In this document: piece after piece, positions 1 to 64,000 of the stretch
How the letters are laid out: each line of letters opens with the position of its first letter
How positions within the stretch are numbered: the stretch's first letter is position 1
Source: Streptomyces sp. NA04227
GTDB lineage: Bacteria; Actinomycetota; Actinomycetes; Streptomycetales; Streptomycetaceae
DNA length: 64,000 nt
Direction of reading: 5' to 3'
NCBI RefSeq assembly: GCF_013364195.1
Contig: NZ_CP054918.1
Span: 1,973,001-2,037,000, forward strand
The notes under the pieces: model-generated
Databases searched by the model: none
What the model saw: only the letters and a program-made list of their open reading frames with translations
What the model was told of the DNA's origin: nothing
Position numbers and translations under genes: made by a program

Positions 1-174
1 CTGCCGGGCGGGGCCGTGTGGGGCGGTGTGGGGCAGTGTTGGGTGGTGTGAGTGTGCCGGGGCGTCAGGTGTGGCTGGAGGTGGGGAGTTGCCCACATCG
101 GGCTTCAACTGCGGTCATCGGTACAGGACTTCGGGTGGAAGCTTCGGACCGGGACTCCTGGGCGGGCGGGGGCC

Positions 175-870
175 TCAGGACGGCGTACGTGCCGCCGTGA
201 GGAGTCGCTCCACGTCCTCGACATCGATGGTGAGCGCCTGTCCGACGGCGCACAGCACCGCGCGCTCCGCCGGGGTGTACGGGCCGTCGGCGAGTGCGAC
301 GCGCGCTCCGTGCAGGAGGATCGCCTCCCGGCCCGCTCCCGCGAGATAGGGCGCCAGCGGCGCGAGGGCCTCGTGCAGCTCCACGGCGAGGCCCGCCTCG
401 CAGGAGTCGCTGCCGCCCCGTACCGAGGTGACCTCGTCGTTGAGGGCCTCGGCCAGTTCGCGCAGCCGGGCGCCCGGACAGTCGTTGACCCCGGCGCCCC
501 GCAGCACACGCACCGCGGTGTCCAGAGCCGGGGCCGTGGTCCCACCGGCGACGAGCGAGGCGAGCGTCACGGCCTGTACGGCGTCCCGCAGCATCGCGGT
601 CAGCCGGTGCGTGGTCGGGTGGTCGAGCACATCGGTGCTGAACCGCTCCTGGCAGGCGACACATTCGATGACCGGCGCGGCCGTACCGCGCGGCAGCATC
701 GGAATACCGAACAGCGCGAGAAAGCGACGGCCGTTGCGACGCTGGTAGTTGCGGTCCCCGCCGCAACCCGGACAGAAGAACTCGCCGTCGCCCACCGTGC
801 TCCAGACGGTGTGGGTGCCGACGAGACGCGAGAGCAGCACAGCGGGGGCTCGTCCTCGTCCTGGCAGCAC
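175..870 (-). CDS. TerB-family tellurite-resistance-like protein
   Basis: Encodes 231 residues. Roughly residues 90-228 are helical and acidic and resemble the TerB/DjlA fold seen in tellurite-resistance and stress proteins; the biochemical role of that fold is not settled. The N-terminal third carries two Cys pairs, C33-x2-C36 and C70-x2-C73, spaced like a zinc ribbon. The GTG start is chosen because GGAGG lies 6 nt upstream. It is monocistronic, with leuA next on the same strand. No secretion signal or membrane segment is visible, so it is probably cytoplasmic. The family call rests on general resemblance, and actual tellurite resistance is not implied. Confidence 0.7.
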   Translation of the reverse strand: MLPGRGRAPAVLLSRLVGTHTVWSTVGDGEFFCPGCGGDRNYQRRNGRRFLALFGIPMLPRGTAAPVIECVACQERFSTDVLDHPTTHRLTAMLRDAVQAVTLASLVAGGTTAPALDTAVRVLRGAGVNDCPGARLRELAEALNDEVTSVRGGSDSCEAGLAVELHEALAPLAPYLAGAGREAILLHGARVALADGPYTPAERAVLCAVGQALTIDVEDVERLLTAARTPS

Positions 871-1032
871 CGTTCACCTCCGTAACGACACGGATACGCT
901 CCATCGCGCTCCGTTGGCCCCGCCGCGATCCCCAAGAGGGAGATCCCGGTTCCGGGCCGACGCATGGGCGTGATGTTAGCCACATCCCCCGGGTGCCGTC
1001 AGCAGTACGGACAAGAGGTGGCCGGGAGACGA

Positions 1033-1071
1033 CCCGGCCCCCGCGGACCGGAAAACTCCGCGGGGGCCGGG
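1033..1071 (-). terminator. Hairpin terminator of leuA
   Basis: A perfect 14-bp GC-rich stem (1033-1046 with 1058-1071) encloses an 11-nt loop, starting 11 bases past the leuA stop codon on the minus strand. No U-run follows, as is usual for streptomycete terminators. Confidence 0.75.
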
Positions 1072-1081
1072 AAGGTGCGGG

Positions 1082-2947
<1,866 letters not shown>

Positions 2948-2966
<19 letters not shown>

Positions 2967-2995
2967 CAGCTAAGGAGAAGCAGCCCGAAACGCAT
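2948..2995 (-). CDS. leuA leader peptide
   Basis: A 15-codon ORF reads MRFGLLLLSCRGEGL and stops 87 nt before the leuA start. Four consecutive Leu codons (CTG CTT CTC CTT, 2972-2983) include CTT, which is uncommon in streptomycete genes. AAGG lies about 9 nt upstream of the ATG. The peptide has no expected function of its own; translating it would gauge the supply of charged Leu-tRNA. Leader peptides before leuA have been proposed in actinobacteria, and the sequence here fits that model. Confidence 0.8.
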
Positions 2996-3076
2996 GATGC
3001 GTGCACCTTACCGAGCCGCACCGCCGCGCGCGGATCCGTATCAGTATGCGGGACCGGCGCCCTGTAAAGACCATTC

Positions 3077-3090
3077 GGTGATCTATCACC
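3077..3090. promoter_or_regulatory. Perfect palindrome between leuA and M4 protease
   Basis: GGTGAT-CT-ATCACC is a perfect inverted repeat in the 157-bp gap between the leuA leader ORF and the divergent protease gene. The TGAT-N2-ATCA core resembles operators of GntR- or MarR-type repressors. No cognate regulator gene is adjacent. Confidence 0.4.
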
Positions 3091-3152
3091 CAATTTCGCC
3101 AACCTCCATCGCGTGTAGTGACTGTCCGGGCACCCGCTGTCACAGTGCCTTT

Positions 3153-4229
3153 ATGAGCACTGACACCCACATCACCCCCGTCACCCCTGTCTTCTGCACC
3201 ATCGTCCCGCCGCACCTCCTCGACGCCCTGTCCCGCCACGGCAACCCCACCGTCTCGGACTGCGCCCGCCGCACCCTCGAACGCGACACCCTCGAACGCA
3301 CCCGGCGCAGCCTCACCGCCGCTGCCGGTCCGCGCCCGGCCGCCGCTCCCGCCGGTGAACCCGACGAACCCAACCGCTCCATCCACGACGCGGGCCACGC
3401 CACCGCCCTCCCGGGCCGCAGGGTGCGCGCCGAGGGCGACCAGCCCGGCAAGGACGCCACCGTCAACCGGGCGTACTCCGGTCTCGGTGCGACGTTCGAG
3501 CTGTTCTTCAAGGCCTACCGCCGCTCCTCCATCGACGGCCGGGGCATGCCCCTCATCGCCACGGTCCACTACGACCGCGAGTACAACAACGCCTTCTGGA
3601 ACGGCGACCAGATGGTCTTCGGCGACGGTGACGGCGAGATCTTCCTGGACTTCACCCTCCCTCTCGACGTCATCGGGCACGAACTCACCCACGGCGTCAC
3701 CCAGCACACCGCGAACCTCAACTACGCCGACCAGTCCGGCGCCCTCAACGAGTCCGTCTCCGACGTCTTCGGCTCCCTGATCAAGCAGTACGCGCTCGGC
3801 CAGACCGCGGCCGAGGCCGACTGGCTCATCGGCGCCGGCCTGCTCGCCCCCGAGGTGACGGGCAAGGCTCTGCGCTCCATGAAGGCCCCCGGCACCGCCT
3901 ACGACGACGATGTCCTCGGCAAGGACCCCCAGCCCGCCAACATGAAGGACTACGTCCGCACCGACAGCGACAACGGCGGCGTCCACATCAACTCCGGCAT
4001 CCCCAACCGCGCCTTCTACCTCTTCGCCGACGCCCTCGGCGGTCACGCCTGGGAGCGTGCCGGACAGATCTGGTACGACGTCCTCACCGGCGGCCACCTC
4101 GGCTCCGACGCGGACTTCGCCACCTTCGCCCGCCTGACGCTGAAGGCCGCCAAGGACCGCTACGGCGACGGAGCGGAACAGGAAGCGGTCACCAAGGCGT
4201 GGACTCAGGTCGGCGTGACGACGGAGTGA
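3153..4229 (+). CDS. M4-family (protealysin-like) zinc metalloprotease
   Basis: A thermolysin-type neutral protease of 358 residues. Zinc ligands and catalytic residues are visible as HELTH (H176, E177, H180), the downstream NESVSD motif (E200), and the transition-state His in GGVHINSG (H278). There is no signal peptide. The N-terminal about 50 residues include PPHL, matching the short propeptide with PPxL motif of protealysin-type enzymes rather than the long propeptide of secreted thermolysins. The ATG at 3153 begins this propeptide, but no Shine-Dalgarno is seen. It is divergent from leuA and followed on the same strand by an emfourin-type gene, the known partner of such proteases. Confidence 0.92.
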   Translation: MSTDTHITPVTPVFCTIVPPHLLDALSRHGNPTVSDCARRTLERDTLERTRRSLTAAAGPRPAAAPAGEPDEPNRSIHDAGHATALPGRRVRAEGDQPGKDATVNRAYSGLGATFELFFKAYRRSSIDGRGMPLIATVHYDREYNNAFWNGDQMVFGDGDGEIFLDFTLPLDVIGHELTHGVTQHTANLNYADQSGALNESVSDVFGSLIKQYALGQTAAEADWLIGAGLLAPEVTGKALRSMKAPGTAYDDDVLGKDPQPANMKDYVRTDSDNGGVHINSGIPNRAFYLFADALGGHAWERAGQIWYDVLTGGHLGSDADFATFARLTLKAAKDRYGDGAEQEAVTKAWTQVGVTTE

Positions 4230-4645
4230 GAGTGAGGGGAGAGGGGGGAGGGTGAGACAGGCCGGGAGTTGGCGCTTGGAGGGCGCGCTGGGAGTGGATG
4301 GTGAACGGCGGGGCTTCGCCTGATCGACCCTCCCGGCCTCGCTCCCTCTCCTTCAGTCGCCTTCTCCCCTCCTGCCTCCTGCAATCGCCATCTCTGTCCG
4401 GTCTCAATCGCCCTCTCCGTCTCTGGGTCTAGCCCGTCTCCTCCGGGTTCGTTGCACTTCTCCTCTCTGTTGGCGGCTGGCGACTGGCGGCTGGTGTGAG
4501 GTCTTCGGGTTCGGCCGATGGATTCGGCCGAACCCGGCCGCCCGGCTACGGCTTTACGGGAGGGAGGATTGGGTCGAGCAGTCGGGCCACGGTCGGATCC
4601 TCCGGTCCGGGCCTGCACATCCCTCACTACACGGGTCGGGAGTCC
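4230..4645. other. Intergenic, no gene seen
   Basis: A 416-bp stretch between the M4 protease and the emfourin-type gene. It is pyrimidine-rich (repeated CTCC/TCTC runs around 4330-4440) and less GC-rich than its neighbours. No supported ORF, tRNA or clear hairpin is visible. It may hold a separate promoter for the downstream gene. Confidence 0.5.
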
Positions 4646-4912
4646 ATGCTTATCCGGGTGAAACGCACAGGAGGCTTCGCCGCCATCGAGCGCGAGGCCG
4701 AGATCGACACCGCCGACCGTGCCGACGCTCGGGACTGGCAGGCCCTGGCCGAGGAGGCACTGACAGCGGCCGACGCCTCCCCGCCCACCGGAGTGCCCGA
4801 CGGTTTCAGCTATCTGCTCACCGTGGACGGCCACACCGCGTACTGCGCGGACCCCGGCCTGACCGAGCCCCAACGCAAGCTCATCTCACGGGTGTTGAAG
4901 GAAGGGGCTTGA
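4646..4912 (+). CDS. Emfourin-type small protein (M4 protease inhibitor candidate)
   Basis: An 88-residue protein that starts MLIRVKRTGGFAAIEREAEI and contains alternating beta-strand segments and PDGFSYLLTVDG. This pattern, size and position beside a protealysin-like gene match emfourin, described as a tight-binding proteinaceous inhibitor of protealysin-type M4 proteases. It has no signal peptide, consistent with acting in the cytoplasm on the similarly leaderless protease. The ATG at 4646 starts the recognisable domain; upstream in-frame sequence is non-coding in character. The 416-bp gap means the two genes may not share one transcript. Inhibition is inferred from the family. Confidence 0.72.
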   Translation: MLIRVKRTGGFAAIEREAEIDTADRADARDWQALAEEALTAADASPPTGVPDGFSYLLTVDGHTAYCADPGLTEPQRKLISRVLKEGA

Positions 4913-4970
4913 GTCCCTCCTGCTCCCCGTACCTCCCGACCTGGCCTCCTCCTCCCGGCCCTCCGCATGG

Positions 4971-5825
4971 TCACAGTGCGCCCGCGTCCTGGGCCCGGAA
5001 GACCGTGGGGAACACCGGACGGAATCCCAGTTCCCTGCGGAGGCGATGCGTGGACATCAGCCCGAACCAGGGGTCCGGGTCGGTGCGTTCGTAGAGCTGG
5101 GACGGCAGCGGGGAGCCGTTGAGTTGATGCAGTTCCACGGCTGTCACCGGTGCGTCGTCGGCGATGTTGTAGACGCGTCCGGCGATTCCGGGGGCCTGCA
5201 GCAGACGCAGGAGCGCCTGCGCCACATCCACGTGATGCACCATGTGCAGCCGCTTCGTCGCCGACCACTCCCCCGCCCAGCGCAGGGACTGGGCGAGGTG
5301 CGGATCGCCCTCGCCGTACACAAAGGCGAGACGCCCCACGCGGACGTCGAGTCCCGGCATCGAGAGCAACTCCCGTTCCGCAGCGATCTTCGACTCGGGA
5401 TAGTCGCCCCACATCGGTCCGCCGGGCAGTGATTCGTCGGTCTCGGTAAGAGGGCGGTCCCTGCCCGATCCGTACACCAGGCCGGTGCTCACCTGGACGA
5501 AGCGCCGCACGCCCACGGCGGCCGCGGCCCGGCCAAGGGCCACTGCCGCATCGCAGTTGACCTCCCACACCTCCTCTCCCCCGACGCCGCGGAAAGCGGC
5601 GGCCACATTGACCACGGCATCAACACCCTCGACCGCTTCTTTGAGGGCGTGGCTGTCGCGCAGATCCCCTCGCACGACCTCCGCGCCCATCCGCGCGAAG
5701 GGCTCGGCCTGCGCTTCGTCGCGCACGAGCACGCGGACCCCTTCACCGTCCTCAAGCTGTCGCATCAGCCGGGGGACAAAGCGCTTTCCCACCTGGCCCG
5801 TGGCACCAGTTACCAACGTGAGCAT
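4971..5825 (-). CDS. NAD-dependent epimerase/dehydratase family protein
   Basis: An extended short-chain dehydrogenase of 284 residues. The N-terminal Rossmann motif is VTGATGQVGKR (residues 5-15), followed by the conserved GDLRD strand. The catalytic pair is Y142-x3-K146 in DYPESK, with ST-rich residues in VQVSTGLVYG. Such proteins epimerise, dehydrate or reduce nucleotide sugars or small carbonyls; the substrate cannot be told here. The ATG at 5825 sits behind GGAGAGGAAC. The gene is divergent from an XRE/MmyB-type regulator across a 234-bp gap, so it is a likely target of that regulator. Confidence 0.85.
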   Translation of the reverse strand: MLTLVTGATGQVGKRFVPRLMRQLEDGEGVRVLVRDEAQAEPFARMGAEVVRGDLRDSHALKEAVEGVDAVVNVAAAFRGVGGEEVWEVNCDAAVALGRAAAAVGVRRFVQVSTGLVYGSGRDRPLTETDESLPGGPMWGDYPESKIAAERELLSMPGLDVRVGRLAFVYGEGDPHLAQSLRWAGEWSATKRLHMVHHVDVAQALLRLLQAPGIAGRVYNIADDAPVTAVELHQLNGSPLPSQLYERTDPDPWFGLMSTHRLRRELGFRPVFPTVFRAQDAGAL

Positions 5826-6004
5826 GAGGTGTTCCTCTCCGTGAGTCTTCTTCTCCGGCGGCGCACAGCGGCGGGTCTCCTTGCCTGCTGCGCCGGGAAG
5901 TTCAGGGTTCGTCTCAGGCCGTGGCATCGGGCTCTTCGAGCGGTCTGCCGCGGTCGCAATTGCAAGACTCAGGGGTCCGAGTGCGAAGTGGGAGAGGACT
6001 GCCG

Positions 6005-6029
6005 ATCCAGGGATCAGCAGTCCCTGGAT
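6005..6029. promoter_or_regulatory. Operator-like inverted repeat before XRE regulator
   Basis: ATCCAGGGA and TCCCTGGAT form perfect 9-bp arms separated by 7 bp, ending 30 bp before the regulator start and within the divergent promoter region shared with the epimerase gene. A binding site for the adjacent regulator is the simplest reading. Confidence 0.5.
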
Positions 6030-6059
6030 AACGGCCGAGGCACGGGTAATGCTGAATCC

Positions 6060-6962
6060 GTGAATCGACTCGACCGACCTCAGCTCGCCGATTTCCTACG
6101 TCGCGGACGTGCCCGCCTCGCCCCCTCCGACGTGGGTCTGGAGGCAGGCGGACGCCGCCGGACGCCAGGGCTGCGCCGCGAAGAAGTGGCACAGCTCGCC
6201 GGAATGTCCGTCGACTACTACACACGCTTGGAACAGCGGCGCGGACCGCGGCCGTCGCGGCAACTGCTCGCCTCGCTGGCCCGCGCATTACGGCTGACCG
6301 ACGACGAGCGCGATCACCTGTTCCATCTGGCGGGCGAGGAGCCGCCTCGTTCCGGGCCCGCGGGGCGACACGTGCGGCCCGGGCTGCTCCTCATACTCGA
6401 CCGACTGCACGACACCCCGGCCCAAATCGTCACCGACTACGGCGAGTTGCTGGCGCAGAACTGCATGGCCGCAGCGCTCACCGGCGAGGCCCCTCCCGGC
6501 CAGAACAATCTGATCCGCCGATTCTTCACCGACCCCGATGCCCGCACTCTGTTTCCCGAGGAGGACCATGCGGCACTAGCCCGTTCACACGTAGCCAATC
6601 TGCGCGCCGTGACAGCGGCCAGGCCCGACGACCCCGAGCCGGCGCAGCTCGTCGCCGAACTCCGTAAGAAGAGCGAAGAGTTCCGCGGACTGTGGAAGTC
6701 GCACGACGTCGCCATACGGCGCGCTGAGACCAAGCGCTTCCAGCACCCGCTCGTAGGACTGCTGGAACTGGACTGCGAGGTCCTGCTCAGTCAGGGCGGG
6801 GACCAGCTCCTCATCGTCCATACCGCGCGCCCCGGAACGGAGTCCTACGAAAAGCTCGAACTGCTCCGGGTCGTGGGCTTCCAGGACATGGACACGGAAA
6901 CCCTCGAATCCTTGGCCCCGTCCGATGAGGAGTGGGAGTGGGCCGACGAGAACGAATTCTAG
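6060..6962 (+). CDS. XRE/MmyB-type transcriptional regulator
   Basis: A 300-residue DNA-binding regulator. Residues about 5-80 form an XRE helix-turn-helix with the family signature GGRRRTPGLRREEVAQLAGM and DYYTRLEQ. The C-terminal 180 residues match the MmyB-like ligand-binding domain (PAS-like fold), including the FFTDPDAR stretch and the E-E-F-x2-LW helix. The GTG at 6060 is the only good start before the domain. In Streptomyces such genes usually sit divergent from an oxidoreductase gene and control it; here the neighbour is the NAD epimerase. The inducing ligand is unknown. Confidence 0.88.
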   Translation: MNRLDRPQLADFLRRGRARLAPSDVGLEAGGRRRTPGLRREEVAQLAGMSVDYYTRLEQRRGPRPSRQLLASLARALRLTDDERDHLFHLAGEEPPRSGPAGRHVRPGLLLILDRLHDTPAQIVTDYGELLAQNCMAAALTGEAPPGQNNLIRRFFTDPDARTLFPEEDHAALARSHVANLRAVTAARPDDPEPAQLVAELRKKSEEFRGLWKSHDVAIRRAETKRFQHPLVGLLELDCEVLLSQGGDQLLIVHTARPGTESYEKLELLRVVGFQDMDTETLESLAPSDEEWEWADENEF

Positions 6963-7286
6963 AAACGGGGCGGCTCAAGGCAGCGAAAAGGGCTCGGCGC
7001 CGACGATCTGTGCAACGTCCCGTGCTCGGACATCGCCGCAAATCAGCCGACGATCAGAATCAGAAGGGAGCCGGAGCAGCCGAATTTCGTAGAGCGCGCC
7101 CCAAGAAAGCCAGCCGGAGCGCAGAAGGGACAAGGCCCGGAAAGACCCAGTCAACTGACGGAACCAGGAGGCTCCTTACGAGAATGAGCTGGACGAAGCT
7201 CCGGGGCATGGCTGCCGAGTCATGTGGGCGAGACAGGGAAAGGGACCAGCCCGCCGTTCCCGACAACCGGCCCTTCGCCCGCTGTC
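6963..7286. other. Intergenic, no gene seen
   Basis: A 324-bp gap between the convergent XRE regulator and era. It is purine-rich (many GGA/GAA triplets around 6970-7170) and lower in GC than the flanks. No convincing ORF, RNA gene or terminator hairpin is seen. Confidence 0.5.
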
Positions 7287-8237
7287 TCAGAAGCCGAGGC
7301 GGCGCAACTGCTTGGGGTCGCGCTGCCAGTCCTTCGCGACCTTCACATGAAGGTCGAGGAAGACAGGGGTGCCGAGGAGTGCCTCGATCTGCTTGCGGGA
7401 CTTCACACCGACGTCCTTGAGGCGCTTGCCCTTGGGGCCGATCACGATGCCCTTCTGGCTGGGGCGCTCGATGAACAGGTTGGCGTGAATGTCCAACAGG
7501 GGCTTGTCCGCGGGCCGGTCCTCACGAGGGAGCATCTCCTCGACCACCACGGCGATCGAGTGGGGAAGTTCGTCCCGCACACCTTCGAGTGCCGCCTCGC
7601 GAATGAGCTCGGCGACCATGATCTGCTCGGGCTCGTCGGTGAGGTCGCCCTCGGGGTAGAGGGTCGGGCCTTCGGGCAGCAGCGGCACCAGGAGGTCCGC
7701 GAGGAGCGAGACCTGCTTGCCGCCCACCGCCGAGACGGGAACGATCTCCGCCCACTCGAAGCCCAGCTCCTTGCCGAGCTGGTCGACGGCGATCAACTGC
7801 TCGGCGAGGGCCTTCGGGTCGGCGAGGTCGGTCTTGGTGACGATGGCGACCTTGGGGGTTCGCTTGATCGTCGCGAGTTCCTTGGCGATGAAGCGGTCGC
7901 CGGGACCGATCTTCTGGTCGGCGGGCAGACAGAAACCGATGACGTCGACCTCGGCCCAGGTGGTGCGCACCACGTCGTTCAGGCGCTCACCGAGCAGAGT
8001 GCGCGGCTTGTGCAGGCCCGGGGTGTCGACAAGGACGAGCTGGGCGTCGGGACGGTGCACGATCCCGCGCACCGTGTGACGGGTGGTCTGAGGACGATTG
8101 GAGGTAATCGCGACTTTCTGACCCACGAGAGCGTTCGTCAGGGTGGACTTGCCCGCATTGGGGCGGCCCACAAAGCAGGCAAAGCCGGACCGGTGAGGAG
8201 ATTCGGAAGGCTTGGTGGGATCGCTGTGAACGCTCAT
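7287..8237 (-). CDS. era: GTPase Era
   Basis: An essential ribosome-associated GTPase that binds the 3' end of 16S rRNA and assists 30S assembly. The 316-residue protein shows G1 GRPNAGKST, G3 DTPG, a G4 motif written TKTD rather than the commoner NKxD, and a C-terminal KH domain with the IGPKGKRLK loop. The start MSVHSD is chosen over MVAMSV (9 nt upstream) because AGGGA sits at better spacing. It is next to amt and divergent from it. It belongs functionally with ybeY and phoH, encoded a few kilobases away on the same strand. Confidence 0.96.
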   Translation of the reverse strand: MSVHSDPTKPSESPHRSGFACFVGRPNAGKSTLTNALVGQKVAITSNRPQTTRHTVRGIVHRPDAQLVLVDTPGLHKPRTLLGERLNDVVRTTWAEVDVIGFCLPADQKIGPGDRFIAKELATIKRTPKVAIVTKTDLADPKALAEQLIAVDQLGKELGFEWAEIVPVSAVGGKQVSLLADLLVPLLPEGPTLYPEGDLTDEPEQIMVAELIREAALEGVRDELPHSIAVVVEEMLPREDRPADKPLLDIHANLFIERPSQKGIVIGPKGKRLKDVGVKSRKQIEALLGTPVFLDLHVKVAKDWQRDPKQLRRLGF

Positions 8238-8287
8238 GGCGACCATTGTCCCTGATCGCGGGAGCGCGGCCGCACTGTGAGATTTCC

Positions 8288-8321
8288 GAAACGCTCGGGC
8301 AACGCGAAACACAGAGGAAAC
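8288..8321 (+). promoter_or_regulatory. Putative GlnR binding site
   Basis: Four half-sites lie upstream of amt: GAAAC(8288)-N6-GCAAC(8299) and GAAAC(8306)-N6-GAAAC(8317). Two half-sites separated by 6 nt is the geometry of actinobacterial GlnR boxes (GTnAC-N6-GAAAC), although the first half-sites diverge from GTnAC. The location about 70 bp before the amt start fits nitrogen control of the operon. Confidence 0.5.
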
Positions 8322-8391
8322 ACCGACGTGCACGGGCCGAAACGAACCACCGTGACGCTCTCAGTCTCCCCCGACCCTCAGGAGACTGACC

Positions 8392-10037
<1,646 letters not shown>

Positions 10038-10202
10038 CGTGCGGCTGCGGGCTGCGGGGCGGCGGGCTGTGACCGGCACGGCGCGACGTGCGGGCTGCGG
10101 CCTGCGGGGCTGTGACCTGCGCACCTCGGCTCTGAAGCCACGGCGAGTGGGGCACAGCCCGTAGCGCGTAGGAACCCGGTCCGTAACCCGGTCCGTAGGA
10201 AC

Positions 10203-10556
10203 TCAGTCCGTGGAGAGCACGGTGTGGACTTCGCCGTCGGGTCCGGCGACGAGTACCGGAGTGCCGCTGCCGCCGAGGTCGCGTACCGCCGCGCGGTCGG
10301 GCTCGGCGGCGTTCTCGGCCTCGGTGACCACGGCCGCCGCTTCCAGGGACTTGGCGCCCGAGGCGACCGCCATCGCGACGGCGGTCTGCAGCGCGCTCAG
10401 CTTGAGGGAGTCGAGGGCGACCGTCCCGGCGACGTAGGTGCGGCCGGTCTCGTCACGCACTGCGGCGCCCTCGGGCACACCGTTGCGGGCACGAGCCGCA
10501 CGGGCCAGGGTGACGATCTTGCGGTCCTCGGGGCTGATCGCGTTGCTCTCGGTCAT
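10203..10556 (-). CDS. Cytidine-deaminase-like protein lacking zinc ligands
   Basis: A 117-residue protein usually annotated as cytidine deaminase in Streptomyces. The central part (GAAVRDETGRTYVAGTVALD, then a helix rich in Ala) follows the beta-alpha pattern of the CDA fold. The zinc-binding C/H-A-E motif is replaced by LSALQTAVA, no PCxxC is present, and the whole protein has no cysteine. It is therefore unlikely to deaminate cytidine and may be a binding or regulatory relic of the fold. The ATG start has only a weak upstream purine stretch. It is convergent with glnK. Confidence 0.75.
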   Translation of the reverse strand: MTESNAISPEDRKIVTLARAARARNGVPEGAAVRDETGRTYVAGTVALDSLKLSALQTAVAMAVASGAKSLEAAAVVTEAENAAEPDRAAVRDLGGSGTPVLVAGPDGEVHTVLSTD

Positions 10557-11021
10557 GTTCCGAGCATACGGAGCCTTGTCGGGGCGTCTGCAGTGGGCTT
10601 GCCCAGCAGAGAGACTCGTTCACGCCGCCCACTGACGTCGGCTGTTCTTTGAGCGACCGCGCTGCACGCGAAGCCATCTCGCAGCGGCCCGACCGGCAAC
10701 CGGCTCCCCCTGCGCCAATGCCAGCACCCAGCACCCAGCACCCAGCACCCAGCACCCAGCACCCAGCACCCAGCACCCAGCACCCAGCACCCAGCCTCAA
10801 CTGCCAACCCGCGCCACACGGTTCCGGCGCTGAACCACCAACTCCTGACCACCTTCACGTCGCATGACGGCGAATGTGCCTCGTTTGGCGGTAGTTGACG
10901 GTCTCCAGCGGCCGAGTGCTCACGACTCGGGCACTCACCCGCTGAAGGGAGGGAAGACGAAGGATGACGGCACGTGGCCCGCTGCTGGCCCGCATCGGCA
11001 TCCTGCCGTGCCCGGCAATGC
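10557..11021. other. Intergenic, no gene; carries a heptamer repeat
   Basis: A 465-bp stretch with no supported ORF. Its main feature is the CAGCACC tandem array at 10722-10795. The promoter of the deaminase-like gene should lie in the first 100 bp. Confidence 0.5.
10722..10795. repeat. Tandem CAGCACC heptanucleotide repeat
   Basis: Ten perfect copies of the 7-mer CAGCACC plus a partial copy, with no spacer. It lies between genes, so copy-number change would not alter a reading frame. Slippage during replication is the likely origin. Confidence 0.9.
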
Positions 11022-11408
11022 TCAGATGCGCTCGACGTACGGGGCCCGCCATGCCGGGCAAGGGTCTGCTCCCAACTCCGTCCAGTACTCGCGACCGCTG
11101 ATGACCAGGCCGTTGTGGACGGTCCAGAAGGACGCCACCCGGTGGACGCCCATCGTGACGTGCGGGACCTCGACCTCGGAAACGACATCGTTTCCGGACG
11201 CCAGGATGCGGAGGACCTTGATCGACCAGCCCTCCGGGTACTCCGCGTTGACGCGTACGTAGTTCTCCCGGCCGCGGATGCGTTCGCCGCTGACGGGCCA
11301 TTCCACTACTACGTCGTCCGCCAGCAGCTCGCCGACGCCTGCCCAGTCCCGGGCCTGCATTCGGGTCCACAGCAGCTCAATGGCCTGGGAAGGTTCCATG
11401 ACCGACAT
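11022..11408 (-). CDS. SnoaL/NTF2-like protein
   Basis: A small alpha+beta-barrel protein of about 128 residues. The pattern IELLWTRMQARDW, then LLADDVVVEWP, then a GREN segment and a C-terminal SGREYWTE strand, is typical of SnoaL-like/NTF2-superfamily domains. These serve as cyclases, isomerases, dehydratases or binding domains, and catalytic residues cannot be assigned here. Three in-frame ATGs lie close together (11411, 11408, 11399). 11408 is taken without a strong Shine-Dalgarno. It lies downstream of an XRE/MmyB-type regulator on the same strand, with a 102-bp gap. Confidence 0.75.
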   Translation of the reverse strand: MSVMEPSQAIELLWTRMQARDWAGVGELLADDVVVEWPVSGERIRGRENYVRVNAEYPEGWSIKVLRILASGNDVVSEVEVPHVTMGVHRVASFWTVHNGLVISGREYWTELGADPCPAWRAPYVERI

Positions 11409-11510
11409 CATGCACGTCACCACTGACAGTGGCTTCGGGGAGTCGCGACGCATTGCCTCGCGATCAGGCCATCGGCGGCACCCCGCTCAGCGCACCAGCG
11501 CCGGCACCCG

Positions 11511-12416
11511 CTACCCCACCGCCACCGGATACCTCGCCCCGCGACGTCCCTCCGGTGAGGCGAGCCACTCCAGTTTCCGGGCGGTGTCGGTGTGCGGTTG
11601 GGGGTTGTGCAGGACGATGCTCAGGTCCGGGCGGGCGGGGACCTTGAGCTGGGTTGATTCGACGTGCAGGGCGCCGACCACGGGATGGGCGAGTTCCTTG
11701 GCCATCATCCCTCCGGTGACGACGTCGCGACGGTTCCACAACTCCACGAACTCCTCGCTCAGTTCGCCGAGTTCGGCGACCAGTTCGGCGAAGCCCTCGT
11801 CCTCGGGGTGGTCCGAGTAGGCGGCCCGGAAGTGGGCGACGACCTGTGGGGCGTTGGTCTCCCAGCTCTTGGCACGCTCTCGGTAGAGCGGGTCGGTGAA
11901 GTAGGCGACGAGGCAGTTCTGCGGGGACTCGGCACGCATGCCCAGTACGGTCGCGGCGGCGTCGTTGAAGGTGACGCAGTTCCAGTGGATGTCCATGATG
12001 TGCGCCGGGTAGGGCATCCAGGTGTCGATCAGGCGGTGGAGGCCCTCGCTCACGTCGAGGGCGGCCCGGTCGACCTCGGGGCGGGGCGGGTTCAGTCCGG
12101 CGAGCGCGTAGAGGTGGCGGCGTTCGGCGCCGGTGAGCCTCAGTACCCGGGCAACGGCGTCCAGGACTTGCGGCGACACCGTGATGGCGCGGCCCTGTTC
12201 CAGCCACTGGTACCAGGAGGCGCCGACCCCGGCCAGTACCGCGACCTCCTCGCGCCGCAGACCCGGCGTACGGCGCCGGGCGCCTCCGCCGGGAAGCCCG
12301 GCCTCGGCGGGCGAGATGCGGGCGCGGCGGCTCATGAGGAATTCACGCAGTTCGTTCCGGCGGCTTCGCTGCCCGTCCGCCTTGGTGCTCGCGTCGGCCA
12401 CCGCTTCCCCTGTCAT
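11511..12416 (-). CDS. XRE/MmyB-type transcriptional regulator
   Basis: A 301-residue regulator of the same family as those at 6.1 and 57 kb. The helix-turn-helix covers about residues 25-95 (ARRRTPGLRREEVAVLAGVG, SWYQWLEQGR). The C-terminal MmyB-like ligand-binding domain includes AYFTDPLYRERA and EFVELWNRRDV. The ATG at 12416 is chosen because GGGGGAACGG precedes it; a longer upstream frame is low-complexity. It is followed on the same strand by the SnoaL-like gene, a plausible target. No clear palindrome is seen in the gap upstream. Confidence 0.87.
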   Translation of the reverse strand: MTGEAVADASTKADGQRSRRNELREFLMSRRARISPAEAGLPGGGARRRTPGLRREEVAVLAGVGASWYQWLEQGRAITVSPQVLDAVARVLRLTGAERRHLYALAGLNPPRPEVDRAALDVSEGLHRLIDTWMPYPAHIMDIHWNCVTFNDAAATVLGMRAESPQNCLVAYFTDPLYRERAKSWETNAPQVVAHFRAAYSDHPEDEGFAELVAELGELSEEFVELWNRRDVVTGGMMAKELAHPVVGALHVESTQLKVPARPDLSIVLHNPQPHTDTARKLEWLASPEGRRGARYPVAVG

Positions 12417-12538
12417 CCGTTCCCCCGCTGCCTCTACCCGCCGCCTGCTGCCCGGCGCTTGTTCTCCCCGCGTCCCACTGTCACCCCGCTGGTCACCGAG
12501 CCCCGACCCTCCGGGTCCCGATCCGCGGCCCTTGCCTC

Positions 12539-12892
12539 TCAAGCCCGGTCGAGCCGGAGCCGCTCGGCCTTCGGCAGCCCGGCCACCACCAAGTCGTAGG
12601 AGTCCTCGATCAGTTCACGGACCTGGCGGACGGGCAGCGGCCCGACGGTCACGGTGTTCCAGTGGCGCTTGTTGAGGTGGTAGCCGGGGACGATTTCGGG
12701 GTGATCGGCGCGCAGCCGCACCGCCTCGTCCGGGTCGCACTTGAGGGAGACGGTCAGCGGTTCGGCGTCGAGACGAGTGATCGCGAAGACCTTGCCGAGG
12801 ACCTTGAAGACAGAGGTGTCCGGATTGAACGGGAACTCCTCGACGGAGGCGTTGAACGAGAGGCAGAACGCGCGCAGTTGCTCGGGAGTCAT
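12539..12892 (-). CDS. MmcQ/YjbR-family protein
   Basis: A 117-residue protein with the CyaY-like alpha/beta fold of the MmcQ/YjbR family. Visible hallmarks are SFNASVEEFPFNPDTSVFKV at the start, a LKCDPDEA segment, then PGYHLNKRHWNTV and a C-terminal helix with ELIEDSYDLVVAGLPK. Members are described as putative DNA-binding proteins; the actual role is unknown. It lies between the XRE regulator and the CorC-type gene on the same strand, with 31 bp to the latter. The ATG start matches the family's usual beginning. Confidence 0.85.
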   Translation of the reverse strand: MTPEQLRAFCLSFNASVEEFPFNPDTSVFKVLGKVFAITRLDAEPLTVSLKCDPDEAVRLRADHPEIVPGYHLNKRHWNTVTVGPLPVRQVRELIEDSYDLVVAGLPKAERLRLDRA

Positions 12893-12923
12893 CCGCTGAC
12901 CCTCCTCCAGTCTCTCCTCGGCC

Positions 12924-14225
12924 CTACTCTTCCTCGGCCGCGGTTTCCGTGTCGGCGCCGACGGGCTCCACCACGACCGTCGCGATCTTGTTGCGGCGTC
13001 CGGCCGCGGCCTCGGCGGTCAGGCGCAGTGCGCGTCCGTCGGGCAGGTCGACGACCGCGCTCGCGCCCGCGATCGGCACCCGGCCGAGCGCCTTGGCGAG
13101 CAGGCCGCCGACGGTTTCCACGTCCTCGTCGTCGTAGGCCTCCAGGCCGTACAGCTCGCCGAGGTCGCCGATGTCGAGGCGGGCGGTGACACGGTGCCGC
13201 TGCTCGCCGAGGTCCTCCACGGGCGGGAGTTCACGGTCGTACTCGTCGGTGATCTCGCCGACGATCTCCTCGAGGATGTCCTCGATGGTGACGATGCCCG
13301 CGGTGCCGCCGTACTCGTCGATGACGACGGCGACGTGGTTGCGTTCCTGCTGCATCTCGCGCAGCAGGTCACCGGCGTTCTTGGTGTCGGGGACGAAGGA
13401 GGCCGGGCGCATGGCGGTGGAGACCAGCTCGGACTCCGCGTCGCGGCTGATGTGGGTCTTGCGGGCCAGGTCCTTGAGGTAGACGACGCCGACGATGTCG
13501 TCCTCGTTCTCCCCGGTCACCGGCATCCGGGAGAAGCCGGAGCGCAGCGCCAGGGTGAGTGCCTGCCGGATCGTCCGGTACCGCTCGACCACGACGAGGT
13601 CGGTGCGCGGCACCATCACCTCGCGTACCAGGGTGTCGCCGAGTTCGAAGACGGAGTGCACCATGCGGCGCTCCTCGTCCTCGATGAGCGACTCCTTCTC
13701 GGCGAGGTCGACCATGGCGCGCAGTTCGGCCTCGGAGGCGAACGGGCCGCGCCTGAAGCCCTTTCCGGGGGTCAGGGCGTTGCCGATGAGGATGAGCAGC
13801 GGCGGGATCGGGCCCATGACGCGGGCCAGCGGCAGCAGTACGTAGGACGCCGCGGTGGCCGTGTTCAGCGGGTGCTGGCGGCCGATGGTGCGCGGTGAGA
13901 CGCCGACGGCGACATAGCTGACGAGCACCATCACGCCGATGGCGACCAGCAGGGCCTCCCAGGTCCGGTCGAACTCCTCCAGGCAGGCGTAGGTGACCAG
14001 AGCGGCGGCGGCCATCTCGCAGGCCACCCGGACGAGCAGGGCGACGTTGAGATAGCGGGTGGGGTCGGCGGCGACCTGGGCGAGTTTGGCGCTGCCGCGG
14101 CGGCCGCTGCGCAGGGCCTCCTCGGCGCGGAAGCTGGAGGTCCTGGCGAGACCGGCCTCCGCACAGGCGGCGAGCCAGGCCACGACCACCAGCGCGACCG
14201 CGCCGAGGATCAGCTGGGTGTTCAC
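12924..14225 (-). CDS. Hemolysin-family (CNNM/CorC-type) membrane protein
   Basis: A 433-residue membrane protein with a DUF21/CNNM transmembrane region (about residues 1-150, four hydrophobic segments), two CBS motifs (about 190-320, with [10 protein letters not shown] and [20 protein letters not shown]) and a C-terminal CorC/HlyC domain. Relatives act in magnesium or cobalt efflux; the hemolysin name is historical. The GTG start is 4 nt after the ybeY stop, so it is the third gene of a phoH-ybeY-corC operon. The long acidic C-terminus ends in ETAAEEE. Confidence 0.92.
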
Positions 14226-14229
14226 GGGG

Positions 14230-14727
14230 TCAGGAGACCGTGGGCGCCGGAGAGGGGCCGGTCAGCCCCTTCTCGGCACGCCAGCCGTCGACGATGGCCG
14301 CCTGCAGCGAGAACATCTCCGCCTTCTCGTCGGGTGCTTCGTGGTCGTAGCCGAGCAGGTGCAGCACTCCGTGGACGGTCAGGAGCTGGAGCTCCTCGTC
14401 CATGGAGTGCTGCGTCGGCGCTTCCTTGCCCTGCCGTTCGGCGACCTCGGGACACAGGACGATGTCGCCGAGGAGACCCTGCGGCGGCTCGTCCTCGTCC
14501 TTGGCGGGCGGCCTGAGTTCGTCCATCGGGAAGGACATGACGTCGGTCGGACCCGGCAGGTCCATCCACTGCATGTGCAGTTGCTCCATGGCCTCGGTGT
14601 CGACCACGATCACCGAGAGCTCGGAGAGCGGGTGGATACGCATCCGGGCCAGGGCGTAACGGGCGATGTCGAGCACCGCCTGTTCGTCCAGTTCGGTACC
14701 GGATTCGTTGTTGACGTCGATCGACAT
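14230..14727 (-). CDS. ybeY: rRNA maturation endoribonuclease YbeY
   Basis: A 165-residue zinc-dependent RNase involved in 16S rRNA 3'-end maturation and 70S quality control. The three-His zinc motif is visible in [13 protein letters not shown], and the upstream [11 protein letters not shown] and [12 protein letters not shown] motifs are standard. It sits 11 nt behind phoH and 4 nt before the CorC-type gene. This order is conserved in actinobacteria and links it functionally to era, encoded on the same strand. The ATG start is consistent with the family. Confidence 0.97.
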
Positions 14728-14738
14728 GTCCGCCTGGT

Positions 14739-15794
<1,056 letters not shown>

Positions 15795-16022
15795 GGGCCG
15801 GCTCTGTAGGCCTGCTCATCCTCCTCATTGCGGGGCTCTCGCCGCCTGGCCGTGCCCCTCGTCGGGGCGCCTTGCTGCAGTTCCCAGACTACGACGGGCA
15901 GGTGACAACGCAGAGGGCTTTTCGTTCGCGCGCACAGAGGTCGCACTGGTGTGCGATCCGGCAGCCATCCCGGGTACGGATTGCCCGCATGAGCAGCGCC
16001 CCGGGACACGTTCCGCGCCCGC

Positions 16023-17135
16023 TCAGTCGCCCCCGCCGAAGCCGATGGTCGGCACCGCGCGGCGCAGCGGCCAGGGGCGGCCGCACCGGGTCGGCAGCAG
16101 GTCGTCCAGGAAGGCGTAGCGGTCCAGGGCGGCCGGGTGCTGACCGGAGACCGAGCGGACGCGCCGCCACCAGGCGGCCACCTCCTCCCAGCCGGGCGCG
16201 GACAGCGAGCCGCCGAATTCCTGCACGGACAGCGCGGCCGTGAGCCCGGCGAAGGCGAGCCGGTCGGCGAGCGGCCAGTCGGCGAGGGTGCCGGTGAGGA
16301 ATCCGGCCACGAACACGTCGCCCGCGCCGGTCGGGTCCAGGGCCTCCACGGCGATCGCGGGGACCCTGGCGGTCTCGCCGGTGCCCGCGTCGACGGCGTA
16401 CGCGCCTTCGGAGCCGAGAGTCACGACGGCCAGCCGGACGCGTTCGGCGAGGCGGTGCGCGGCCTGTTCGGGGCTGTCCGCGCGGGTGTAGCGCATGGCC
16501 TCCTCGGCGTTGGGGAGGAAGGCCTCGCAGTGTTCGAGTCCGGTGAGCGCGGCCAGATCCCAGCGGCCGGTGTCGTCCCAGCCGACGTCCCCGAAGACGC
16601 GGGTGCCGTGGCGGGCGGCCTCGGCGATCCATGGTGCCGGTTCGCCGCCGGGCAGTGAGGCGACGGCGGCGCGGGCGCGCGGCGGGCAGTGCGGGGCGGG
16701 TTCCTCCGGCGGCGGTTCGTGGCCGTGGGACACCATGGTGCGTTCGCCCTCGTAGGCCATGGAGACGGTGACCGGGGAGTGCCAGCCGCGCACCCGCCGT
16801 GAGGGGGCGAGGTCGATGCCCTCGCCGTCGGCGAGCGCGTCCCAGCAGTAGTCGCCGTAGTGGTCGTCGCCGAAGGCGGCGGCCAGGGTGGTGTGCAGGC
16901 CGAGGCGGGCCAGGGCGGTGGCCATGTTGGCCACGCCGCCGGGGCTCGAGCCCATGCCGCGCGCCCAGGACTCGGTGCCGCGTACGGGGGCGCTGTCCAG
17001 GCCGGTGAAGATGATGTCGAGAAAGACCGTGCCGGTCAGGTACACGTCGCAGGACGGGTCCTCGGGCATACGCAGACCGGCCAGCGGATCCAGCCGGCCC
17101 GGCTCGGCCGACGGGCCCTTGTCCTGCGTGCTCAC
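16023..17135 (-). CDS. PfkB-family carbohydrate kinase
   Basis: A ribokinase-type sugar kinase of 370 residues. The glycine-rich substrate motif SPGGVANMATALARLG lies near residues 63-78, and the catalytic anion-hole motif DPTGAGDVFVAGF is near residue 265. The substrate is not evident. It is divergent from a GH4 glycosidase gene with only 90 bp between the starts, so the two may be co-regulated and act on the same sugar. The ATG start gives a hydrophilic extension of about 30 residues before the first beta strand. Confidence 0.88.
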   Translation of the reverse strand: MSTQDKGPSAEPGRLDPLAGLRMPEDPSCDVYLTGTVFLDIIFTGLDSAPVRGTESWARGMGSSPGGVANMATALARLGLHTTLAAAFGDDHYGDYCWDALADGEGIDLAPSRRVRGWHSPVTVSMAYEGERTMVSHGHEPPPEEPAPHCPPRARAAVASLPGGEPAPWIAEAARHGTRVFGDVGWDDTGRWDLAALTGLEHCEAFLPNAEEAMRYTRADSPEQAAHRLAERVRLAVVTLGSEGAYAVDAGTGETARVPAIAVEALDPTGAGDVFVAGFLTGTLADWPLADRLAFAGLTAALSVQEFGGSLSAPGWEEVAAWWRRVRSVSGQHPAALDRYAFLDDLLPTRCGRPWPLRRAVPTIGFGGGD

Positions 17136-17225
17136 GGTGCGCTCCCCTGGTGGTCCGGGTCAGGTCAGTGTGCCTGATGGGCCGCGGCGCGGGGGTGTGC
17201 CGCCGCCGGGGGTATGTTCCGCGGC

Positions 17226-18536
17226 ATGAGGCTGACGATTCTCGGCGGTGGCGGATTCCGTGTGCCCCTGGTCTACCGGGCGCTGGCGGGCAGCGAGGTG
17301 TCCCGGGTGACGCTGTACGACACCGATCCGCGCCGGATCGGTGTGATCCGCTCGGTGCTCGGCGGGCTGCCGCCGGGGCCGGAGGTACGGGTGGCGAACG
17401 ACCTCGACGAGGCCGTGCGGGACGCCGACTTCGTGTTCTCCGCGATCCGGGTGGGCGGCACCGCGGGGCGGGTGCGCGACGAGTCGGTTCCGCTCGCGGA
17501 GGGGGTGCTCGGCCAGGAGACGGTCGGGGCGGGCGGGGTGCTGTACGGGCTGCGCACGATTCCGGTGGCGCTGCGGATCGCCGAGCGGGTGGCCGCGCTC
17601 GCGCCCCGGGCCTGGGTCATCAACTTCACCAATCCGGCGGGGATGGTGACGCAGGCGATGGCCTCGGTGCTCGGCGACCGTGTGATCGGCATCTGCGATT
17701 CGCCGGTGGGCCTGGTGCGCAGGGCGGCGCGCGCCGCGGGGGCGGATCCGGCCACGGTCTCGTACGACTATGTCGGGCTCAACCACCTCGGCTGGCTGCG
17801 GTCGTTGCGCGACGAACGGGGGCGGGAGCTGCTGCCCGGGCTGCTGGCCGACGAGGGCGCGCTCGGCTCCTTCGAGGAGGGCAGGCTGTTCGGCGCCCCG
17901 TGGCTACGCGCGCTCGGTTCGCTGCCCAACGAGTACCTGCACTACTACTACTTCCGCCGCGAGACGCTGGCCGCGGTGCGCACGGTCGAGGAGACGCGCG
18001 GAGCCTTCCTCGACCATCAGCAGGGGGACTTCTTCGCGCGCGCCGAGCGTGAGCCGGAGCGTGCGTACGAGCTGTGGGAGGCCACCCGGCTCGGCCGGGA
18101 GGAGACGTACATGGCCGAGAGCCGGGCGGCCACCGGCGGCTGGCAGCGCGACAGTTGCGACCTCGACGGGGGCGGCTACGACCAGGTCGCGCTCGCCCTG
18201 ATGCGGGCCATCGCCGAGGACCGACGGACGCGGCTGATCCTCAATGTGCGCAACGGCGCGACGGACCCGGTGCTGCCCGCGCTCGACGCGGAGGCGATCG
18301 TCGAGACCGTGTGCGAGGTGGGGGCGGACGGCGTGCGGACGCTGCCCGCAGCGCCGTTGGGGCCCGCCGAGCTGGGTCTCGTGCTCCAGCTGAAGGCGGT
18401 CGAGACGGCGACCGTGGAGGCCGCCCTGTTCAAGGAGCGCGAGGCGGCGCTGCGCGCGCTGGCCCTGCATCCGCTGGTGGACTCACCCGCCGTGGCCGCG
18501 CGGATCCTGGAGCGGGCGGCAGCCGCGCACGCCTGA
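17226..18536 (+). CDS. GH4-family glycosidase (6-phospho-beta-glucosidase-like)
   Basis: A 436-residue NAD+- and Mn2+-dependent glycosidase of family GH4, which cleaves glycosides by a redox-elimination mechanism. Visible are the Rossmann start LTILGGGGFRVPL, the NFTNPAGMVTQAM motif, the metal-site Cys in GICDSP, and the conserved His in VGLNHLGW. Family members act on 6-phospho-glycosides, which would require a phosphorylating uptake step; no PTS gene is near, but a sugar kinase is divergent. The ATG at 17226 is used; an in-frame ATG 12 nt upstream (17214) is an alternative. Confidence 0.9.
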   Translation: MRLTILGGGGFRVPLVYRALAGSEVSRVTLYDTDPRRIGVIRSVLGGLPPGPEVRVANDLDEAVRDADFVFSAIRVGGTAGRVRDESVPLAEGVLGQETVGAGGVLYGLRTIPVALRIAERVAALAPRAWVINFTNPAGMVTQAMASVLGDRVIGICDSPVGLVRRAARAAGADPATVSYDYVGLNHLGWLRSLRDERGRELLPGLLADEGALGSFEEGRLFGAPWLRALGSLPNEYLHYYYFRRETLAAVRTVEETRGAFLDHQQGDFFARAEREPERAYELWEATRLGREETYMAESRAATGGWQRDSCDLDGGGYDQVALALMRAIAEDRRTRLILNVRNGATDPVLPALDAEAIVETVCEVGADGVRTLPAAPLGPAELGLVLQLKAVETATVEAALFKEREAALRALALHPLVDSPAVAARILERAAAAHA

Positions 18537-18543
18537 GACCCAC

Positions 18544-18634
18544 GCGCTCACGCCCGCGCCGCGCACAGGCGTGAGCGCCGGGGCGGGGCGCGTGTCCGAA
18601 CGCCCGGCGCACGCCCCGCGTAGGGGCGTGCGCC
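18544..18634 (+). terminator. Tandem hairpin terminators after GH4 gene
   Basis: Two perfect hairpins begin 8 bp after the stop. The first has an 11-bp stem (18544-18554 with 18568-18578). The second has a 12-bp stem and 5-nt loop (18606-18617 with 18623-18634). There is no U-run. Both would also work on the opposite strand. Confidence 0.75.
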
Positions 18635-19275
18635 CAGGCGCAGAGCGAGCGCGCCCCGCCGGGCATCGGGCGGCCACGTGCACGGATTTACGGTGGATGC
18701 GGCCCGGACTGCTGCCGCGCCGCGCTCCCGGGGGCGGGTCGGGCAGCTCCGTCGGCCCGCAGCCGACTGGCCGAATATCAACGATCAAGGTGCGGCACGA
18801 CGGCGCCGGGGAGCCGGGGAGTTTCGTAGCGAACCAGCCCGCACAGACACATCCTGACCTGCGCATACTCCCGGTTTACGAGCGAACCGAGAAGTCGAGT
18901 TACCCGGCAAACGCGACACCAAACCAAGTGTGACCCAGATCACATAACCCTGGCTTCTTTCCGGCAGTGCGTGCTTGATACAAATTGCCGCGCGGCCCCG
19001 TCGAACGGCGTCCGGCCGCAGTCCCGGCAACACCCCTTCCCCGGCCACCGGTCCCCGGTTTCCGGCCCCTCGGGTTCGTCCTGATCCCTGGCCCCGCCCG
19101 GCTCCTCCGGCCTGCTCGCCCTGCGTTCCTCGCCCTGCCCTTCCTCGCTCCGCCCCGCCCTTCCTCGCCCCGCCCTGCCCTGGTTCCGTGCGCCCGAACG
19201 CGCGCGGCTCCTCCCCCTCGTACCGCCCCCGCCCCACCCTCCCCTGCCCCTTTTCCGCACGCCTTGGGAACGCCC
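18635..19275. other. Gene-free region with CRP-type site
   Basis: The 641 bp up to the MFS start. 18770-18990 is less GC-rich and less repetitive than its surroundings and looks constrained. It contains a perfect CRP-type palindrome (18929-18944). On the minus strand an ORF begins at 18866 (MRRSGCVCAGWFATKLPG), 62 bp from the palindrome, but it would run through the GH4 terminators to 18483 and is not called. 19080-19260 is pyrimidine-rich and shows nothing. Confidence 0.45.
18929..18944. promoter_or_regulatory. Perfect CRP/FNR-type palindrome
   Basis: TGTGA-CCCAGA-TCACA matches the CRP consensus exactly in both half-sites. Streptomyces carries a Crp protein that binds GTG-N8-CAC-type sites. 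It lies 332 bp upstream of the MFS gene start and 62 bp from the start of a minus-strand ORF. Confidence 0.6.
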
Positions 19276-20616
19276 GTGTCCTCCCGCCGCACCTCCTGGT
19301 CGCTCGTAGCCCTGTTCACGGCCGGCTATCTCGCCACCTATCTCCTGCCCACGGTCGTCAGCCGCCTCGACGCAGGGCTGCATCTGCGGCCCGCCGCGGC
19401 CGGGTTGATCGGCAGCGCGCTGCTCCTGGGCTCGGCCTCCGCCGGGTTCCTGCTGGCCGGACGCGTCGACCGGCTGGGCCCGGCGGCGGTCGCCCGGGCC
19501 GGACTCCTGCTCGCCGCCGTCGGCTACGGGACCGCCGCGCTCTGGCCTCATCTCGCGACGGTCGTGGCGGGCGTGATGGTCGGCGGGTTCGGTTCGGGGA
19601 CGGCGACGACCGTGGCGGCGGCGAGGATCGCGGGCGAGGACGACCCGCACCGTACGTCGACGGCGGGCCTGTTCGGTGTCTCCGCGCTCGCGGGGCTCCT
19701 GTATCTGACGATCCCTCGGTTCGGGGGCGGGCACGCGCTGCCGTTCGCCGCCCTGGCCGTCACCGCGCTGCTCACACTGCCCGCCGCAGGCCGTCTGCGC
19801 GCGGCGGACGGCGCCGCCGCCGAGGCGCGCGCGTCGGAGCCCGGTCCGCTCCCGTTCCGGCGTGCGGGCCTGGTCCTCGCCGGGGGAATGCTCCTCTGGT
19901 CGATGGCGCAGAACTCGCTGTGGGGTGTGAGCGGCCGGATCGGCCTGGACCAGGCGGGCATGAGCGAGGTCGCCGTCGGCGCGGTCTTCGCCGCGGCTCT
20001 CGGCGCCGGACTGCTCGGTGTCGTGGGCGCCGGAGCCCTCGGTTCCCGGCTCGGACGGGCGGTGCCGACCGCGGCGGGCACGGCACTGATCGGCTGCTGC
20101 ATAGTGGTCACCGCCTGCGCCACCACGCCCGTCGTCTTCGCCTCCGGGCAGATCACGTGGAACACCCTGTACCCGGTGGTGCTGTCCTATCTGATCGGTC
20201 TCGCCGCCTCCCTCGACCCGCGCGGGCGCTGGGCCGCTCTGGTCGGCTCGGCCTCGGCGCTGGGCACCGCGTGCGGCCCCGTCGTGGGCAGCGTCCTGTC
20301 CTCGCTCGCCGGTTACCGGGGCATGGGGCTGCTGCTGTGCGCCGGGCTCATGCTGCTCGTGGTGCCGCTGACCGGTGTCACCCTGCACACCGCGGGACGG
20401 CCCCTGCTGCCGGGCGCGATCCGCCGCCGCGGCGGTCTGGCCGGCGCCTTCGTGGCCGGAGCCACCGGCGCGCCCGCCCCCTCGGTCCCGCAAGTGGGCG
20501 CCCCCGAACAGGAGGTCGTGGAGATCGCGGTACCGGTCCCTCGCCTGGGCCAGCGGGCCTACGGCCCCGCCGGACCGCACGGAGCGCGCGGCGGCACCTC
20601 GTCCGCCGGAGGCTGA
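19276..20616 (+). CDS. MFS transporter
   Basis: A 446-residue major facilitator superfamily protein with about 12 hydrophobic segments from residue 10 to about 385 and a hydrophilic Pro/Gly-rich C-terminal tail of 60 residues. The start of the fold is LVALFTAGYLATYLLPTVVS, and a loop-2/3 motif variant (LAGRVDRLGP) follows helix 2. The substrate is unknown. The GTG at 19276 is chosen because the sequence upstream is pyrimidine-rich, non-coding in character and hydrophilic. It is convergent with rnz, with 118 bp between them. Confidence 0.85.
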   Translation: MSSRRTSWSLVALFTAGYLATYLLPTVVSRLDAGLHLRPAAAGLIGSALLLGSASAGFLLAGRVDRLGPAAVARAGLLLAAVGYGTAALWPHLATVVAGVMVGGFGSGTATTVAAARIAGEDDPHRTSTAGLFGVSALAGLLYLTIPRFGGGHALPFAALAVTALLTLPAAGRLRAADGAAAEARASEPGPLPFRRAGLVLAGGMLLWSMAQNSLWGVSGRIGLDQAGMSEVAVGAVFAAALGAGLLGVVGAGALGSRLGRAVPTAAGTALIGCCIVVTACATTPVVFASGQITWNTLYPVVLSYLIGLAASLDPRGRWAALVGSASALGTACGPVVGSVLSSLAGYRGMGLLLCAGLMLLVVPLTGVTLHTAGRPLLPGAIRRRGGLAGAFVAGATGAPAPSVPQVGAPEQEVVEIAVPVPRLGQRAYGPAGPHGARGGTSSAGG

Positions 20617-20734
20617 GGCCCGCACGCCCCGCCGCTCCCGCCCCGGCGCACACACCCCCGCACCCTTCGCGCCGGGGCTCCCGCGCCCGAGCCCGCGCGC
20701 ACCCCTGCGCGCACCCAGGAGTACGCGCCCGCGC

Positions 20735-21640
20735 TCAGCGCCGCTTCGGCAACGGCACCCGCATCAGGTCGGCCGCCACCGTGAGTTCACCCTCGAACCC
20801 GGCCTCCCGCGCCTGCCGGGCGAACAACGCGGGGTCGGTGTACCGCTGGCTGAAGTGGGTCAGCACCAGATGCCGTACGCCCGCCTCGTGTGCCGTGCGC
20901 CCCGCCTGACCTGCGGTCAAGTGGCCGTACTCCTCGGCGAGTTCGGTGTCCTCGTCGAGGAAGGTCGACTCGATGACGAGCATGTCGCAGCCCTCGGCCA
21001 GGACCTGCACGGCAGGGCACATCCGGGTGTCCATCACAAAGGCGAAGCGCTGCCCGCGCCGCGGCTCGCTCACCTCGTCCAGGCGTACGCCCCGCAGTTC
21101 GCCCTCGCGCTGGAGCAGCCCCACATCGGGGCCCCGGATCCCGCGCTCGGCCAGCGCCTCCGGCAGCATGCGGCGCCCGTCGGGCTCCACCAGGAGGTAG
21201 CCGTAGGACTCGACCGGGTGCGAAAGCCGGTACGCGTGGAGGGAGTACGAGTCGGTGGCGGCGAGTTGGCCGTCGGCGGCGACCGGGGCCTCGGTGAGGG
21301 CGACGGTCTCGCGGTAGGCGGTCGCGTACCGGAGCCGGTCGAAGAAGCGCTGACCGCTCTTCGGGTAGTGCGCGGTGACCGGGTGCGGGACCCGGTCCAG
21401 GTTGATGCGCTGGATCACCCCGGCGAGCCCGAGCGAGTGGTCGCCGTGGAAGTGCGTCACGCACAGCCGGTGCAGGTCGTGCGCGGCCAGCGAGGCCCGC
21501 ACCATCTGGCGCTGGGTGCCCTCCCCCGGGTCGAAGAGGATGCCCTCACCGTCCCAGAGGAGGACGTAGCCGTTGTGGTTGCGGTGCCGCGTCGGGACCT
21601 GGGACGCGGTGCCGAGGACCACCAATTCACGTACGGACAA
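20735..21640 (-). CDS. rnz: Ribonuclease Z
   Basis: The tRNA 3'-processing endonuclease (tRNase Z), a metallo-beta-lactamase-fold enzyme that cuts after the discriminator base. The 301-residue protein has the zinc motif [11 protein letters not shown] (about residues 61-71), later metal ligands in VMDTRMC and [10 protein letters not shown], and the N-terminal [10 protein letters not shown] characteristic of RNase Z. This fits the local tRNA-Ala genes, which do not encode CCA. The start appears to be TTG at 21640, with GAGGGG about 13 nt upstream. Confidence 0.93.
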
Positions 21641-21687
21641 CGGAGAACGGTCCCCTCAGCAGGTCAGCGGGACAACAGGTCGGCGGG

Positions 21688-22047
21688 TCAGCCGGGCGGC
21701 CACTGCAGACCGCGGCCGCCGAGTACGTGCGCGTGGGTGTGGAAGACGGTCTGGCCCGCGCCCGCGCCGGTGTTGAAGACGATGCGGTAGCCGGTGGCGT
21801 CGACCTGGTCGTGCTCGGCCACCTTCGCCGCCTCGGCCAGTATGTCGGCGGCGACCTGCGGCTCGGCGGCGGCCAGCGAGGCGGCGTCGGGGTAGTGGAC
21901 CTTGGGGATGACGAGGACGTGGGTCGGCGCCTGCGGGTTGATGTCGCGGAAGGCGACCGTGGTCCCGGTCTCCCGTACGACCGTCGCCGGGACCTCGCCC
22001 GCGACGATCTTGCAGAACAGGCAGTCGGCCTGCGGTTCGCCCGGCAT
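21688..22047 (-). CDS. HIT-family nucleotide-binding hydrolase
   Basis: A 119-residue histidine-triad protein. The signature HTHAHVLGG near the C-terminus gives the active-site His motif, and CLFCKIVAGEVPA at the start is typical of the HINT/PKCI branch. Such proteins hydrolyse purine phosphoramidates such as AMP-lysine. It is 47 bp upstream of rnz on the same strand and probably co-transcribed. The two Cys of CLFC may bind zinc. The ATG start lies behind a GAGGGAGAACC stretch. Confidence 0.94.
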   Translation of the reverse strand: MPGEPQADCLFCKIVAGEVPATVVRETGTTVAFRDINPQAPTHVLVIPKVHYPDAASLAAAEPQVAADILAEAAKVAEHDQVDATGYRIVFNTGAGAGQTVFHTHAHVLGGRGLQWPPG

Positions 22048-22104
22048 GCGGGTTCTCCCTCACCTCAGCTGATCGTTTGCCCGCATCGTAGCGGCCGGGC
22101 CGCC

Positions 22105-22132
22105 GACCGCCGCGGTGGGTACCGCGGCGGTC
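22105..22132 (-). terminator. Hairpin terminator of tricorn gene
   Basis: A perfect 12-bp stem (22105-22116 with 22121-22132) with loop GGGT, 30 bp past the tricorn stop and 58 bp before the HIT gene. It separates the two transcripts. Confidence 0.75.
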
Positions 22133-22161
22133 AACTGGGAAGAAACCCCAACCGGTTCGGT

Positions 22162-25100
22162 TCAGTCCAGCGGCGGCAGCGCGGGCGGGGTCTTGGCCGG
22201 GGTCTCTTCCAGGGCGGCCAGGGCGACACGGATCGCCTCGTCGAGCTGCGGGTCGCGGCCGGTCACATGGTCCTGCGGGGTCATGACGACCTCGATGTCC
22301 GGGTCGACGCCGTAGTTCTCCACCTGCCAGCCCGAACCCTCCACCCAGAAGGCGTACTTGGGCTGGGTGACCAGGGTGCCGTCGACGAGCCGGTAGCGGC
22401 TGTCGATGCCGATCACGCCGCCCCAGGTGCGGGTGCCGACGACCGGGCCGATACCGAGCGCCTTGATCGCGGCGTTGACGATGTCGCCGTCCGAACCCGA
22501 GTGCTGGTCGGCGACGGCGACCACCGGCCCGCGCGGCGCGTCGGCCGGGTAGCTGTGCGCGCGCTGCCCGCGCGGCAGGTCCCAGCCGACCACGCGGCGG
22601 GCGATCTTCTCCACCACCAGCTGCGAGGTGTGCCCGCCGCGGTTCTCGCGCACGTCGAGCACCAGGCCCTCGCGCGCCACCTCGACCCGCAGGTCACGGT
22701 GGATCTGCGCCCAGCCCGGCGCCTGCATGTCGGGGACGTGCAGATAGCCGAGCCTGCCGCCGGAGTGTTCGTGGACATACGCGCGCCGGTTCGCGACCCA
22801 GTCGTGGTAGCGCAGCGGCTCCTCGTCGTCGAGCGGGACGACCACGGCGTGCCGCGGATCGCCGCCGCCCGCGGGCGAGATGGTCAGTTCGACGGGCTTG
22901 CCCGCCGTACCGACGAGCAGCGGTCCGGGGCCGGTGACCGGGTCGACCGGGCGGCCCGCCACGGCGAGGAGGGTGTCGCCGGGCCGCACGGCCACCCCGG
23001 GCGCGGCCAGCGGCGCGCGGGCGCGCGGATCGGAGCTCTCCGAGGGCAGGATCCGGTCGACCCGCCAACTGCCGTCCTCGTGACGGGAGATGTCCGCGCC
23101 GAGCAGGCCCAGCTTGCGGTCGCCGCCACCGCCGCCCGAGGTGGGGACGATGTAGGCGTGCGAGGTACCGAACTCGCCGTGCACCTCGTACAGCAGGTCC
23201 ACCAGGTCGTCGTGGGTGGCCACCCGGTCGAGCAGCGGCAGGTAGCGCTCGCGCACCGCCGCGAAATCGACGCCGCCGAGGTCCGCGCGCCAGAAGTGGT
23301 CCCGCATCAGCCGCAGGGTCTCCTCGTACATCTGCCGCCATTCGGCGGCCGGTTCGACCTGCTGCCGGACGCGGGAGAGGTCGACGGTGATGTTGGAGTC
23401 GCTGTCGTCGTCGTGGGAGGCGCGGCGGTCGCTGGGCACCACCTTGAGCTTGCCGTCCGTCCACAGCAGGATCCGCTTGCCGTCGCCGGTGACCGCGAAG
23501 TGGTCGACGTCCAGGGCGAGATGCTCCGAGCGCAGCTGCTGGAGGTCGTAGCGCTCCAGCTCGTTCTTGGGCTCGGGGTCGTCGGGGGTGGCGCGGGAGG
23601 CGCCGAGCACGCCCTCGACGGGGTGGCGCAGCCACAGGAGTCCGTCCTTGGCCGCCCGCAGGGTGGAGTAGCGGGCCGCCTCGACCGGGAAGGGCACGAT
23701 GCGGTCGGCGAGGCCGTCGAGGTCGATACGGGTCGCCGGGGCGCCCTCGCTCTCGGGGGTCTCGTCCTTGTCGGGCGACTCGAAGGGCCTGCCGTGCCGC
23801 TGCGGTCCGAACGGGGAGGGCGTGGTCGCCGACAGCGTGATCAGGTGCGGGCGGCTGCCGCCGACGAAGGCCAGGTCGAAGACGTGCTCGTCGTAGACCG
23901 GGTCGAAGGAGCGCGCGGACAGGAAGGCCAGGTGCTTACCGTCGGTGGTGAAGGCGGGCGAGTAGTCGCGGAACCGCAGCGGGGTCGCCTCGGTGACCGA
24001 CAGGTCGCCGGTGTTGGCCAGTTTGAGCTGGCGCAGCGGCTCGGGTCCGGGGTGGGACCAGGCCAGCCAGGCCGAGTCCGGCGAGAAGACGAGCCCGCTC
24101 GGCTCGCCGTCCTCGCTGCGGTCCACCTCGCGCACCTCACCGCTCTCCCGCTCGACGAGCAGCACCCGTCCGTCGTGCGAGGCGACGGCGGCGCGGCTGC
24201 CGTCGGGCGCCATCGCGAGCTGGAGTACGCGGCCGAGACGGCCGGTGGCCAGGCGGCGCGGGGTGGCGCCGGGGGCGAGTCCGGTGGCGGGCGCGAACTC
24301 CAGGGCGTCCTCGCCCTCGGCGTCGGTGACCCAGACGACGTGCTCCTCGCCGTCGGCCCTGAAGGCCCGCGGCAGCCGGGCGCGGACGCCGGGCGTGGCG
24401 GCCAGGACGCGGGTGGGGCCCGCGCGGTGGGTGACCCAGTGGACCGTGCCGCGTACCGCGAGGGCGCTGCCGCGGCCGGTGTGGTCGGGGGCACCCGCGC
24501 CGAACCAGCGGGCGGCGCTCACCGGGTACGGCTGCATGTCGACCCGCTGTCCGCCGAGCCGCAGGTCCAGCCGCCGGGGTTCGGCGCCGTCGAGGTCGTC
24601 GAGCAGCCACAGTTCGCCCGCGCTCGCGTACACGACGCGGCTGCCGTCGGTGGCGGCGTGCCGGGCGTAGAACCCGATCCCGGACTCGGCGTCCACGGGG
24701 GTGTGCCGCCGCAGGTCGGTGCCGTCGGGCAGCGAGGAGTACAGCGCGCCGACGCCCTCGTGGTCACAGAGGAAGGCGATCCGCTCCCCCACCCACAGCG
24801 GGTACTCGATGTTGCCGTCGAGGTCGGCGTGCAGGCGCGCGAAGTCGCCGGGTGCGTCCTCACCGGCGATCCACAGCTTGCCCGCGGTGCCGCCGCGGTA
24901 CCGCTTCCACCAGGCCGCCTCGCGGCTCATCGTCACCGAGAGCAGCAGCGCACGGCCGCCCGGGCCGTGGGCGAGGTCGCCGACCGGTCCGTACGGAAGC
25001 GTTTCGGCGGGGCCGCCGTCCAGCGGCACGGCATGCGCCCAGGAGCGGCGCAGCGACGCCTGCCCCTTCGTGGAGAGGGCGAGCACCCGCCCGTCGGCCG

Positions 25101-25386
25101 CCCAGCCGCGCACGCTCGTACGCGCACTGCCCCAGTGCGTGAGCCGCCGCGAGGGACCGCCTTCGAGGGGCGCCACGAACACCTCTGGTACCCCGTCGCG
25201 CGTGGAGGTCCAGGCGACCTGGGTGCCGTCCGGGGATATCCGCGGATGGTTCACGGGCATGTTGTCGGCGCTGACCCGCCAGGCACGGCCGCCGTCGAGG
25301 GGCGCGGCCCAGACGTCGTCCTCGGCCGTGAAGACGAGGAACTCTCCGTGCAGATGCGGGAACCGAAGGTAGGCAGGCTGAGTCAC
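22162..25386 (-). CDS. Tricorn protease (S41-type peptidase)
   Basis: A 1074-residue homologue of tricorn, a large cytoplasmic protease that degrades peptides released by other proteases such as the proteasome. Residues 1-about 660 form repeated WD/PD40-like propeller blades (for example ISPDGTQVAWTSTRDG). A helical C1 region, a PDZ domain (about 760-860) and the S41 catalytic domain follow. Catalytic residues are visible as the Ser-His of EFGTSHAY and the nucleophile in QHSGSDGD. The usual length is about 1070, so it is complete. The ATG start is clear, and the gene is monocistronic with its own terminator. Confidence 0.93.
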   Translation of the reverse strand: MTQPAYLRFPHLHGEFLVFTAEDDVWAAPLDGGRAWRVSADNMPVNHPRISPDGTQVAWTSTRDGVPEVFVAPLEGGPSRRLTHWGSARTSVRGWAADGRVLALSTKGQASLRRSWAHAVPLDGGPAETLPYGPVGDLAHGPGGRALLLSVTMSREAAWWKRYRGGTAGKLWIAGEDAPGDFARLHADLDGNIEYPLWVGERIAFLCDHEGVGALYSSLPDGTDLRRHTPVDAESGIGFYARHAATDGSRVVYASAGELWLLDDLDGAEPRRLDLRLGGQRVDMQPYPVSAARWFGAGAPDHTGRGSALAVRGTVHWVTHRAGPTRVLAATPGVRARLPRAFRADGEEHVVWVTDAEGEDALEFAPATGLAPGATPRRLATGRLGRVLQLAMAPDGSRAAVASHDGRVLLVERESGEVREVDRSEDGEPSGLVFSPDSAWLAWSHPGPEPLRQLKLANTGDLSVTEATPLRFRDYSPAFTTDGKHLAFLSARSFDPVYDEHVFDLAFVGGSRPHLITLSATTPSPFGPQRHGRPFESPDKDETPESEGAPATRIDLDGLADRIVPFPVEAARYSTLRAAKDGLLWLRHPVEGVLGASRATPDDPEPKNELERYDLQQLRSEHLALDVDHFAVTGDGKRILLWTDGKLKVVPSDRRASHDDDSDSNITVDLSRVRQQVEPAAEWRQMYEETLRLMRDHFWRADLGGVDFAAVRERYLPLLDRVATHDDLVDLLYEVHGEFGTSHAYIVPTSGGGGGDRKLGLLGADISRHEDGSWRVDRILPSESSDPRARAPLAAPGVAVRPGDTLLAVAGRPVDPVTGPGPLLVGTAGKPVELTISPAGGGDPRHAVVVPLDDEEPLRYHDWVANRRAYVHEHSGGRLGYLHVPDMQAPGWAQIHRDLRVEVAREGLVLDVRENRGGHTSQLVVEKIARRVVGWDLPRGQRAHSYPADAPRGPVVAVADQHSGSDGDIVNAAIKALGIGPVVGTRTWGGVIGIDSRYRLVDGTLVTQPKYAFWVEGSGWQVENYGVDPDIEVVMTPQDHVTGRDPQLDEAIRVALAALEETPAKTPPALPPLD

Positions 25387-25511
25387 AACAGCACCCTAAG
25401 CAGCATCAGCCGCAATTGGTGACCGTTTTCGATCACTTGACCTGCCGGGCCGGTGCACGTCAGGGCGCATGGAGCAGAGGGGTCGCTCGGGCACGCGGGC
25501 ACGCACCGGGC

Positions 25512-25904
25512 TCAGCCCTGGAGCAGCAGCCACTCCTGGAGTTCCACCAAGTTGCCTTCGGGGTCCTTGAGATGGGCCACCCGCATCCGGTCGGTCATCG
25601 GTGCGGGGCCCTGGAAGACCGCGGCGCCGCGGGCGGTGATCTGCTCGCAGTAGACGTCGAGGTCGTCCACGCGCAGCACGACCAGCGACCGGTGCCCGTT
25701 GACCGCGTCCCCGAGTTCCCCGATGATCTCGCTCATCACGCCGCGGTCCTGGAGGGCGATGCCCGCCGATCCGGTGGCCGGACTGAACTTCTCGTACGGG
25801 CCCTGCGGCGAGCCCGACTGCGGCTTGAGGCCGAGGACTTCGGCGTAGAAGCGGTAGCAGGCGGGGAAGTCGTCGACGAGCAGCCTGACCTGGGCGAGTT
25901 CCAA
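25512..25904 (-). CDS. VOC-family (glyoxalase-like) protein
   Basis: A 130-residue vicinal-oxygen-chelate protein with two beta-alpha-beta-beta-beta modules. It starts with QVRLLVDDFPACYRFYAEVL, and the second module ends in DPEGNLVELQEW, whose Glu is the usual metal-ligand position. Members include glyoxalases, dioxygenases and resistance proteins; the substrate is not evident. The ATG at 25904 has AGGAGG upstream (GGAGGAACC). It is 22 bp after the rsmE stop in genome order, on the same strand, as the last gene of an apparent NMO-rsmE-VOC operon. Confidence 0.87.
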   Translation of the reverse strand: MELAQVRLLVDDFPACYRFYAEVLGLKPQSGSPQGPYEKFSPATGSAGIALQDRGVMSEIIGELGDAVNGHRSLVVLRVDDLDVYCEQITARGAAVFQGPAPMTDRMRVAHLKDPEGNLVELQEWLLLQG

Positions 25905-25926
25905 GGTTCCTCCTGGTGGCGGCGGT

Positions 25927-26676
25927 TCAGGACCAGCGGCCGGTGCGGCCGAGCACCACTGCCGCGGCGGCGGTGCCCGCGGTGGATGTACGCAGCACGC
26001 TACGCCCGAGCCGGTAGGGGTGGCCGCCCGCCTCGGCGAAGACGGCCAGTTCCTCCGGGGAGACTCCTCCCTCCGGCCCCACGACCAGCACGATGTCCCC
26101 GTCGGTGGGGAGTTCGGCGGTGGCCAGCGGCGTACTCGCCAGGTCGCGGTCCTCGTGCAGTACGGCCGCCAGGCGCGCCCCGGCGAGCAGCGCGGCGACC
26201 TGTTTGGTGGTCATCGGCTCGGTGACCTCCGGGAAGCGCACCCGCCGGGACTGCTTGCCCGCCTCGCGGGCCGTCGCCCGCCATTTGGCAAGGGACTTGA
26301 GGGCGCGCTCGCCCTTCCACTGGGTCACGCAGCGCGCGGCGGACCAGGGGACGATGACGTCGACGCCGGTCTCCGTCATGGTCTCCACGGCCAGTTCGCC
26401 GCGGTCGCCCTTGGGCAGGGCCTGGACCACGGTCAGCCGGGGCGACTCGGGCGGCTCCTCGTGCACCGCCTCGGCGCGTACGGTCAGCCGGTCCTTGCCC
26501 TCGGCGGCGAGCACCTCGCAGTCGGCCCAGCGGCCGGCGCCGTCGGTGAGGACGATCCGCTCGCCGGGGCGCAGCCGCTTCACCGAGACGGCGTGCCGCC
26601 CCTCGGTCCCGGTGAGGACGAGCCGCCCCTGGGCATCGGCCTGAAGCGTGTCCGTGACGAATACCGCCGCCGTCAT
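25927..26676 (-). CDS. rsmE: 16S rRNA m3U1498 methyltransferase
   Basis: A SPOUT-class methyltransferase that methylates N3 of U1498 in 16S rRNA using S-adenosylmethionine. The 249-residue protein has an N-terminal PUA-like domain (VLTDGAGRWADCEVL) and a C-terminal knotted domain with LVVGPEGGVSPEE and RLGRSVLRTSTAGTAAAAV, the family's SAM-binding motifs. The start MTAAVFVTD shares one base with the stop of the upstream nitronate monooxygenase gene (TGATG), so the two are coupled. A longer frame upstream is only the overlapping gene's shadow. Confidence 0.95.
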   Translation of the reverse strand: MTAAVFVTDTLQADAQGRLVLTGTEGRHAVSVKRLRPGERIVLTDGAGRWADCEVLAAEGKDRLTVRAEAVHEEPPESPRLTVVQALPKGDRGELAVETMTETGVDVIVPWSAARCVTQWKGERALKSLAKWRATAREAGKQSRRVRFPEVTEPMTTKQVAALLAGARLAAVLHEDRDLASTPLATAELPTDGDIVLVVGPEGGVSPEELAVFAEAGGHPYRLGRSVLRTSTAGTAAAAVVLGRTGRWS

Positions 26677-27740
26677 CAGGCCCGGCCTCCCTTTGCTGTG
26701 GCCACGGCCAGTTCGGCCGCGAGTACCTCGACGAGTTGTCCGGCGGGCAGTGCGCGTGCGAGCCGGTGGCCCTGGCCCGCCCACAGGCTCATGCCCTGCG
26801 GGTCGCCCGCCTCGGCCGCGGCGCCGCGCAGCGGGGCGGTCAGGCTGTGCACCTGCGGATAGGCGGCCGGGGCGTACGGGCCGTGCTCGCGCAGGAAGCG
26901 GTTGACCAGGCCGCGGGCCGGGCGGCCGGAGAACGCCCGGGTGAGTTCGGTGCGCGGGAACCGCGGGTCGGTCAGGGCGTGTTTGTGCAGCGGGTGGGCC
27001 CCGGACTCGTGGGTGGCCAGGAAGGCGGTGCCGAGTTGGGCGCTGTGCGCTCCGGCGGCGAGGACGGCGGCGATCTGGGAGCCGCGCATGATGCCTCCGG
27101 CGGCGACCAGGGGCAGCCCCACGCTCTCGCGGACCTGGGCGAGGAGGGTGAGCAACCCGGTCCCGGTGCCGTCGAGTTCGGGGTCGTCGCGGTGGGTGCC
27201 CTGGTGTCCGCCGGCCTCGATGCCCTGGACGCAGACCCCGTCGGCGCCCGCGTCCTGGGCGGCCCTGGCCTCCTCGGGGCTGGTGACGGTGACCAGGGTG
27301 CGGGTGCCGACCCGGGCGAACGCCTCCACCACCTGCGCGCTGGGACAGCCGAAGGTGAAGGACACCAGCGGCACCGGATCGTCGAGGAGTACGGCGAGTT
27401 TGGTCTCGTAGCCGTCGTCGGTGGGGACGTCGGTGTCGCCGAGCGGGGTCCGGTACCAGGCGGACTCGCCGCCGAGCTGGCTGCGGTAGACGTCGACGGC
27501 CGCGCCGTCGGTGCGGCCGGGCTGCGGCAGGAAGAGGTTGACGCCGAAGAACCGGCCGGTCAGCCCGCGCAGTTGCTTGATCTCCTGGTACATGCCGTCG
27601 GCGGTCTTGTAGCCGGCGGCCAGGCAGCCGAGTCCTCCGGCCTCACTGACGGCGGCGGCGAGGCGGGGCGTTGAGCCGCCCCCGGCCATCGGGGCCTGCA
27701 CGATCGGGTACGCCGAAAGATCGCTCAGTGCCAAGGACAT
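26676..27740 (-). CDS. Nitronate monooxygenase
   Basis: An FMN-dependent TIM-barrel enzyme of 354 residues that oxidises alkyl nitronates such as propionate-3-nitronate, a toxic metabolite. Visible are YPIVQAPMAGGGSTPRL at the start, GCPSAQVV, the catalytic-His segment GIEAGGHQGTH and the FMN phosphate-binding LVAAGGIMRGSQIAA. It is the first gene of the operon with rsmE (1-nt overlap). The ATG start is standard, and the 100-bp gap to dnaJ holds a terminator for the upstream operon. Confidence 0.92.
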   Translation of the reverse strand: MSLALSDLSAYPIVQAPMAGGGSTPRLAAAVSEAGGLGCLAAGYKTADGMYQEIKQLRGLTGRFFGVNLFLPQPGRTDGAAVDVYRSQLGGESAWYRTPLGDTDVPTDDGYETKLAVLLDDPVPLVSFTFGCPSAQVVEAFARVGTRTLVTVTSPEEARAAQDAGADGVCVQGIEAGGHQGTHRDDPELDGTGTGLLTLLAQVRESVGLPLVAAGGIMRGSQIAAVLAAGAHSAQLGTAFLATHESGAHPLHKHALTDPRFPRTELTRAFSGRPARGLVNRFLREHGPYAPAAYPQVHSLTAPLRGAAAEAGDPQGMSLWAGQGHRLARALPAGQLVEVLAAELAVATAKGGRA

Positions 27741-27799
27741 GCACGCATCGTGCCACGTTCCCGCTACCGGTCAGAAACCCGCGCCCGAGTGGGTACGGC

Positions 27800-27831
27800 C
27801 CACCGGCACGCCCGTTTCGGCGTGCCGGTGG
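27800..27831 (-). terminator. Hairpin terminator of hrcA-dnaJ operon
   Basis: A perfect 13-bp stem (27800-27812 with 27819-27831) with a 6-nt loop, 9 bp past the dnaJ stop codon. Confidence 0.8.
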
Positions 27832-27840
27832 ACCGGTGGC

Positions 27841-28974
27841 TCAGCGGCCGTTGAAGGCGTCCTTCAGCCGGGAGAACAGGCCCTGCTGACCGGGCTGGAA
27901 CTGTCCCGTGGGGCGCTCCTCGCCGCGCAGCTTGGCCAGCTCGCGCAACAGTCGCTCCTGCTCCACGTCGAGCTTGCCCGGGGTGGTCACCTCGACGTGG
28001 ACGACGAGGTCACCACGGCCGCCGCCCCGCAGATGCGTGACACCGCGGCCGTGCAGCGGGATGGACTGGCCGGACTGGGTGCCGGGCCGGATGTCGATCT
28101 CCTCGAGACCGTCGAGGGTCTCCAGGGGCACCTTGGTGCCGAGCGCCGCGGCCGTCATCGGGATGGTGACCGTGCAGTGCAGGTCGTCGCCGCGGCGCTG
28201 GAAGACCGGGTGCGGCAGTTCGTGGATCTCCACGTAGAGGTCACCGGCCGGGCCGCCGCCGGGGCCGACCTCGCCCTCACCGGCGAGCTGGATCCGGGTG
28301 CCGTTGTCCACACCGGCCGGAATCTTCACGGTGAGCGTGCGCCGTGAACGGATGCGGCCGTCGCCGGCGCACTCGGGGCAGGGGGTGGGGACCACGGTGC
28401 CGAAGCCCTGGCACTGCGGGCAGGGGCGCGAGGTCATGACCTGGCCCAGGAAGGAGCGGGTCACCTGGGAGACCTCGCCCCGGCCGCGGCACATGTCGCA
28501 GGTCTGCGCGCTGGTGCCGGGGGCCGCGCCCTCGCCGCTGCAGGTGGTGCACACCACGGCGGTGTCGACCTGGAGGTCCTTGGTGGTACCGAACGCCGCC
28601 TCGTCCAGCTCGATCTCGAGCCGGATCATGGCGTCCTGGCCGCGCCGGGTGCGCGAGCGCGGGCCGCGCTGGGACGCCGTTCCGAAGAAGGCGTCCATGA
28701 TGTCCGAGAAGTTGCCGAAGCCGCCGCCCGCGCCGAAGCCACCGGCGCCCGCCTGCTGCGACAGCGGGTCGCCGCCGAGGTCGTAGACCTGCTTCTTCTG
28801 CGGGTCCGAGAGCACCTCGTAGGCGGCGTTGATCTCCTTGAACCGCTCTTGGGTCTTCGGATCGGGGTTGACGTCCGGGTGCAGCTCGCGGGCGAGCCGC
28901 CGGAAGGCCTTTTTGATCTCGTCCTGGGAGGCGTCTCGGCGCACGCCGAGCACGGCGTAGTAGTCCGTGGCCAC
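27841..28974 (-). CDS. dnaJ: Chaperone protein DnaJ
   Basis: A type I Hsp40 co-chaperone of 377 residues that stimulates DnaK ATPase and delivers unfolded proteins. The J-domain has the HPD motif (ELHPDVNPD, about residues 32-40), followed by a Gly/Phe-rich linker and four CxxCxGxG zinc-finger repeats ([32 protein letters not shown]). The C-terminal substrate-binding domains follow. The GTG start directly abuts the hrcA TAA stop. This is the HrcA-linked second DnaJ of streptomycetes, distinct from the one in the dnaK operon. Confidence 0.97.
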
Positions 28975-29991
28975 TTACGACTCCGCCAGGATCTGTCCGA
29001 CGTAACGTGCCACTGCGCGTACTGCTCCCATCGTTCCCGGATAGTCCATGCGTGTCGGTCCGACCACGCCGAGTTTGGCGACAGCTTCGCCGCCCGAACC
29101 GTAGCCGACCGAGACCACGGAGGTGGAGTTGAGTCCCTCGTGGGCGTTCTCGTGCCCGATGCGTACGGTCATGCCCGAATCGGTCGCCTCACCGAGGAGT
29201 TTGAGGAGGACGACCTGTTCCTCGAGGGCTTCGAGGACCGGGCGGATGGTGAGAGGAAAGTCATGCCCGAAGCGGGTGAGATTGGCGGTGCCGCCGATCA
29301 TCAGACGTTCCTCGGTCTCCTCGACGAGGGTTTCGAGGAGGGTGGACAGGACGGTCGAGACGGTGCCGCGGTCCTCGTTCTCGAACGCTTCCGGCAGATC
29401 CTGCACGAGCTGCGGCACATCGGCGAAACGGCGGCCCGCGACACGGCTGTTGAGGCGCGCCCGCAGATCGGCCAGTGAGCTCTCGCCGAACGGCGCGGGG
29501 CAGTCGATCATGCGCTGTTCGACCCGGCCGGTGTCCGTGATGAGGACGAGCATCAGCCGGGCCGGTGCCAGTGCGAGCAGTTCCACGTGCCGCACCGTGG
29601 AGCGGGTCAGCGAGGGGTACTGCACGACCGCGACCTGCCGGGTGAGCTGGGCGAGCAGGCGCACGGTGCGCCCGACCACGTCGTCGAGGTCGACGGCGCC
29701 GTCGAGGAAGTTCTGGATGGCGCGCCGCTCGGGCGCGGTCATCGGCTTCACCCCGGCGAGCTTGTCGACGAAGAGCCGGTAGCCCTTGTCGGTGGGGATG
29801 CGGCCCGCGCTGGTGTGCGGCTGGGCGATGTAGCCCTCGTCCTCCAGGGCGGCCATGTCGTTGCGGACGGTGGCCGGGGAGACACCGAGGCTGTGCCGCT
29901 CGGTGAGCGCCTTGGAGCCGACCGGCTCCTCGGTGCCCACATAGTCCTGGACGATGGCGCGCAGCACTTCGAGCCTGCGTTCGTTCAGCAC
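28975..29991 (-). CDS. hrcA: Heat-inducible transcription repressor HrcA
   Basis: A 338-residue repressor that binds CIRCE elements and controls groEL genes. The N-terminal winged helix contains [36 protein letters not shown] and the [15 protein letters not shown] wing; a GAF-like core follows. The GTG start has GGAGGTGAGCG in front. It is the first gene of the hrcA-dnaJ operon, and a CIRCE element at 30043-30069 implies autoregulation. Confidence 0.97.
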
Positions 29992-30042
29992 CCGCGCTCA
30001 CCTCCAGCTTCCCTCGCACGGCCCGGCCCAGCCGTCGCCCCC

Positions 30043-30069
30043 TTGGCACTCACGACAGTCGAGTGCCAG
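30043..30069 (-). promoter_or_regulatory. CIRCE element (HrcA operator)
   Basis: TTGGCACTC-N9-GAGTGCCAG, close to the consensus TTAGCACTC-N9-GAGTGCTAA with one change in each arm, lies 52 bp upstream of the hrcA start. The spacer is exactly 9 nt. Confidence 0.88.
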
Positions 30070-30297
30070 CGTTCCGGCCCAGTGTACGGCCGGTGGGTAC
30101 GGCGGCGGCAAGAGCACCTACGACCGTCCCGCCGCGGTTTTCCCCAGTTGTTCGGGGCCGCGGCATCCGGTGTCCGCTTCCGGTGTCCTCATTCCGGCGA
30201 CCGCCGGGTGCGGACGGCCCGGACCCCTGTACTTTCGCATGCGGGCGGCGCCCGTTGGGCGCCTGTGGAAAACCGTCACCGAGCTGTGGGAGGGACC

Positions 30298-31035
30298 GTG
30301 CCGGAGGGCAGGACAGCGGTGGTCACCGGAGGTTCGCGGGGTATCGGCCGGGCCGTAGTGCAGCGGCTGGCCCGCGACGGTGTCGAGGTGGTCTTCAACT
30401 ACGCGCGCAGCGAACAGGCCGCCGCCGAGGTGCTCGCCGCGGTGCGTGCCGAGGGCGGCACCGCCCACGCGCTACCGCTCGATCTGGCCACGGCCGGGGC
30501 GGCCGAGGAGCTCATGCAGCGCGCCACGGAGCTGACCGGCGGCCTGGACGTCCTGGTCAACAACGCCGCGCAGGCCTTCCGGACCGCACCGCTGGCCGAG
30601 ACCGACGAAGCGGTCTTCGATGAGATCATGACGGTCAACGCACGCACGGTCTTCCTCACCCTGCGCCATGCCGCCCGGCACATGCGCGACGACGGACGCA
30701 TCGTGAACATCTCCAGCCTCAACACCCGGCGGCCCGCGAAGAACAGCGCCCCGTACGCGGCCAGCAAGGGCGCGATGGAGCAGCTCACCCTGGTCGCCGC
30801 CCAGGAGCTCGGGGCGCGCGGCATCACCGTCAACACGGTCTCCCCCGGGGCGACCGACACCGAGTTGCTGCGTGGCGCGAATCCGCCCGAGAGCCTGGAG
30901 AAGGTCGCGGGCATGACACCGCTCGGACGGCTCGGCCAGCCCTCCGACGTCGCCGATGTGGTGGCCTTCCTCTGCGGCCCCGACGCCCGCTGGATCACCG
31001 GGCAGAACATCCTCGCCACGGGCGGCCTCAGCTGA
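30298..31035 (+). CDS. SDR-family oxidoreductase
   Basis: A classical short-chain dehydrogenase/reductase of 245 residues. The cofactor motif is VVTGGSRGIGRAV (TGxxxGIG), NNAA lies at the end of strand 4, and the catalytic Ser and Y-x3-K are in ISSLNTRR and PYAASKGAM. It resembles 3-oxoacyl-ACP reductases, which usually prefer NADPH. The GTG at 30298 follows GGGAGGGACC. Its stop overlaps the next gene's start (TGATG), and the two probably form an operon. Confidence 0.92.
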   Translation: MPEGRTAVVTGGSRGIGRAVVQRLARDGVEVVFNYARSEQAAAEVLAAVRAEGGTAHALPLDLATAGAAEELMQRATELTGGLDVLVNNAAQAFRTAPLAETDEAVFDEIMTVNARTVFLTLRHAARHMRDDGRIVNISSLNTRRPAKNSAPYAASKGAMEQLTLVAAQELGARGITVNTVSPGATDTELLRGANPPESLEKVAGMTPLGRLGQPSDVADVVAFLCGPDARWITGQNILATGGLS

Positions 31036-31892
31036 TGACGGCGCCTGCCGAGGGACCGGACAGGCCGGGCGGATCTGCCCGGCTGGGCGGATCTCCTCGG
31101 CCGGGCGCATCGATCAGGCCAGGCGGACCGCAGGCATCGGCCGCACCGCAGGCATCGGGCGGACCGGCGCCCGCGCCCGACTGGGCGGCCGGCGGCTGGG
31201 AGCGGCTCGCCCGCCGTACCGGCCGGATCCGGCTGCCCGGCTGGGACTGCACCACGGGTCTGGTGGCCGGGGACGACGCCGCCCTGCTCATCGACGCGGG
31301 GTCCTGCCTGTCCGAGGGTGCCGCCCTGCGCCGGGACGCGCAGCGGTTGCTCGGCGGGCGCCGGGTGACCCATCTCGCCCTGACCCACCCGCACTTCGAC
31401 CATGTGCTCGGCGCCCCCGCCTTCGCCGGGGCCGAGGTGTTCACCGCCGTGGGCGCGGGCGCGGCCCTGGTCTCGGGGCACGAGCAGCTCGCCGCGGACG
31501 CGGTACGGCACGGCCTGGGCCGGGAGGCGGCGGAGCGGGCGAGCGAGTTGCTGCGCCCGCCCCATCACGAGGTCTGCGGCGAGTGGACGCTGGAACTCGG
31601 CGGCGTACAGGTGCTCCTCGCCGCGCTGGGCCCGGCGCACAGTCCGTACGATCTCGTGGTCCTGGTGCCCGGTGAGGTCGAGGTCGTGTTCTGCGGGGAT
31701 CTGGTGGAGGAGTCCGGGCCGCCGCAGGCCGGGCCGGACGCGGTGCCGGGGCGCTGGCCCGCGGCCCTGGACCGGCTGCTTCAACTCGGCGGCGAGGACG
31801 CCGTGTACGTACCCGGGCACGGGGCCGTGGTGGACGCGGCCTTCGTTCGCCGTCAGCGTGATCGACTGGCCGGAGAATTCGGCGTGCCGTGA
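31035..31892 (+). CDS. MBL-fold metallo-hydrolase
   Basis: A metallo-beta-lactamase-fold hydrolase of 285 residues. The zinc motif HPHFDHVLG lies about a third of the way in, and further ligands are in LGPAHSPYD, FCGDLVEE and VPGHGAVVD. The first about 50 residues are low-complexity Pro/Gly/Ala sequence without a signal peptide. The substrate is unknown. It is translationally coupled to the SDR gene and followed 116 bp later by the DUF3097 gene. The ATG at 31035 is accepted because of the coupling, but a later start is possible since the N-terminus is unstructured. Confidence 0.85.
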   Translation: MTAPAEGPDRPGGSARLGGSPRPGASIRPGGPQASAAPQASGGPAPAPDWAAGGWERLARRTGRIRLPGWDCTTGLVAGDDAALLIDAGSCLSEGAALRRDAQRLLGGRRVTHLALTHPHFDHVLGAPAFAGAEVFTAVGAGAALVSGHEQLAADAVRHGLGREAAERASELLRPPHHEVCGEWTLELGGVQVLLAALGPAHSPYDLVVLVPGEVEVVFCGDLVEESGPPQAGPDAVPGRWPAALDRLLQLGGEDAVYVPGHGAVVDAAFVRRQRDRLAGEFGVP

Positions 31893-32008
31893 CCGCAGGT
31901 CGGGCTGTTCTTCCTCGCGTCGGGCGACCATCATCCTTCTCGGCGAGACCCTCGGGCCCGCCTCCGCCCTCACCCCCCGTCCCACCCCGATTTCCGAAGG
32001 ACCCGCAG

Positions 32009-32818
32009 TTGCGCAGCTACTCACCGGATCTGACTCCGCCCTGGAAGAAGCAGCAGCCCGCGCCCGAGGTGGCCGCCGAGCCGGGCCTCGTGGTGGAGGA
32101 GGCCGCGACCGGTTTCTGTGGTGCGGTGATCCGCTGCGAGGCGGGCACGGTCACCCTGGAGGACCGCTTCGGCAAGCACCGGGTGTTTCCGCTCGAACCG
32201 CGTGGCTTCCTCCTGGAGGGCCAGGTGGTGACCCTGGTCCGGGCCACCGCGGCACCGGCGCGGCCCAGCCGTACGGCCTCCGGCTCCCTCGCCGTGCCGG
32301 GCGCGCGGGCGCGGGTCGCACGCGCCGGGCGCATCTATGTGGAGGGGCGCCACGACGCGGAACTCGTGGAGCGGGTCTGGGGTGACGACCTGCGCATCGA
32401 GGGCGTGGTGGTGGAGTACCTGGAGGGCGTCGACGATCTGCCGTCCATCGTGGCCGAATTCGCCCCCGGCCCGGACGCCCGCCTCGGCGTCCTCGTCGAC
32501 CATCTGGTGCCGGGCTCCAAGGAGTCCCGTATCGCCCAGGCGGTCACCAGCGAGCACGCGCTCGTGGTCGGGCACCCCTATATCGATGTCTGGGAAGCGG
32601 TGAAGCCCTCTTCGGTGGGCATCGCCGCCTGGCCGAAGGTGCCGCGCGGCCAGGACTGGAAGACCGGCGTGTGCCGGGCGCTCGGCTGGCCCGAGAACAC
32701 CGGGGCGGCCTGGCAGCGGATCCTCGGCTCGGTACACAGCTACAAGGATCTGGAGCCCCAACTCCTCGGCAGGGTCGAGGAGTTGATCGACTTTGTCACG
32801 GTGGGCAGCGCTGCCTGA
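32009..32818 (+). CDS. DUF3097-family protein
   Basis: A conserved actinobacterial protein of 269 residues with unknown function. An N-terminal small beta-rich region (VTLEDRFGKHRVFPLEPRGF) is followed by a domain with a Toprim-like look (RIYVEGRHDAELVERVWG, LGVLVDHLVPGSKESRI), where Glu and the Asp residues could bind a metal. That comparison is mine and tentative. The TTG start at 32009 is chosen because GAAGGA lies 9 nt upstream and the protein then begins RSYSPDLTPPW, as expected for the family. It is convergent with hemW. Confidence 0.8.
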   Translation: MRSYSPDLTPPWKKQQPAPEVAAEPGLVVEEAATGFCGAVIRCEAGTVTLEDRFGKHRVFPLEPRGFLLEGQVVTLVRATAAPARPSRTASGSLAVPGARARVARAGRIYVEGRHDAELVERVWGDDLRIEGVVVEYLEGVDDLPSIVAEFAPGPDARLGVLVDHLVPGSKESRIAQAVTSEHALVVGHPYIDVWEAVKPSSVGIAAWPKVPRGQDWKTGVCRALGWPENTGAAWQRILGSVHSYKDLEPQLLGRVEELIDFVTVGSAA

Positions 32819-32860
32819 GCCCTGCCGTCCCGCCTCAGCGGGCGGCCGGGCCCGCCCCGG

Positions 32861-34093
32861 TCAGTCCACCAGGTCCCGGACCACGGCGTCGGCCAGCAGC
32901 CGCCCCCGCAGGGTGAGTACGGCCCGGCCGCCCGCGTAGGGCTCCGCTTCGAGCAGGCCGTCCGCCAGTGCCCGCGCGGCCGCCTCGGCGCCGGCCGGCC
33001 GCAGCAGGTCGAGGGGGCAGCCCTCGCGCAGCCGCAGTTCCAGCAGGATGCGCTCGACCCGGCGGTCCTCGGCCGTGAGCAGTTCGCGGCCCGCGCCGGG
33101 TGAGCGGCCCGCGGCCAGGGCGGCAGCGTAGGCGCCGGGGTGTTTGACGTTCCACCAGCGCACCCCGCCGACGTGGCTGTGCGCGCCGGGGCCCGCGCCC
33201 CACCAGTCGGCGCCGCGCCAGTACAGCTCGTTGTGCAGGCAGCGCGCGGCCTCGCCGGTGGCCCAGTTGGAGACCTCGTACCACTGGTGGCCCGCGGCCG
33301 AGAGCGCCTCCTCGGCGATCAGATAGCGGTCGGCGTGCACGTCGTCGTCGGTCGGCGGGACCTCGCCGCGGCGGATCCGGCGGGCGAGCTGGGTGCCCTC
33401 CTCGACGATCAGCGCGTAGGCGGAGACGTGGTCGGGGCCCGCGCCGAGCGCCGCGTCCAGGGAGGCGCGCCAGTCGTCGTCGCTCTCGCCGGGGGTGCCG
33501 TAGATCAGGTCCAGGTTGACGTGGCCGAAGCCCGCCGCGCGTGCCTCGGCGACACAGGCCTCGGGGCGGCCGGGGGTGTGCGTACGGTCCAGGACGTCCA
33601 GGACGTGGCGGCGGGCGCTCTGCATTCCGAAGGAGATCCGGTTGAAGCCGCCCGCGCGCAGGGTCTCCAGGTAGCCGGGGTCCACCGACTCCGGGTTCGC
33701 CTCGGTGGTCACCTCGGCGTCCGGTGCCAGGCCGAACTCCTGCCGGATCACCGTGAGCATCCGCACCAGGTCGTCGGCGGCGAGCAGGGTGGGGGTGCCG
33801 CCGCCCACGAAGACCGTACGGACCTCACGGGGGTCGTCGCCGAGGACCTTGCGGGCGAGGCGGACCTCGTCGGCGAGGGTCTCGGCGTAGTTGTCGCGGG
33901 AGGCGAGCACGCCGCCGGTGCCGCGCAGCTCGGTGGCGGTGTAGGTGTTGAAGTCGCAGTAGCCGCACCGCGTGGCGCAGTACGGCACGTGCAGATAGAA
34001 CCCGAGGGGCCGCTCGGCCGCGCCGCGCAGGGCACTGTCGGGCAGCGAGCCGTCCTCGGGGACGGGCTCACCGTCGGGAAGTGCGGAAGGCAT
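32861..34093 (-). CDS. hemW: Radical SAM heme chaperone HemW
   Basis: A radical-SAM protein of 410 residues, long annotated as oxygen-independent coproporphyrinogen III oxidase but now understood as a heme-binding chaperone. The 4Fe-4S motif is CATRCGYC (C-x3-C-x2-C), followed by the SAM-binding VFVGGGTPTLL and the NLDLIYGTPGESDDDW motif. The start MPSALPDG is used; an ATG three codons upstream (34102) is equally possible. It is convergent with the DUF3097 gene and downstream of fadD with its own promoter region. Confidence 0.94.
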   Translation of the reverse strand: MPSALPDGEPVPEDGSLPDSALRGAAERPLGFYLHVPYCATRCGYCDFNTYTATELRGTGGVLASRDNYAETLADEVRLARKVLGDDPREVRTVFVGGGTPTLLAADDLVRMLTVIRQEFGLAPDAEVTTEANPESVDPGYLETLRAGGFNRISFGMQSARRHVLDVLDRTHTPGRPEACVAEARAAGFGHVNLDLIYGTPGESDDDWRASLDAALGAGPDHVSAYALIVEEGTQLARRIRRGEVPPTDDDVHADRYLIAEEALSAAGHQWYEVSNWATGEAARCLHNELYWRGADWWGAGPGAHSHVGGVRWWNVKHPGAYAAALAAGRSPGAGRELLTAEDRRVERILLELRLREGCPLDLLRPAGAEAAARALADGLLEAEPYAGGRAVLTLRGRLLADAVVRDLVD

Positions 34094-34187
34094 GTCCCCC
34101 ATTGTCCCGTACCGCGGCGGCTGCCCCGCCAGCCTGTGGATAACCCCTCAGAAGAGCGGCCCACGACGGGACACCGCGGGAACGCCG

Positions 34188-34217
34188 CAGGGGCGGACCG
34201 TTCCCGGCCCGCCCCTG
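34188..34217 (-). terminator. Hairpin terminator of fadD
   Basis: 9-bp stem CAGGGGCGG/CCGCCCCTG (34188-34196 with 34209-34217) with a 12-nt loop, 24 bp after the fadD stop codon. Confidence 0.65.
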
Positions 34218-34240
34218 TGATCAGGTACTCCGCCGAGGCC

Positions 34241-36130
34241 TCAGGCCTCGCGCGCGCCCGCGTACATCTCGTCGATGAGGCCCTTGTAGGCACGCTCGAC
34301 CACCGGGCGCTTCAGCTTGAGGCTCGGGGTCAGCTCGCCGTGCTCCACGTCGAGGTCGCGCGGCAGCAGCTTGAACTTCTTGATCGTCTGCCAGCGCTGG
34401 AGGCCCTCGTTGAGCTCCTTGACGTAGCCCTCGATCATCTCGACGGTGGCGGGTGCGGCCACCACCTCGGCGTAGGACTTGCCGCCCAGGCCGTTCTCCG
34501 CGGCCCATTCGAGGATCGCGGGCTCCTCCAGGGCGATCAGGGCGGTGCAGTAGTTCCGGTCGGCGCCGTGCACCAGGATGTTGGAGACGTACGGACAGAC
34601 CGCCTTGAACTGGCCCTCCACCTCGGCCGGGGCCACGTACTTGCCGCCCGAGGTCTTGATGAGGTCCTTCTTGCGGTCGGTGATCCGCAGGTAGCCGTCG
34701 GCCGAGAGCTCGCCGATGTCACCGGTGTGGAACCAGCCGTCGGACTCCAGGACCTCGGCGGTCTTTTCCTGGAGGCCGTGGTAGCCCTGCATGTTGTTCG
34801 GGCCGCGCAGCAGGATCTCGCCGTCGTCGGCGATACGGACCTCGACCCCGGCCAGGGGCTTGCCGACCGTGCCGGTCCGCAGTGCCTCGCCCGGGTTGAG
34901 GAAGGCGGGCCCCGAGGTCTCGGTCAGGCCGTAGCCCTCCAGGATCTGCACACCGGCACCCGCGAAGAAGTAGCCGATCTCGGGCGCGAGCGCCGCACCG
35001 CCGGAGACACAGGCACGCAGCCTGCCGCCGAACGCCGCGCGGAGCTTCTTGAAGACGAGCGCGTCGGCGACCTTGTACTTGAGGCGCAGACCGAGCGGCG
35101 CGCTCGCCTTGCCGGTGCGGCGGAAGTTGTCCTGGGTGACCTTGGCCCACTCGCGGGCCACGTCGGCCGACCAGAGGAAGATCTTGTACTTGGTGTCACC
35201 ACCGGCCCGCGCCTTGGCCGCGACACCGTTGTAGACCTTCTCGAAGATGCGCGGCACGGAGCACATGTACGTGGGCTGCACGACCGGCAGGTTCTCGATG
35301 ATCTTGTCCACCCGGCCGTCGACGGCGGTGACATGGCCGACCTCGATCTGGCCGGACAGCAGCGCCTTGCCGAAGACGTGGGCGAGCGGCAGCCACAGGT
35401 ACTGCACGTCCTCCTGACCGACCAGGCCGGTGGCGGCGATCGCCTTGGCCATGTAGGACCAGCAGTCCTGCGGCAGCCGGACGCCCTTGGGGCGGCCGGT
35501 GGTGCCGGAGGTGTAGATCAGGGTGGCGAGCTGGTCGCTGGTGATCGCGGAGACGCGCTCCTTGATCAGCTCGGGCTCCTTCTCCAGGAGCGCCGTACCG
35601 CGCGCCTCCAGGTCCGCGAGGCTGAGCACCCAGCCCTCGGGGTCGCCCGGCTCGGCACTCACGCCCTCGGGGTCGATCACCACGACGTGCGCCAGGGCGG
35701 GCAGTTCCGCGCGGCGCTCCCGAGCCTTGGCCAGCTGCTCCGCGTCCTCCGCGATCAGCACCCGGCTGCCGGAGTCGGACAGGATGTAGGCGGCCTCGTC
35801 CGCGTTGGTCTGCGGGTACAGCGTCGTGGTGGCGGCGCCCGCGCAGAGGATGCCGAAGTCCGCGAGGACCCAGTCCAGGCGGGTGGCGGAGCCGAGGGCG
35901 ACCCGCTCCTCGGGCTGCACGCCGAGGTCGACCAGGCCGGCGGCGATCCGGAAGATCCGCTCGGCGGACTGTGCCCAGCTCAGCGACTTCCAGTCGTCCG
36001 GGCCCTGCCCCGAGGCGGCCGGCACCGGATATCGGAACGCCTCGATGTCGGGCGTCGCCGCCACGCGCTCCAGGAGAAGGTGCGCCACGGAGGGCGGCCG
36101 GTTTTCGATCTGGGTCTGTGTGTCGCTCAC
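34241..36130 (-). CDS. Long-chain fatty acid--CoA ligase (AMP-binding)
   Basis: A FadD15-like acyl-CoA synthetase of 629 residues: ATP-dependent activation of a fatty acid to acyl-AMP, then the thioester with CoA. The phosphate-binding loop is IYTSGTTGRPKGV, the second core motif is GYGLTETSG, and the GWFHTGDIG and DRKKDLIKTSGGKYVAP motifs follow in order. The GTG at 36130 is chosen over an upstream ATG because GGAGGATGTC precedes it. It is transcribed alone. A 10-bp palindrome about 85 bp upstream may be an operator for a fatty-acid-responsive repressor. Confidence 0.93.
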   Translation of the reverse strand: MSDTQTQIENRPPSVAHLLLERVAATPDIEAFRYPVPAASGQGPDDWKSLSWAQSAERIFRIAAGLVDLGVQPEERVALGSATRLDWVLADFGILCAGAATTTLYPQTNADEAAYILSDSGSRVLIAEDAEQLAKARERRAELPALAHVVVIDPEGVSAEPGDPEGWVLSLADLEARGTALLEKEPELIKERVSAITSDQLATLIYTSGTTGRPKGVRLPQDCWSYMAKAIAATGLVGQEDVQYLWLPLAHVFGKALLSGQIEVGHVTAVDGRVDKIIENLPVVQPTYMCSVPRIFEKVYNGVAAKARAGGDTKYKIFLWSADVAREWAKVTQDNFRRTGKASAPLGLRLKYKVADALVFKKLRAAFGGRLRACVSGGAALAPEIGYFFAGAGVQILEGYGLTETSGPAFLNPGEALRTGTVGKPLAGVEVRIADDGEILLRGPNNMQGYHGLQEKTAEVLESDGWFHTGDIGELSADGYLRITDRKKDLIKTSGGKYVAPAEVEGQFKAVCPYVSNILVHGADRNYCTALIALEEPAILEWAAENGLGGKSYAEVVAAPATVEMIEGYVKELNEGLQRWQTIKKFKLLPRDLDVEHGELTPSLKLKRPVVERAYKGLIDEMYAGAREA

Positions 36131-36209
36131 GACATCCTCCGAGGCCCGCGCCAAGTGCGCACGAAGACAGTGCGGCTGACGGGTTCACTGGCTGGTTGCG
36201 GCTGCTTGC

Positions 36210-36225
36210 TTAACTCGCGAGTAAC
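36210..36225. promoter_or_regulatory. Palindromic operator candidate upstream of fadD
   Basis: The perfect 10-bp palindrome ACTCGCGAGT (36213-36222) is extended by T/A at 36211/36224 in an AT-richer promoter-like stretch. It lies 83 bp upstream of the fadD GTG and resembles TetR-type operators; the regulator is unknown. Confidence 0.4.
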
Positions 36226-36332
36226 TATCGAGCAGTGATCAGGGTATTCCGCGTTCGGCCGCCATGTAAGAGGCCACGAGGTGTCACTTCCTACAGACGG
36301 AGGCATCTGAGCGTGGCACGGCTCACACCGCT

Positions 36333-36366
36333 ACGGGCCCGCCGCACTCGTGTGCGGCGGGCCCGT
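36333..36366 (-). terminator. Strong hairpin terminator of lepA
   Basis: A perfect 15-bp stem (36333-36347 with 36352-36366) with a TCGT tetraloop, extended by outer CACACC/GGTGTG pairing (36324-36329 with 36370-36375). It lies 42 bp after the lepA stop. This is the strongest simple hairpin in the window. Confidence 0.88.
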
Positions 36367-36407
36367 ACGGGTGTGCCGGAAGATGTCACGTCTGATCGAT
36401 TTCCGGC

Positions 36408-38282
<1,875 letters not shown>

Positions 38283-38427
38283 GCAGGGTCCTGATTCTCG
38301 AGGCGCCGGGCGTCTGGCTCGGTACAGCCGCGCACCGCCCGTGCCACCCTTGCGGGCCGGTCCGGATCCGGTACGAAGCGCTGATACGTAGGGTCCATGC
38401 TCCCACGGGTCGGGGACTGCGCACGGT

Positions 38428-38457
38428 TTGGGCCACTCGGAGCCCGACTGCTAGCCT
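38428..38457 (+). promoter_or_regulatory. Possible vegetative promoter of rpsT
   Basis: TTGGGC (38428-38433) and TAGCCT (38452-38457), separated by 18 bp, fit a sigma-HrdB-type promoter 133 bp before the rpsT start. The whole 307-bp lepA-rpsT gap is gene-free. This is an inference from motif match only. Confidence 0.35.
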
Positions 38458-38589
38458 GGGCAGCTGTGTCTCGTGTCCTGTCCGTACTGGTGACAGCACC
38501 GGACACAGCGAGCAGTACCAGCAGTACCCGCAAGCGGTTCCGCGGCTTCTCCGCGGTACCAGACATTCTGAACCTGAAAAGGCTCTTTC

Positions 38590-38856
38590 GTGGCGAACAT
38601 CAAGTCCCAGATCAAGCGGATCAAGACCAACGAGAAGGCCCGCCAGCGCAACAAGGCGGTCAAGTCCTCTCTGAAGACCTCGATCCGCAAGACCCGTGAG
38701 GCAGTTGCCGCGGGTGACGTCGAGAAGGCCAACGAGAACCAGCGCGCCGCTGCGCGTCTGCTCGACAAGGCCGTCTCGAAGGGCGTCATCCACAAGAACC
38801 AGGCCGCCAACAAGAAGTCGGCCCTGGCTTCCCAGGTCGCTGCCCTCAAGGGCTGA
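38590..38856 (+). CDS. rpsT: 30S ribosomal protein S20
   Basis: An 88-residue basic ribosomal protein that binds the 5' and 3' minor domains of 16S rRNA. It begins [20 protein letters not shown] and is nearly all helical, with many Lys and Arg. The GTG start lies behind AAAAGGCTCTTTC. It is a single-gene transcript ending in a clear terminator with a U-run. It is divergent from lepA. Confidence 0.99.
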
Positions 38857-39015
38857 ATTTCTCGGTCCGGGTCCACGCGACCCGGTTCGGACGACTTGAC
38901 CGTCGACCGGGGCTGAAAGCGGGCCCTCTCATCCGCTTCCCGGCCGACACCAAGGATTCGCACGCGGCCTGCGTTCGCCACGCGGGTGCGAATCCAACGG
39001 ATTCACCAGTTTCGT

Positions 39016-39070
39016 CGAAGGACCCCGTCTCCACCCTTTCCCCAGGGCGGTGACGGGGTCCTTCGGTTTT
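39016..39070 (+). terminator. Intrinsic terminator of rpsT
   Basis: A 14-bp perfect stem CGAAGGACCCCGTC (39016-39029) pairs with 39052-39065, followed by GTTTT. A T-run of this kind is unusual for this genome and suggests efficient factor-independent termination. Confidence 0.9.
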
Positions 39071-39155
39071 CTGTGCCTGTGCCTGTGCCTGGCTCCGGGT
39101 GCCGATCCGCGCCTGGCTCCGGGTTTCCGACCTACGCCGGACTCCGGGCTCCCGG

Positions 39156-40676
39156 CTACGGCCGCGGGGGCTCGGGGTGCTGCGGAGGCAGGGGCTGTGA
39201 CTGGGGCTGGGACTCTTGCCGCGACTCAGGGTACGGCTGCTGGCCCTCCTGCGGAGGCTCGGCGTGCGGGTGCTCGGCGTGCGGCGGGTTCGTGCCGGGC
39301 TGCGGGCCGAGGCCGCCGGAGATGTTCAGCATCATGGTCTCGCCGGGCGAGGCGGGAGCTGCGGGGGATTCGGGGGCAGGGGGCGCGCGGAAGGCCATGG
39401 TCTGCGCGGGCGGGGCGGGCTGCGCAGGTGCCTCAGGGGCGGGGTGCGCGCGGAACGCCATGGTCTGCGCGGGCGGGGCGGGCTGCGCCGGGGTCTCAGG
39501 GGACTCGGGAGCAGGTTGTACGCGGAAGGCCATCGTCTGCGCGGGCGGGGCGGGCGTCTCCGACTGAGGCTGGGACGGAGTCTGGGCCGGGGGCTGGGGT
39601 TGCGGCTGAGCCGGGGACTGCGGGTTGGCCAGGGGCTGCGGCTGGGACTGAGGCGCGGGCTGAGCCTGGGGCTGGGCGCGGAACGCCATGGTCGGGGCGC
39701 TGCCCGTCGGGGCGGCGCCCGGCTGCGCGGGCCCGCCCGTCGGTCCCGGGTCGGGCACCGCGCCGAAGGCCATGGTCCGCTCGGCGGGCGGGATCCCCTG
39801 CCCCTGCGAGACGCCCGGGGCCGCGGGCTGGGCGTACGGCTGCGCGGGGGCGCCCGGCTGGGCGGCGCCGGGCGCGGGAGCCTGCTGGGCGTAGGGGCCG
39901 GTGCCGGGCGGGGGCGTGTGTCCGCCGTGACCGTACTGCTGCTGTGCCTGAGCCGCGAACGGATTGCCCGACGCCTGGCCGCCCCCGGCGAAGGGGTTGC
40001 CGGTCGCCTGCTGCGGCGCTGCGGCGGCGAAGGGATTGCCGTCGGGCTCTCCCATGCCGGGCCCGAAAGGATTGCCGTGGCCGGGGAGTTGGCCGCCCGG
40101 CGGAAGGTAGCGCGTACGCCCCGACTCGTCGGTCACCGCGGTGTACCCCGCCTGCTGAAGGCGCGCCGCGAACTTCGCGTTGCGCTTCCTGGTGACGAAG
40201 AAGCCTACGCCGAGGATGGCCATGAGGAGCGCCCACAGGCCCGCCGAGTACGGCGCCAGGTCCGACCCGGCCTGCACCGCGGCGATACCGCAGCCCAAGG
40301 TGACACCCACGCCGCCCATCACCATGCGCTTCTCGGCGCTCTTGCCGGTCAGGTCGAAGTTGATGCGGGCCTTGAGGAGTTCGAGCGCGGCGGGCTCGAA
40401 GGGCGGCAGTTCGCCGCCCGCGGCCGCCTGCGGGTACTGCGCCCAGGACCGGCCCGCCCGTTCCCGCGCCTGCGGTGTGAGGTCGGGCACGATCAGCATC
40501 TTGAGCGCGGAGTTCTGCGATCCGGCCTGCCGGACATCCGCGTACTGGTAGCCGAACTGTTCGGCGAGAAAGGCGAGTCGGGCGAGCTTCTTCACCGAGG
40601 CCATCCTGCTGGTGAGTTCGACGATCTCCCCGCTCGCCATCAGCTCGAACATCTTGCTTATCTGGCGCTTGCTCAC
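39156..40676 (-). CDS. Membrane protein with disordered tail of TMAF repeats
   Basis: A 506-residue protein of unknown function. The N-terminal about 115 residues are soluble and mostly helical (KRQISKMFELMASGEIVELT). Two hydrophobic segments follow (about 120-165), ending in a basic VTRKRNAKFAARL. The remaining 320 residues are disordered and rich in Pro, Gln and Ala. The tail holds GNPFA repeats, then five TMAF(G/R)(A/V) motifs, most inside PAQTMAFR, and a final GETMMLNISGG. The repeats are visible in the DNA as near-identical blocks at 39385-39560. The GTG at 40676 sits behind GGGAGA. No adjacent gene explains its role. Confidence 0.82.
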   Translation of the reverse strand: MSKRQISKMFELMASGEIVELTSRMASVKKLARLAFLAEQFGYQYADVRQAGSQNSALKMLIVPDLTPQARERAGRSWAQYPQAAAGGELPPFEPAALELLKARINFDLTGKSAEKRMVMGGVGVTLGCGIAAVQAGSDLAPYSAGLWALLMAILGVGFFVTRKRNAKFAARLQQAGYTAVTDESGRTRYLPPGGQLPGHGNPFGPGMGEPDGNPFAAAAPQQATGNPFAGGGQASGNPFAAQAQQQYGHGGHTPPPGTGPYAQQAPAPGAAQPGAPAQPYAQPAAPGVSQGQGIPPAERTMAFGAVPDPGPTGGPAQPGAAPTGSAPTMAFRAQPQAQPAPQSQPQPLANPQSPAQPQPQPPAQTPSQPQSETPAPPAQTMAFRVQPAPESPETPAQPAPPAQTMAFRAHPAPEAPAQPAPPAQTMAFRAPPAPESPAAPASPGETMMLNISGGLGPQPGTNPPHAEHPHAEPPQEGQQPYPESRQESQPQSQPLPPQHPEPPRP

Positions 40677-41092
40677 GTGCTGTCTCCCGCCGGCCTGTCT
40701 CTCGTAGGGCGTTGGTCGGCCGCCCCCAAAGCCCTCAGCAAACGCGCAAGCGCTGCGTCGCGTCAACACCGGGCATCGGATCACCCCGTCCCGCGCGGTC
40801 GAGGGGTAGGTCCGGTTGCCCTCATTTCCACTGTTCAGCAGGGGAGTTGCCGAACTCGGTGGCGGATGACGGACGTTTCGAACCAGCTCGGTTGCCGTAC
40901 CGGATCCGGGTGGCCGGGAGAAGAACGAGCTGTGTGTGGCTGTGTGCGTACGGGAAGAACTCGCATTGCTCACACGCAGGCGTCTCCTGCGCTTGGGTGC
41001 GGTGCATGGGCGTGTGCGGTGCGGTGCGGTGCAGTGCAGTGCAGTGCAGTGCAGTGCAGTGCAGTGCGAGAACGGGCCCGGCCGGGCAGAGG
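40677..41092. other. Intergenic, carries pentamer repeat
   Basis: A 416-bp gap between holA and the TMAF-repeat membrane protein, both minus strand. It should hold the promoter for the membrane protein gene. The only marked structure is the GC(A/G)GT array; no ORF or RNA gene is supported. Confidence 0.5.
41016..41065. repeat. Tandem GC(G/A)GT pentanucleotide repeat
   Basis: Three copies of GCGGT are followed by seven copies of GCAGT without spacers. It lies 28 bp past the holA stop codon, in non-coding DNA. Confidence 0.9.
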
Positions 41093-42082
41093 TTACGGGC
41101 GGCCGCTGCGGGCGGCTCGCGCGATCGTGACGACGGCCTTCTCCAAGGCGTACTCGGGATCGTCGCCACCGCCCTTGACGCCCGCGTCGGCCTCGGCGAC
41201 CGCACGCAGGGCCACGGCCACGGCGTCCGGGGTCCAGCCGCGCATCTGCTGCCGGACCCGGTCGATCTTCCAGGGCGGCATGCCCAGTTCACGGGCCAGG
41301 TCGGCGGGCCGGCCACCGCGGGCGGAGGACAGCTTGCCGATGGCGCGTACGCCCTGGGCGAGCGCACTGGTGATGAGGACGGGAGCCACTCCCGTCGACA
41401 GGGACCAGCGCAGCGCTTCGAGCGCCTCGGCCGCGCGGCCCTCCACGGCACGGTCCGCCACGGTGAAGCTGGACGCCTCCGCCCGCCCCGTGTAGTACCG
41501 GCCCACCACCGCCTCGTCGATGGCCCCCTCCACGTCCGCCGCCAACTGTGCGACGGCGGAGGCCAGTTCACGCAGATCGCTGCCGATCGCGTCCACCAGC
41601 GCCTGGCACGCCTCCGGACTGGCGGACCGCGCGAGCGCACGGAACTCCGCACGGACAAAGGCCAACCTGTCCGCGGGCTTGGTCATCTTCGGACAGGCGA
41701 CCTCACGCGCACCCGCCTTGCGTGCCGCGTCGAGCAGACCCTTGCCCTTGGCTCCGCCCGCGTGCAGCAGTACCAGGGTGATCTCCTCGACCGGAGCGCC
41801 GAGATACGCCTTGACGTCCTTGACCGTGTCCGCCGAGAGATCCTGCGCGTTGCGCACGACCACGACCTTGCGCTCGGCGAACAGCGAAGGGCTGGTCAGC
41901 TCCGCCAGCGTCCCCGGCTGCACCTGGTCGGGCGTGAGGTCCCGGACATCGGTGTCCGCATCCGCGGCACGCGCGGCCGCCACCACCTGCTGCACCGCAC
42001 GGTCGAGCAGCAGGTCCTCCTGCCCCACCGCGAGTGTGACGGGAGCCAGCGGATCATCGTCGTTCTGATTCTTCCTGGCCAT
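41093..42082 (-). CDS. holA: DNA polymerase III subunit delta
   Basis: The clamp-loader delta subunit (329 residues), which opens the beta sliding clamp. It has the AAA+-like fold without a functional P-loop. Recognisable stretches are VTLAVGQEDLLLDRAVQQVV, the SLFAERKVVVVRNAQDL motif, and the collar domain near RELGMPPWKIDRVRQQMRGW. The start MARKNQND is chosen; an ATG four codons upstream (42094) is an alternative, and neither has a strong Shine-Dalgarno. It is transcribed alone, in the usual streptomycete position near rpsT and the comEA-comEC pair. Confidence 0.95.
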   Translation of the reverse strand: MARKNQNDDDPLAPVTLAVGQEDLLLDRAVQQVVAAARAADADTDVRDLTPDQVQPGTLAELTSPSLFAERKVVVVRNAQDLSADTVKDVKAYLGAPVEEITLVLLHAGGAKGKGLLDAARKAGAREVACPKMTKPADRLAFVRAEFRALARSASPEACQALVDAIGSDLRELASAVAQLAADVEGAIDEAVVGRYYTGRAEASSFTVADRAVEGRAAEALEALRWSLSTGVAPVLITSALAQGVRAIGKLSSARGGRPADLARELGMPPWKIDRVRQQMRGWTPDAVAVALRAVAEADAGVKGGGDDPEYALEKAVVTIARAARSGRP

Positions 42083-42291
42083 CGCGCCAAGCATCGCACG
42101 GGGCACTGACAGCCGGGGACCGGCCGAGGGGCGAGGGGGCTCGTCCGGCAGGGAGAGGCCTGGCGGGTGGGGGAGATCCGGAGGGAAGTCCGGTGGGGCG
42201 GCCCGTGAGGCAGCTCGGTGGGGCGGAGGAGTTTGGGGGCGATGGCCGGGAGCGGCTTGTGCGCCGGACCGGGCGCGCGTATGCAGGGCTG

Positions 42292-42537
42292 CTACGGCTC
42301 TTCGCGCCAGCCGTCCCACTCGGCGGCGAAAGCGTTCAGCTGCTCCACCTCGAGTCGCTCCTCCGCGTCTTCGACGGGGACGAGCCACTGGGCGTCCTCG
42401 GCGTCGTCCTCACCGGCGAGCGCGTCCCGCACCGGCCGCGGCGACTCATGGAGCCCGAACCTCTCGACCAACTCCGCGGCCGCTTCCTCCGCGGACTCAC
42501 GGTCGGGCAGTACCAGCACATGTCGTACGTCGTTCAC
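42292..42537 (-). CDS. Small acidic protein, possibly RraB-like
   Basis: An 81-residue, strongly acidic protein. The N-terminal strand DVRHVLVLPDRESAEEAAAE is followed by a helix, a second strand (QWLVPVEDAEE) and a C-terminal helix ending AAEWDGW. This order and the closing YDGW-like motif recall the RraB (RNase E regulator) family, but similarity is weak and function is unproven. The GTG at 42537 is preferred over an upstream GTG because GGAG sits 9 nt before it. It lies between YceI and holA on the same strand, probably on its own transcript. Confidence 0.65.
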   Translation of the reverse strand: MNDVRHVLVLPDRESAEEAAAELVERFGLHESPRPVRDALAGEDDAEDAQWLVPVEDAEERLEVEQLNAFAAEWDGWREEP

Positions 42538-42711
42538 CGGCCCATACTCCTGCACCGCAGGGCCGGGGTTCCATCCGGGCGAGCTCTACTGGGCGAGGGG
42601 AGGAGACCAGAGAAGTTGGGCGGCGGCACCTTCGGGCCTGAAGCGCGCCACCGGGCCTGAGCGGCGGCCATCAAGGCCAAGGTTCCGCGCGCTCTGCCGT
42701 GCCGCGCGCCG

Positions 42712-43608
42712 TCAGGCTTGCGAGATGAGCGCCTTCGGCACCATCTGCACGTCCAGGTTCACGGTGATGCTCCGGCCCACCGCAGCGATGCCACGGGCCA
42801 GCATGGTCTGCCAGTTGACGGTGAAATCGTCCCGGTGCAGTTCCGTGGTGGCGCGACAGGCGGCGCGCGGCTCACCCTCCATGCCGGTGCCCAGACCGAG
42901 GTACTCCGTCTCGAGCGTGACCGTACGCGTCACTCCGTGCAGCGACAGTGCTCCCGTCACCGCCCATCGGTCGCCACCGCGGTGCGCGACCCGGTCGCTG
43001 TAGAACTCAAGCGTCGGAAAGGCCTCCACATCCAGGAAGTCGGGGCTGCGCAGGTGGTCGTCACGCATCGGCATATTCGTATCGATCGACGCCGCGTCGA
43101 TCACGACATGCATCGCCGATTCCTCAATTCTTTCGGCTATCCGTATCGCTCCGGCGAACCTGTTGAACCTGCCGTGAATGCGCGCCAGCCCGATGTGCCG
43201 CACCGTGAAGGAGATGGCCGAGTGCGCGGGATCGACCTCCCAGTCGCCCGCCTCGGGCAGCCGGGGAAGCTGCCCGATCTGCAGCGTGACGTCGCCGAGT
43301 GCGGCGTGCCCGTTCTCCACCACGGAGGTCGTCGCACGGTACGGCGCGAAGCCCTCCGCCGCGACCGAGACCCGGTACTCACCCGGCGGCAACGTCACCA
43401 CGAACGAGCCGTACGGGTCCACCGCACCACGCACCACGACCTCGCCCGCCGCATCGCTGACCCCGAACTCCGCCGCCGACACCGCCCGTTGCCCGGGGTC
43501 GACCACGCGGCAGCTGAGCATCCCTGCCCGCGCGGGCAACGGAATCGTGGCGAGCGCACCCGAGCCCTCCGTGCGATCCCTGCGCTTTCTCGACCAGCGG
43601 GCAGCCAT
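42712..43608 (-). CDS. YceI-family protein with N-terminal carboxypeptidase-regulatory-like domain
   Basis: A 298-residue protein. Residues about 25-110 look like a carboxypeptidase-regulatory-like/prealbumin beta-sandwich (GSFVVTLPPGEYRVSVAAEG). Residues 120-295 are a YceI lipocalin-like barrel with WEVDPAHSAISFTVRHIGLA and TGALSLHGVTRTV, which binds isoprenoid or other lipids in relatives. No signal peptide is seen, unlike many YceI proteins; the N-terminus is basic (SRKRRDR). The ATG start has AGGTG 8 nt upstream. An inverted repeat lies about 90 bp upstream of the start. Confidence 0.88.
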   Translation of the reverse strand: MAARWSRKRRDRTEGSGALATIPLPARAGMLSCRVVDPGQRAVSAAEFGVSDAAGEVVVRGAVDPYGSFVVTLPPGEYRVSVAAEGFAPYRATTSVVENGHAALGDVTLQIGQLPRLPEAGDWEVDPAHSAISFTVRHIGLARIHGRFNRFAGAIRIAERIEESAMHVVIDAASIDTNMPMRDDHLRSPDFLDVEAFPTLEFYSDRVAHRGGDRWAVTGALSLHGVTRTVTLETEYLGLGTGMEGEPRAACRATTELHRDDFTVNWQTMLARGIAAVGRSITVNLDVQMVPKALISQA

Positions 43609-44069
43609 TGGCGAGCACCTCAGCCCATTCGACTCGACTCGACTTCAACTCGAACGCGAACCAGACCCTCGACACCGATCGGAGGCATTCGACCACTGTT
43701 GCCGTATTCGAGGCAACAGAGCGGCATGACACAGATAAATCACTTACTTCGATCTCGTGAAGAGAGACGGGAATTAACCATTGCGGATTCAACTATCAGT
43801 GGTGGCCGGAAATGGGGGCTTCGGGCCGTTCGCACTTCCTGGGGCCCTCCCCCCTCCCCCTCCCCTCCCGCCCACCTCCACCACCTCCACCCGCCCGGCC
43901 TCTGCCCGACCCCTCCGCCACCCCCACCCGCTACCTCTGCCCGGGCTCTCCCCTCCCGTCTCCTCGCCCTCCTCCCGCCCTACCCGCCCCTCCGCATGGC
44001 CGCCTCTCCGCACGGCCATCTCTCCACTCGCCCCCTCCCTCAGTGCCGCCGCCCCTCACCCGCCCCCGC
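43609..44069. other. Intergenic region with inverted repeat and C-rich tract
   Basis: 461 bp between YceI and comEC. 43609-43800 is relatively AT-rich and should hold the yceI promoter; it includes a perfect CTGTTGCC/GGCAACAG inverted repeat (43696-43703 with 43712-43719). 43840-44060 is a C-rich, repetitive stretch past the comEC stop with no supported gene. Confidence 0.5.
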
Positions 44070-46826
44070 TCACCACCCGCCGTCAGCCACCCGCAGCCCC
44101 GCACCTCCGCTCCCCGCCACCGCCAAGGCCCCGCTCTCGTCGGTGCGCCTCACCTCGGCGCCGCCCGCCCGCAGGGCCTGAACCGTGCGCGGGGACGGGT
44201 GACCGTACGGGTTGTCCTCGCCCACGGAGATCAGTGCCAGCCGCGGCCTGGCCCGCCGCAAGAGCAACGGGTCCTGGTACGCGGATCCGTGATGGGCCAC
44301 CTTCAACACGTCAACCCCGGCGAGCGCGCCGCCGTACCGGCTCGCCAACAGGGCCCGCTGGCCGGGTGGTTCGAGGTCGCCGAGGAGGAGCATCCGGATC
44401 CCGTGGGTCCGGACCAGCAGGGCAACGCTCGCGTCGTTGGGCCCTTCCGGCAGGAACTCCGGTGGCGGCCACAGCACTTGCCATTCCAGGTCCCCGGTAC
44501 GGCGGCGCTCCCCGGCCACGGCCTGTCGTACGGGGATCCGCCGCGCTGCCGCCTCACGGTGTACGAACTCCGCCTGCTCCAGCGGCTCCGGAAGGCGCGT
44601 CGTCTCGATCACGCCAACCGAGCGGCCGCGCAGGAGCCCCGGGAGACCGGCCACGTGGTCGGCGTGGAAGTGGGTCAGCAGCACCAGACGGATCCGGCTG
44701 ATGCCGAGCCTGCGCAGGCACCGGTCCGCGAGGACGGGGTCCGGGCCCGCGTCGATGACCACGCCCGAGCCGTCGCCCACCGCGAGCACGGTCGCGTCCC
44801 CTTGGCCCACGTCGCACATCGCGAAGCGCCATCCGGGCGGGGGCCAGCCGGTGATCACGCGGGTCAGAGGTGCGGGCTGGATCACGACGAGCGCCAGGCC
44901 GAACGCGCACAGGACGCATATCCACGGGTGCCGGACGAGTCTGCGGCCCAGGACGACCAAGGCCACGGTGAGCAGCGTGAGCAGCAGTGCCCCGCTCCAG
45001 CCGCCGGGCCAGTGCAGGCCGCTGCCGGGCAGTCCGGCCCCGCTACGCGCGACCCGTACGATCCACAGCACCGGCCAACTCCCGCACCACGCGAAGAACT
45101 CGGCGAGTGGCATCGCGACCGGCGCCGTCAGGAGCGCGCCGAATCCCAGGATCGTCGCCGGTGCCACCGCCGCCTCAACGAGCAGGTTGCAGGGCACCGC
45201 CACGAGGCTGACCCGTGCCGCCATCACCACAACGACCGGGGCACACACCGCCTGCGCCGCCAGGGCGGCGGCCAGGGCCTCGGCCGGACGCGGAGGCATG
45301 CCTCTGTCGCGCAGTGCCTGGCTCCATCGTGGTGCGAGGACCAGGAGTGCACCGGTCGCCAGGACCGAGAGGACGAATCCGTAACTGCGTGCCAGCCACG
45401 GGTCGTACAGGACCAGCAGGATCACGGCGGCGGCCAGCGCGGGCAGCAGTGATCTGCGGCGGCCCGTGGCCAGCGCCAGCAGGGCGATGGACCCGCAGGC
45501 GGCTGCCCGCAGCACGCTCGGTTCGGGTCTGCACACCAGGACGAATCCGAGTGTCAGTGCCTCTCCGAGGAGGGCTGTCGTGCGCAGGCCGAGGCCGATT
45601 TGTGGCGCGAGGCCGCGCCGTTCGGCGCGGTGGGCGGTTCCCGGCGGCCCGGTCAACAGGGCAAGCAGAATGGTGAAGTTGGCACCGCTGACCGCCAGTA
45701 CATGGGTGAGGTCGGTGGCCCGGAAGGAGTCCTGCAGTTCCGGAGTCATCCTGGAGGTGTCACCGACCACGAGCCCCGGCAATACGGCCGCCGCGTCCGT
45801 CGGCAGCGACCGCGTCGCCTCCCGCAGCCCCACCCGCATCCGCCCCGCGAACCTCTGCGGCGCAGACGGCCCCCGGATCACCTCGGGCCCCTCCCCCGCA
45901 GGCACCCTGACGACAGCGGCGACCCGGTCGCCCGTCTTGAACGACGGCGCAAGCCGCGCCCTCACCCGCACCTCGGTGGAGGGGAGCAGCTCCAACCAGG
46001 GCGACTGCTGCCTGGCATCGGATCCGGTCGCCTCTGGTTCCGATCCGAGCGCCCTCGATTCCGCTGCCGAACCCAGCCCCGCTCCGGGTCCCAGCGCTGG
46101 CACTGGCACTGGCACTGGCACTGGCACTGGCACTGGCACCGAGTGCGATGCCGCCGATGCCGAGTCGGATGCCGATCCGGGCCCTGTCCCGGACTCGGAC
46201 TTGGACTTGGACTTGGACTTGGACTTGGACTTGGACACCGCGTCGGCGAGGACCAGAACCGGCGCTCGGGTACGGGTTGCCGATCCGTCCGGTGCCACGA
46301 TCCGTCGCACTTCGGCGTCCAGCACGATTGCCGCCGGGAGGGAACGGTCGCCTTCGATACGTGGCCGACTGCGCCGAGGGTCGGTGGTGATTCTCAGGTC
46401 GAGTGTCGTCTCGGCGTAGCGACGGGCGAGTTCGGGGACGGGTCCGCGTCGTACCTCGGCACTGTGCAGCGTGGCCGAAGCCGCCGAGGCGGCCACGCTC
46501 AGGAACACGGCTCCGGCCGTGTACCTGCCCCACAGCGCGCCCGCCGTTCCCGTCGCCGCTTCTCGCCCGGAGGCCCACAGCTTCGTCGACGCGAGTACGA
46601 GCGCTCCCAGCGCACCGGCGACCACCGCCATCGTCGAACCCGTGCGAAGGGACGCCGCGGTCGTCAGGGCCGCGGTTGCCCAGACCGCGAGAGCCGGGAG
46701 CAGGAGCCGCAGATCCGTCGGCCCCTCTTGGCGTGGGTGGGAAGCACCGAGCGGGCTGGCTGCCTCCGCGTGAACGTCGGGACGTGACCCGCGACGCTGT
46801 ACGTTCCGCTCCTCCGGTGGGGTCAT
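44070..46826 (-). CDS. comEC: ComEC/Rec2-family DNA uptake protein
   Basis: A 918-residue membrane protein of the channel family that moves single-stranded DNA across the membrane in competent bacteria; its role in Streptomyces is uncertain. Several N-terminal hydrophobic segments precede a soluble region. The competence domain (LTHVLAVSGANFTILLALL onward, about 8 helices) comes next, and a C-terminal MBL-type domain carries HFHADHVAGLP. The start MTPPEERN overlaps the comEA stop as ATGA. The soluble region contains two microsatellite-encoded stretches, Ser-Lys and Val-Pro dipeptide repeats, not expected in the family. Confidence 0.92.
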   Translation of the reverse strand: MTPPEERNVQRRGSRPDVHAEAASPLGASHPRQEGPTDLRLLLPALAVWATAALTTAASLRTGSTMAVVAGALGALVLASTKLWASGREAATGTAGALWGRYTAGAVFLSVAASAASATLHSAEVRRGPVPELARRYAETTLDLRITTDPRRSRPRIEGDRSLPAAIVLDAEVRRIVAPDGSATRTRAPVLVLADAVSKSKSKSKSKSKSESGTGPGSASDSASAASHSVPVPVPVPVPVPVPALGPGAGLGSAAESRALGSEPEATGSDARQQSPWLELLPSTEVRVRARLAPSFKTGDRVAAVVRVPAGEGPEVIRGPSAPQRFAGRMRVGLREATRSLPTDAAAVLPGLVVGDTSRMTPELQDSFRATDLTHVLAVSGANFTILLALLTGPPGTAHRAERRGLAPQIGLGLRTTALLGEALTLGFVLVCRPEPSVLRAAACGSIALLALATGRRRSLLPALAAAVILLVLYDPWLARSYGFVLSVLATGALLVLAPRWSQALRDRGMPPRPAEALAAALAAQAVCAPVVVVMAARVSLVAVPCNLLVEAAVAPATILGFGALLTAPVAMPLAEFFAWCGSWPVLWIVRVARSGAGLPGSGLHWPGGWSGALLLTLLTVALVVLGRRLVRHPWICVLCAFGLALVVIQPAPLTRVITGWPPPGWRFAMCDVGQGDATVLAVGDGSGVVIDAGPDPVLADRCLRRLGISRIRLVLLTHFHADHVAGLPGLLRGRSVGVIETTRLPEPLEQAEFVHREAAARRIPVRQAVAGERRRTGDLEWQVLWPPPEFLPEGPNDASVALLVRTHGIRMLLLGDLEPPGQRALLASRYGGALAGVDVLKVAHHGSAYQDPLLLRRARPRLALISVGEDNPYGHPSPRTVQALRAGGAEVRRTDESGALAVAGSGGAGLRVADGGW
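46097..46138. repeat. CTGGCA hexamer array inside comEC
   Basis: Seven perfect tandem copies of CTGGCA. On the coding strand they read as alternating Val-Pro codons. The 6-nt unit preserves frame when copy number changes. Confidence 0.92.
46191..46232. repeat. GGACTT hexamer array inside comEC
   Basis: One GGACTC followed by six perfect GGACTT copies, encoding alternating Ser and Lys on the minus strand. It lies 52 bp from the CTGGCA array. Confidence 0.92.
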
Positions 46827-48361
46827 GGGCTGACCAGAGTTCGCAAGTCGGCGAAGCGACGGTCGCCGATGCCGTTCACCTGACGCAGCTCGTCCACGGA
46901 GCGGAAGCCGCCGTGCTGGGTGCGGTAGTCGACGATGTGCTGGGCCAGTACAGGCCCCACGCCGGGCAGGGCGTCCAGTTGTTCCACCGTGGCGGTACTG
47001 AGGGCCACAGGCGTACCGGCCGCCCCACCGGCTCCTGGTACACCGCCCGTTGCCGTCGGCGTCCGCGCGGACGCGGCCCCCGGGCCGGTCACCGCTACGC
47101 CACCGCCTCCGGTACCACCCGACGGCACTGGGCCCCCGACCACCACCTGTTCCCCGTCGATCAACACCCGAGCCCGGTTGAGGCCGACGGTGTCCGTGCC
47201 GGGGCGCACACCTCCCGCGGCTCGCAGGGCGTCCTCGACGCGTGCCCCGGCCGGGAGGCGCCGCAGCCCGGGCCGGCGTACCTTTCCGCTGATGTCCACG
47301 TAGATCTGGCCACCGGGCACACCGGCCGAAGGTCCCGCCGGGCTGCCCGAGGGTCCGGTACTCGCCCTCTCGGCCCCGTCGACCGGCGCCTCCGACACGG
47401 CTCGTACGACATCCGGGGGTCCGACCGCCTCCGTACGGCCCGACCAGAAGTAGTGCGCCGCGAACGCCGCTGCCAACGCCAGCACCGCTACGAGCGCGAT
47501 GACGCTCCGCCGCTCCAGCCCGCACCGCGGTTGCATCCAGAGCGGCAGCCGGTCCCGAACCGCCGGAAGAATGCGCTCACGCCACAATCCGGCGCGTGTG
47601 GCGGGGAGTTCGTCGGCGGGTAGTGCCCTGCCGGATCGCCCCTCACGGGAAGGTTCCTCGGCAGCAGGTGCACCGGTAATGAACTCTTCGTTGGATTGGT
47701 GGCGCTGCTTTTGCCCTACCGCCGAACATTCGCGCGTCGAATCAGCCGAGAGGCCGGGGACCAACGCGTCTCCGACTTCGCACGCCGTACTCGCACCGGC
47801 ACTGGCACTGGCACTGGCACCGACACCGGCACGGATCGGAGCGCCTTCGACCTGCCACCCCTTGCGGCTCCTCGCCACCTCCCCGGGCGGCTCCCCACTC
47901 AGGACCGCTGAACTACTTTTCTCTTTCTGTCCGTTCGGCTCTGAGTGCAGGCCCCTCGGTGTCCGCACCCATGCGGACACCGGCCACTCGACGCGCTCGT
48001 CTTCCCTGGCACTCGCATGCACCCCACCGCCGCCCTCGCCCTCCCTGCTGTTCTCCCCACCGCCCTCCCCACTCCCTTCCGCGAACAACGCGCGTGCTCG
48101 CAGGTGGAGTTCTTCCTGGGACTGGCGTCCGCGACGGCCCCGTGCGCGGTGGCGGGCTCGTGACCGTACGTCGGAGGAAGGACCTCGCCCCGGCCCGCTG
48201 CCCGCCCTGCCAGTGGCAGTTGAGACAACTCGCGGGACAGAGACCGATGTCAGGGTGAGAACGGAAGAGGAAGAGGAAGAGAAAGAGGGAGAGGACGTGG
48301 AAGTGGGAGATTGCGCGGTGAGCGCTTCGCCTGGGGGCTCGGGATACGTGTGGAATGCCAT
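46823..48361 (-). CDS. comEA: ComEA-family DNA-binding protein with long N-terminal extension
   Basis: The DNA receptor of the competence apparatus, here 512 residues. The C-terminal 200 residues are standard: one membrane helix (ALVAVLALAAAFAAHYFW), a SLBB domain (IYVDISGKVRRPGLRRLP) and a helix-hairpin-helix DNA-binding domain (LDALPGVGPVLAQHIVDYR, VNGIGDRRF). About 280 residues before the helix are low-complexity, Ser/Gly/Glu-rich and predicted cytoplasmic. The ATG at 48361 is the best of several starts, but none has a clear Shine-Dalgarno, so the extension may be shorter. It is coupled to comEC by an ATGA overlap. Confidence 0.85.
   Translation of the reverse strand: MAFHTYPEPPGEALTAQSPTSTSSPSFSSSSSSVLTLTSVSVPRVVSTATGRAGSGPGRGPSSDVRSRARHRARGRRGRQSQEELHLRARALFAEGSGEGGGENSREGEGGGGVHASAREDERVEWPVSAWVRTPRGLHSEPNGQKEKSSSAVLSGEPPGEVARSRKGWQVEGAPIRAGVGASASASAGASTACEVGDALVPGLSADSTRECSAVGQKQRHQSNEEFITGAPAAEEPSREGRSGRALPADELPATRAGLWRERILPAVRDRLPLWMQPRCGLERRSVIALVAVLALAAAFAAHYFWSGRTEAVGPPDVVRAVSEAPVDGAERASTGPSGSPAGPSAGVPGGQIYVDISGKVRRPGLRRLPAGARVEDALRAAGGVRPGTDTVGLNRARVLIDGEQVVVGGPVPSGGTGGGGVAVTGPGAASARTPTATGGVPGAGGAAGTPVALSTATVEQLDALPGVGPVLAQHIVDYRTQHGGFRSVDELRQVNGIGDRRFADLRTLVSP
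47795..47832. repeat. ACTGGC-type hexamer array inside comEA
   Basis: About six copies of ACYGRC (ACCGGC, three ACTGGC, ACCGAC, ACCGGC). Three copies equal the comEC unit in another phase. In comEA they encode Ala-Ser repeats. Confidence 0.88.
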
Positions 48362-48599
48362 GCCCGGGACGCTAAAGCAGCGAGCCCAGAAATGATGATC
48401 TTGGTCAAATGCGGTGGGTAACCCCGCGGTTGTGGATAACTCCGTCACTCACAAAGGTGAATTCACCCTCGCCGACTCCACCTTCACCAAGCAAACACCA
48501 CGCGCCGCACAGCACCACGAACCACGCACCGCGAACCACGCACCATGCAGCACCACACACCGCCCACCCCAGAGAGTCCCCACAACCGCAAGCCCCTCC

Positions 48600-49265
48600 C
48601 TACTCCCCCCGCACAGTCCCATCCCACCGCCAGTCCTCCAACCGCTCCCGCCCCGCCAACTCCCCACGCCCCGTGGCCCACAGCAGCGTGGCCCAGGGGT
48701 CGCCGTCCGCAGGTGCCTGCGGGAACAGTCGGTCAAGGACGCGTCGGCACAGGTCCGGCGGCGCCGTCCACGTGAGCGACAGGGCCTCGGCCAGGTCGTG
48801 CAGGTGGACCAGGGTTTCCACCACGCCCATGGCGGCGAACCCTTCCGGGTCCGAGAGGCCGTAGGCGTGGTGGCCGCGGGCCGTCGAAGGCGTGGTGCGG
48901 ACGACGGCGCTCAGCATGACGGCGCTGGCCTCAAGTACGCGCAGCAGGCCCGTCGTTCCGGCGGCGCGGTCGGCTCGGACCAGGTTCGCGGGATCGCCTG
49001 GGCGGTCGTTCTCCCAGCGGAAGGGCACATGGCCGTCCTGGCTCCCGGTGCCGATCTGTGCGGCGTAGAAGAACAGGTCGTCGCAGATGTGTTCCACCGT
49101 CTCCCAGCAGGTCCACTCCAGGGTCCCCGCCATGGCCTCCCAGACCTCGGGCGCGGCCGGGGCGGTGCGCAGCGTGGTCACGGCGAGTCCGACGGCCAGG
49201 TCCACGTCGTCGGCGGTGACGGGAGAGCGGCGGGATGATGCTTCGTGTTCCGGGTTGGCAAGCAT
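48600..49265 (-). CDS. Maleylpyruvate isomerase N-terminal/DinB-like domain protein
   Basis: A 221-residue four-helix-bundle protein of the DinB/mycothiol-dependent maleylpyruvate isomerase superfamily. His residues in TCWETVEHICDD and VVETLVHLHDLAE occupy the usual metal-site positions. Related actinobacterial proteins transfer or use mycothiol, but no catalytic role is proven for this type. The ATG start is accepted from the family's N-terminal helix. It stands alone between comEA and degV on the same strand. Confidence 0.78.
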   Translation of the reverse strand: MLANPEHEASSRRSPVTADDVDLAVGLAVTTLRTAPAAPEVWEAMAGTLEWTCWETVEHICDDLFFYAAQIGTGSQDGHVPFRWENDRPGDPANLVRADRAAGTTGLLRVLEASAVMLSAVVRTTPSTARGHHAYGLSDPEGFAAMGVVETLVHLHDLAEALSLTWTAPPDLCRRVLDRLFPQAPADGDPWATLLWATGRGELAGRERLEDWRWDGTVRGE

Positions 49266-49434
49266 CCGTGGACCCTAACTCGCGCCCCACCGACGGGTCC
49301 CCGCAATTTCCGGGTGGCGAAACTCCCCTGGTCAACGACCCCTCCGCTGCCTCTCCACAGCCTTGGCCCCGCCGCCCCCTCTCCACGGCCTCGGCCTTGG
49401 CCCGGCCGCACCCGCTCCACGACCCTGGCCGTCC

Positions 49435-50280
49435 TCACCGGGACGAGACCACGACCCCCAACAACCCGGGTCCGGTGTGTGCCCCGATCACCGCGCCGAT
49501 CTCGCTGACGTGCAACTCGCCGAGCCCGGGGACGCGTTCGCGCAGGCGTTCCGCGAGGGCGGCGGCGCGTTCGGGGGCGGCGAGGTGGTGCACCGCGATG
49601 TCGACGGGGGCGCTACCGGTGCGTTCCGCGACGATCTCTTCGAGACGGGCGATGGCGCGTGAGGCGGTGCGTACCTTTTCGAGGCTTTCGATGCGGCCTT
49701 CGTGCAGTTGCAGAAGGGGTTTGACGGCGAGTGCCGAGCCGAAGAGGGCCTGTGCGGCGCCGATGCGGCCGCCGCGGCGCAGATAGTCGAGGGTGTCGAC
49801 ATAGAAATACGCGGAGGTGGCCTCGGCGCGCTTCTGGGCGGCGAGGACCGCGTCCTCCATGCTTCCGCCGCTCTCCGCGGTCTCGGCGGCGGCCAGGGCG
49901 CAGAAGCCGAGGGCCATGGCGACCATGCCGGTGTCGACGACGCGTACCGGGACCGGGGCCTCGCGGGCGGCCAGTACGGCGGCGTCGTAGGTGCCGGAGA
50001 ACTCCGAGGACAGGTGCAGGGAGACGATCGCTTCGGCGCCGGTGGCGGCGAGTTCGCGGTAGGTGGCCGCGAACTGTTCGGGGCTGGGCCGGGAGGTGGT
50101 GACCGAGGTCCGCTTCTGCAGGGCCTGGGCCAGGGAGCGGGCCGAGATCTCGGTTCCCTCTTCGTAGGCCTGGTCACCGAGGACGACGGTCAGGGGTACC
50201 GCCGTGATGCCATGGCGCCGCATCGCCGGTTGCGGCAGGTAGGCCGTGGAATCCGTAACGATCGCGACATGGCGGGACAT
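49435..50280 (-). CDS. DegV-family fatty-acid-binding protein
   Basis: A 281-residue DegV protein. It begins HVAIVTDSTAYLPQPAM, has TSRPSPEQF, the SSEFSGTYDAA ligand-site motif and the YVDTLDYLRRGGRIG motif typical of the family. DegV/FakB proteins bind a fatty acid and present it to FakA kinase in Firmicutes. No FakA gene is nearby, so the role in Streptomyces is inferred only as lipid binding. The ATG start is clear. It is 63 bp downstream of the coiled-coil membrane protein gene. Confidence 0.92.
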   Translation of the reverse strand: MSRHVAIVTDSTAYLPQPAMRRHGITAVPLTVVLGDQAYEEGTEISARSLAQALQKRTSVTTSRPSPEQFAATYRELAATGAEAIVSLHLSSEFSGTYDAAVLAAREAPVPVRVVDTGMVAMALGFCALAAAETAESGGSMEDAVLAAQKRAEATSAYFYVDTLDYLRRGGRIGAAQALFGSALAVKPLLQLHEGRIESLEKVRTASRAIARLEEIVAERTGSAPVDIAVHHLAAPERAAALAERLRERVPGLGELHVSEIGAVIGAHTGPGLLGVVVSSR

Positions 50281-50343
50281 GGCCTGGACATTACCTGGGG
50301 TATGAGGGTGGTGGCAGCCGGGGCTCGGAGCTGCCGCCGGGGG

Positions 50344-51099
50344 TCACGTGGTGTTCTCGGGGCGGGTGTTCTTCTGCCACGGGTACGGGGCCTGCGGCAA
50401 TGTGGGTTCGGTGAGGGCGGGGCGCGGCGGGGGCGTGGGGTCCGCCTCGCGCGGGCCGGGTGCCGACGGGGGATTCGGCGGTGCGGCGGGCGCCTCGGCC
50501 GGGGCCGGATCCGGCCACTGCACGGGCTGCTCCGCCGGCTGTTCGGCATGCGGGGAGGTCTTCCAGTGCCGCAGTGCGCCGGTCTCGACGTCGATCTGGG
50601 CGCTCAGCATGTCGAGGTCGTCGTCGGCGAAGTGGCGGGCGCGGTCGCGGGCCGCCCACCGCAGGGAGTCGGCGGAGGCGGTGATCCGTTCGGTGCGCTC
50701 ACGCAGTTCGGGCATGCGCCGGGCGAGCAGGGCACGGTCGGGTTCCGACTCCAGGTGCCGCAGTTCGGTGTCGAGTTCGCGGCCGTGGACGCTCAGCCGT
50801 TCGAAGAGCGCCAGGGACTCGCCGAGGGTGGTGTCCTCGCCGACCATGCCGTGCAGGGCGTCCTGTGTGGCGCGCATCGAGGCGCGCAGCCGCAGTCGGA
50901 GCTGCGCGAGTTCGGCGACGGGGCCGATCTGCGTGTACGACTTGGCGCGCAGCGTGGTGTCCTCGACGGTGCGGCGGGCCTGCTCGATGGTGCGGTCGAC
51001 GCCCCGCTTGGCGGCGCGTACGGCCTTGACCGTCGCATACGCGCCGAGCGTCACGAAGAGCAGGAACAGCAGCGCCACGACGGCGACCACGACCTCCAT
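50344..51099 (-). CDS. Single-pass membrane protein with coiled-coil region
   Basis: A 251-residue protein of unknown function. One N-terminal membrane helix (EVVVAVVALLFLLFVTLGAY) is followed by about 150 residues of charged, heptad-like helix (AELAQLRLRLRASMRATQDA, ELDTELRHLESEPDRALLAR) and a Pro-rich tail. The ATG at 51099 is fixed by GAAGGAGTGTC immediately upstream. It lies between leuS (after its terminator) and degV on the same strand. A scaffolding or cell-envelope role is possible, but nothing in the sequence proves it. Confidence 0.8.
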   Translation of the reverse strand: MEVVVAVVALLFLLFVTLGAYATVKAVRAAKRGVDRTIEQARRTVEDTTLRAKSYTQIGPVAELAQLRLRLRASMRATQDALHGMVGEDTTLGESLALFERLSVHGRELDTELRHLESEPDRALLARRMPELRERTERITASADSLRWAARDRARHFADDDLDMLSAQIDVETGALRHWKTSPHAEQPAEQPVQWPDPAPAEAPAAPPNPPSAPGPREADPTPPPRPALTEPTLPQAPYPWQKNTRPENTT

Positions 51100-51183
51100 G
51101 ACACTCCTTCCGACGCCCGGCACTCGTTGGTGTGCACGCGCTCCCGTGCTTTGGCCCCCGTACTTCTACCACCGTAAACGCAA

Positions 51184-51227
51184 CGGGCGGCCCGGAGGTT
51201 CCTGTCGGATTTCCTCCGGGCCGCCCG
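51184..51227 (-). terminator. Hairpin terminator of leuS
   Basis: A perfect 15-bp stem (51184-51198 with 51213-51227) with a 14-nt loop, 60 bp after the leuS stop codon. Confidence 0.85.
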
Positions 51228-51286
51228 GCGGTGATCGCTTCACTGCCGGGCCGGCGCCGTCACGCACCGGGCGGCCCGGCGGCCGG

Positions 51287-54220
51287 TCAGGCGGGCACGA
51301 TGTTGACCAGCTTCGGCGCCCTGACGATGACCTTGCGGATACCGGCGCCGTCCAGTGCCGCGACGACCTTCTCGTCGTTCAGCGCCGTCCGCTCCAGTTC
51401 CTCGTCGGAGATCGCCGGGGAGACCTCCAGGCGGGCCTTGACCTTGCCCTTGATCTGGACGACACAGGTGACCGTCTCGTCGACGACGTACGCGGGGTCG
51501 GCGACGGGGAAGTCCCGGTGCACCACCGAGTCGGTGTGGCCCAGCTTGCGCCACAGTTCCTCGGCGATGTGCGGGGCCAGCGGCGCGATCAGCAGCACCA
51601 GGTGCTCGGCGACGGTGCGGGGCACGGCGCCGGAGTTCTTGGTCACATGGTTGTTCAGCTCGGTGATCTTGGCGATGGCGGTGTTGAAGCGCATGCCCTC
51701 CAGGTCCTGGCGGACCCCGTCGACGGCCTTGTGCAGCGCCCGCAGCGTGTCGCCGTCGGCCTGCGGGTCCAGCTCGCTCTCGACGACCGTGACCTCACCG
51801 GTGACCTCGTCGACGATGTTGCGCCACAGCCGCTGCAGCAGCCGGTACTGCCCGATCACCGCGCGGGTGTCCCAGGGCCGGGACACGTCCAGCGGGCCCA
51901 TCGCCATCTCGTACAGGCGCAGGGTGTCGGCGCCGTACTCGGCGCAGATCTCGTCGGGAGTGACCGCGTTCTTCAGGGACTTGCCCATCTTGCCCAGCAG
52001 CCGGGAGACCTTTTCGCCCTGGTAGTAGTAGGCGCCGTCCCGCTCCTCGACCTCGGCCGCGGGCACCGCGATGCCACGGCTGTCGCGGTAGACGTAGGCC
52101 TGGATCATGCCCTGGTTGAACAGCTTGTGGAACGGCTCGGCCGAGGAGATGTGGCCCAGGTCGAACAGGACCTTGGACCAGAACCTCGCGTACAGCAGGT
52201 GCAGTACGGCGTGCTCGGCGCCGCCCACGTACAGGTCGACGCCGCCGGTCGGCATGCCCTCGCGCGGGCCCATCCAGTACTGCTCGATGGCCGGGTCGAC
52301 CAGCTTGTCGGCGTTGTGCGGGTCCAGGTAGCGCAGCTCGTACCAGCAGGAACCGGCCCAGTTGGGCATGGTGTTGGTCTCGCGGCGGAAGCGGCGCGGG
52401 CCTTGGCCGTCGCCCAGGTCCAGGGTGACGTTGACCCAGTCCTCGTTGCGGGACAGCGGGGTCTCGGGCTGGGTGTCGGCGTCGTCGGGGTCGAAGGTGC
52501 GCGGGGAGTAGTCCTCGACCTCGGGCAGTTCCAGCGGCAGCATCGACTCGGGCAGCGCGTGTGCGACGCCGTCCTCGTCGTAGACGATCGGGAAGGGCTC
52601 GCCCCAGTACCGCTGGCGGCTGAACAGCCAGTCGCGCAGCCGGAAGTTGACGGTGCCGCTGCCGATGCCGCGGCGCTCCAGCCATTCGGTGGTGCGGGCC
52701 TTGCCCTCGGTGACGCCCAGGCCGTTCAGGTCGATGTCGTCGTTGACGGAGTTGACCAGCTTCGCCTCGTAGGAGGAGAAGGCGTCGTCCCAGGCGGCCG
52801 GGTCGGTGCCGCGGCTGTCGGTGGGCTCGACCACGCAGCGCATGGGCAGTTCGAAGGCGCGCGCGAAGGCGAAGTCACGGGTGTCGTGCGCCGGGACCGC
52901 CATGATCGCGCCGGTGCCGTAGCCCATCAGGACGTAGTCGGCGATGAAGACGGGCACCTTGTCGCCGCTGACCGGGTTGACGGCGAAGGCGCCGGTGAAC
53001 ACACCGGTCTTTTCCTTGGCGTCGGCCTGCCGCTCCACGTCCGACTTGGCGGCCGCCTGCTTGCGGTAGGCGGTGACCGCCTCGCCGGGGGTGGCGTGGC
53101 CGCCGGTCCACACTTCGTGGGTGCCCTCGGGCCAGGCGCCCGGGACGATCGTGTCCACCAGCTCGTGCTCGGGCGCCAGCACCATGTACGTGGCGCCGAA
53201 CAGGGTGTCCTGACGGGTCGTGAACACGGTGACGACGTCGTCGCCGACCGGGAAGTCGACCCGGGCGCCCTCGGAACGGCCGATCCAGTTGCGCTGCTGC
53301 AGCTTGATCGCCTCGGGCCAGTCCAGGCCGTCCAGATCGTTCAGCAGCCGGTCCGCGTAGGCGGTGATGCGCATGTTCCACTGGCGCAGCTTGGCCTTGA
53401 ACACGGGGTAGTTGCCGCGCTCGGACCGGCCCTCGGAGGTGACTTCCTCGTTGGCCAGGACGGTGCCCAGGCCCGGACACCAGTTGACGGGGGCGTCGGA
53501 GGCGTAGGCCAGGCGGTACTCGCCCAGGACGCCCGCGCGCTCGGCGGCGCTCAGCTCACTCCAGGAGCGCCCGGAAGGCACCGCGCGCTCCCCGCTCGCG
53601 AACTGGGCGACCAGTTCGTCGATGGGCCGGGCCCGCTTCGCCTCGTCGTCGTACCAGGAGTTGAAGATCCGCAGGAAGATCCACTGGGTCCACTTGTAGT
53701 ACTCGGGGTCGATCGTCGCGAACGACCGCCGCTTGTCGTGGCCCAGGCCCAGCCCGCGCAGCTGGGCCTTCATGTTCTCCATGTTGGCCTCGGTGGAGAC
53801 CCGCGGGTGCGTGCCGGTCTGCACCGCGTACTGCTCGGCGGGCAGGCCGAACGCGTCGAAGCCCAGCGTGTGCAGGACGTTGTGGCCGGTCATCCGCTGG
53901 AAGCGGGCGAAGACGTCGGTGGCGATGTAGCCCAGCGGGTGGCCGACGTGCAGACCCGCGCCCGAGGGGTACGGGAACATGTCCATGATGAACCTCTTGG
54001 GACGCGCGGCCACCGCGGCGTCCCCGGACAGGTCGCCCGACGGATTCGGCGCCTCGTACGTGCCGTGCTCGTCCCAGAAGTCCTGCCAGCGCGCTTCGAT
54101 ACCGGCTGCCATGGCGGCCGTGTAGCGGTACGGTGCCGTGTTCGCCGCGTCGTCGGCGGTTGCCGTGTTCTCAGCGGCCTCCGCCGTTGCCTCGGCGGCG
54201 GAGGGATTCGTCTCGCTCAT
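51287..54220 (-). CDS. leuS: Leucine--tRNA ligase
   Basis: A class I aminoacyl-tRNA synthetase of 977 residues that charges tRNA-Leu. The HIGH-like motif is [17 protein letters not shown], the editing domain carries the [12 protein letters not shown] and [15 protein letters not shown] motifs, and the KMSKS loop reads KMGKSLKN. The start MSETNPS at 54220 is preferred over a longer frame because GAGGATC precedes it. The first about 30 residues are an Ala/Glu-rich extension. Upstream is a short leader ORF with three Leu codons followed by an intrinsic terminator, so transcription attenuation by leucine charging is likely. Confidence 0.98.
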
Positions 54221-54266
54221 GATCCTCAAAGCTCCAGGGGTCGTCTCTGCCTGCGGTCCGGAAACG

Positions 54267-54291
54267 AAAAATCCCCTCGCACAGGAGGGGA
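54267..54291 (-). terminator. Attenuator terminator upstream of leuS
   Basis: A 7-bp stem UCCCCUC/GAGGGGA with a 6-nt loop followed directly by UUUUU, lying 47 nt before the leuS start. A U-run terminator inside the 5' leader is a strong sign of transcription attenuation. Confidence 0.82.
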
Positions 54292-54304
54292 CGCCGCGCC
54301 GATT

Positions 54305-54329
54305 CCGACCGCTGTTCCCAGCCGGTCGG
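54305..54329 (-). promoter_or_regulatory. Leader hairpin between leader ORF and attenuator
   Basis: CCGACCG/CGGTCGG forms a 7-bp stem extended by CTG/CAG around a GGAA tetraloop. The adjoining GCCGCGC at the end of the leader ORF and GCGCGGC just before the terminator are complementary and could form an alternative antiterminator fold. Confidence 0.6.
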
Positions 54330-54335
54330 GACTGA

Positions 54336-54374
54336 TCAGCGCGGCCCGCTAAGCAGAAGGCGTACGGCACGCAT
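54336..54374 (-). CDS. leuS leader peptide
   Basis: A 12-codon [15 protein letters not shown], with three consecutive Leu codons (CTT CTG CTT). It shares the CTTCT(C/G)CTTAGC core with the leuA leader. A TACCCT hexamer lies 7 nt upstream of the ATG, so the transcript may start at or near the ATG and be leaderless. Ribosome stalling at the Leu codons would favour the antiterminator and let leuS be transcribed. Confidence 0.72.
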
Positions 54375-54627
54375 GGCGTCAGGGTACCGCAGCGCCTCAG
54401 CCGTGGGCGACGGAGTTCACCCCTCGGCCCACAGCGCACACAAGCGACCTGTCACCCCACCCACCGATCGCACAGCGGAGCCCGGCAACCACTCCCGCAG
54501 ACGAGCCCGGCGACCAATCGGACACACAGGCCCGGCAACCCGACTCCCACAGCCCGCCGTCCGACCTCATGGGGGGTGTGGGTGGCGCAGCCCCCACAAC
54601 GCGAGGGCGAAGCCCGAGCAAAAACAA

Positions 54628-54680
54628 CGAAAGCGACCCGGCTCGCGCTTACCGCGAGCACAGATCGCCTATCGCTTTCG
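54628..54680 (-). terminator. Terminator of tRNA-Ala copy 1
   Basis: CGAAAGCGA (54672-54680 on the minus strand) pairs with TCGCTTTCG (54628-54636), with an inner GCTCGCG/CGCGAGC hairpin (54641-54659) and a U-rich tail (54620-54627). The stem begins at the base after the discriminator. Confidence 0.82.
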
Positions 54681-54753
54681 TGGAGCTAAGGAGAATTGAA
54701 CTCCTGACCTCCTGCATGCCATGCAGGCGCTCTACCAACTGAGCTATAGCCCC
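54681..54753 (-). tRNA. tRNA-Ala (anticodon GGC)
   Basis: 73 nt including discriminator A73. The acceptor stem GGGGCTA/TAGCTCC contains the G3-U70 pair that identifies tRNA-Ala. The D-arm is GCTCAGTTGGTAGAGC, and the anticodon arm is CCTGC-ATGGCAT-GCAGG with anticodon GGC. The T-arm ends AGGAGTTCAATTCTCCT. CCA is not encoded, so RNase Z-type processing and CCA addition are needed. It reads GCC/GCU Ala codons, very frequent in this genome. Confidence 0.98.
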
Positions 54754-54956
54754 GGGAGGTCTCCGCCCGGTTTCCCCGGCGGCGACGCCAACATTACACG
54801 GTCCTGGCGGGTGACCACCAAATCGGTTTCCGCGTCCCGGGCTCGCACGGAGCACGAAGGCGCACGTCATCGGCGCGCGCGGGGCAGGGGCGCCCGGAAA
54901 TGACCGGGGCCCGGCTCCAAGTCCCGTTTGGTGAACGGTGGTTGGGCCGGGCCGGT

Positions 54957-55190
54957 TCAGGCGGTGGCGAAGGAGTAGAACCGCTTGAGCGTGCAGTGCT
55001 CGTCGAGGAGGCGTCCGTAGATCGGTTCGCCCTCGAGTTCGCGGTAGGTCTCTATGGGGTCGCCCTTGATGATCAGGGCGCGGGCGCATTCCTCGCACCA
55101 GTACTGGTACTCGGGGTTCAGCGGCTCCATGTCGCGGACGATGGGCGTACCGCTGCCGCACCAGTCGCACTTCCTCCTGTGTGCACCCAT
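54957..55190 (-). CDS. Small zinc-finger-like protein
   Basis: A 77-residue protein of unknown function. Two Cys pairs, C-D-W-C near residue 8 and C-E-E-C near residue 32, suggest a treble-clef or ribbon zinc site. The rest is acidic/aromatic (PLNPEYQYW, DPIETYRELEGEPIYGRLL). The ATG at 55190 lies 3 nt after the stop of another small zinc-ribbon gene, with GGAG upstream, so the two are translationally coupled. It lies between the two tRNA-Ala copies. Confidence 0.75.
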   Translation of the reverse strand: MGAHRRKCDWCGSGTPIVRDMEPLNPEYQYWCEECARALIIKGDPIETYRELEGEPIYGRLLDEHCTLKRFYSFATA

Positions 55191-55193
55191 CGC

Positions 55194-55373
55194 TCAGCTC
55201 CAGCTGTGGCCGCAGGCCGTACACACGTAGGAGACGCCGCCGTTGTCGCCGAGAACCTGGGCGACATGGGCGGAGCCGCAGGTGGGGCAGTTCAGCAGGG
55301 TCCTCGCGGAGGCTGACTCGGGTGATACCGCTGCGCCGAGGAGTGAGGTCTCCCCGGGGTTGCGCGCAGGCAT
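55194..55373 (-). CDS. Small zinc-ribbon protein
   Basis: A 59-residue protein. The N-terminal half is low complexity; the C-terminal half is a compact zinc ribbon with C-P-T-C and C-T-A-C separated by 20 residues (CPTCGSAHVAQVL, YVCTACGHSWS), similar to TFIIS-type ribbons. The ATG at 55373 has GGAGAGCG just upstream, which rules out the much longer open frame. It is coupled to the next small zinc protein 3 nt downstream. The function is unknown; nucleic-acid or protein binding is possible. Confidence 0.78.
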   Translation of the reverse strand: MPARNPGETSLLGAAVSPESASARTLLNCPTCGSAHVAQVLGDNGGVSYVCTACGHSWS

Positions 55374-55441
55374 CGCTCTCCCTCCCGTCGGACCACTTCC
55401 CCACCGGCCGTCCCGATTCTGCCACGAGGGGCCCGTCACGG

Positions 55442-56887
55442 TCAGCGGCGGATCCGTACCAGACCGCTCACAGCCCCCATGACCGCCAGTGCGGCCAGCG
55501 CGAAGGCGCACCACAGGAGCGCGTCCGCACTGTGGTGCGCTCCCGGGCCGCCCGGGGTGTCCAGACGGTTCAGGTACAGGGCCCCGAAGGCGGCGACACC
55601 TATGAGCTGGCCGAGCTGGGTGACCGTGGCGAGCAGTCCGCTGGCGTCGGCCGCGTCCTCGGGCCGCACAGTTGACAGTGCCCCGGTCATGGCGGGGCCG
55701 AAACCCAGGGCGAGGCCCGCGCCGACCAAGGCGAAGGCCGGGTACAGCGCCAAGCCGCCATCGCCTCCTTCGCGCAGGATGAGCGCGGTCGCCAAAATCG
55801 CGGCCGCGGTGAGGGCGAACCCGGCCGGGATCAGGGCGGGTTGGCATCGCCGTGGCCAGTTGCGCCAGGTCAGTCCGACCAGGCCGAAGACGACCGCGGT
55901 CGGCGCGAAGGTGAGCCCGGCCCGCAGCGGGCTGTGGCCGAGGCCGCCCTGGACGTGCAGGGTCAGCGCGAACAGCAGTCCGGCGTTGACGGCCATGACC
56001 GCAGCGATCCTGAACACCGCGAGCCCCATCCCCGGGCCGCGCAGGACGCGAGGGGTGATCAGGGGCTGCCCGCCGCGCCGGGCGAGACGGGCCTCGTGGC
56101 CGCCGAAGGCGAGGAAGAGGACGGCCGAGGCGGCCAGGGAGAGCCAGGACCACAGTGGCCAGCCCTGTTCCTGGCCCAGGACCAGCGGCAGGGTCAGGGC
56201 ACAGACACCGGCGGCGAGCAGGACCAGGCCCGGCAGATCGAGGGGCCTGCGGGCCCGCCCCGTCACGTCGTCGCGGGGCAGCACCCGGCGGCCTACGAGG
56301 AGCAGGGCGAGGCCGACGGGCACATTGACCAGGAACACCGGCCGCCAGCTCGTGCCGAAGAGGTCGGCGCTGACCAGGACTCCGCCGAGCACCTGGCCCG
56401 CGGCGGCTCCGACGGCGAGCACCGCGGCGTAGGCGCCGAGCGCCCGTACCCGTGCCTCACCGGTGAAAGTGCGCTGGATGAGGCTGAGGACCTGCGGGAT
56501 CATCACGGCGGAGCCCGCGCCCTGGGCGAGCCGGAAGGCGATCAACTGCTCGGCGCCCTGGCCGAGTCCGCAGGCCAGCGAGGCGAGTGTGAAGACGGCG
56601 AGACCGGCCAGGTGCACCCTGCGGTGCCCGTAGCGGTCGCCGAGGCGTGCGCCGGTGATCAGCAGGACCGCGTACGTGATCGTGTATCCGGCGATCACCA
56701 GTTGCAGCTGGGAGCCGGAGGCGTGCAGTTCGGTGCCGATGGTGGGTGCGGCGACGTTGACGATGAACGTGTCGAGCAGTGCCATGAACTGGGCGGCGAG
56801 TACGACGAGAAGCAGCCGCCCGGGGCGGCCCGCGCCCTCGCCCCGGGCGGAGGCGGCCGGGGCCGGTCCCGCGGATGTGGTGGTCAT
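55442..56887 (-). CDS. MFS drug-efflux transporter (DHA2/EmrB-QacA type)
   Basis: A 481-residue exporter with about 14 hydrophobic segments. Typical motifs are FMALLDTFIVNVAAPTIG in helix 1, GARLGDRYGHRR (loop 2-3, motif A) and the motif C region of helix 5 (AAGQVLGGVLVS). It is expected to expel drugs or metabolites using the proton gradient. The ATG at 56887 is preceded by GGTGGC. It is divergent from an XRE/MmyB-type regulator with about 110 bp between starts, and a 15-bp palindrome in the gap suggests direct control. Confidence 0.9.
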   Translation of the reverse strand: MTTTSAGPAPAASARGEGAGRPGRLLLVVLAAQFMALLDTFIVNVAAPTIGTELHASGSQLQLVIAGYTITYAVLLITGARLGDRYGHRRVHLAGLAVFTLASLACGLGQGAEQLIAFRLAQGAGSAVMIPQVLSLIQRTFTGEARVRALGAYAAVLAVGAAAGQVLGGVLVSADLFGTSWRPVFLVNVPVGLALLLVGRRVLPRDDVTGRARRPLDLPGLVLLAAGVCALTLPLVLGQEQGWPLWSWLSLAASAVLFLAFGGHEARLARRGGQPLITPRVLRGPGMGLAVFRIAAVMAVNAGLLFALTLHVQGGLGHSPLRAGLTFAPTAVVFGLVGLTWRNWPRRCQPALIPAGFALTAAAILATALILREGGDGGLALYPAFALVGAGLALGFGPAMTGALSTVRPEDAADASGLLATVTQLGQLIGVAAFGALYLNRLDTPGGPGAHHSADALLWCAFALAALAVMGAVSGLVRIRR

Positions 56888-56939
56888 GCCACCGAGCCTT
56901 CGCCAGTACGGGTACGGGTACCGAGAGCCCGGCGATGCT

Positions 56940-56954
56940 GGTACTGGCAGTACC
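56940..56954. promoter_or_regulatory. Operator-like palindrome between MFS gene and regulator
   Basis: GGTACTG-G-CAGTACC is a perfect 15-bp palindrome. A related direct-repeat stretch, CAGTACGGGTACGGGTACC, lies at 56904-56922. Both fall between the divergent MFS and XRE genes. Confidence 0.55.
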
Positions 56955-56998
56955 TGGCACGGGCCGCACACGGCGGGGACGATGGGGGCGTGACGACG

Positions 56999-57892
56999 AT
57001 GACCACCGCACAGCGGCGCCGTCCGGAGCTGGCGGCATTCCTGCGCAGCAGACGGGCCCGGGTGAGCCCGGCCGACGTCGGCATGCCGCCGGGGCTGCGG
57101 CGCCGGACGCCGGGGCTGCGCCGCGAGGAGGTCGCGCAGCTCTCCGGGGTGGGGGTCACCTGGTACACGTGGCTGGAGCAGGGCCGTCCGATCAACGCCT
57201 CCCCGCAGGTCCTCAACGCGATCGCGCGCACCCTGCGCCTGGGCCATCCCGAGCGGGAGCACCTCTACCACCTGGCCGAGGTGCCCTTCGAGGCCGCGCC
57301 GCAGGCACCGGTCCGGCAGGTGGACAGGGAACTCCAGGGCATCCTCGACGCCCTGGACCCGCACCCTGCGGTGATCTACAACTCGCGCTACGACATCCTC
57401 GCCACCAACACCGGATACCGCGACCTGTTCGTCGTGGACGAGCAACACCCCGCACTACGCGGCGAGATGACACCGAACGCCCTGTGGGAACTGTTCACGG
57501 CGCGCGAGGCCGACTGCCCGGTGGTGTTCCGGGAGTCCGAGCTGCCGGTGATGGTGGCGACCCTGCGCTCGGCGTACGGCAGACATGTCGGCGAGCCGGA
57601 CTGGGAGTGCTTCCTGGCGAGGATGGCGGCGGTGAGCCCGTACTTCTCGCAGCTGTGGGAGAAGGCCGACGTCGTCCCCTCGGGCCGCCGGGTGAAGACC
57701 TTCCGGCATCGTGCGGTGGGCGAGCTGCGGATGACGTCGGTGTCGCTGTCGATCGACGGGATGCCGGAGTGCCGGATCGTGACGTACACGCCCGCCGACG
57801 CCGAAAGCGCCGCACGGGCCGCCCAACTCCGCGCGCTGCAGGGCGAGGAGAGCCACAGCCACAGGGACGTCAGCCCGGCCGAGGTGAGGTGA
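56999..57892 (+). CDS. XRE/MmyB-type transcriptional regulator
   Basis: The third member of this family in the window, 297 residues. The helix-turn-helix lies at about residues 5-75 (GLRRRTPGLRREEVAQLSGV, TWYTWLEQGR). The MmyB-like ligand domain has LDPHPAVIYNSRYDILATN, an FxxLWEKADV helix and the C-terminal MTSVSLSIDG strand. The ATG at 56999 is used, with GGGGG about 10 nt before; a GTG three codons earlier (56990) is possible. It is divergent from the MFS pump and likely represses it. Confidence 0.88.
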   Translation: MTTAQRRRPELAAFLRSRRARVSPADVGMPPGLRRRTPGLRREEVAQLSGVGVTWYTWLEQGRPINASPQVLNAIARTLRLGHPEREHLYHLAEVPFEAAPQAPVRQVDRELQGILDALDPHPAVIYNSRYDILATNTGYRDLFVVDEQHPALRGEMTPNALWELFTAREADCPVVFRESELPVMVATLRSAYGRHVGEPDWECFLARMAAVSPYFSQLWEKADVVPSGRRVKTFRHRAVGELRMTSVSLSIDGMPECRIVTYTPADAESAARAAQLRALQGEESHSHRDVSPAEVR

Positions 57893-58053
57893 CGGGCAGC
57901 CCCGGGCACTCGGGACCGCGACCACCCCCGCCCCGACCGCCTCAACGCTCCGGGCAACCAGCAACAGGAATCCCACAGCCAGCCGTCCGACCTGATGGGG
58001 GGCGTGGGTGGCGCAGCCCCCACAACGCGAGGGCGAAGCCCGAGCAAAAACAA

Positions 58054-58106
58054 CGAAAGCGACCCGGCCCACGCATTCCGTGAGCACAGATCGCTTATCG
58101 CTTTCG
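58054..58106 (-). terminator. Terminator of tRNA-Ala copy 2
   Basis: The outer stem CGAAAGCGA/TCGCTTTCG (58098-58106 with 58054-58062) is identical to copy 1. The inner hairpin GCTCACG/CGTGGGC (58067-58085) differs from copy 1 but stays paired, and a U-rich tail follows at 58046-58053. Confidence 0.82.
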
Positions 58107-58179
58107 TGGAGCTAAGGAGAATTGAACTCCTGACCTCCTGCATGCCATGCAGGCGCTCTACCAACTGAGCTATAGCCCC
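58107..58179 (-). tRNA. tRNA-Ala (anticodon GGC)
   Basis: 73 nt, identical to the tRNA-Ala at 54681-54753: G3-U70 in the acceptor stem, anticodon GGC, no encoded CCA. It is 3.4 kb from the first copy with its own upstream sequence and presumably its own promoter. Confidence 0.98.
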
Positions 58180-58297
58180 GTGTTCTTCCCGCTCTGCGGG
58201 CGAACAAGAAGAACTTTAGCCTGCGACCGGCCGGAAAGTGAAATCCGCTCTTCGGGCACCCGTCCGGCCCGCGCGGGCGGCGCATGCGCCCTCGGCC

Positions 58298-58335
58298 GCC
58301 CGGTGGCGGAGCCGTCGGTGCGGCTCCCGCCGGGC
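58298..58335 (-). terminator. Imperfect hairpin terminator of histidine phosphatase gene
   Basis: The inner GGAGCCG/CGGCTCC (58308-58314 with 58321-58327) and outer GCCCGG/CCGGGC (58298-58303 with 58330-58335) arms, separated by a small internal loop, lie 5 bp past the stop codon. Confidence 0.6.
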
Positions 58336-58339
58336 GGGG

Positions 58340-59071
58340 TCAGTCGTCGTCGCCGAGCACCGGTTCGGGCAGGGTGCCCGCGTTGTGTTCCAGCAGCCGC
58401 CAGCCCCGGGCGCCCTCGCCGAGCACCGACCAGCAGCAGTTGGACAGGCCGCCGAGGCTCTCCCAGGAACCGGAGTCCAGGCCGAGGAGACGGCCGATGG
58501 TGGTGCGGATGGTGCCGCCGTGGCTGACGACCACGAGAGTGCCGTCCTCGGGCAGCTTCTGCGCATGGCCGAGGACGACCGGCGCGGCGCGGTCGGCGAC
58601 CTCGGTCTCCAGCTCGCCGCCGCCGCGGCGCACCGGCTCACCGCGCTTCCAGGCGGCGTACTGCTCGCCGTACCGCTCGATGATCTCGTCGTGCGTCAGG
58701 CCCTGCCAGACACCGGCGTAGGTCTCGCGCAGCGCCTCGTCGTGCGTGATGTGCAGACCGGTGAGCGAGGCGAGCTCGGCGGCGGTGGTCGCCGCGCGGC
58801 TGAGGTCGGAGGCGATGATCGCGTCCGGCTTCAAGGAGGCGAGCAGACGGGCGGCGCGGCGGGCCTGGGCGATCCCGGTCTCGGTGAGCGCGATGTCGGT
58901 GGAGCCCTGGAAGCGCCGCTCCAGGTTCCACGCCGTCTGGCCGTGCCGCCACAGGATGATGCGGCGGCCGCTCTTGCGGGCGCGCTCGCGGGCGCCCGCG
59001 TACTGCGCCGCGATGGTGGCCTCGTGGCCGGCGGAGACGGTGTGCTCCGCCGGCTCGCGTGGGCCGGTCAC
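58340..59071 (-). CDS. Histidine phosphatase (phosphoglycerate-mutase-like)
   Basis: A 243-residue branch-1 histidine phosphatase. The phospho-acceptor motif is LWRHGQTAWN, the second-site Glu is in LRETYAGVWQG, and the distal catalytic His is in VVSHGGTI. It resembles the phosphatases often called phosphoglycerate mutase in streptomycetes; the substrate is unknown. The GTG start overlaps the rsfS stop (GTGA), so it is translationally coupled to rsfS. The usual length indicates it is complete. Confidence 0.92.
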   Translation of the reverse strand: MTGPREPAEHTVSAGHEATIAAQYAGARERARKSGRRIILWRHGQTAWNLERRFQGSTDIALTETGIAQARRAARLLASLKPDAIIASDLSRAATTAAELASLTGLHITHDEALRETYAGVWQGLTHDEIIERYGEQYAAWKRGEPVRRGGGELETEVADRAAPVVLGHAQKLPEDGTLVVVSHGGTIRTTIGRLLGLDSGSWESLGGLSNCCWSVLGEGARGWRLLEHNAGTLPEPVLGDDD

Positions 59072-59526
59072 CTGATCTCACCGCCGAGCTCGCGCAGGCC
59101 CTCGGCGGCGTCGGCGGCCTGCTGGCGCTCCGCGTACTCGGCGCCCTTGCCCCGGGTCGCCGCGGCGTCCTCGGGCAGGTCCAGTTCGGGGCAGTCCTTC
59201 CACAGCCGCTCCAGGGCGTAGAAGACCCGCTCCTCGCTGTGCTGGACGTGCACCACGATGTCGACGTAGTCGAGCAGGATCCAGCGGGCGTCGCGGTCGC
59301 CCTCGCGGCGGACCGGCTTGGCGCCGAGGTCCTTGTTCAGGCGCTCCTCGATCTCGTCCACGATCGACTTGACCTGCCGGTCGTTCGGGGCGGAGGCGAG
59401 CAGGAAGGCGTCCGTGATCGACAGCACATCGCTCACGTCGTAGGCGATGACGTCGTGCGCGAGCTTGTCGGCCGCGGCCTGGGCGGCGGTGTTGATGAGC
59501 TGGATGGCGCGGTCCGTGGCGGTCAT
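59068..59526 (-). CDS. rsfS: Ribosome silencing factor RsfS
   Basis: A 152-residue factor that binds L14 on the 50S subunit and blocks subunit joining in starvation. The DUF143 core includes DVSDVLSITDAFLLASAPND, VKSIVDEIEERL and WILLDYVDIVVHVQHSEERVFYALERLW. The ATG at 59526 starts just before the conserved helix; the longer open frame upstream is not supported. It is in the usual nadD-LytR-rsfS-phosphatase order of streptomycetes and overlaps the phosphatase gene by 4 nt. Confidence 0.96.
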   Translation of the reverse strand: MTATDRAIQLINTAAQAAADKLAHDVIAYDVSDVLSITDAFLLASAPNDRQVKSIVDEIEERLNKDLGAKPVRREGDRDARWILLDYVDIVVHVQHSEERVFYALERLWKDCPELDLPEDAAATRGKGAEYAERQQAADAAEGLRELGGEIR

Positions 59527-59660
59527 TCCTGGCTTTCGTTCGGCGTTGCTGGGCGCGACGCCGGGTCCGGGAGGGCCCGATTCTCGGCGACGTCCCAAGG
59601 ATCTCATGTACCGCCGACAACGCCCGGGCCGCGCCGCTGCCGGTACCCGCCCGTGATGGT

Positions 59661-59688
59661 CCCGTGCCCGCCGGGCGGCGGGCACGGG
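59661..59688 (-). terminator. Hairpin terminator of LytR-like gene
   Basis: A perfect 12-bp stem (59661-59672 with 59677-59688) with a GGGC loop, 6 bp after the stop codon of the LytR-like gene and 135 bp before rsfS. Confidence 0.8.
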
Positions 59689-59693
59689 GGTGG

Positions 59694-61574
59694 TCAGTCG
59701 CTCTTCGGCGGTGTGTAGTCGCCGCCGAGGACCACCAGGACGTCCGCGTTCGCCGGGACCTCGCCCTTGCGTACGGACCTGCCGGGCAGGCCGAGCGTCT
59801 TGGCGACCTCGGCCGCCTCCTGCTTGTGGGCCTCGTTGGCGTACAGGACCTGCGAGGTGCTGCCCGCGTCGGGACCGCGTCCGCCGCCGACGAAGGTGTA
59901 GCCGCCGTTGACCAGGCTGACCCGGGCGCTGTCGATGTCGCCGCGGCCGTCGCCGTCGCTGTCCTCGTCCCCGCCGCGGACGCCGACCCGCAGCGCCTCG
60001 CCCTTCTCGGGGGCGCTGACCTTGCCGCCGAGGACCTGTTTGACCACCGAGTCGGTGGTCTGCCGGGAGAGGGTGCCGTCGCGTTCGACGGGCAGCAGCT
60101 GGGTGCGGTAGTCGCCGCTCTTGGCGCGCTCGGCGAGCTTGGCGAGGAAGGCGCCGAGTTCGCGTTCGGGCAGCGAGGGGTCGAGGATCTGCGCCAGGGA
60201 CTGCACGGTGACGGTGGCGCCCTGGGTGTCCGAGGACAGCTTGCGCAGTACGGCCTGCATGACCTGGCCGAAGCGGGTGAGCTGGGCGGTCTCCTTCTCG
60301 CCGGGCGCGCTGTAGGTGGCGTAGGCGACGGCCATCGGGCCGCTCAGGGTCTGGGCCTCGCCCTTGTGCACCAGCGGGTCGTCGCCCTTCTTGGCCTTCT
60401 CGGCGGGCACGTCGACGTCGGTGTCGACCTCGATGTCGCCGACCAGTTCCACGAGGTTGTTCAGGTACGGGGTGTCCAGCCGCCAGGTGCCCTCGATGCG
60501 GGTGCCGAGCAGGCTGTCCACGGCCTCGCTGGTTCCGCTCGAACCGTCCTCGTCCACCGACTTGGCCAGCGTGGTGGCGCTGCCGTCCTCACCGGAGACG
60601 GACAGCGAGTTGGGCAGCAGTACGGTGCTGCCGCGGCCGGTGGTGGTGTTGTTGACCAGGAGCGCCGTCGAGGTGCCGCGCTTCTTGGTGTTGTGCAGGT
60701 GGACCACGATCATGTCGCGGTTCTGCGGGCCCGCCGCGGCGGTCTCCTCACTGTCCTTGTCGGCGGACAGCCCCGGGATCTTCCCCGCGTACCAGAGGTA
60801 GCCGCTGCCGCCGAGGAGGGCGAGGACGAGGACGCATATCAGGGCGACCCTGCGGTTGCGGCCCCGGCGCTTGGCCTCCTCGCGCCGCTCGGTGCGGCTC
60901 TCGGTGAACTTCAGCCAGTCGATGACGTCTTCGGACTCCTCGTCAGGGTCCTCGACGAAGGCGAACTGTTCCGTGCGGTACTCCCCCGCACCCTCCTCGG
61001 GGCCGCGCCGCGACTGCCCCGGCACCTTCGGCTCCCGCTCGTCCGCCCTGACGCCGGGCCCCGCCGGGTCCACGGGCTCCTGCCGCCCGGTGTCCGCGAG
61101 TTCGGCGTACGGGTCGTGGGCGGGCACCGCCGCCTGGGTTCCCGTGTCGTGGCCGTACGGGTCGTGCGCGGGCACCGTCGGCTGGGTGCCGGTGCTCTGG
61201 GCGTACGGGTCGTAGCCGTAGCCCTGGGCGGACTGGTCGTAGGACTGCTGGTCGTAGGACCGCTGGTCGTAGGACTGCTGACCGCTGCCGTAGGGCTGCC
61301 GGCCGTACGGCTGGTCGCCCGCGTAGGACTGGGGCTCCTGGTGCGGCGGCTGGGCGCCGTAGGGCTGCTGCTGTCCGTACTGCTGTTGCCCGTACTGCTG
61401 TTGTTGTCCGTAGTGCTGCGGGGGCTGCTGCTGGTACGGGGGCTGTGGGGAGTGGCCCTGGGCGGGCGGGGACGGGGGCAGGCGGCGGTAGACCGGGCCG
61501 CCCGACTCGTCGTAGCCGACGAGTTCGTAGCGGTCGTCCGCCTGGCCGTCGTATCCGTCGTATCCGTCGTTCAC
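59694..61574 (-). CDS. LytR/LCP-like membrane protein with LytR_C domain
   Basis: A 626-residue protein. The cytoplasmic N-terminus (about 230 residues) is Gln/Tyr/Gly-rich with YGQQQ and SYDQ repeats, followed by one membrane helix (VALICVLVLALLGGSGYLWY). The extracellular part matches a divergent LytR-CpsA-Psr domain and a C-terminal LytR_C domain (VSLVNGGYTFVGGG, VLVVLGGDYTP). The LCP catalytic Arg/Asp motifs are altered: the usual PRD region reads VLLPNSLSV and the YxRxR segment reads AYATYSAPG. Glycopolymer transfer is therefore doubtful. GTG start with GGAGGGGCACC upstream. Confidence 0.83.
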   Translation of the reverse strand: MNDGYDGYDGQADDRYELVGYDESGGPVYRRLPPSPPAQGHSPQPPYQQQPPQHYGQQQQYGQQQYGQQQPYGAQPPHQEPQSYAGDQPYGRQPYGSGQQSYDQRSYDQQSYDQSAQGYGYDPYAQSTGTQPTVPAHDPYGHDTGTQAAVPAHDPYAELADTGRQEPVDPAGPGVRADEREPKVPGQSRRGPEEGAGEYRTEQFAFVEDPDEESEDVIDWLKFTESRTERREEAKRRGRNRRVALICVLVLALLGGSGYLWYAGKIPGLSADKDSEETAAAGPQNRDMIVVHLHNTKKRGTSTALLVNNTTTGRGSTVLLPNSLSVSGEDGSATTLAKSVDEDGSSGTSEAVDSLLGTRIEGTWRLDTPYLNNLVELVGDIEVDTDVDVPAEKAKKGDDPLVHKGEAQTLSGPMAVAYATYSAPGEKETAQLTRFGQVMQAVLRKLSSDTQGATVTVQSLAQILDPSLPERELGAFLAKLAERAKSGDYRTQLLPVERDGTLSRQTTDSVVKQVLGGKVSAPEKGEALRVGVRGGDEDSDGDGRGDIDSARVSLVNGGYTFVGGGRGPDAGSTSQVLYANEAHKQEAAEVAKTLGLPGRSVRKGEVPANADVLVVLGGDYTPPKSD

Positions 61575-61596
61575 GGTGCCCCTCCGGTCGCCTCGG

Positions 61597-62232
61597 CTAC
61601 CTCGGCCGGTCGCCGCGGTACAGCGCCCGCTTGTCGATGTAACGCACCACGCCGTCCGGCACCAGATACCAGACCGGGTCCCCGGCCGCGACCCTCGCAC
61701 GGCAGTCCGTCGAGGAGATGGCCAGCGCGGGAACCTCCACCAGGGAGACGCCGCCGTCGGGGAAACCGGGGTCGGCGAGGGCGTGGCCGGGTCGGGTGAC
61801 CCCGATGAAGTGGGCCAGGGAGAAGAGTTCCTCGGCGTTCTTCCAGGTCAGGATCTGCGCGAGCGCGTCCGCCCCGGTGATGAAGAACAGGTCGGTGTCG
61901 GGGTTGAGTTGCCTCAGTTCCCGCAGGGTGTCGGTGGTGTAGGTGGTGCCGCCGCGGTCGATGTCGATACGGCTCACCGAGAACTGCGGGTTCTCGGCGG
62001 TGGCGATGACCGTCATCAGATAGCGGTCCTCGGCCGGGGAGACCTCTTTGTGGGTCTTCTGCCAGGGCTCCCCGGTCGGTACGAACACCACCTCGTCGAG
62101 GTGGAACTGGGAGGCGACCTCGCTGGCCGCCACCAGGTGCCCGTGGTGGATCGGGTCGAAGGTGCCGCCCATGACGCCGAGACGGCGCTTGGCCGTACTC
62201 GCCGGGCCGGTCGGCCTGTCCTGTGCTCCCAT
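61597..62232 (-). CDS. nadD: Nicotinate-nucleotide adenylyltransferase
   Basis: Makes deamido-NAD from nicotinate mononucleotide and ATP, in NAD synthesis. The 211-residue protein has the nucleotidyltransferase motif [18 protein letters not shown], then [13 protein letters not shown] and the C-terminal [10 protein letters not shown] (ISST-x-RxR) motif. The ATG at 62232 is chosen by similarity to relatives; a GTG four codons upstream (62244) is also possible. It is first in the nadD-LytR-like pair, 22 bp before the next start. Confidence 0.96.
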
Positions 62233-62293
62233 GCGTTCAGACACTACCGGCCCGGCCGCGGCGAGCTGTGGCCAAGGGTGGCCCGGGCCCGGA

Positions 62294-62458
62294 TCAGCGG
62301 TCCCGGTTGAAGAGGGTGGTGATCCACAGGAGCAGGAGGAGGGCGCCGAGAGCGCCGAAGCCGGTGAGGTAGGGGTTGAGGCTGTCGTGGTTGCCGCCGT
62401 GCTTGCCGCCCTCGGAGGCGAGGGTGGCCAACTGGGCGGCGGTGCTGTGGAGGCTCAT
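62294..62458 (-). CDS. Small membrane protein (54 residues)
   Basis: A short ORF reading [20 protein letters not shown], then a linker and one hydrophobic helix ([20 protein letters not shown]) ending FNRDR. AGGTCC lies about 10 nt upstream. It is 61 bp before nadD on the same strand, and codon use has the G/C third-position bias of real genes here. The function is unknown; a single-pass inner-membrane peptide is the best description. Confidence 0.7.
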
Positions 62459-62813
62459 CTTCGGCAGGACCTATCCGGATGCGGGGGCGGGCGGGAATAC
62501 GAACTGGCCACATCGTAAGCGGGGCTGTGCCCGGGGGACACGCCGACTCGGTTCTTCGGCACCCCGCGGGCGGCCGTCGCCGGTTACGCCCCGGTTCGGC
62601 ACCCCTCGCGGGCGGCCACCCGCACGGTCGGCGCCGACTTCCCGAAGTTGTCCACAGGAACCCTGGCACCCGGCTCGTGCGTCTTAAGGTGGGGCGGCAT
62701 CGAGGTCCCGGCACCCGTCGCACCGGTCGGCCGGGGCGGGACGACCGCTCGACCGGCGGCGTCGCACACCGCTTTGTTCACGTTGTTTCACTTCCGGACA
62801 CCCTGGGGGATTC
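62459..62813. other. Divergent intergenic region, no gene seen
   Basis: 355 bp between the small membrane peptide and the M48 protease gene. It should contain both promoters. TTGTTCACGTTGTTTCAC at 62774-62791 is the most AT-rich segment and may be part of the protease promoter. No strong palindrome or ORF is seen. Confidence 0.45.
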
Positions 62814-63935
62814 ATGGCCGACGGCTTCGAGAAGGTACCGAGCAGGCAGCGCAGGCGCTTCCCCGACATCTCCTCACGGGCGTACGAGCACCCGGCCGAC
62901 CGCTCCGCGCTGGTCGCCCTGCGCAAACTGAGCGGTTTCGACACGGCGTTCAAGGCACTGAGCGGACTGCTGCCCGAGCGAAGCCTGCGGCTGCTGTTCC
63001 TCTCCGACTCGGTGCGGGTGTCCGACGCCCAGTTCGCCCACCTCAACGACATGCTGCGGGACGCCTGTTACATCCTGGACGTCAAAAAGGTCCCGCCGAT
63101 GTACGTCACGCAGAACCCGGTGCCCAACGCGATGTGCATCGGGCTCGACGAGCCGATCATCGTCCTCAACACGGGCCTGGTGGAACTCCTCGACGAGGAG
63201 GAGATGCGCACCGTCATCGGCCACGAGGTCGGGCACGCCCTGTCGGGCCACTCCGTGTACCGCACGGTGCTGCTGTTCCTGACCAACCTCGCCGTCAAGG
63301 TGTCCTGGATCCCGCTGGGCAGCGTCGCGATCTACGCCATCGTCACCGCGCTGCGCGAGTGGTTCCGCAAGTCGGAGCTGTCGGCCGACCGGGCGGGGCT
63401 GCTGGTCGGACAGGACCTGAGGGCGTCGATGCGTGCCCTGATGAAACTCGCGGGCGGCAACCACCTGCACGAGATGAACGTCGACGCCTTCCTGGCCCAG
63501 GCCGAGGAGTACGAACAGGGCGGCGACCTGCGCGACTCCGTACTGAAGATTCTCAATGTGCTGCCGCGTTCGCACCCGTTCACCACGGTGCGGGCCGCCG
63601 AGCTGAAGCGGTGGGCCGAGTCCCGCGACTACCAGCGGATCATGGACGGGCACTACCCGAAGCGGCACGAGGACAAGGACACCTCGGTCTCCGACTCCTT
63701 CCGGGAGTCCGCCGCGCACTACGCCCAGGACATAAAGGGCTCCAAGGACCCGCTGATGAAGCTGGTCGCCGATCTCGCGGGTGGCGCGAGCGACCTGGGC
63801 GGCAAGGTGCGCGACAGGTTCACCGGGGGCGGCCGCGGGGGCACCGACGACCGTACGGGGTCCGGTTCGGAGGACCCCGAAAACCCCGAGAACCCCGAGA
63901 ACCCCGAAAATCCTGACAACCGCCAGAACCCTTAA
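62814..63935 (+). CDS. M48-family metallopeptidase
   Basis: A 373-residue zinc metallopeptidase. The zinc motif HEVGHALSGH (HExxH) is near residue 141, the third ligand is in the ELSADRAG helix near residue 191, and a hydrophobic segment lies between them (TVLLFLTNLAVKVSWIPLG). Such proteins resemble HtpX/Ste24-type proteases that handle membrane or misfolded proteins. The acidic C-terminus carries a short tandem repeat (ENP repeated, encoded by GAAAACCCC-type units at 63878-63912). ATG with GGGGG upstream. Confidence 0.9.
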   Translation: MADGFEKVPSRQRRRFPDISSRAYEHPADRSALVALRKLSGFDTAFKALSGLLPERSLRLLFLSDSVRVSDAQFAHLNDMLRDACYILDVKKVPPMYVTQNPVPNAMCIGLDEPIIVLNTGLVELLDEEEMRTVIGHEVGHALSGHSVYRTVLLFLTNLAVKVSWIPLGSVAIYAIVTALREWFRKSELSADRAGLLVGQDLRASMRALMKLAGGNHLHEMNVDAFLAQAEEYEQGGDLRDSVLKILNVLPRSHPFTTVRAAELKRWAESRDYQRIMDGHYPKRHEDKDTSVSDSFRESAAHYAQDIKGSKDPLMKLVADLAGGASDLGGKVRDRFTGGGRGGTDDRTGSGSEDPENPENPENPENPDNRQNP

Positions 63936-64000
63936 GAACCCTGGGAACTGCGACTCGTAGGCCCGTTCGCGGGTCCCGCGCTCGATCCGCCGCCGGAGGG

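Follow-up and report, generated by a model that had tools for sequence, protein, structure and literature searches.

Leucine-codon leader, covarying helices and intrinsic terminator upstream of leuS in Streptomyces and other Actinomycetes

The leucyl-tRNA synthetase gene leuS of Streptomyces sp. NA04227 is preceded by a short open reading frame (ORF) with three leucine codons and by an intrinsic terminator, which together probably form a ribosome-mediated transcription attenuator sensing charged leucyl-tRNA, most likely the isoacceptor with the anticodon GAG. The leader lies on the minus strand of the window, the whole stretch of 64,000 nucleotides analysed here (contig NZ_CP054918.1, positions 1,973,001 to 2,037,000). 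An earlier note, made from the letters of this DNA alone, had described a 12-codon ORF with three leucine codons, a hairpin and a terminator with a U5 tail in front of leuS. All of these parts are present (Table 1), and the observation is correct. Its interpretation as classical attenuation is partly supported and right in outline: the conserved leucine ORF, the terminator, covarying helices and a promoter-like box speak for it, but the alternative fold that it named is not supported as an antiterminator.

The leuS leader element is already in print for Streptomyces. Seliverstov and colleagues predicted in 2005 that S. avermitilis and S. coelicolor have classical attenuators upstream of leuS (PMC1262725), and the reannotation of S. 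lividans TK24 by RNA-seq in 2021 describes leuL2 as leaderless, with a hairpin and a run of uridines after it (PMC8079986). In the passages of both papers that deal with these attenuators, Streptomyces is the only genus reported. Comparison by eye with the leuL2 passage (PMC8079986) indicated that the window peptide differs by one residue and that hairpin and uridine stretch are alike; the leaderless start there has its counterpart in a leaderless-type box here. The relevant main-text parts of PMC9413887, PMC8269248 and PMC11109978 do not treat the leuS leader. In a search of the open-access literature, no further paper was recognised as treating leuS leaders. Attenuation of aminoacyl-tRNA operons was reportedly the subject of work by Lopatovskaya and colleagues in 2010, which may cover more species, so that the wider distribution of the leader described below may not be new.

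Table 1. Features of the leuS leader region in the window (window coordinates; arms and hairpins as predicted by folding).
Feature	Position	Strand	Basis
TACCCT, -10-like box	54381..54386	-	sequence; 6 nt 5' of leader start codon, leaderless arrangement
Leader ORF, 12 codons and stop (ATG CGT GCC GTA CGC CTT CTG CTT AGC GGG CCG CGC TGA)	54336..54374	-	sequence, conservation; S. lividans homologue in the leuL2 passage of PMC8079986
Three Leu codons, CTT CTG CTT	54351..54359	-	leader counts and codon-blind recheck
P1 5' arm, overlapping last leader codons and stop	54335..54345	-	folding, covariation
Variable hairpin P2 within P1	54305..54329	-	folding; absent or shortened in many relatives
P1 3' arm, adjoining terminator (2-nt gap in window)	54293..54303	-	folding, covariation
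Terminator stem-loop T, CCCCTC-CTGTGC-GAGGGG	54273..54290	-	folding, covariation, window scan
U5 tract of terminator	54267..54271	-	sequence, window scan
Putative RNA polymerase pause site (UG dinucleotide, 10 nt 3' of P1)	54282..54283	-	inferred
leuS, leucine--tRNA ligase, 977 aa	51287..54220	-	TIGR00396 above cut-off

The terminator with its tail (CCCCTC-CTGTGC-GAGGGG-ATTTTT, 54290-54267) ends 46 nt 5' of the leuS start codon (ATG at 54220). The pairing of GCCGCGC with GCGCGGC, pointed out in the earlier note, is real and belongs to an 11-bp helix termed P1. The 108-nt leader folded with -59.4 kcal/mol (z -4.0), and none of 200 shuffled sequences folded equally well. A scan of both strands for hairpins with a T5 tail (stem of at least 6, at least 4 G-C) returned a single case in 64 kb, the terminator of the leuS leader. 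A TANNNT box 6-7 nt before an ORF of 6-30 codons occurs twice in the 64 kb on both strands, the leuS leader being one of the two cases. In Firmicutes, leuS carries a T-box leader. The synthetase is the same, but here scanning the window with Rfam models at gathering scores yielded two tRNAs only and neither a T-box nor any other Rfam leader, and control would go via a translated ORF. No plasmid match was found. A 223-nt direct repeat (54532-54754 and 57958-58180, 94% identical) contains tRNA-Ala(GGC) twice, and one copy lies upstream of the leader.

The conservation that the earlier note had asked for was found: all 69 Streptomyces-type loci (Streptomyces, Kitasatospora, Streptantibioticus, Wenjunlia and two records named only Actinobacteria bacterium) among 80 loci examined have the leader ORF. 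Seven of the 11 other named loci, from Austwickia, a Micromonosporaceae MAG, Catellatospora, Ornithinimicrobium, an Intrasporangiaceae bacterium, Kibdelosporangium and Lentzea, carry a leucine leader with P1 and terminator; it was not seen in the other four, three Aeromicrobium loci and Sediminivirga. Of 80 further, hand-chosen upstream regions of the class, 32 contained the leader. The covariance model R1, built from 56 leaders, matched 172 of 393 class genomes in 63 of 122 genera; 44 of the matched genomes belong to the genus of the window, and the genomes searched include some that had also served for training. R1 found no match in the other 221 class genomes, and thus leuS can do without the leader. 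LeuS was encoded downstream in 39 of 40 matches fetched, which were hand-picked to spread over families, and when only cases with LeuS seen downstream are counted, the class members with the leader fall under 24 family labels. A sample of the phylum gave 22 matches in 296. Five lie outside the class, and three of the five, from one family label, precede LeuS. One genome (G188, contig 30) contains a second leader with a LeuS-like coding region, partly masked, which may reflect duplication or contamination.

Both helices are supported by covariation. In a MAFFT alignment of 56 leaders, 96.6% of the cells of P1 and T were paired and six of 17 pairs had changed on both sides, a value reached by 3 of 500 shuffles; the number of further pair types was unexceptional (89/500), and the other three measures were never reached (0/500). 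A structure-fitted alignment of 95 leaders, which was fitted to R1 and hence favours that structure, and which omits two weak reverse-strand matches and the citramalate synthase leader L240, also gave 96.6% paired cells, with changes on both sides in 11 of 17 pairs and in 81 cells; no shuffle out of 500 reached any of the five measures. Sliding the partners of P1 and T by 1-3 columns in these 95 leaders lowered pairing to 42-56%. Twelve chance helices in the output of the leader finder were removed by hand. The core of P1, GCCG..CGGC, is nearly invariant among the 95 leaders. In 14 of them TAG occupies the codon next to P1, and P1 is kept where the ORF ends before it; P1 is therefore not a by-product of coding.

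The geometry of the leader is fixed at two points. The last leucine codon is separated from the start of P1 by 5 nt in 94 leaders, which are all those with the full 17-nt stretch before P1, and P1 is separated from the terminator core by 2 nt in 71, 3 nt in 21, 1 nt in two and 4 nt in one of 95 leaders. The distance between the arms of P1 ranges from 1 to 53 nt in the same set. At least four T are found among the first eight bases of the terminator tail in 88 of 95 leaders, and when the best terminator was searched for up to 48 nt after P1, 11 of 103 leaders gave one at a distance above 2 nt. One leader (L141) was left out of this search and of the ribosome-mask and loop tests described below, and another, at a contig edge (L209), of the counts with 94 leaders. 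A TANNNT box precedes the leader start in 94 of 94 leaders, at 6 nt in 66, 7 nt in 27 and 9 nt in one, compared with 0.9% of random upstream positions; where several in-frame starts were available, one with a box was preferred for this count. As the spacing is kept throughout, leaderless transcription is likely across the leader family and beyond S. lividans.

The earlier note had regarded the GCCGCGC:GCGCGGC pairing as an alternative fold. P1 and T have no bases in common, though, and when the P1-to-T segments of 95 leaders were folded to minimum energy, both were present in 94, 1-4 nt apart. As they also form together in the minimum-energy fold of the window leader, P1 does not exclude the terminator, and its candidature as antiterminator was rejected. 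The leuS attenuator of PMC1262725 is called classical, with an antiterminator, in the passage concerned, whereas P1 and T are compatible here. Other candidate pairings were compared with shuffled sequences. Pairing of the linker with the 3' or 5' arm of the terminator (mean ranks 0.540 and 0.578) and of the leucine codons with the 5' arm of the terminator or the 3' arm of P1 (0.556 and 0.525) stayed at chance level, and the value for the leucine codons with the 3' arm of the terminator (0.317; 15 of 95 at or below 0.1) is probably due to the pyrimidine content of leucine codons. Attenuators of the E. coli trp/leu type are ribosome-mediated and combine a leader ORF containing tandem cognate codons with a terminator. 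The leuS leader is alike in both respects, but it is without a supported overlapping antiterminator and its ORF appears to be leaderless. A base-paired antiterminator for the leuS leader is not well supported.

One rival reading is a trp-like attenuator of four segments, in which P1 would be the protecting helix 1:2, the P1 3' arm paired with the terminator loop (GCGCGG:CUGUGC) the antiterminator 2:3, and T the terminator 3:4; a ribosome stalled at the third leucine codon, which would be the regulatory codon and is always CUU or CUC, would mask half of P1 and free 2:3. When nt 1-35 of the window leader were masked, presumably about the reach of a ribosome waiting at that codon, and the 3' end was set at nt 98, P1 disappeared and 2:3 formed with a probability of 0.98, but once the 3' arm of T was complete (nt 102) T stood at 1.00 and 2:3 at 0.00. 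In the 56-row alignment 91.5% of the cells allow the six 2:3 pairs, a share that drops to 22-65% when the partners are slid, yet no compensatory changes were observed in that alignment and the loops differ between leaders. The P1 3' arm paired with the loop mildly better than shuffled sequences did (mean rank 0.373, 29 of 95 leaders at or below 0.1, uncorrected for relatedness), but compared with random loops it was at chance (mean rank 0.50, 48 distinct loops). Moreover, P1 would be masked just as well by a ribosome that has reached the stop codon. We regard this reading as unlikely.

Equilibrium folding with ribosome masks pointed in the direction opposite to classical attenuation; the calculation ignores transcription kinetics and the polymerase and uses an assumed ribosome footprint. 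For 101 leaders the mean odds of T, expressed in kcal/mol, were -5.67 without a ribosome, -6.59, -6.96 and -6.39 with the ribosome at the first, second and third leucine codon, and -4.61 to -4.83 with the ribosome beyond these codons. With the ribosome over the 5' arm of P1 (A site from one codon past the leucine codons to the stop), T was weaker in 57-68 and stronger in 13-21 of the 101 leaders.

That T was strongest in folding when the ribosome position lets P1 form is in line with P1 being a pause or factor-binding hairpin that aids termination, the ribosome acting by melting it. The nearly invariant core of P1 would fit such a function, and so would a pyrimidine-G, which we take to be an RNA polymerase pause motif and which 82 of 95 leaders have at 10 or 11 nt from the end of P1. 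The remaining 13 leaders have no pyrimidine-G at 10-11 nt, yet P1 abuts the terminator in 95 of 95, and pausing alone yields no antitermination. In the S10 leader, L4 control reportedly needs a hairpin 5' of the terminator, which may be a precedent. On balance, a pause or factor-binding role for P1 appears improbable.

The choice of leucine codons differs between leader and gene. The last leucine codon of the leader is CUU in 85 and CUC in nine of 94 leaders and never CUG, a result favoured by the original leader finder, which required CTT or CTC, and by R1, which itself favours CTT. A recheck without any demand on the codon found CTT in 70 of 70 Streptomyces-type leaders, the window included, and a codon-blind search of 80 class regions recovered 28 leaders, 26 with CTT and two with CTC. 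The window leuS, on the other hand, uses 75 CTG and no other leucine codon, and 68 Streptomyces-type leuS genes (L002-L069) together contain 4946 CTG, 150 CTC, 5 CTT and 33 TTG. In the same genome, ten further genes with functions in translation showed 33-55% CTC, with CTG/CTC/CTT counts of, for example, 60/39/1, 13/13/1, 27/18/1, 38/22/1 and 34/26/0; this set was assembled by family search and our own recognition, with the sense strand assigned by eye and one gene omitted whose frame runs far upstream (L257).

Among 67 tRNA matches in this genome, 12 are long and include tRNA-Leu with the anticodons GAG (two), CAG (one), TAG, CAA and TAA. The tRNA-Leu with GAG decodes CUC and CUU. The split between CUU or CUC in the leader and CUG in leuS suggests that this may be the tRNA sensed: a leader responding to tRNA-Leu(GAG), in front of a gene that has to be expressed while this tRNA is scarce, would be expected to show such a split. 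According to the control-codon theory, as outlined in the passage of PMC1183508 concerned, codon choice is readable as starvation sensitivity; the split fits this theory and favours the classical direction. In 20 genomes with the leader the share of CTC plus CTT in leuS was 0.149, compared with 0.281 in 20 genomes without it (controls 0.428 and 0.442), and the share fell below half of the control in 12 of 20 and 5 of 20 genomes, respectively (p 0.0016, uncorrected for kinship). The purge is not universal in these 20 plus 20 genomes, since three without the leader are purged and several with it are not. Three leuS genes of one family label (f16; L287-L289) contain CUG only, and R1 finds no leader there.

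A constitutive partial terminator behind a short unregulated ORF, with no leucine control at all, would agree with the lack of a supported antiterminator, but it leaves the conservation of the leucine codons, their choice, the spacing and the covarying P1 across many families unexplained, and we consider it very improbable.

Similar layouts were found in other leaders. In the ilvB leader of the same genome (MRTRILVLGKRVG), which is followed by a gene for acetolactate synthase (partial match), the helix at the ORF end adjoins the terminator with a gap of 0 nt in the fold. R1 also matched the leader MPSQVLIIVRRAG before a citramalate synthase gene (partial protein, best model just under cut-off) and the leader MTSTLTLLLLS before leuA, both with an abutting layout by eye. 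Outside the class, a weak R1 match (E 3e-5) contains the leader MNRTATIFLLHLVLIT together with a hairpin in abutting position. The abutting design appears to recur in leuS, ilvB, citramalate synthase and leuA leaders. The uORF attenuator of Corynebacterium ilvB-II likewise comprises, in the passage describing it, a leader ORF spanning a P1 hairpin and then a terminator hairpin, and its reporter was high in minimal and low in rich medium (PMC10272879). Its antiterminator, according to the same passage, consists of the P1 loop and the 3' shoulder of the terminator, whereas in leuS leaders the linker pairs with the terminator 3' arm at chance level only. Codon mutations in the S. coelicolor ilvB leader were without effect (Craster 1999, as reported in the passage of PMC1262725).

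A ribosome-mediated attenuator is the most probable reading. In its favour we count conservation, covariation, the box (94/94), CUU or CUC as last leucine codon (94/94), the spacings, the tRNA-Leu with GAG, and the prior prediction and RNA-seq; against it we count the coexistence of P1 and T, the direction in folding, the Craster 1999 ilvB result and the 221 of 393 unmatched genomes. Transcription would start at or beside the leader ATG, and a ribosome would follow RNA polymerase closely while translating the 12 codons. With ample leucine the ribosome would reach the stop codon and cover the 5' arm of P1, so that P1 would be absent, T would fold and transcription would end before leuS. With scarce leucyl-tRNA the ribosome would stall on the leucine codons, P1 would form and read-through into leuS would rise. 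As P1 adjoins T without base-pair overlap in the aligned leaders, we propose that steric hindrance by P1 at the RNA exit channel keeps T from being completed, a step that is possible but falls short of being probable.

In its widest form this leads to an abutting-helix attenuator, in which the ribosome would decide whether P1 forms against the base of the terminator, P1 would prevent termination by filling the RNA exit path without competing for bases, the design would recur in branched-chain leaders, and the leuS version would read tRNA-Leu(GAG), with CUC and CUU retained by the leader but almost eliminated from leuS in several families. Taken as a whole, we put this forward tentatively and consider it rather doubtful. 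Beyond what is in print, the present analysis adds the leuS leader under those 24 family labels, a leaderless-type box in all 94 leaders inspected and two near-fixed spacings beside a drifting P1 loop. It also raises a concrete and testable question, namely whether a helix that merely abuts a terminator can switch this terminator off. If the abutting-helix reading is true, LeuRS would still be made when tRNA-Leu(GAG) runs short.
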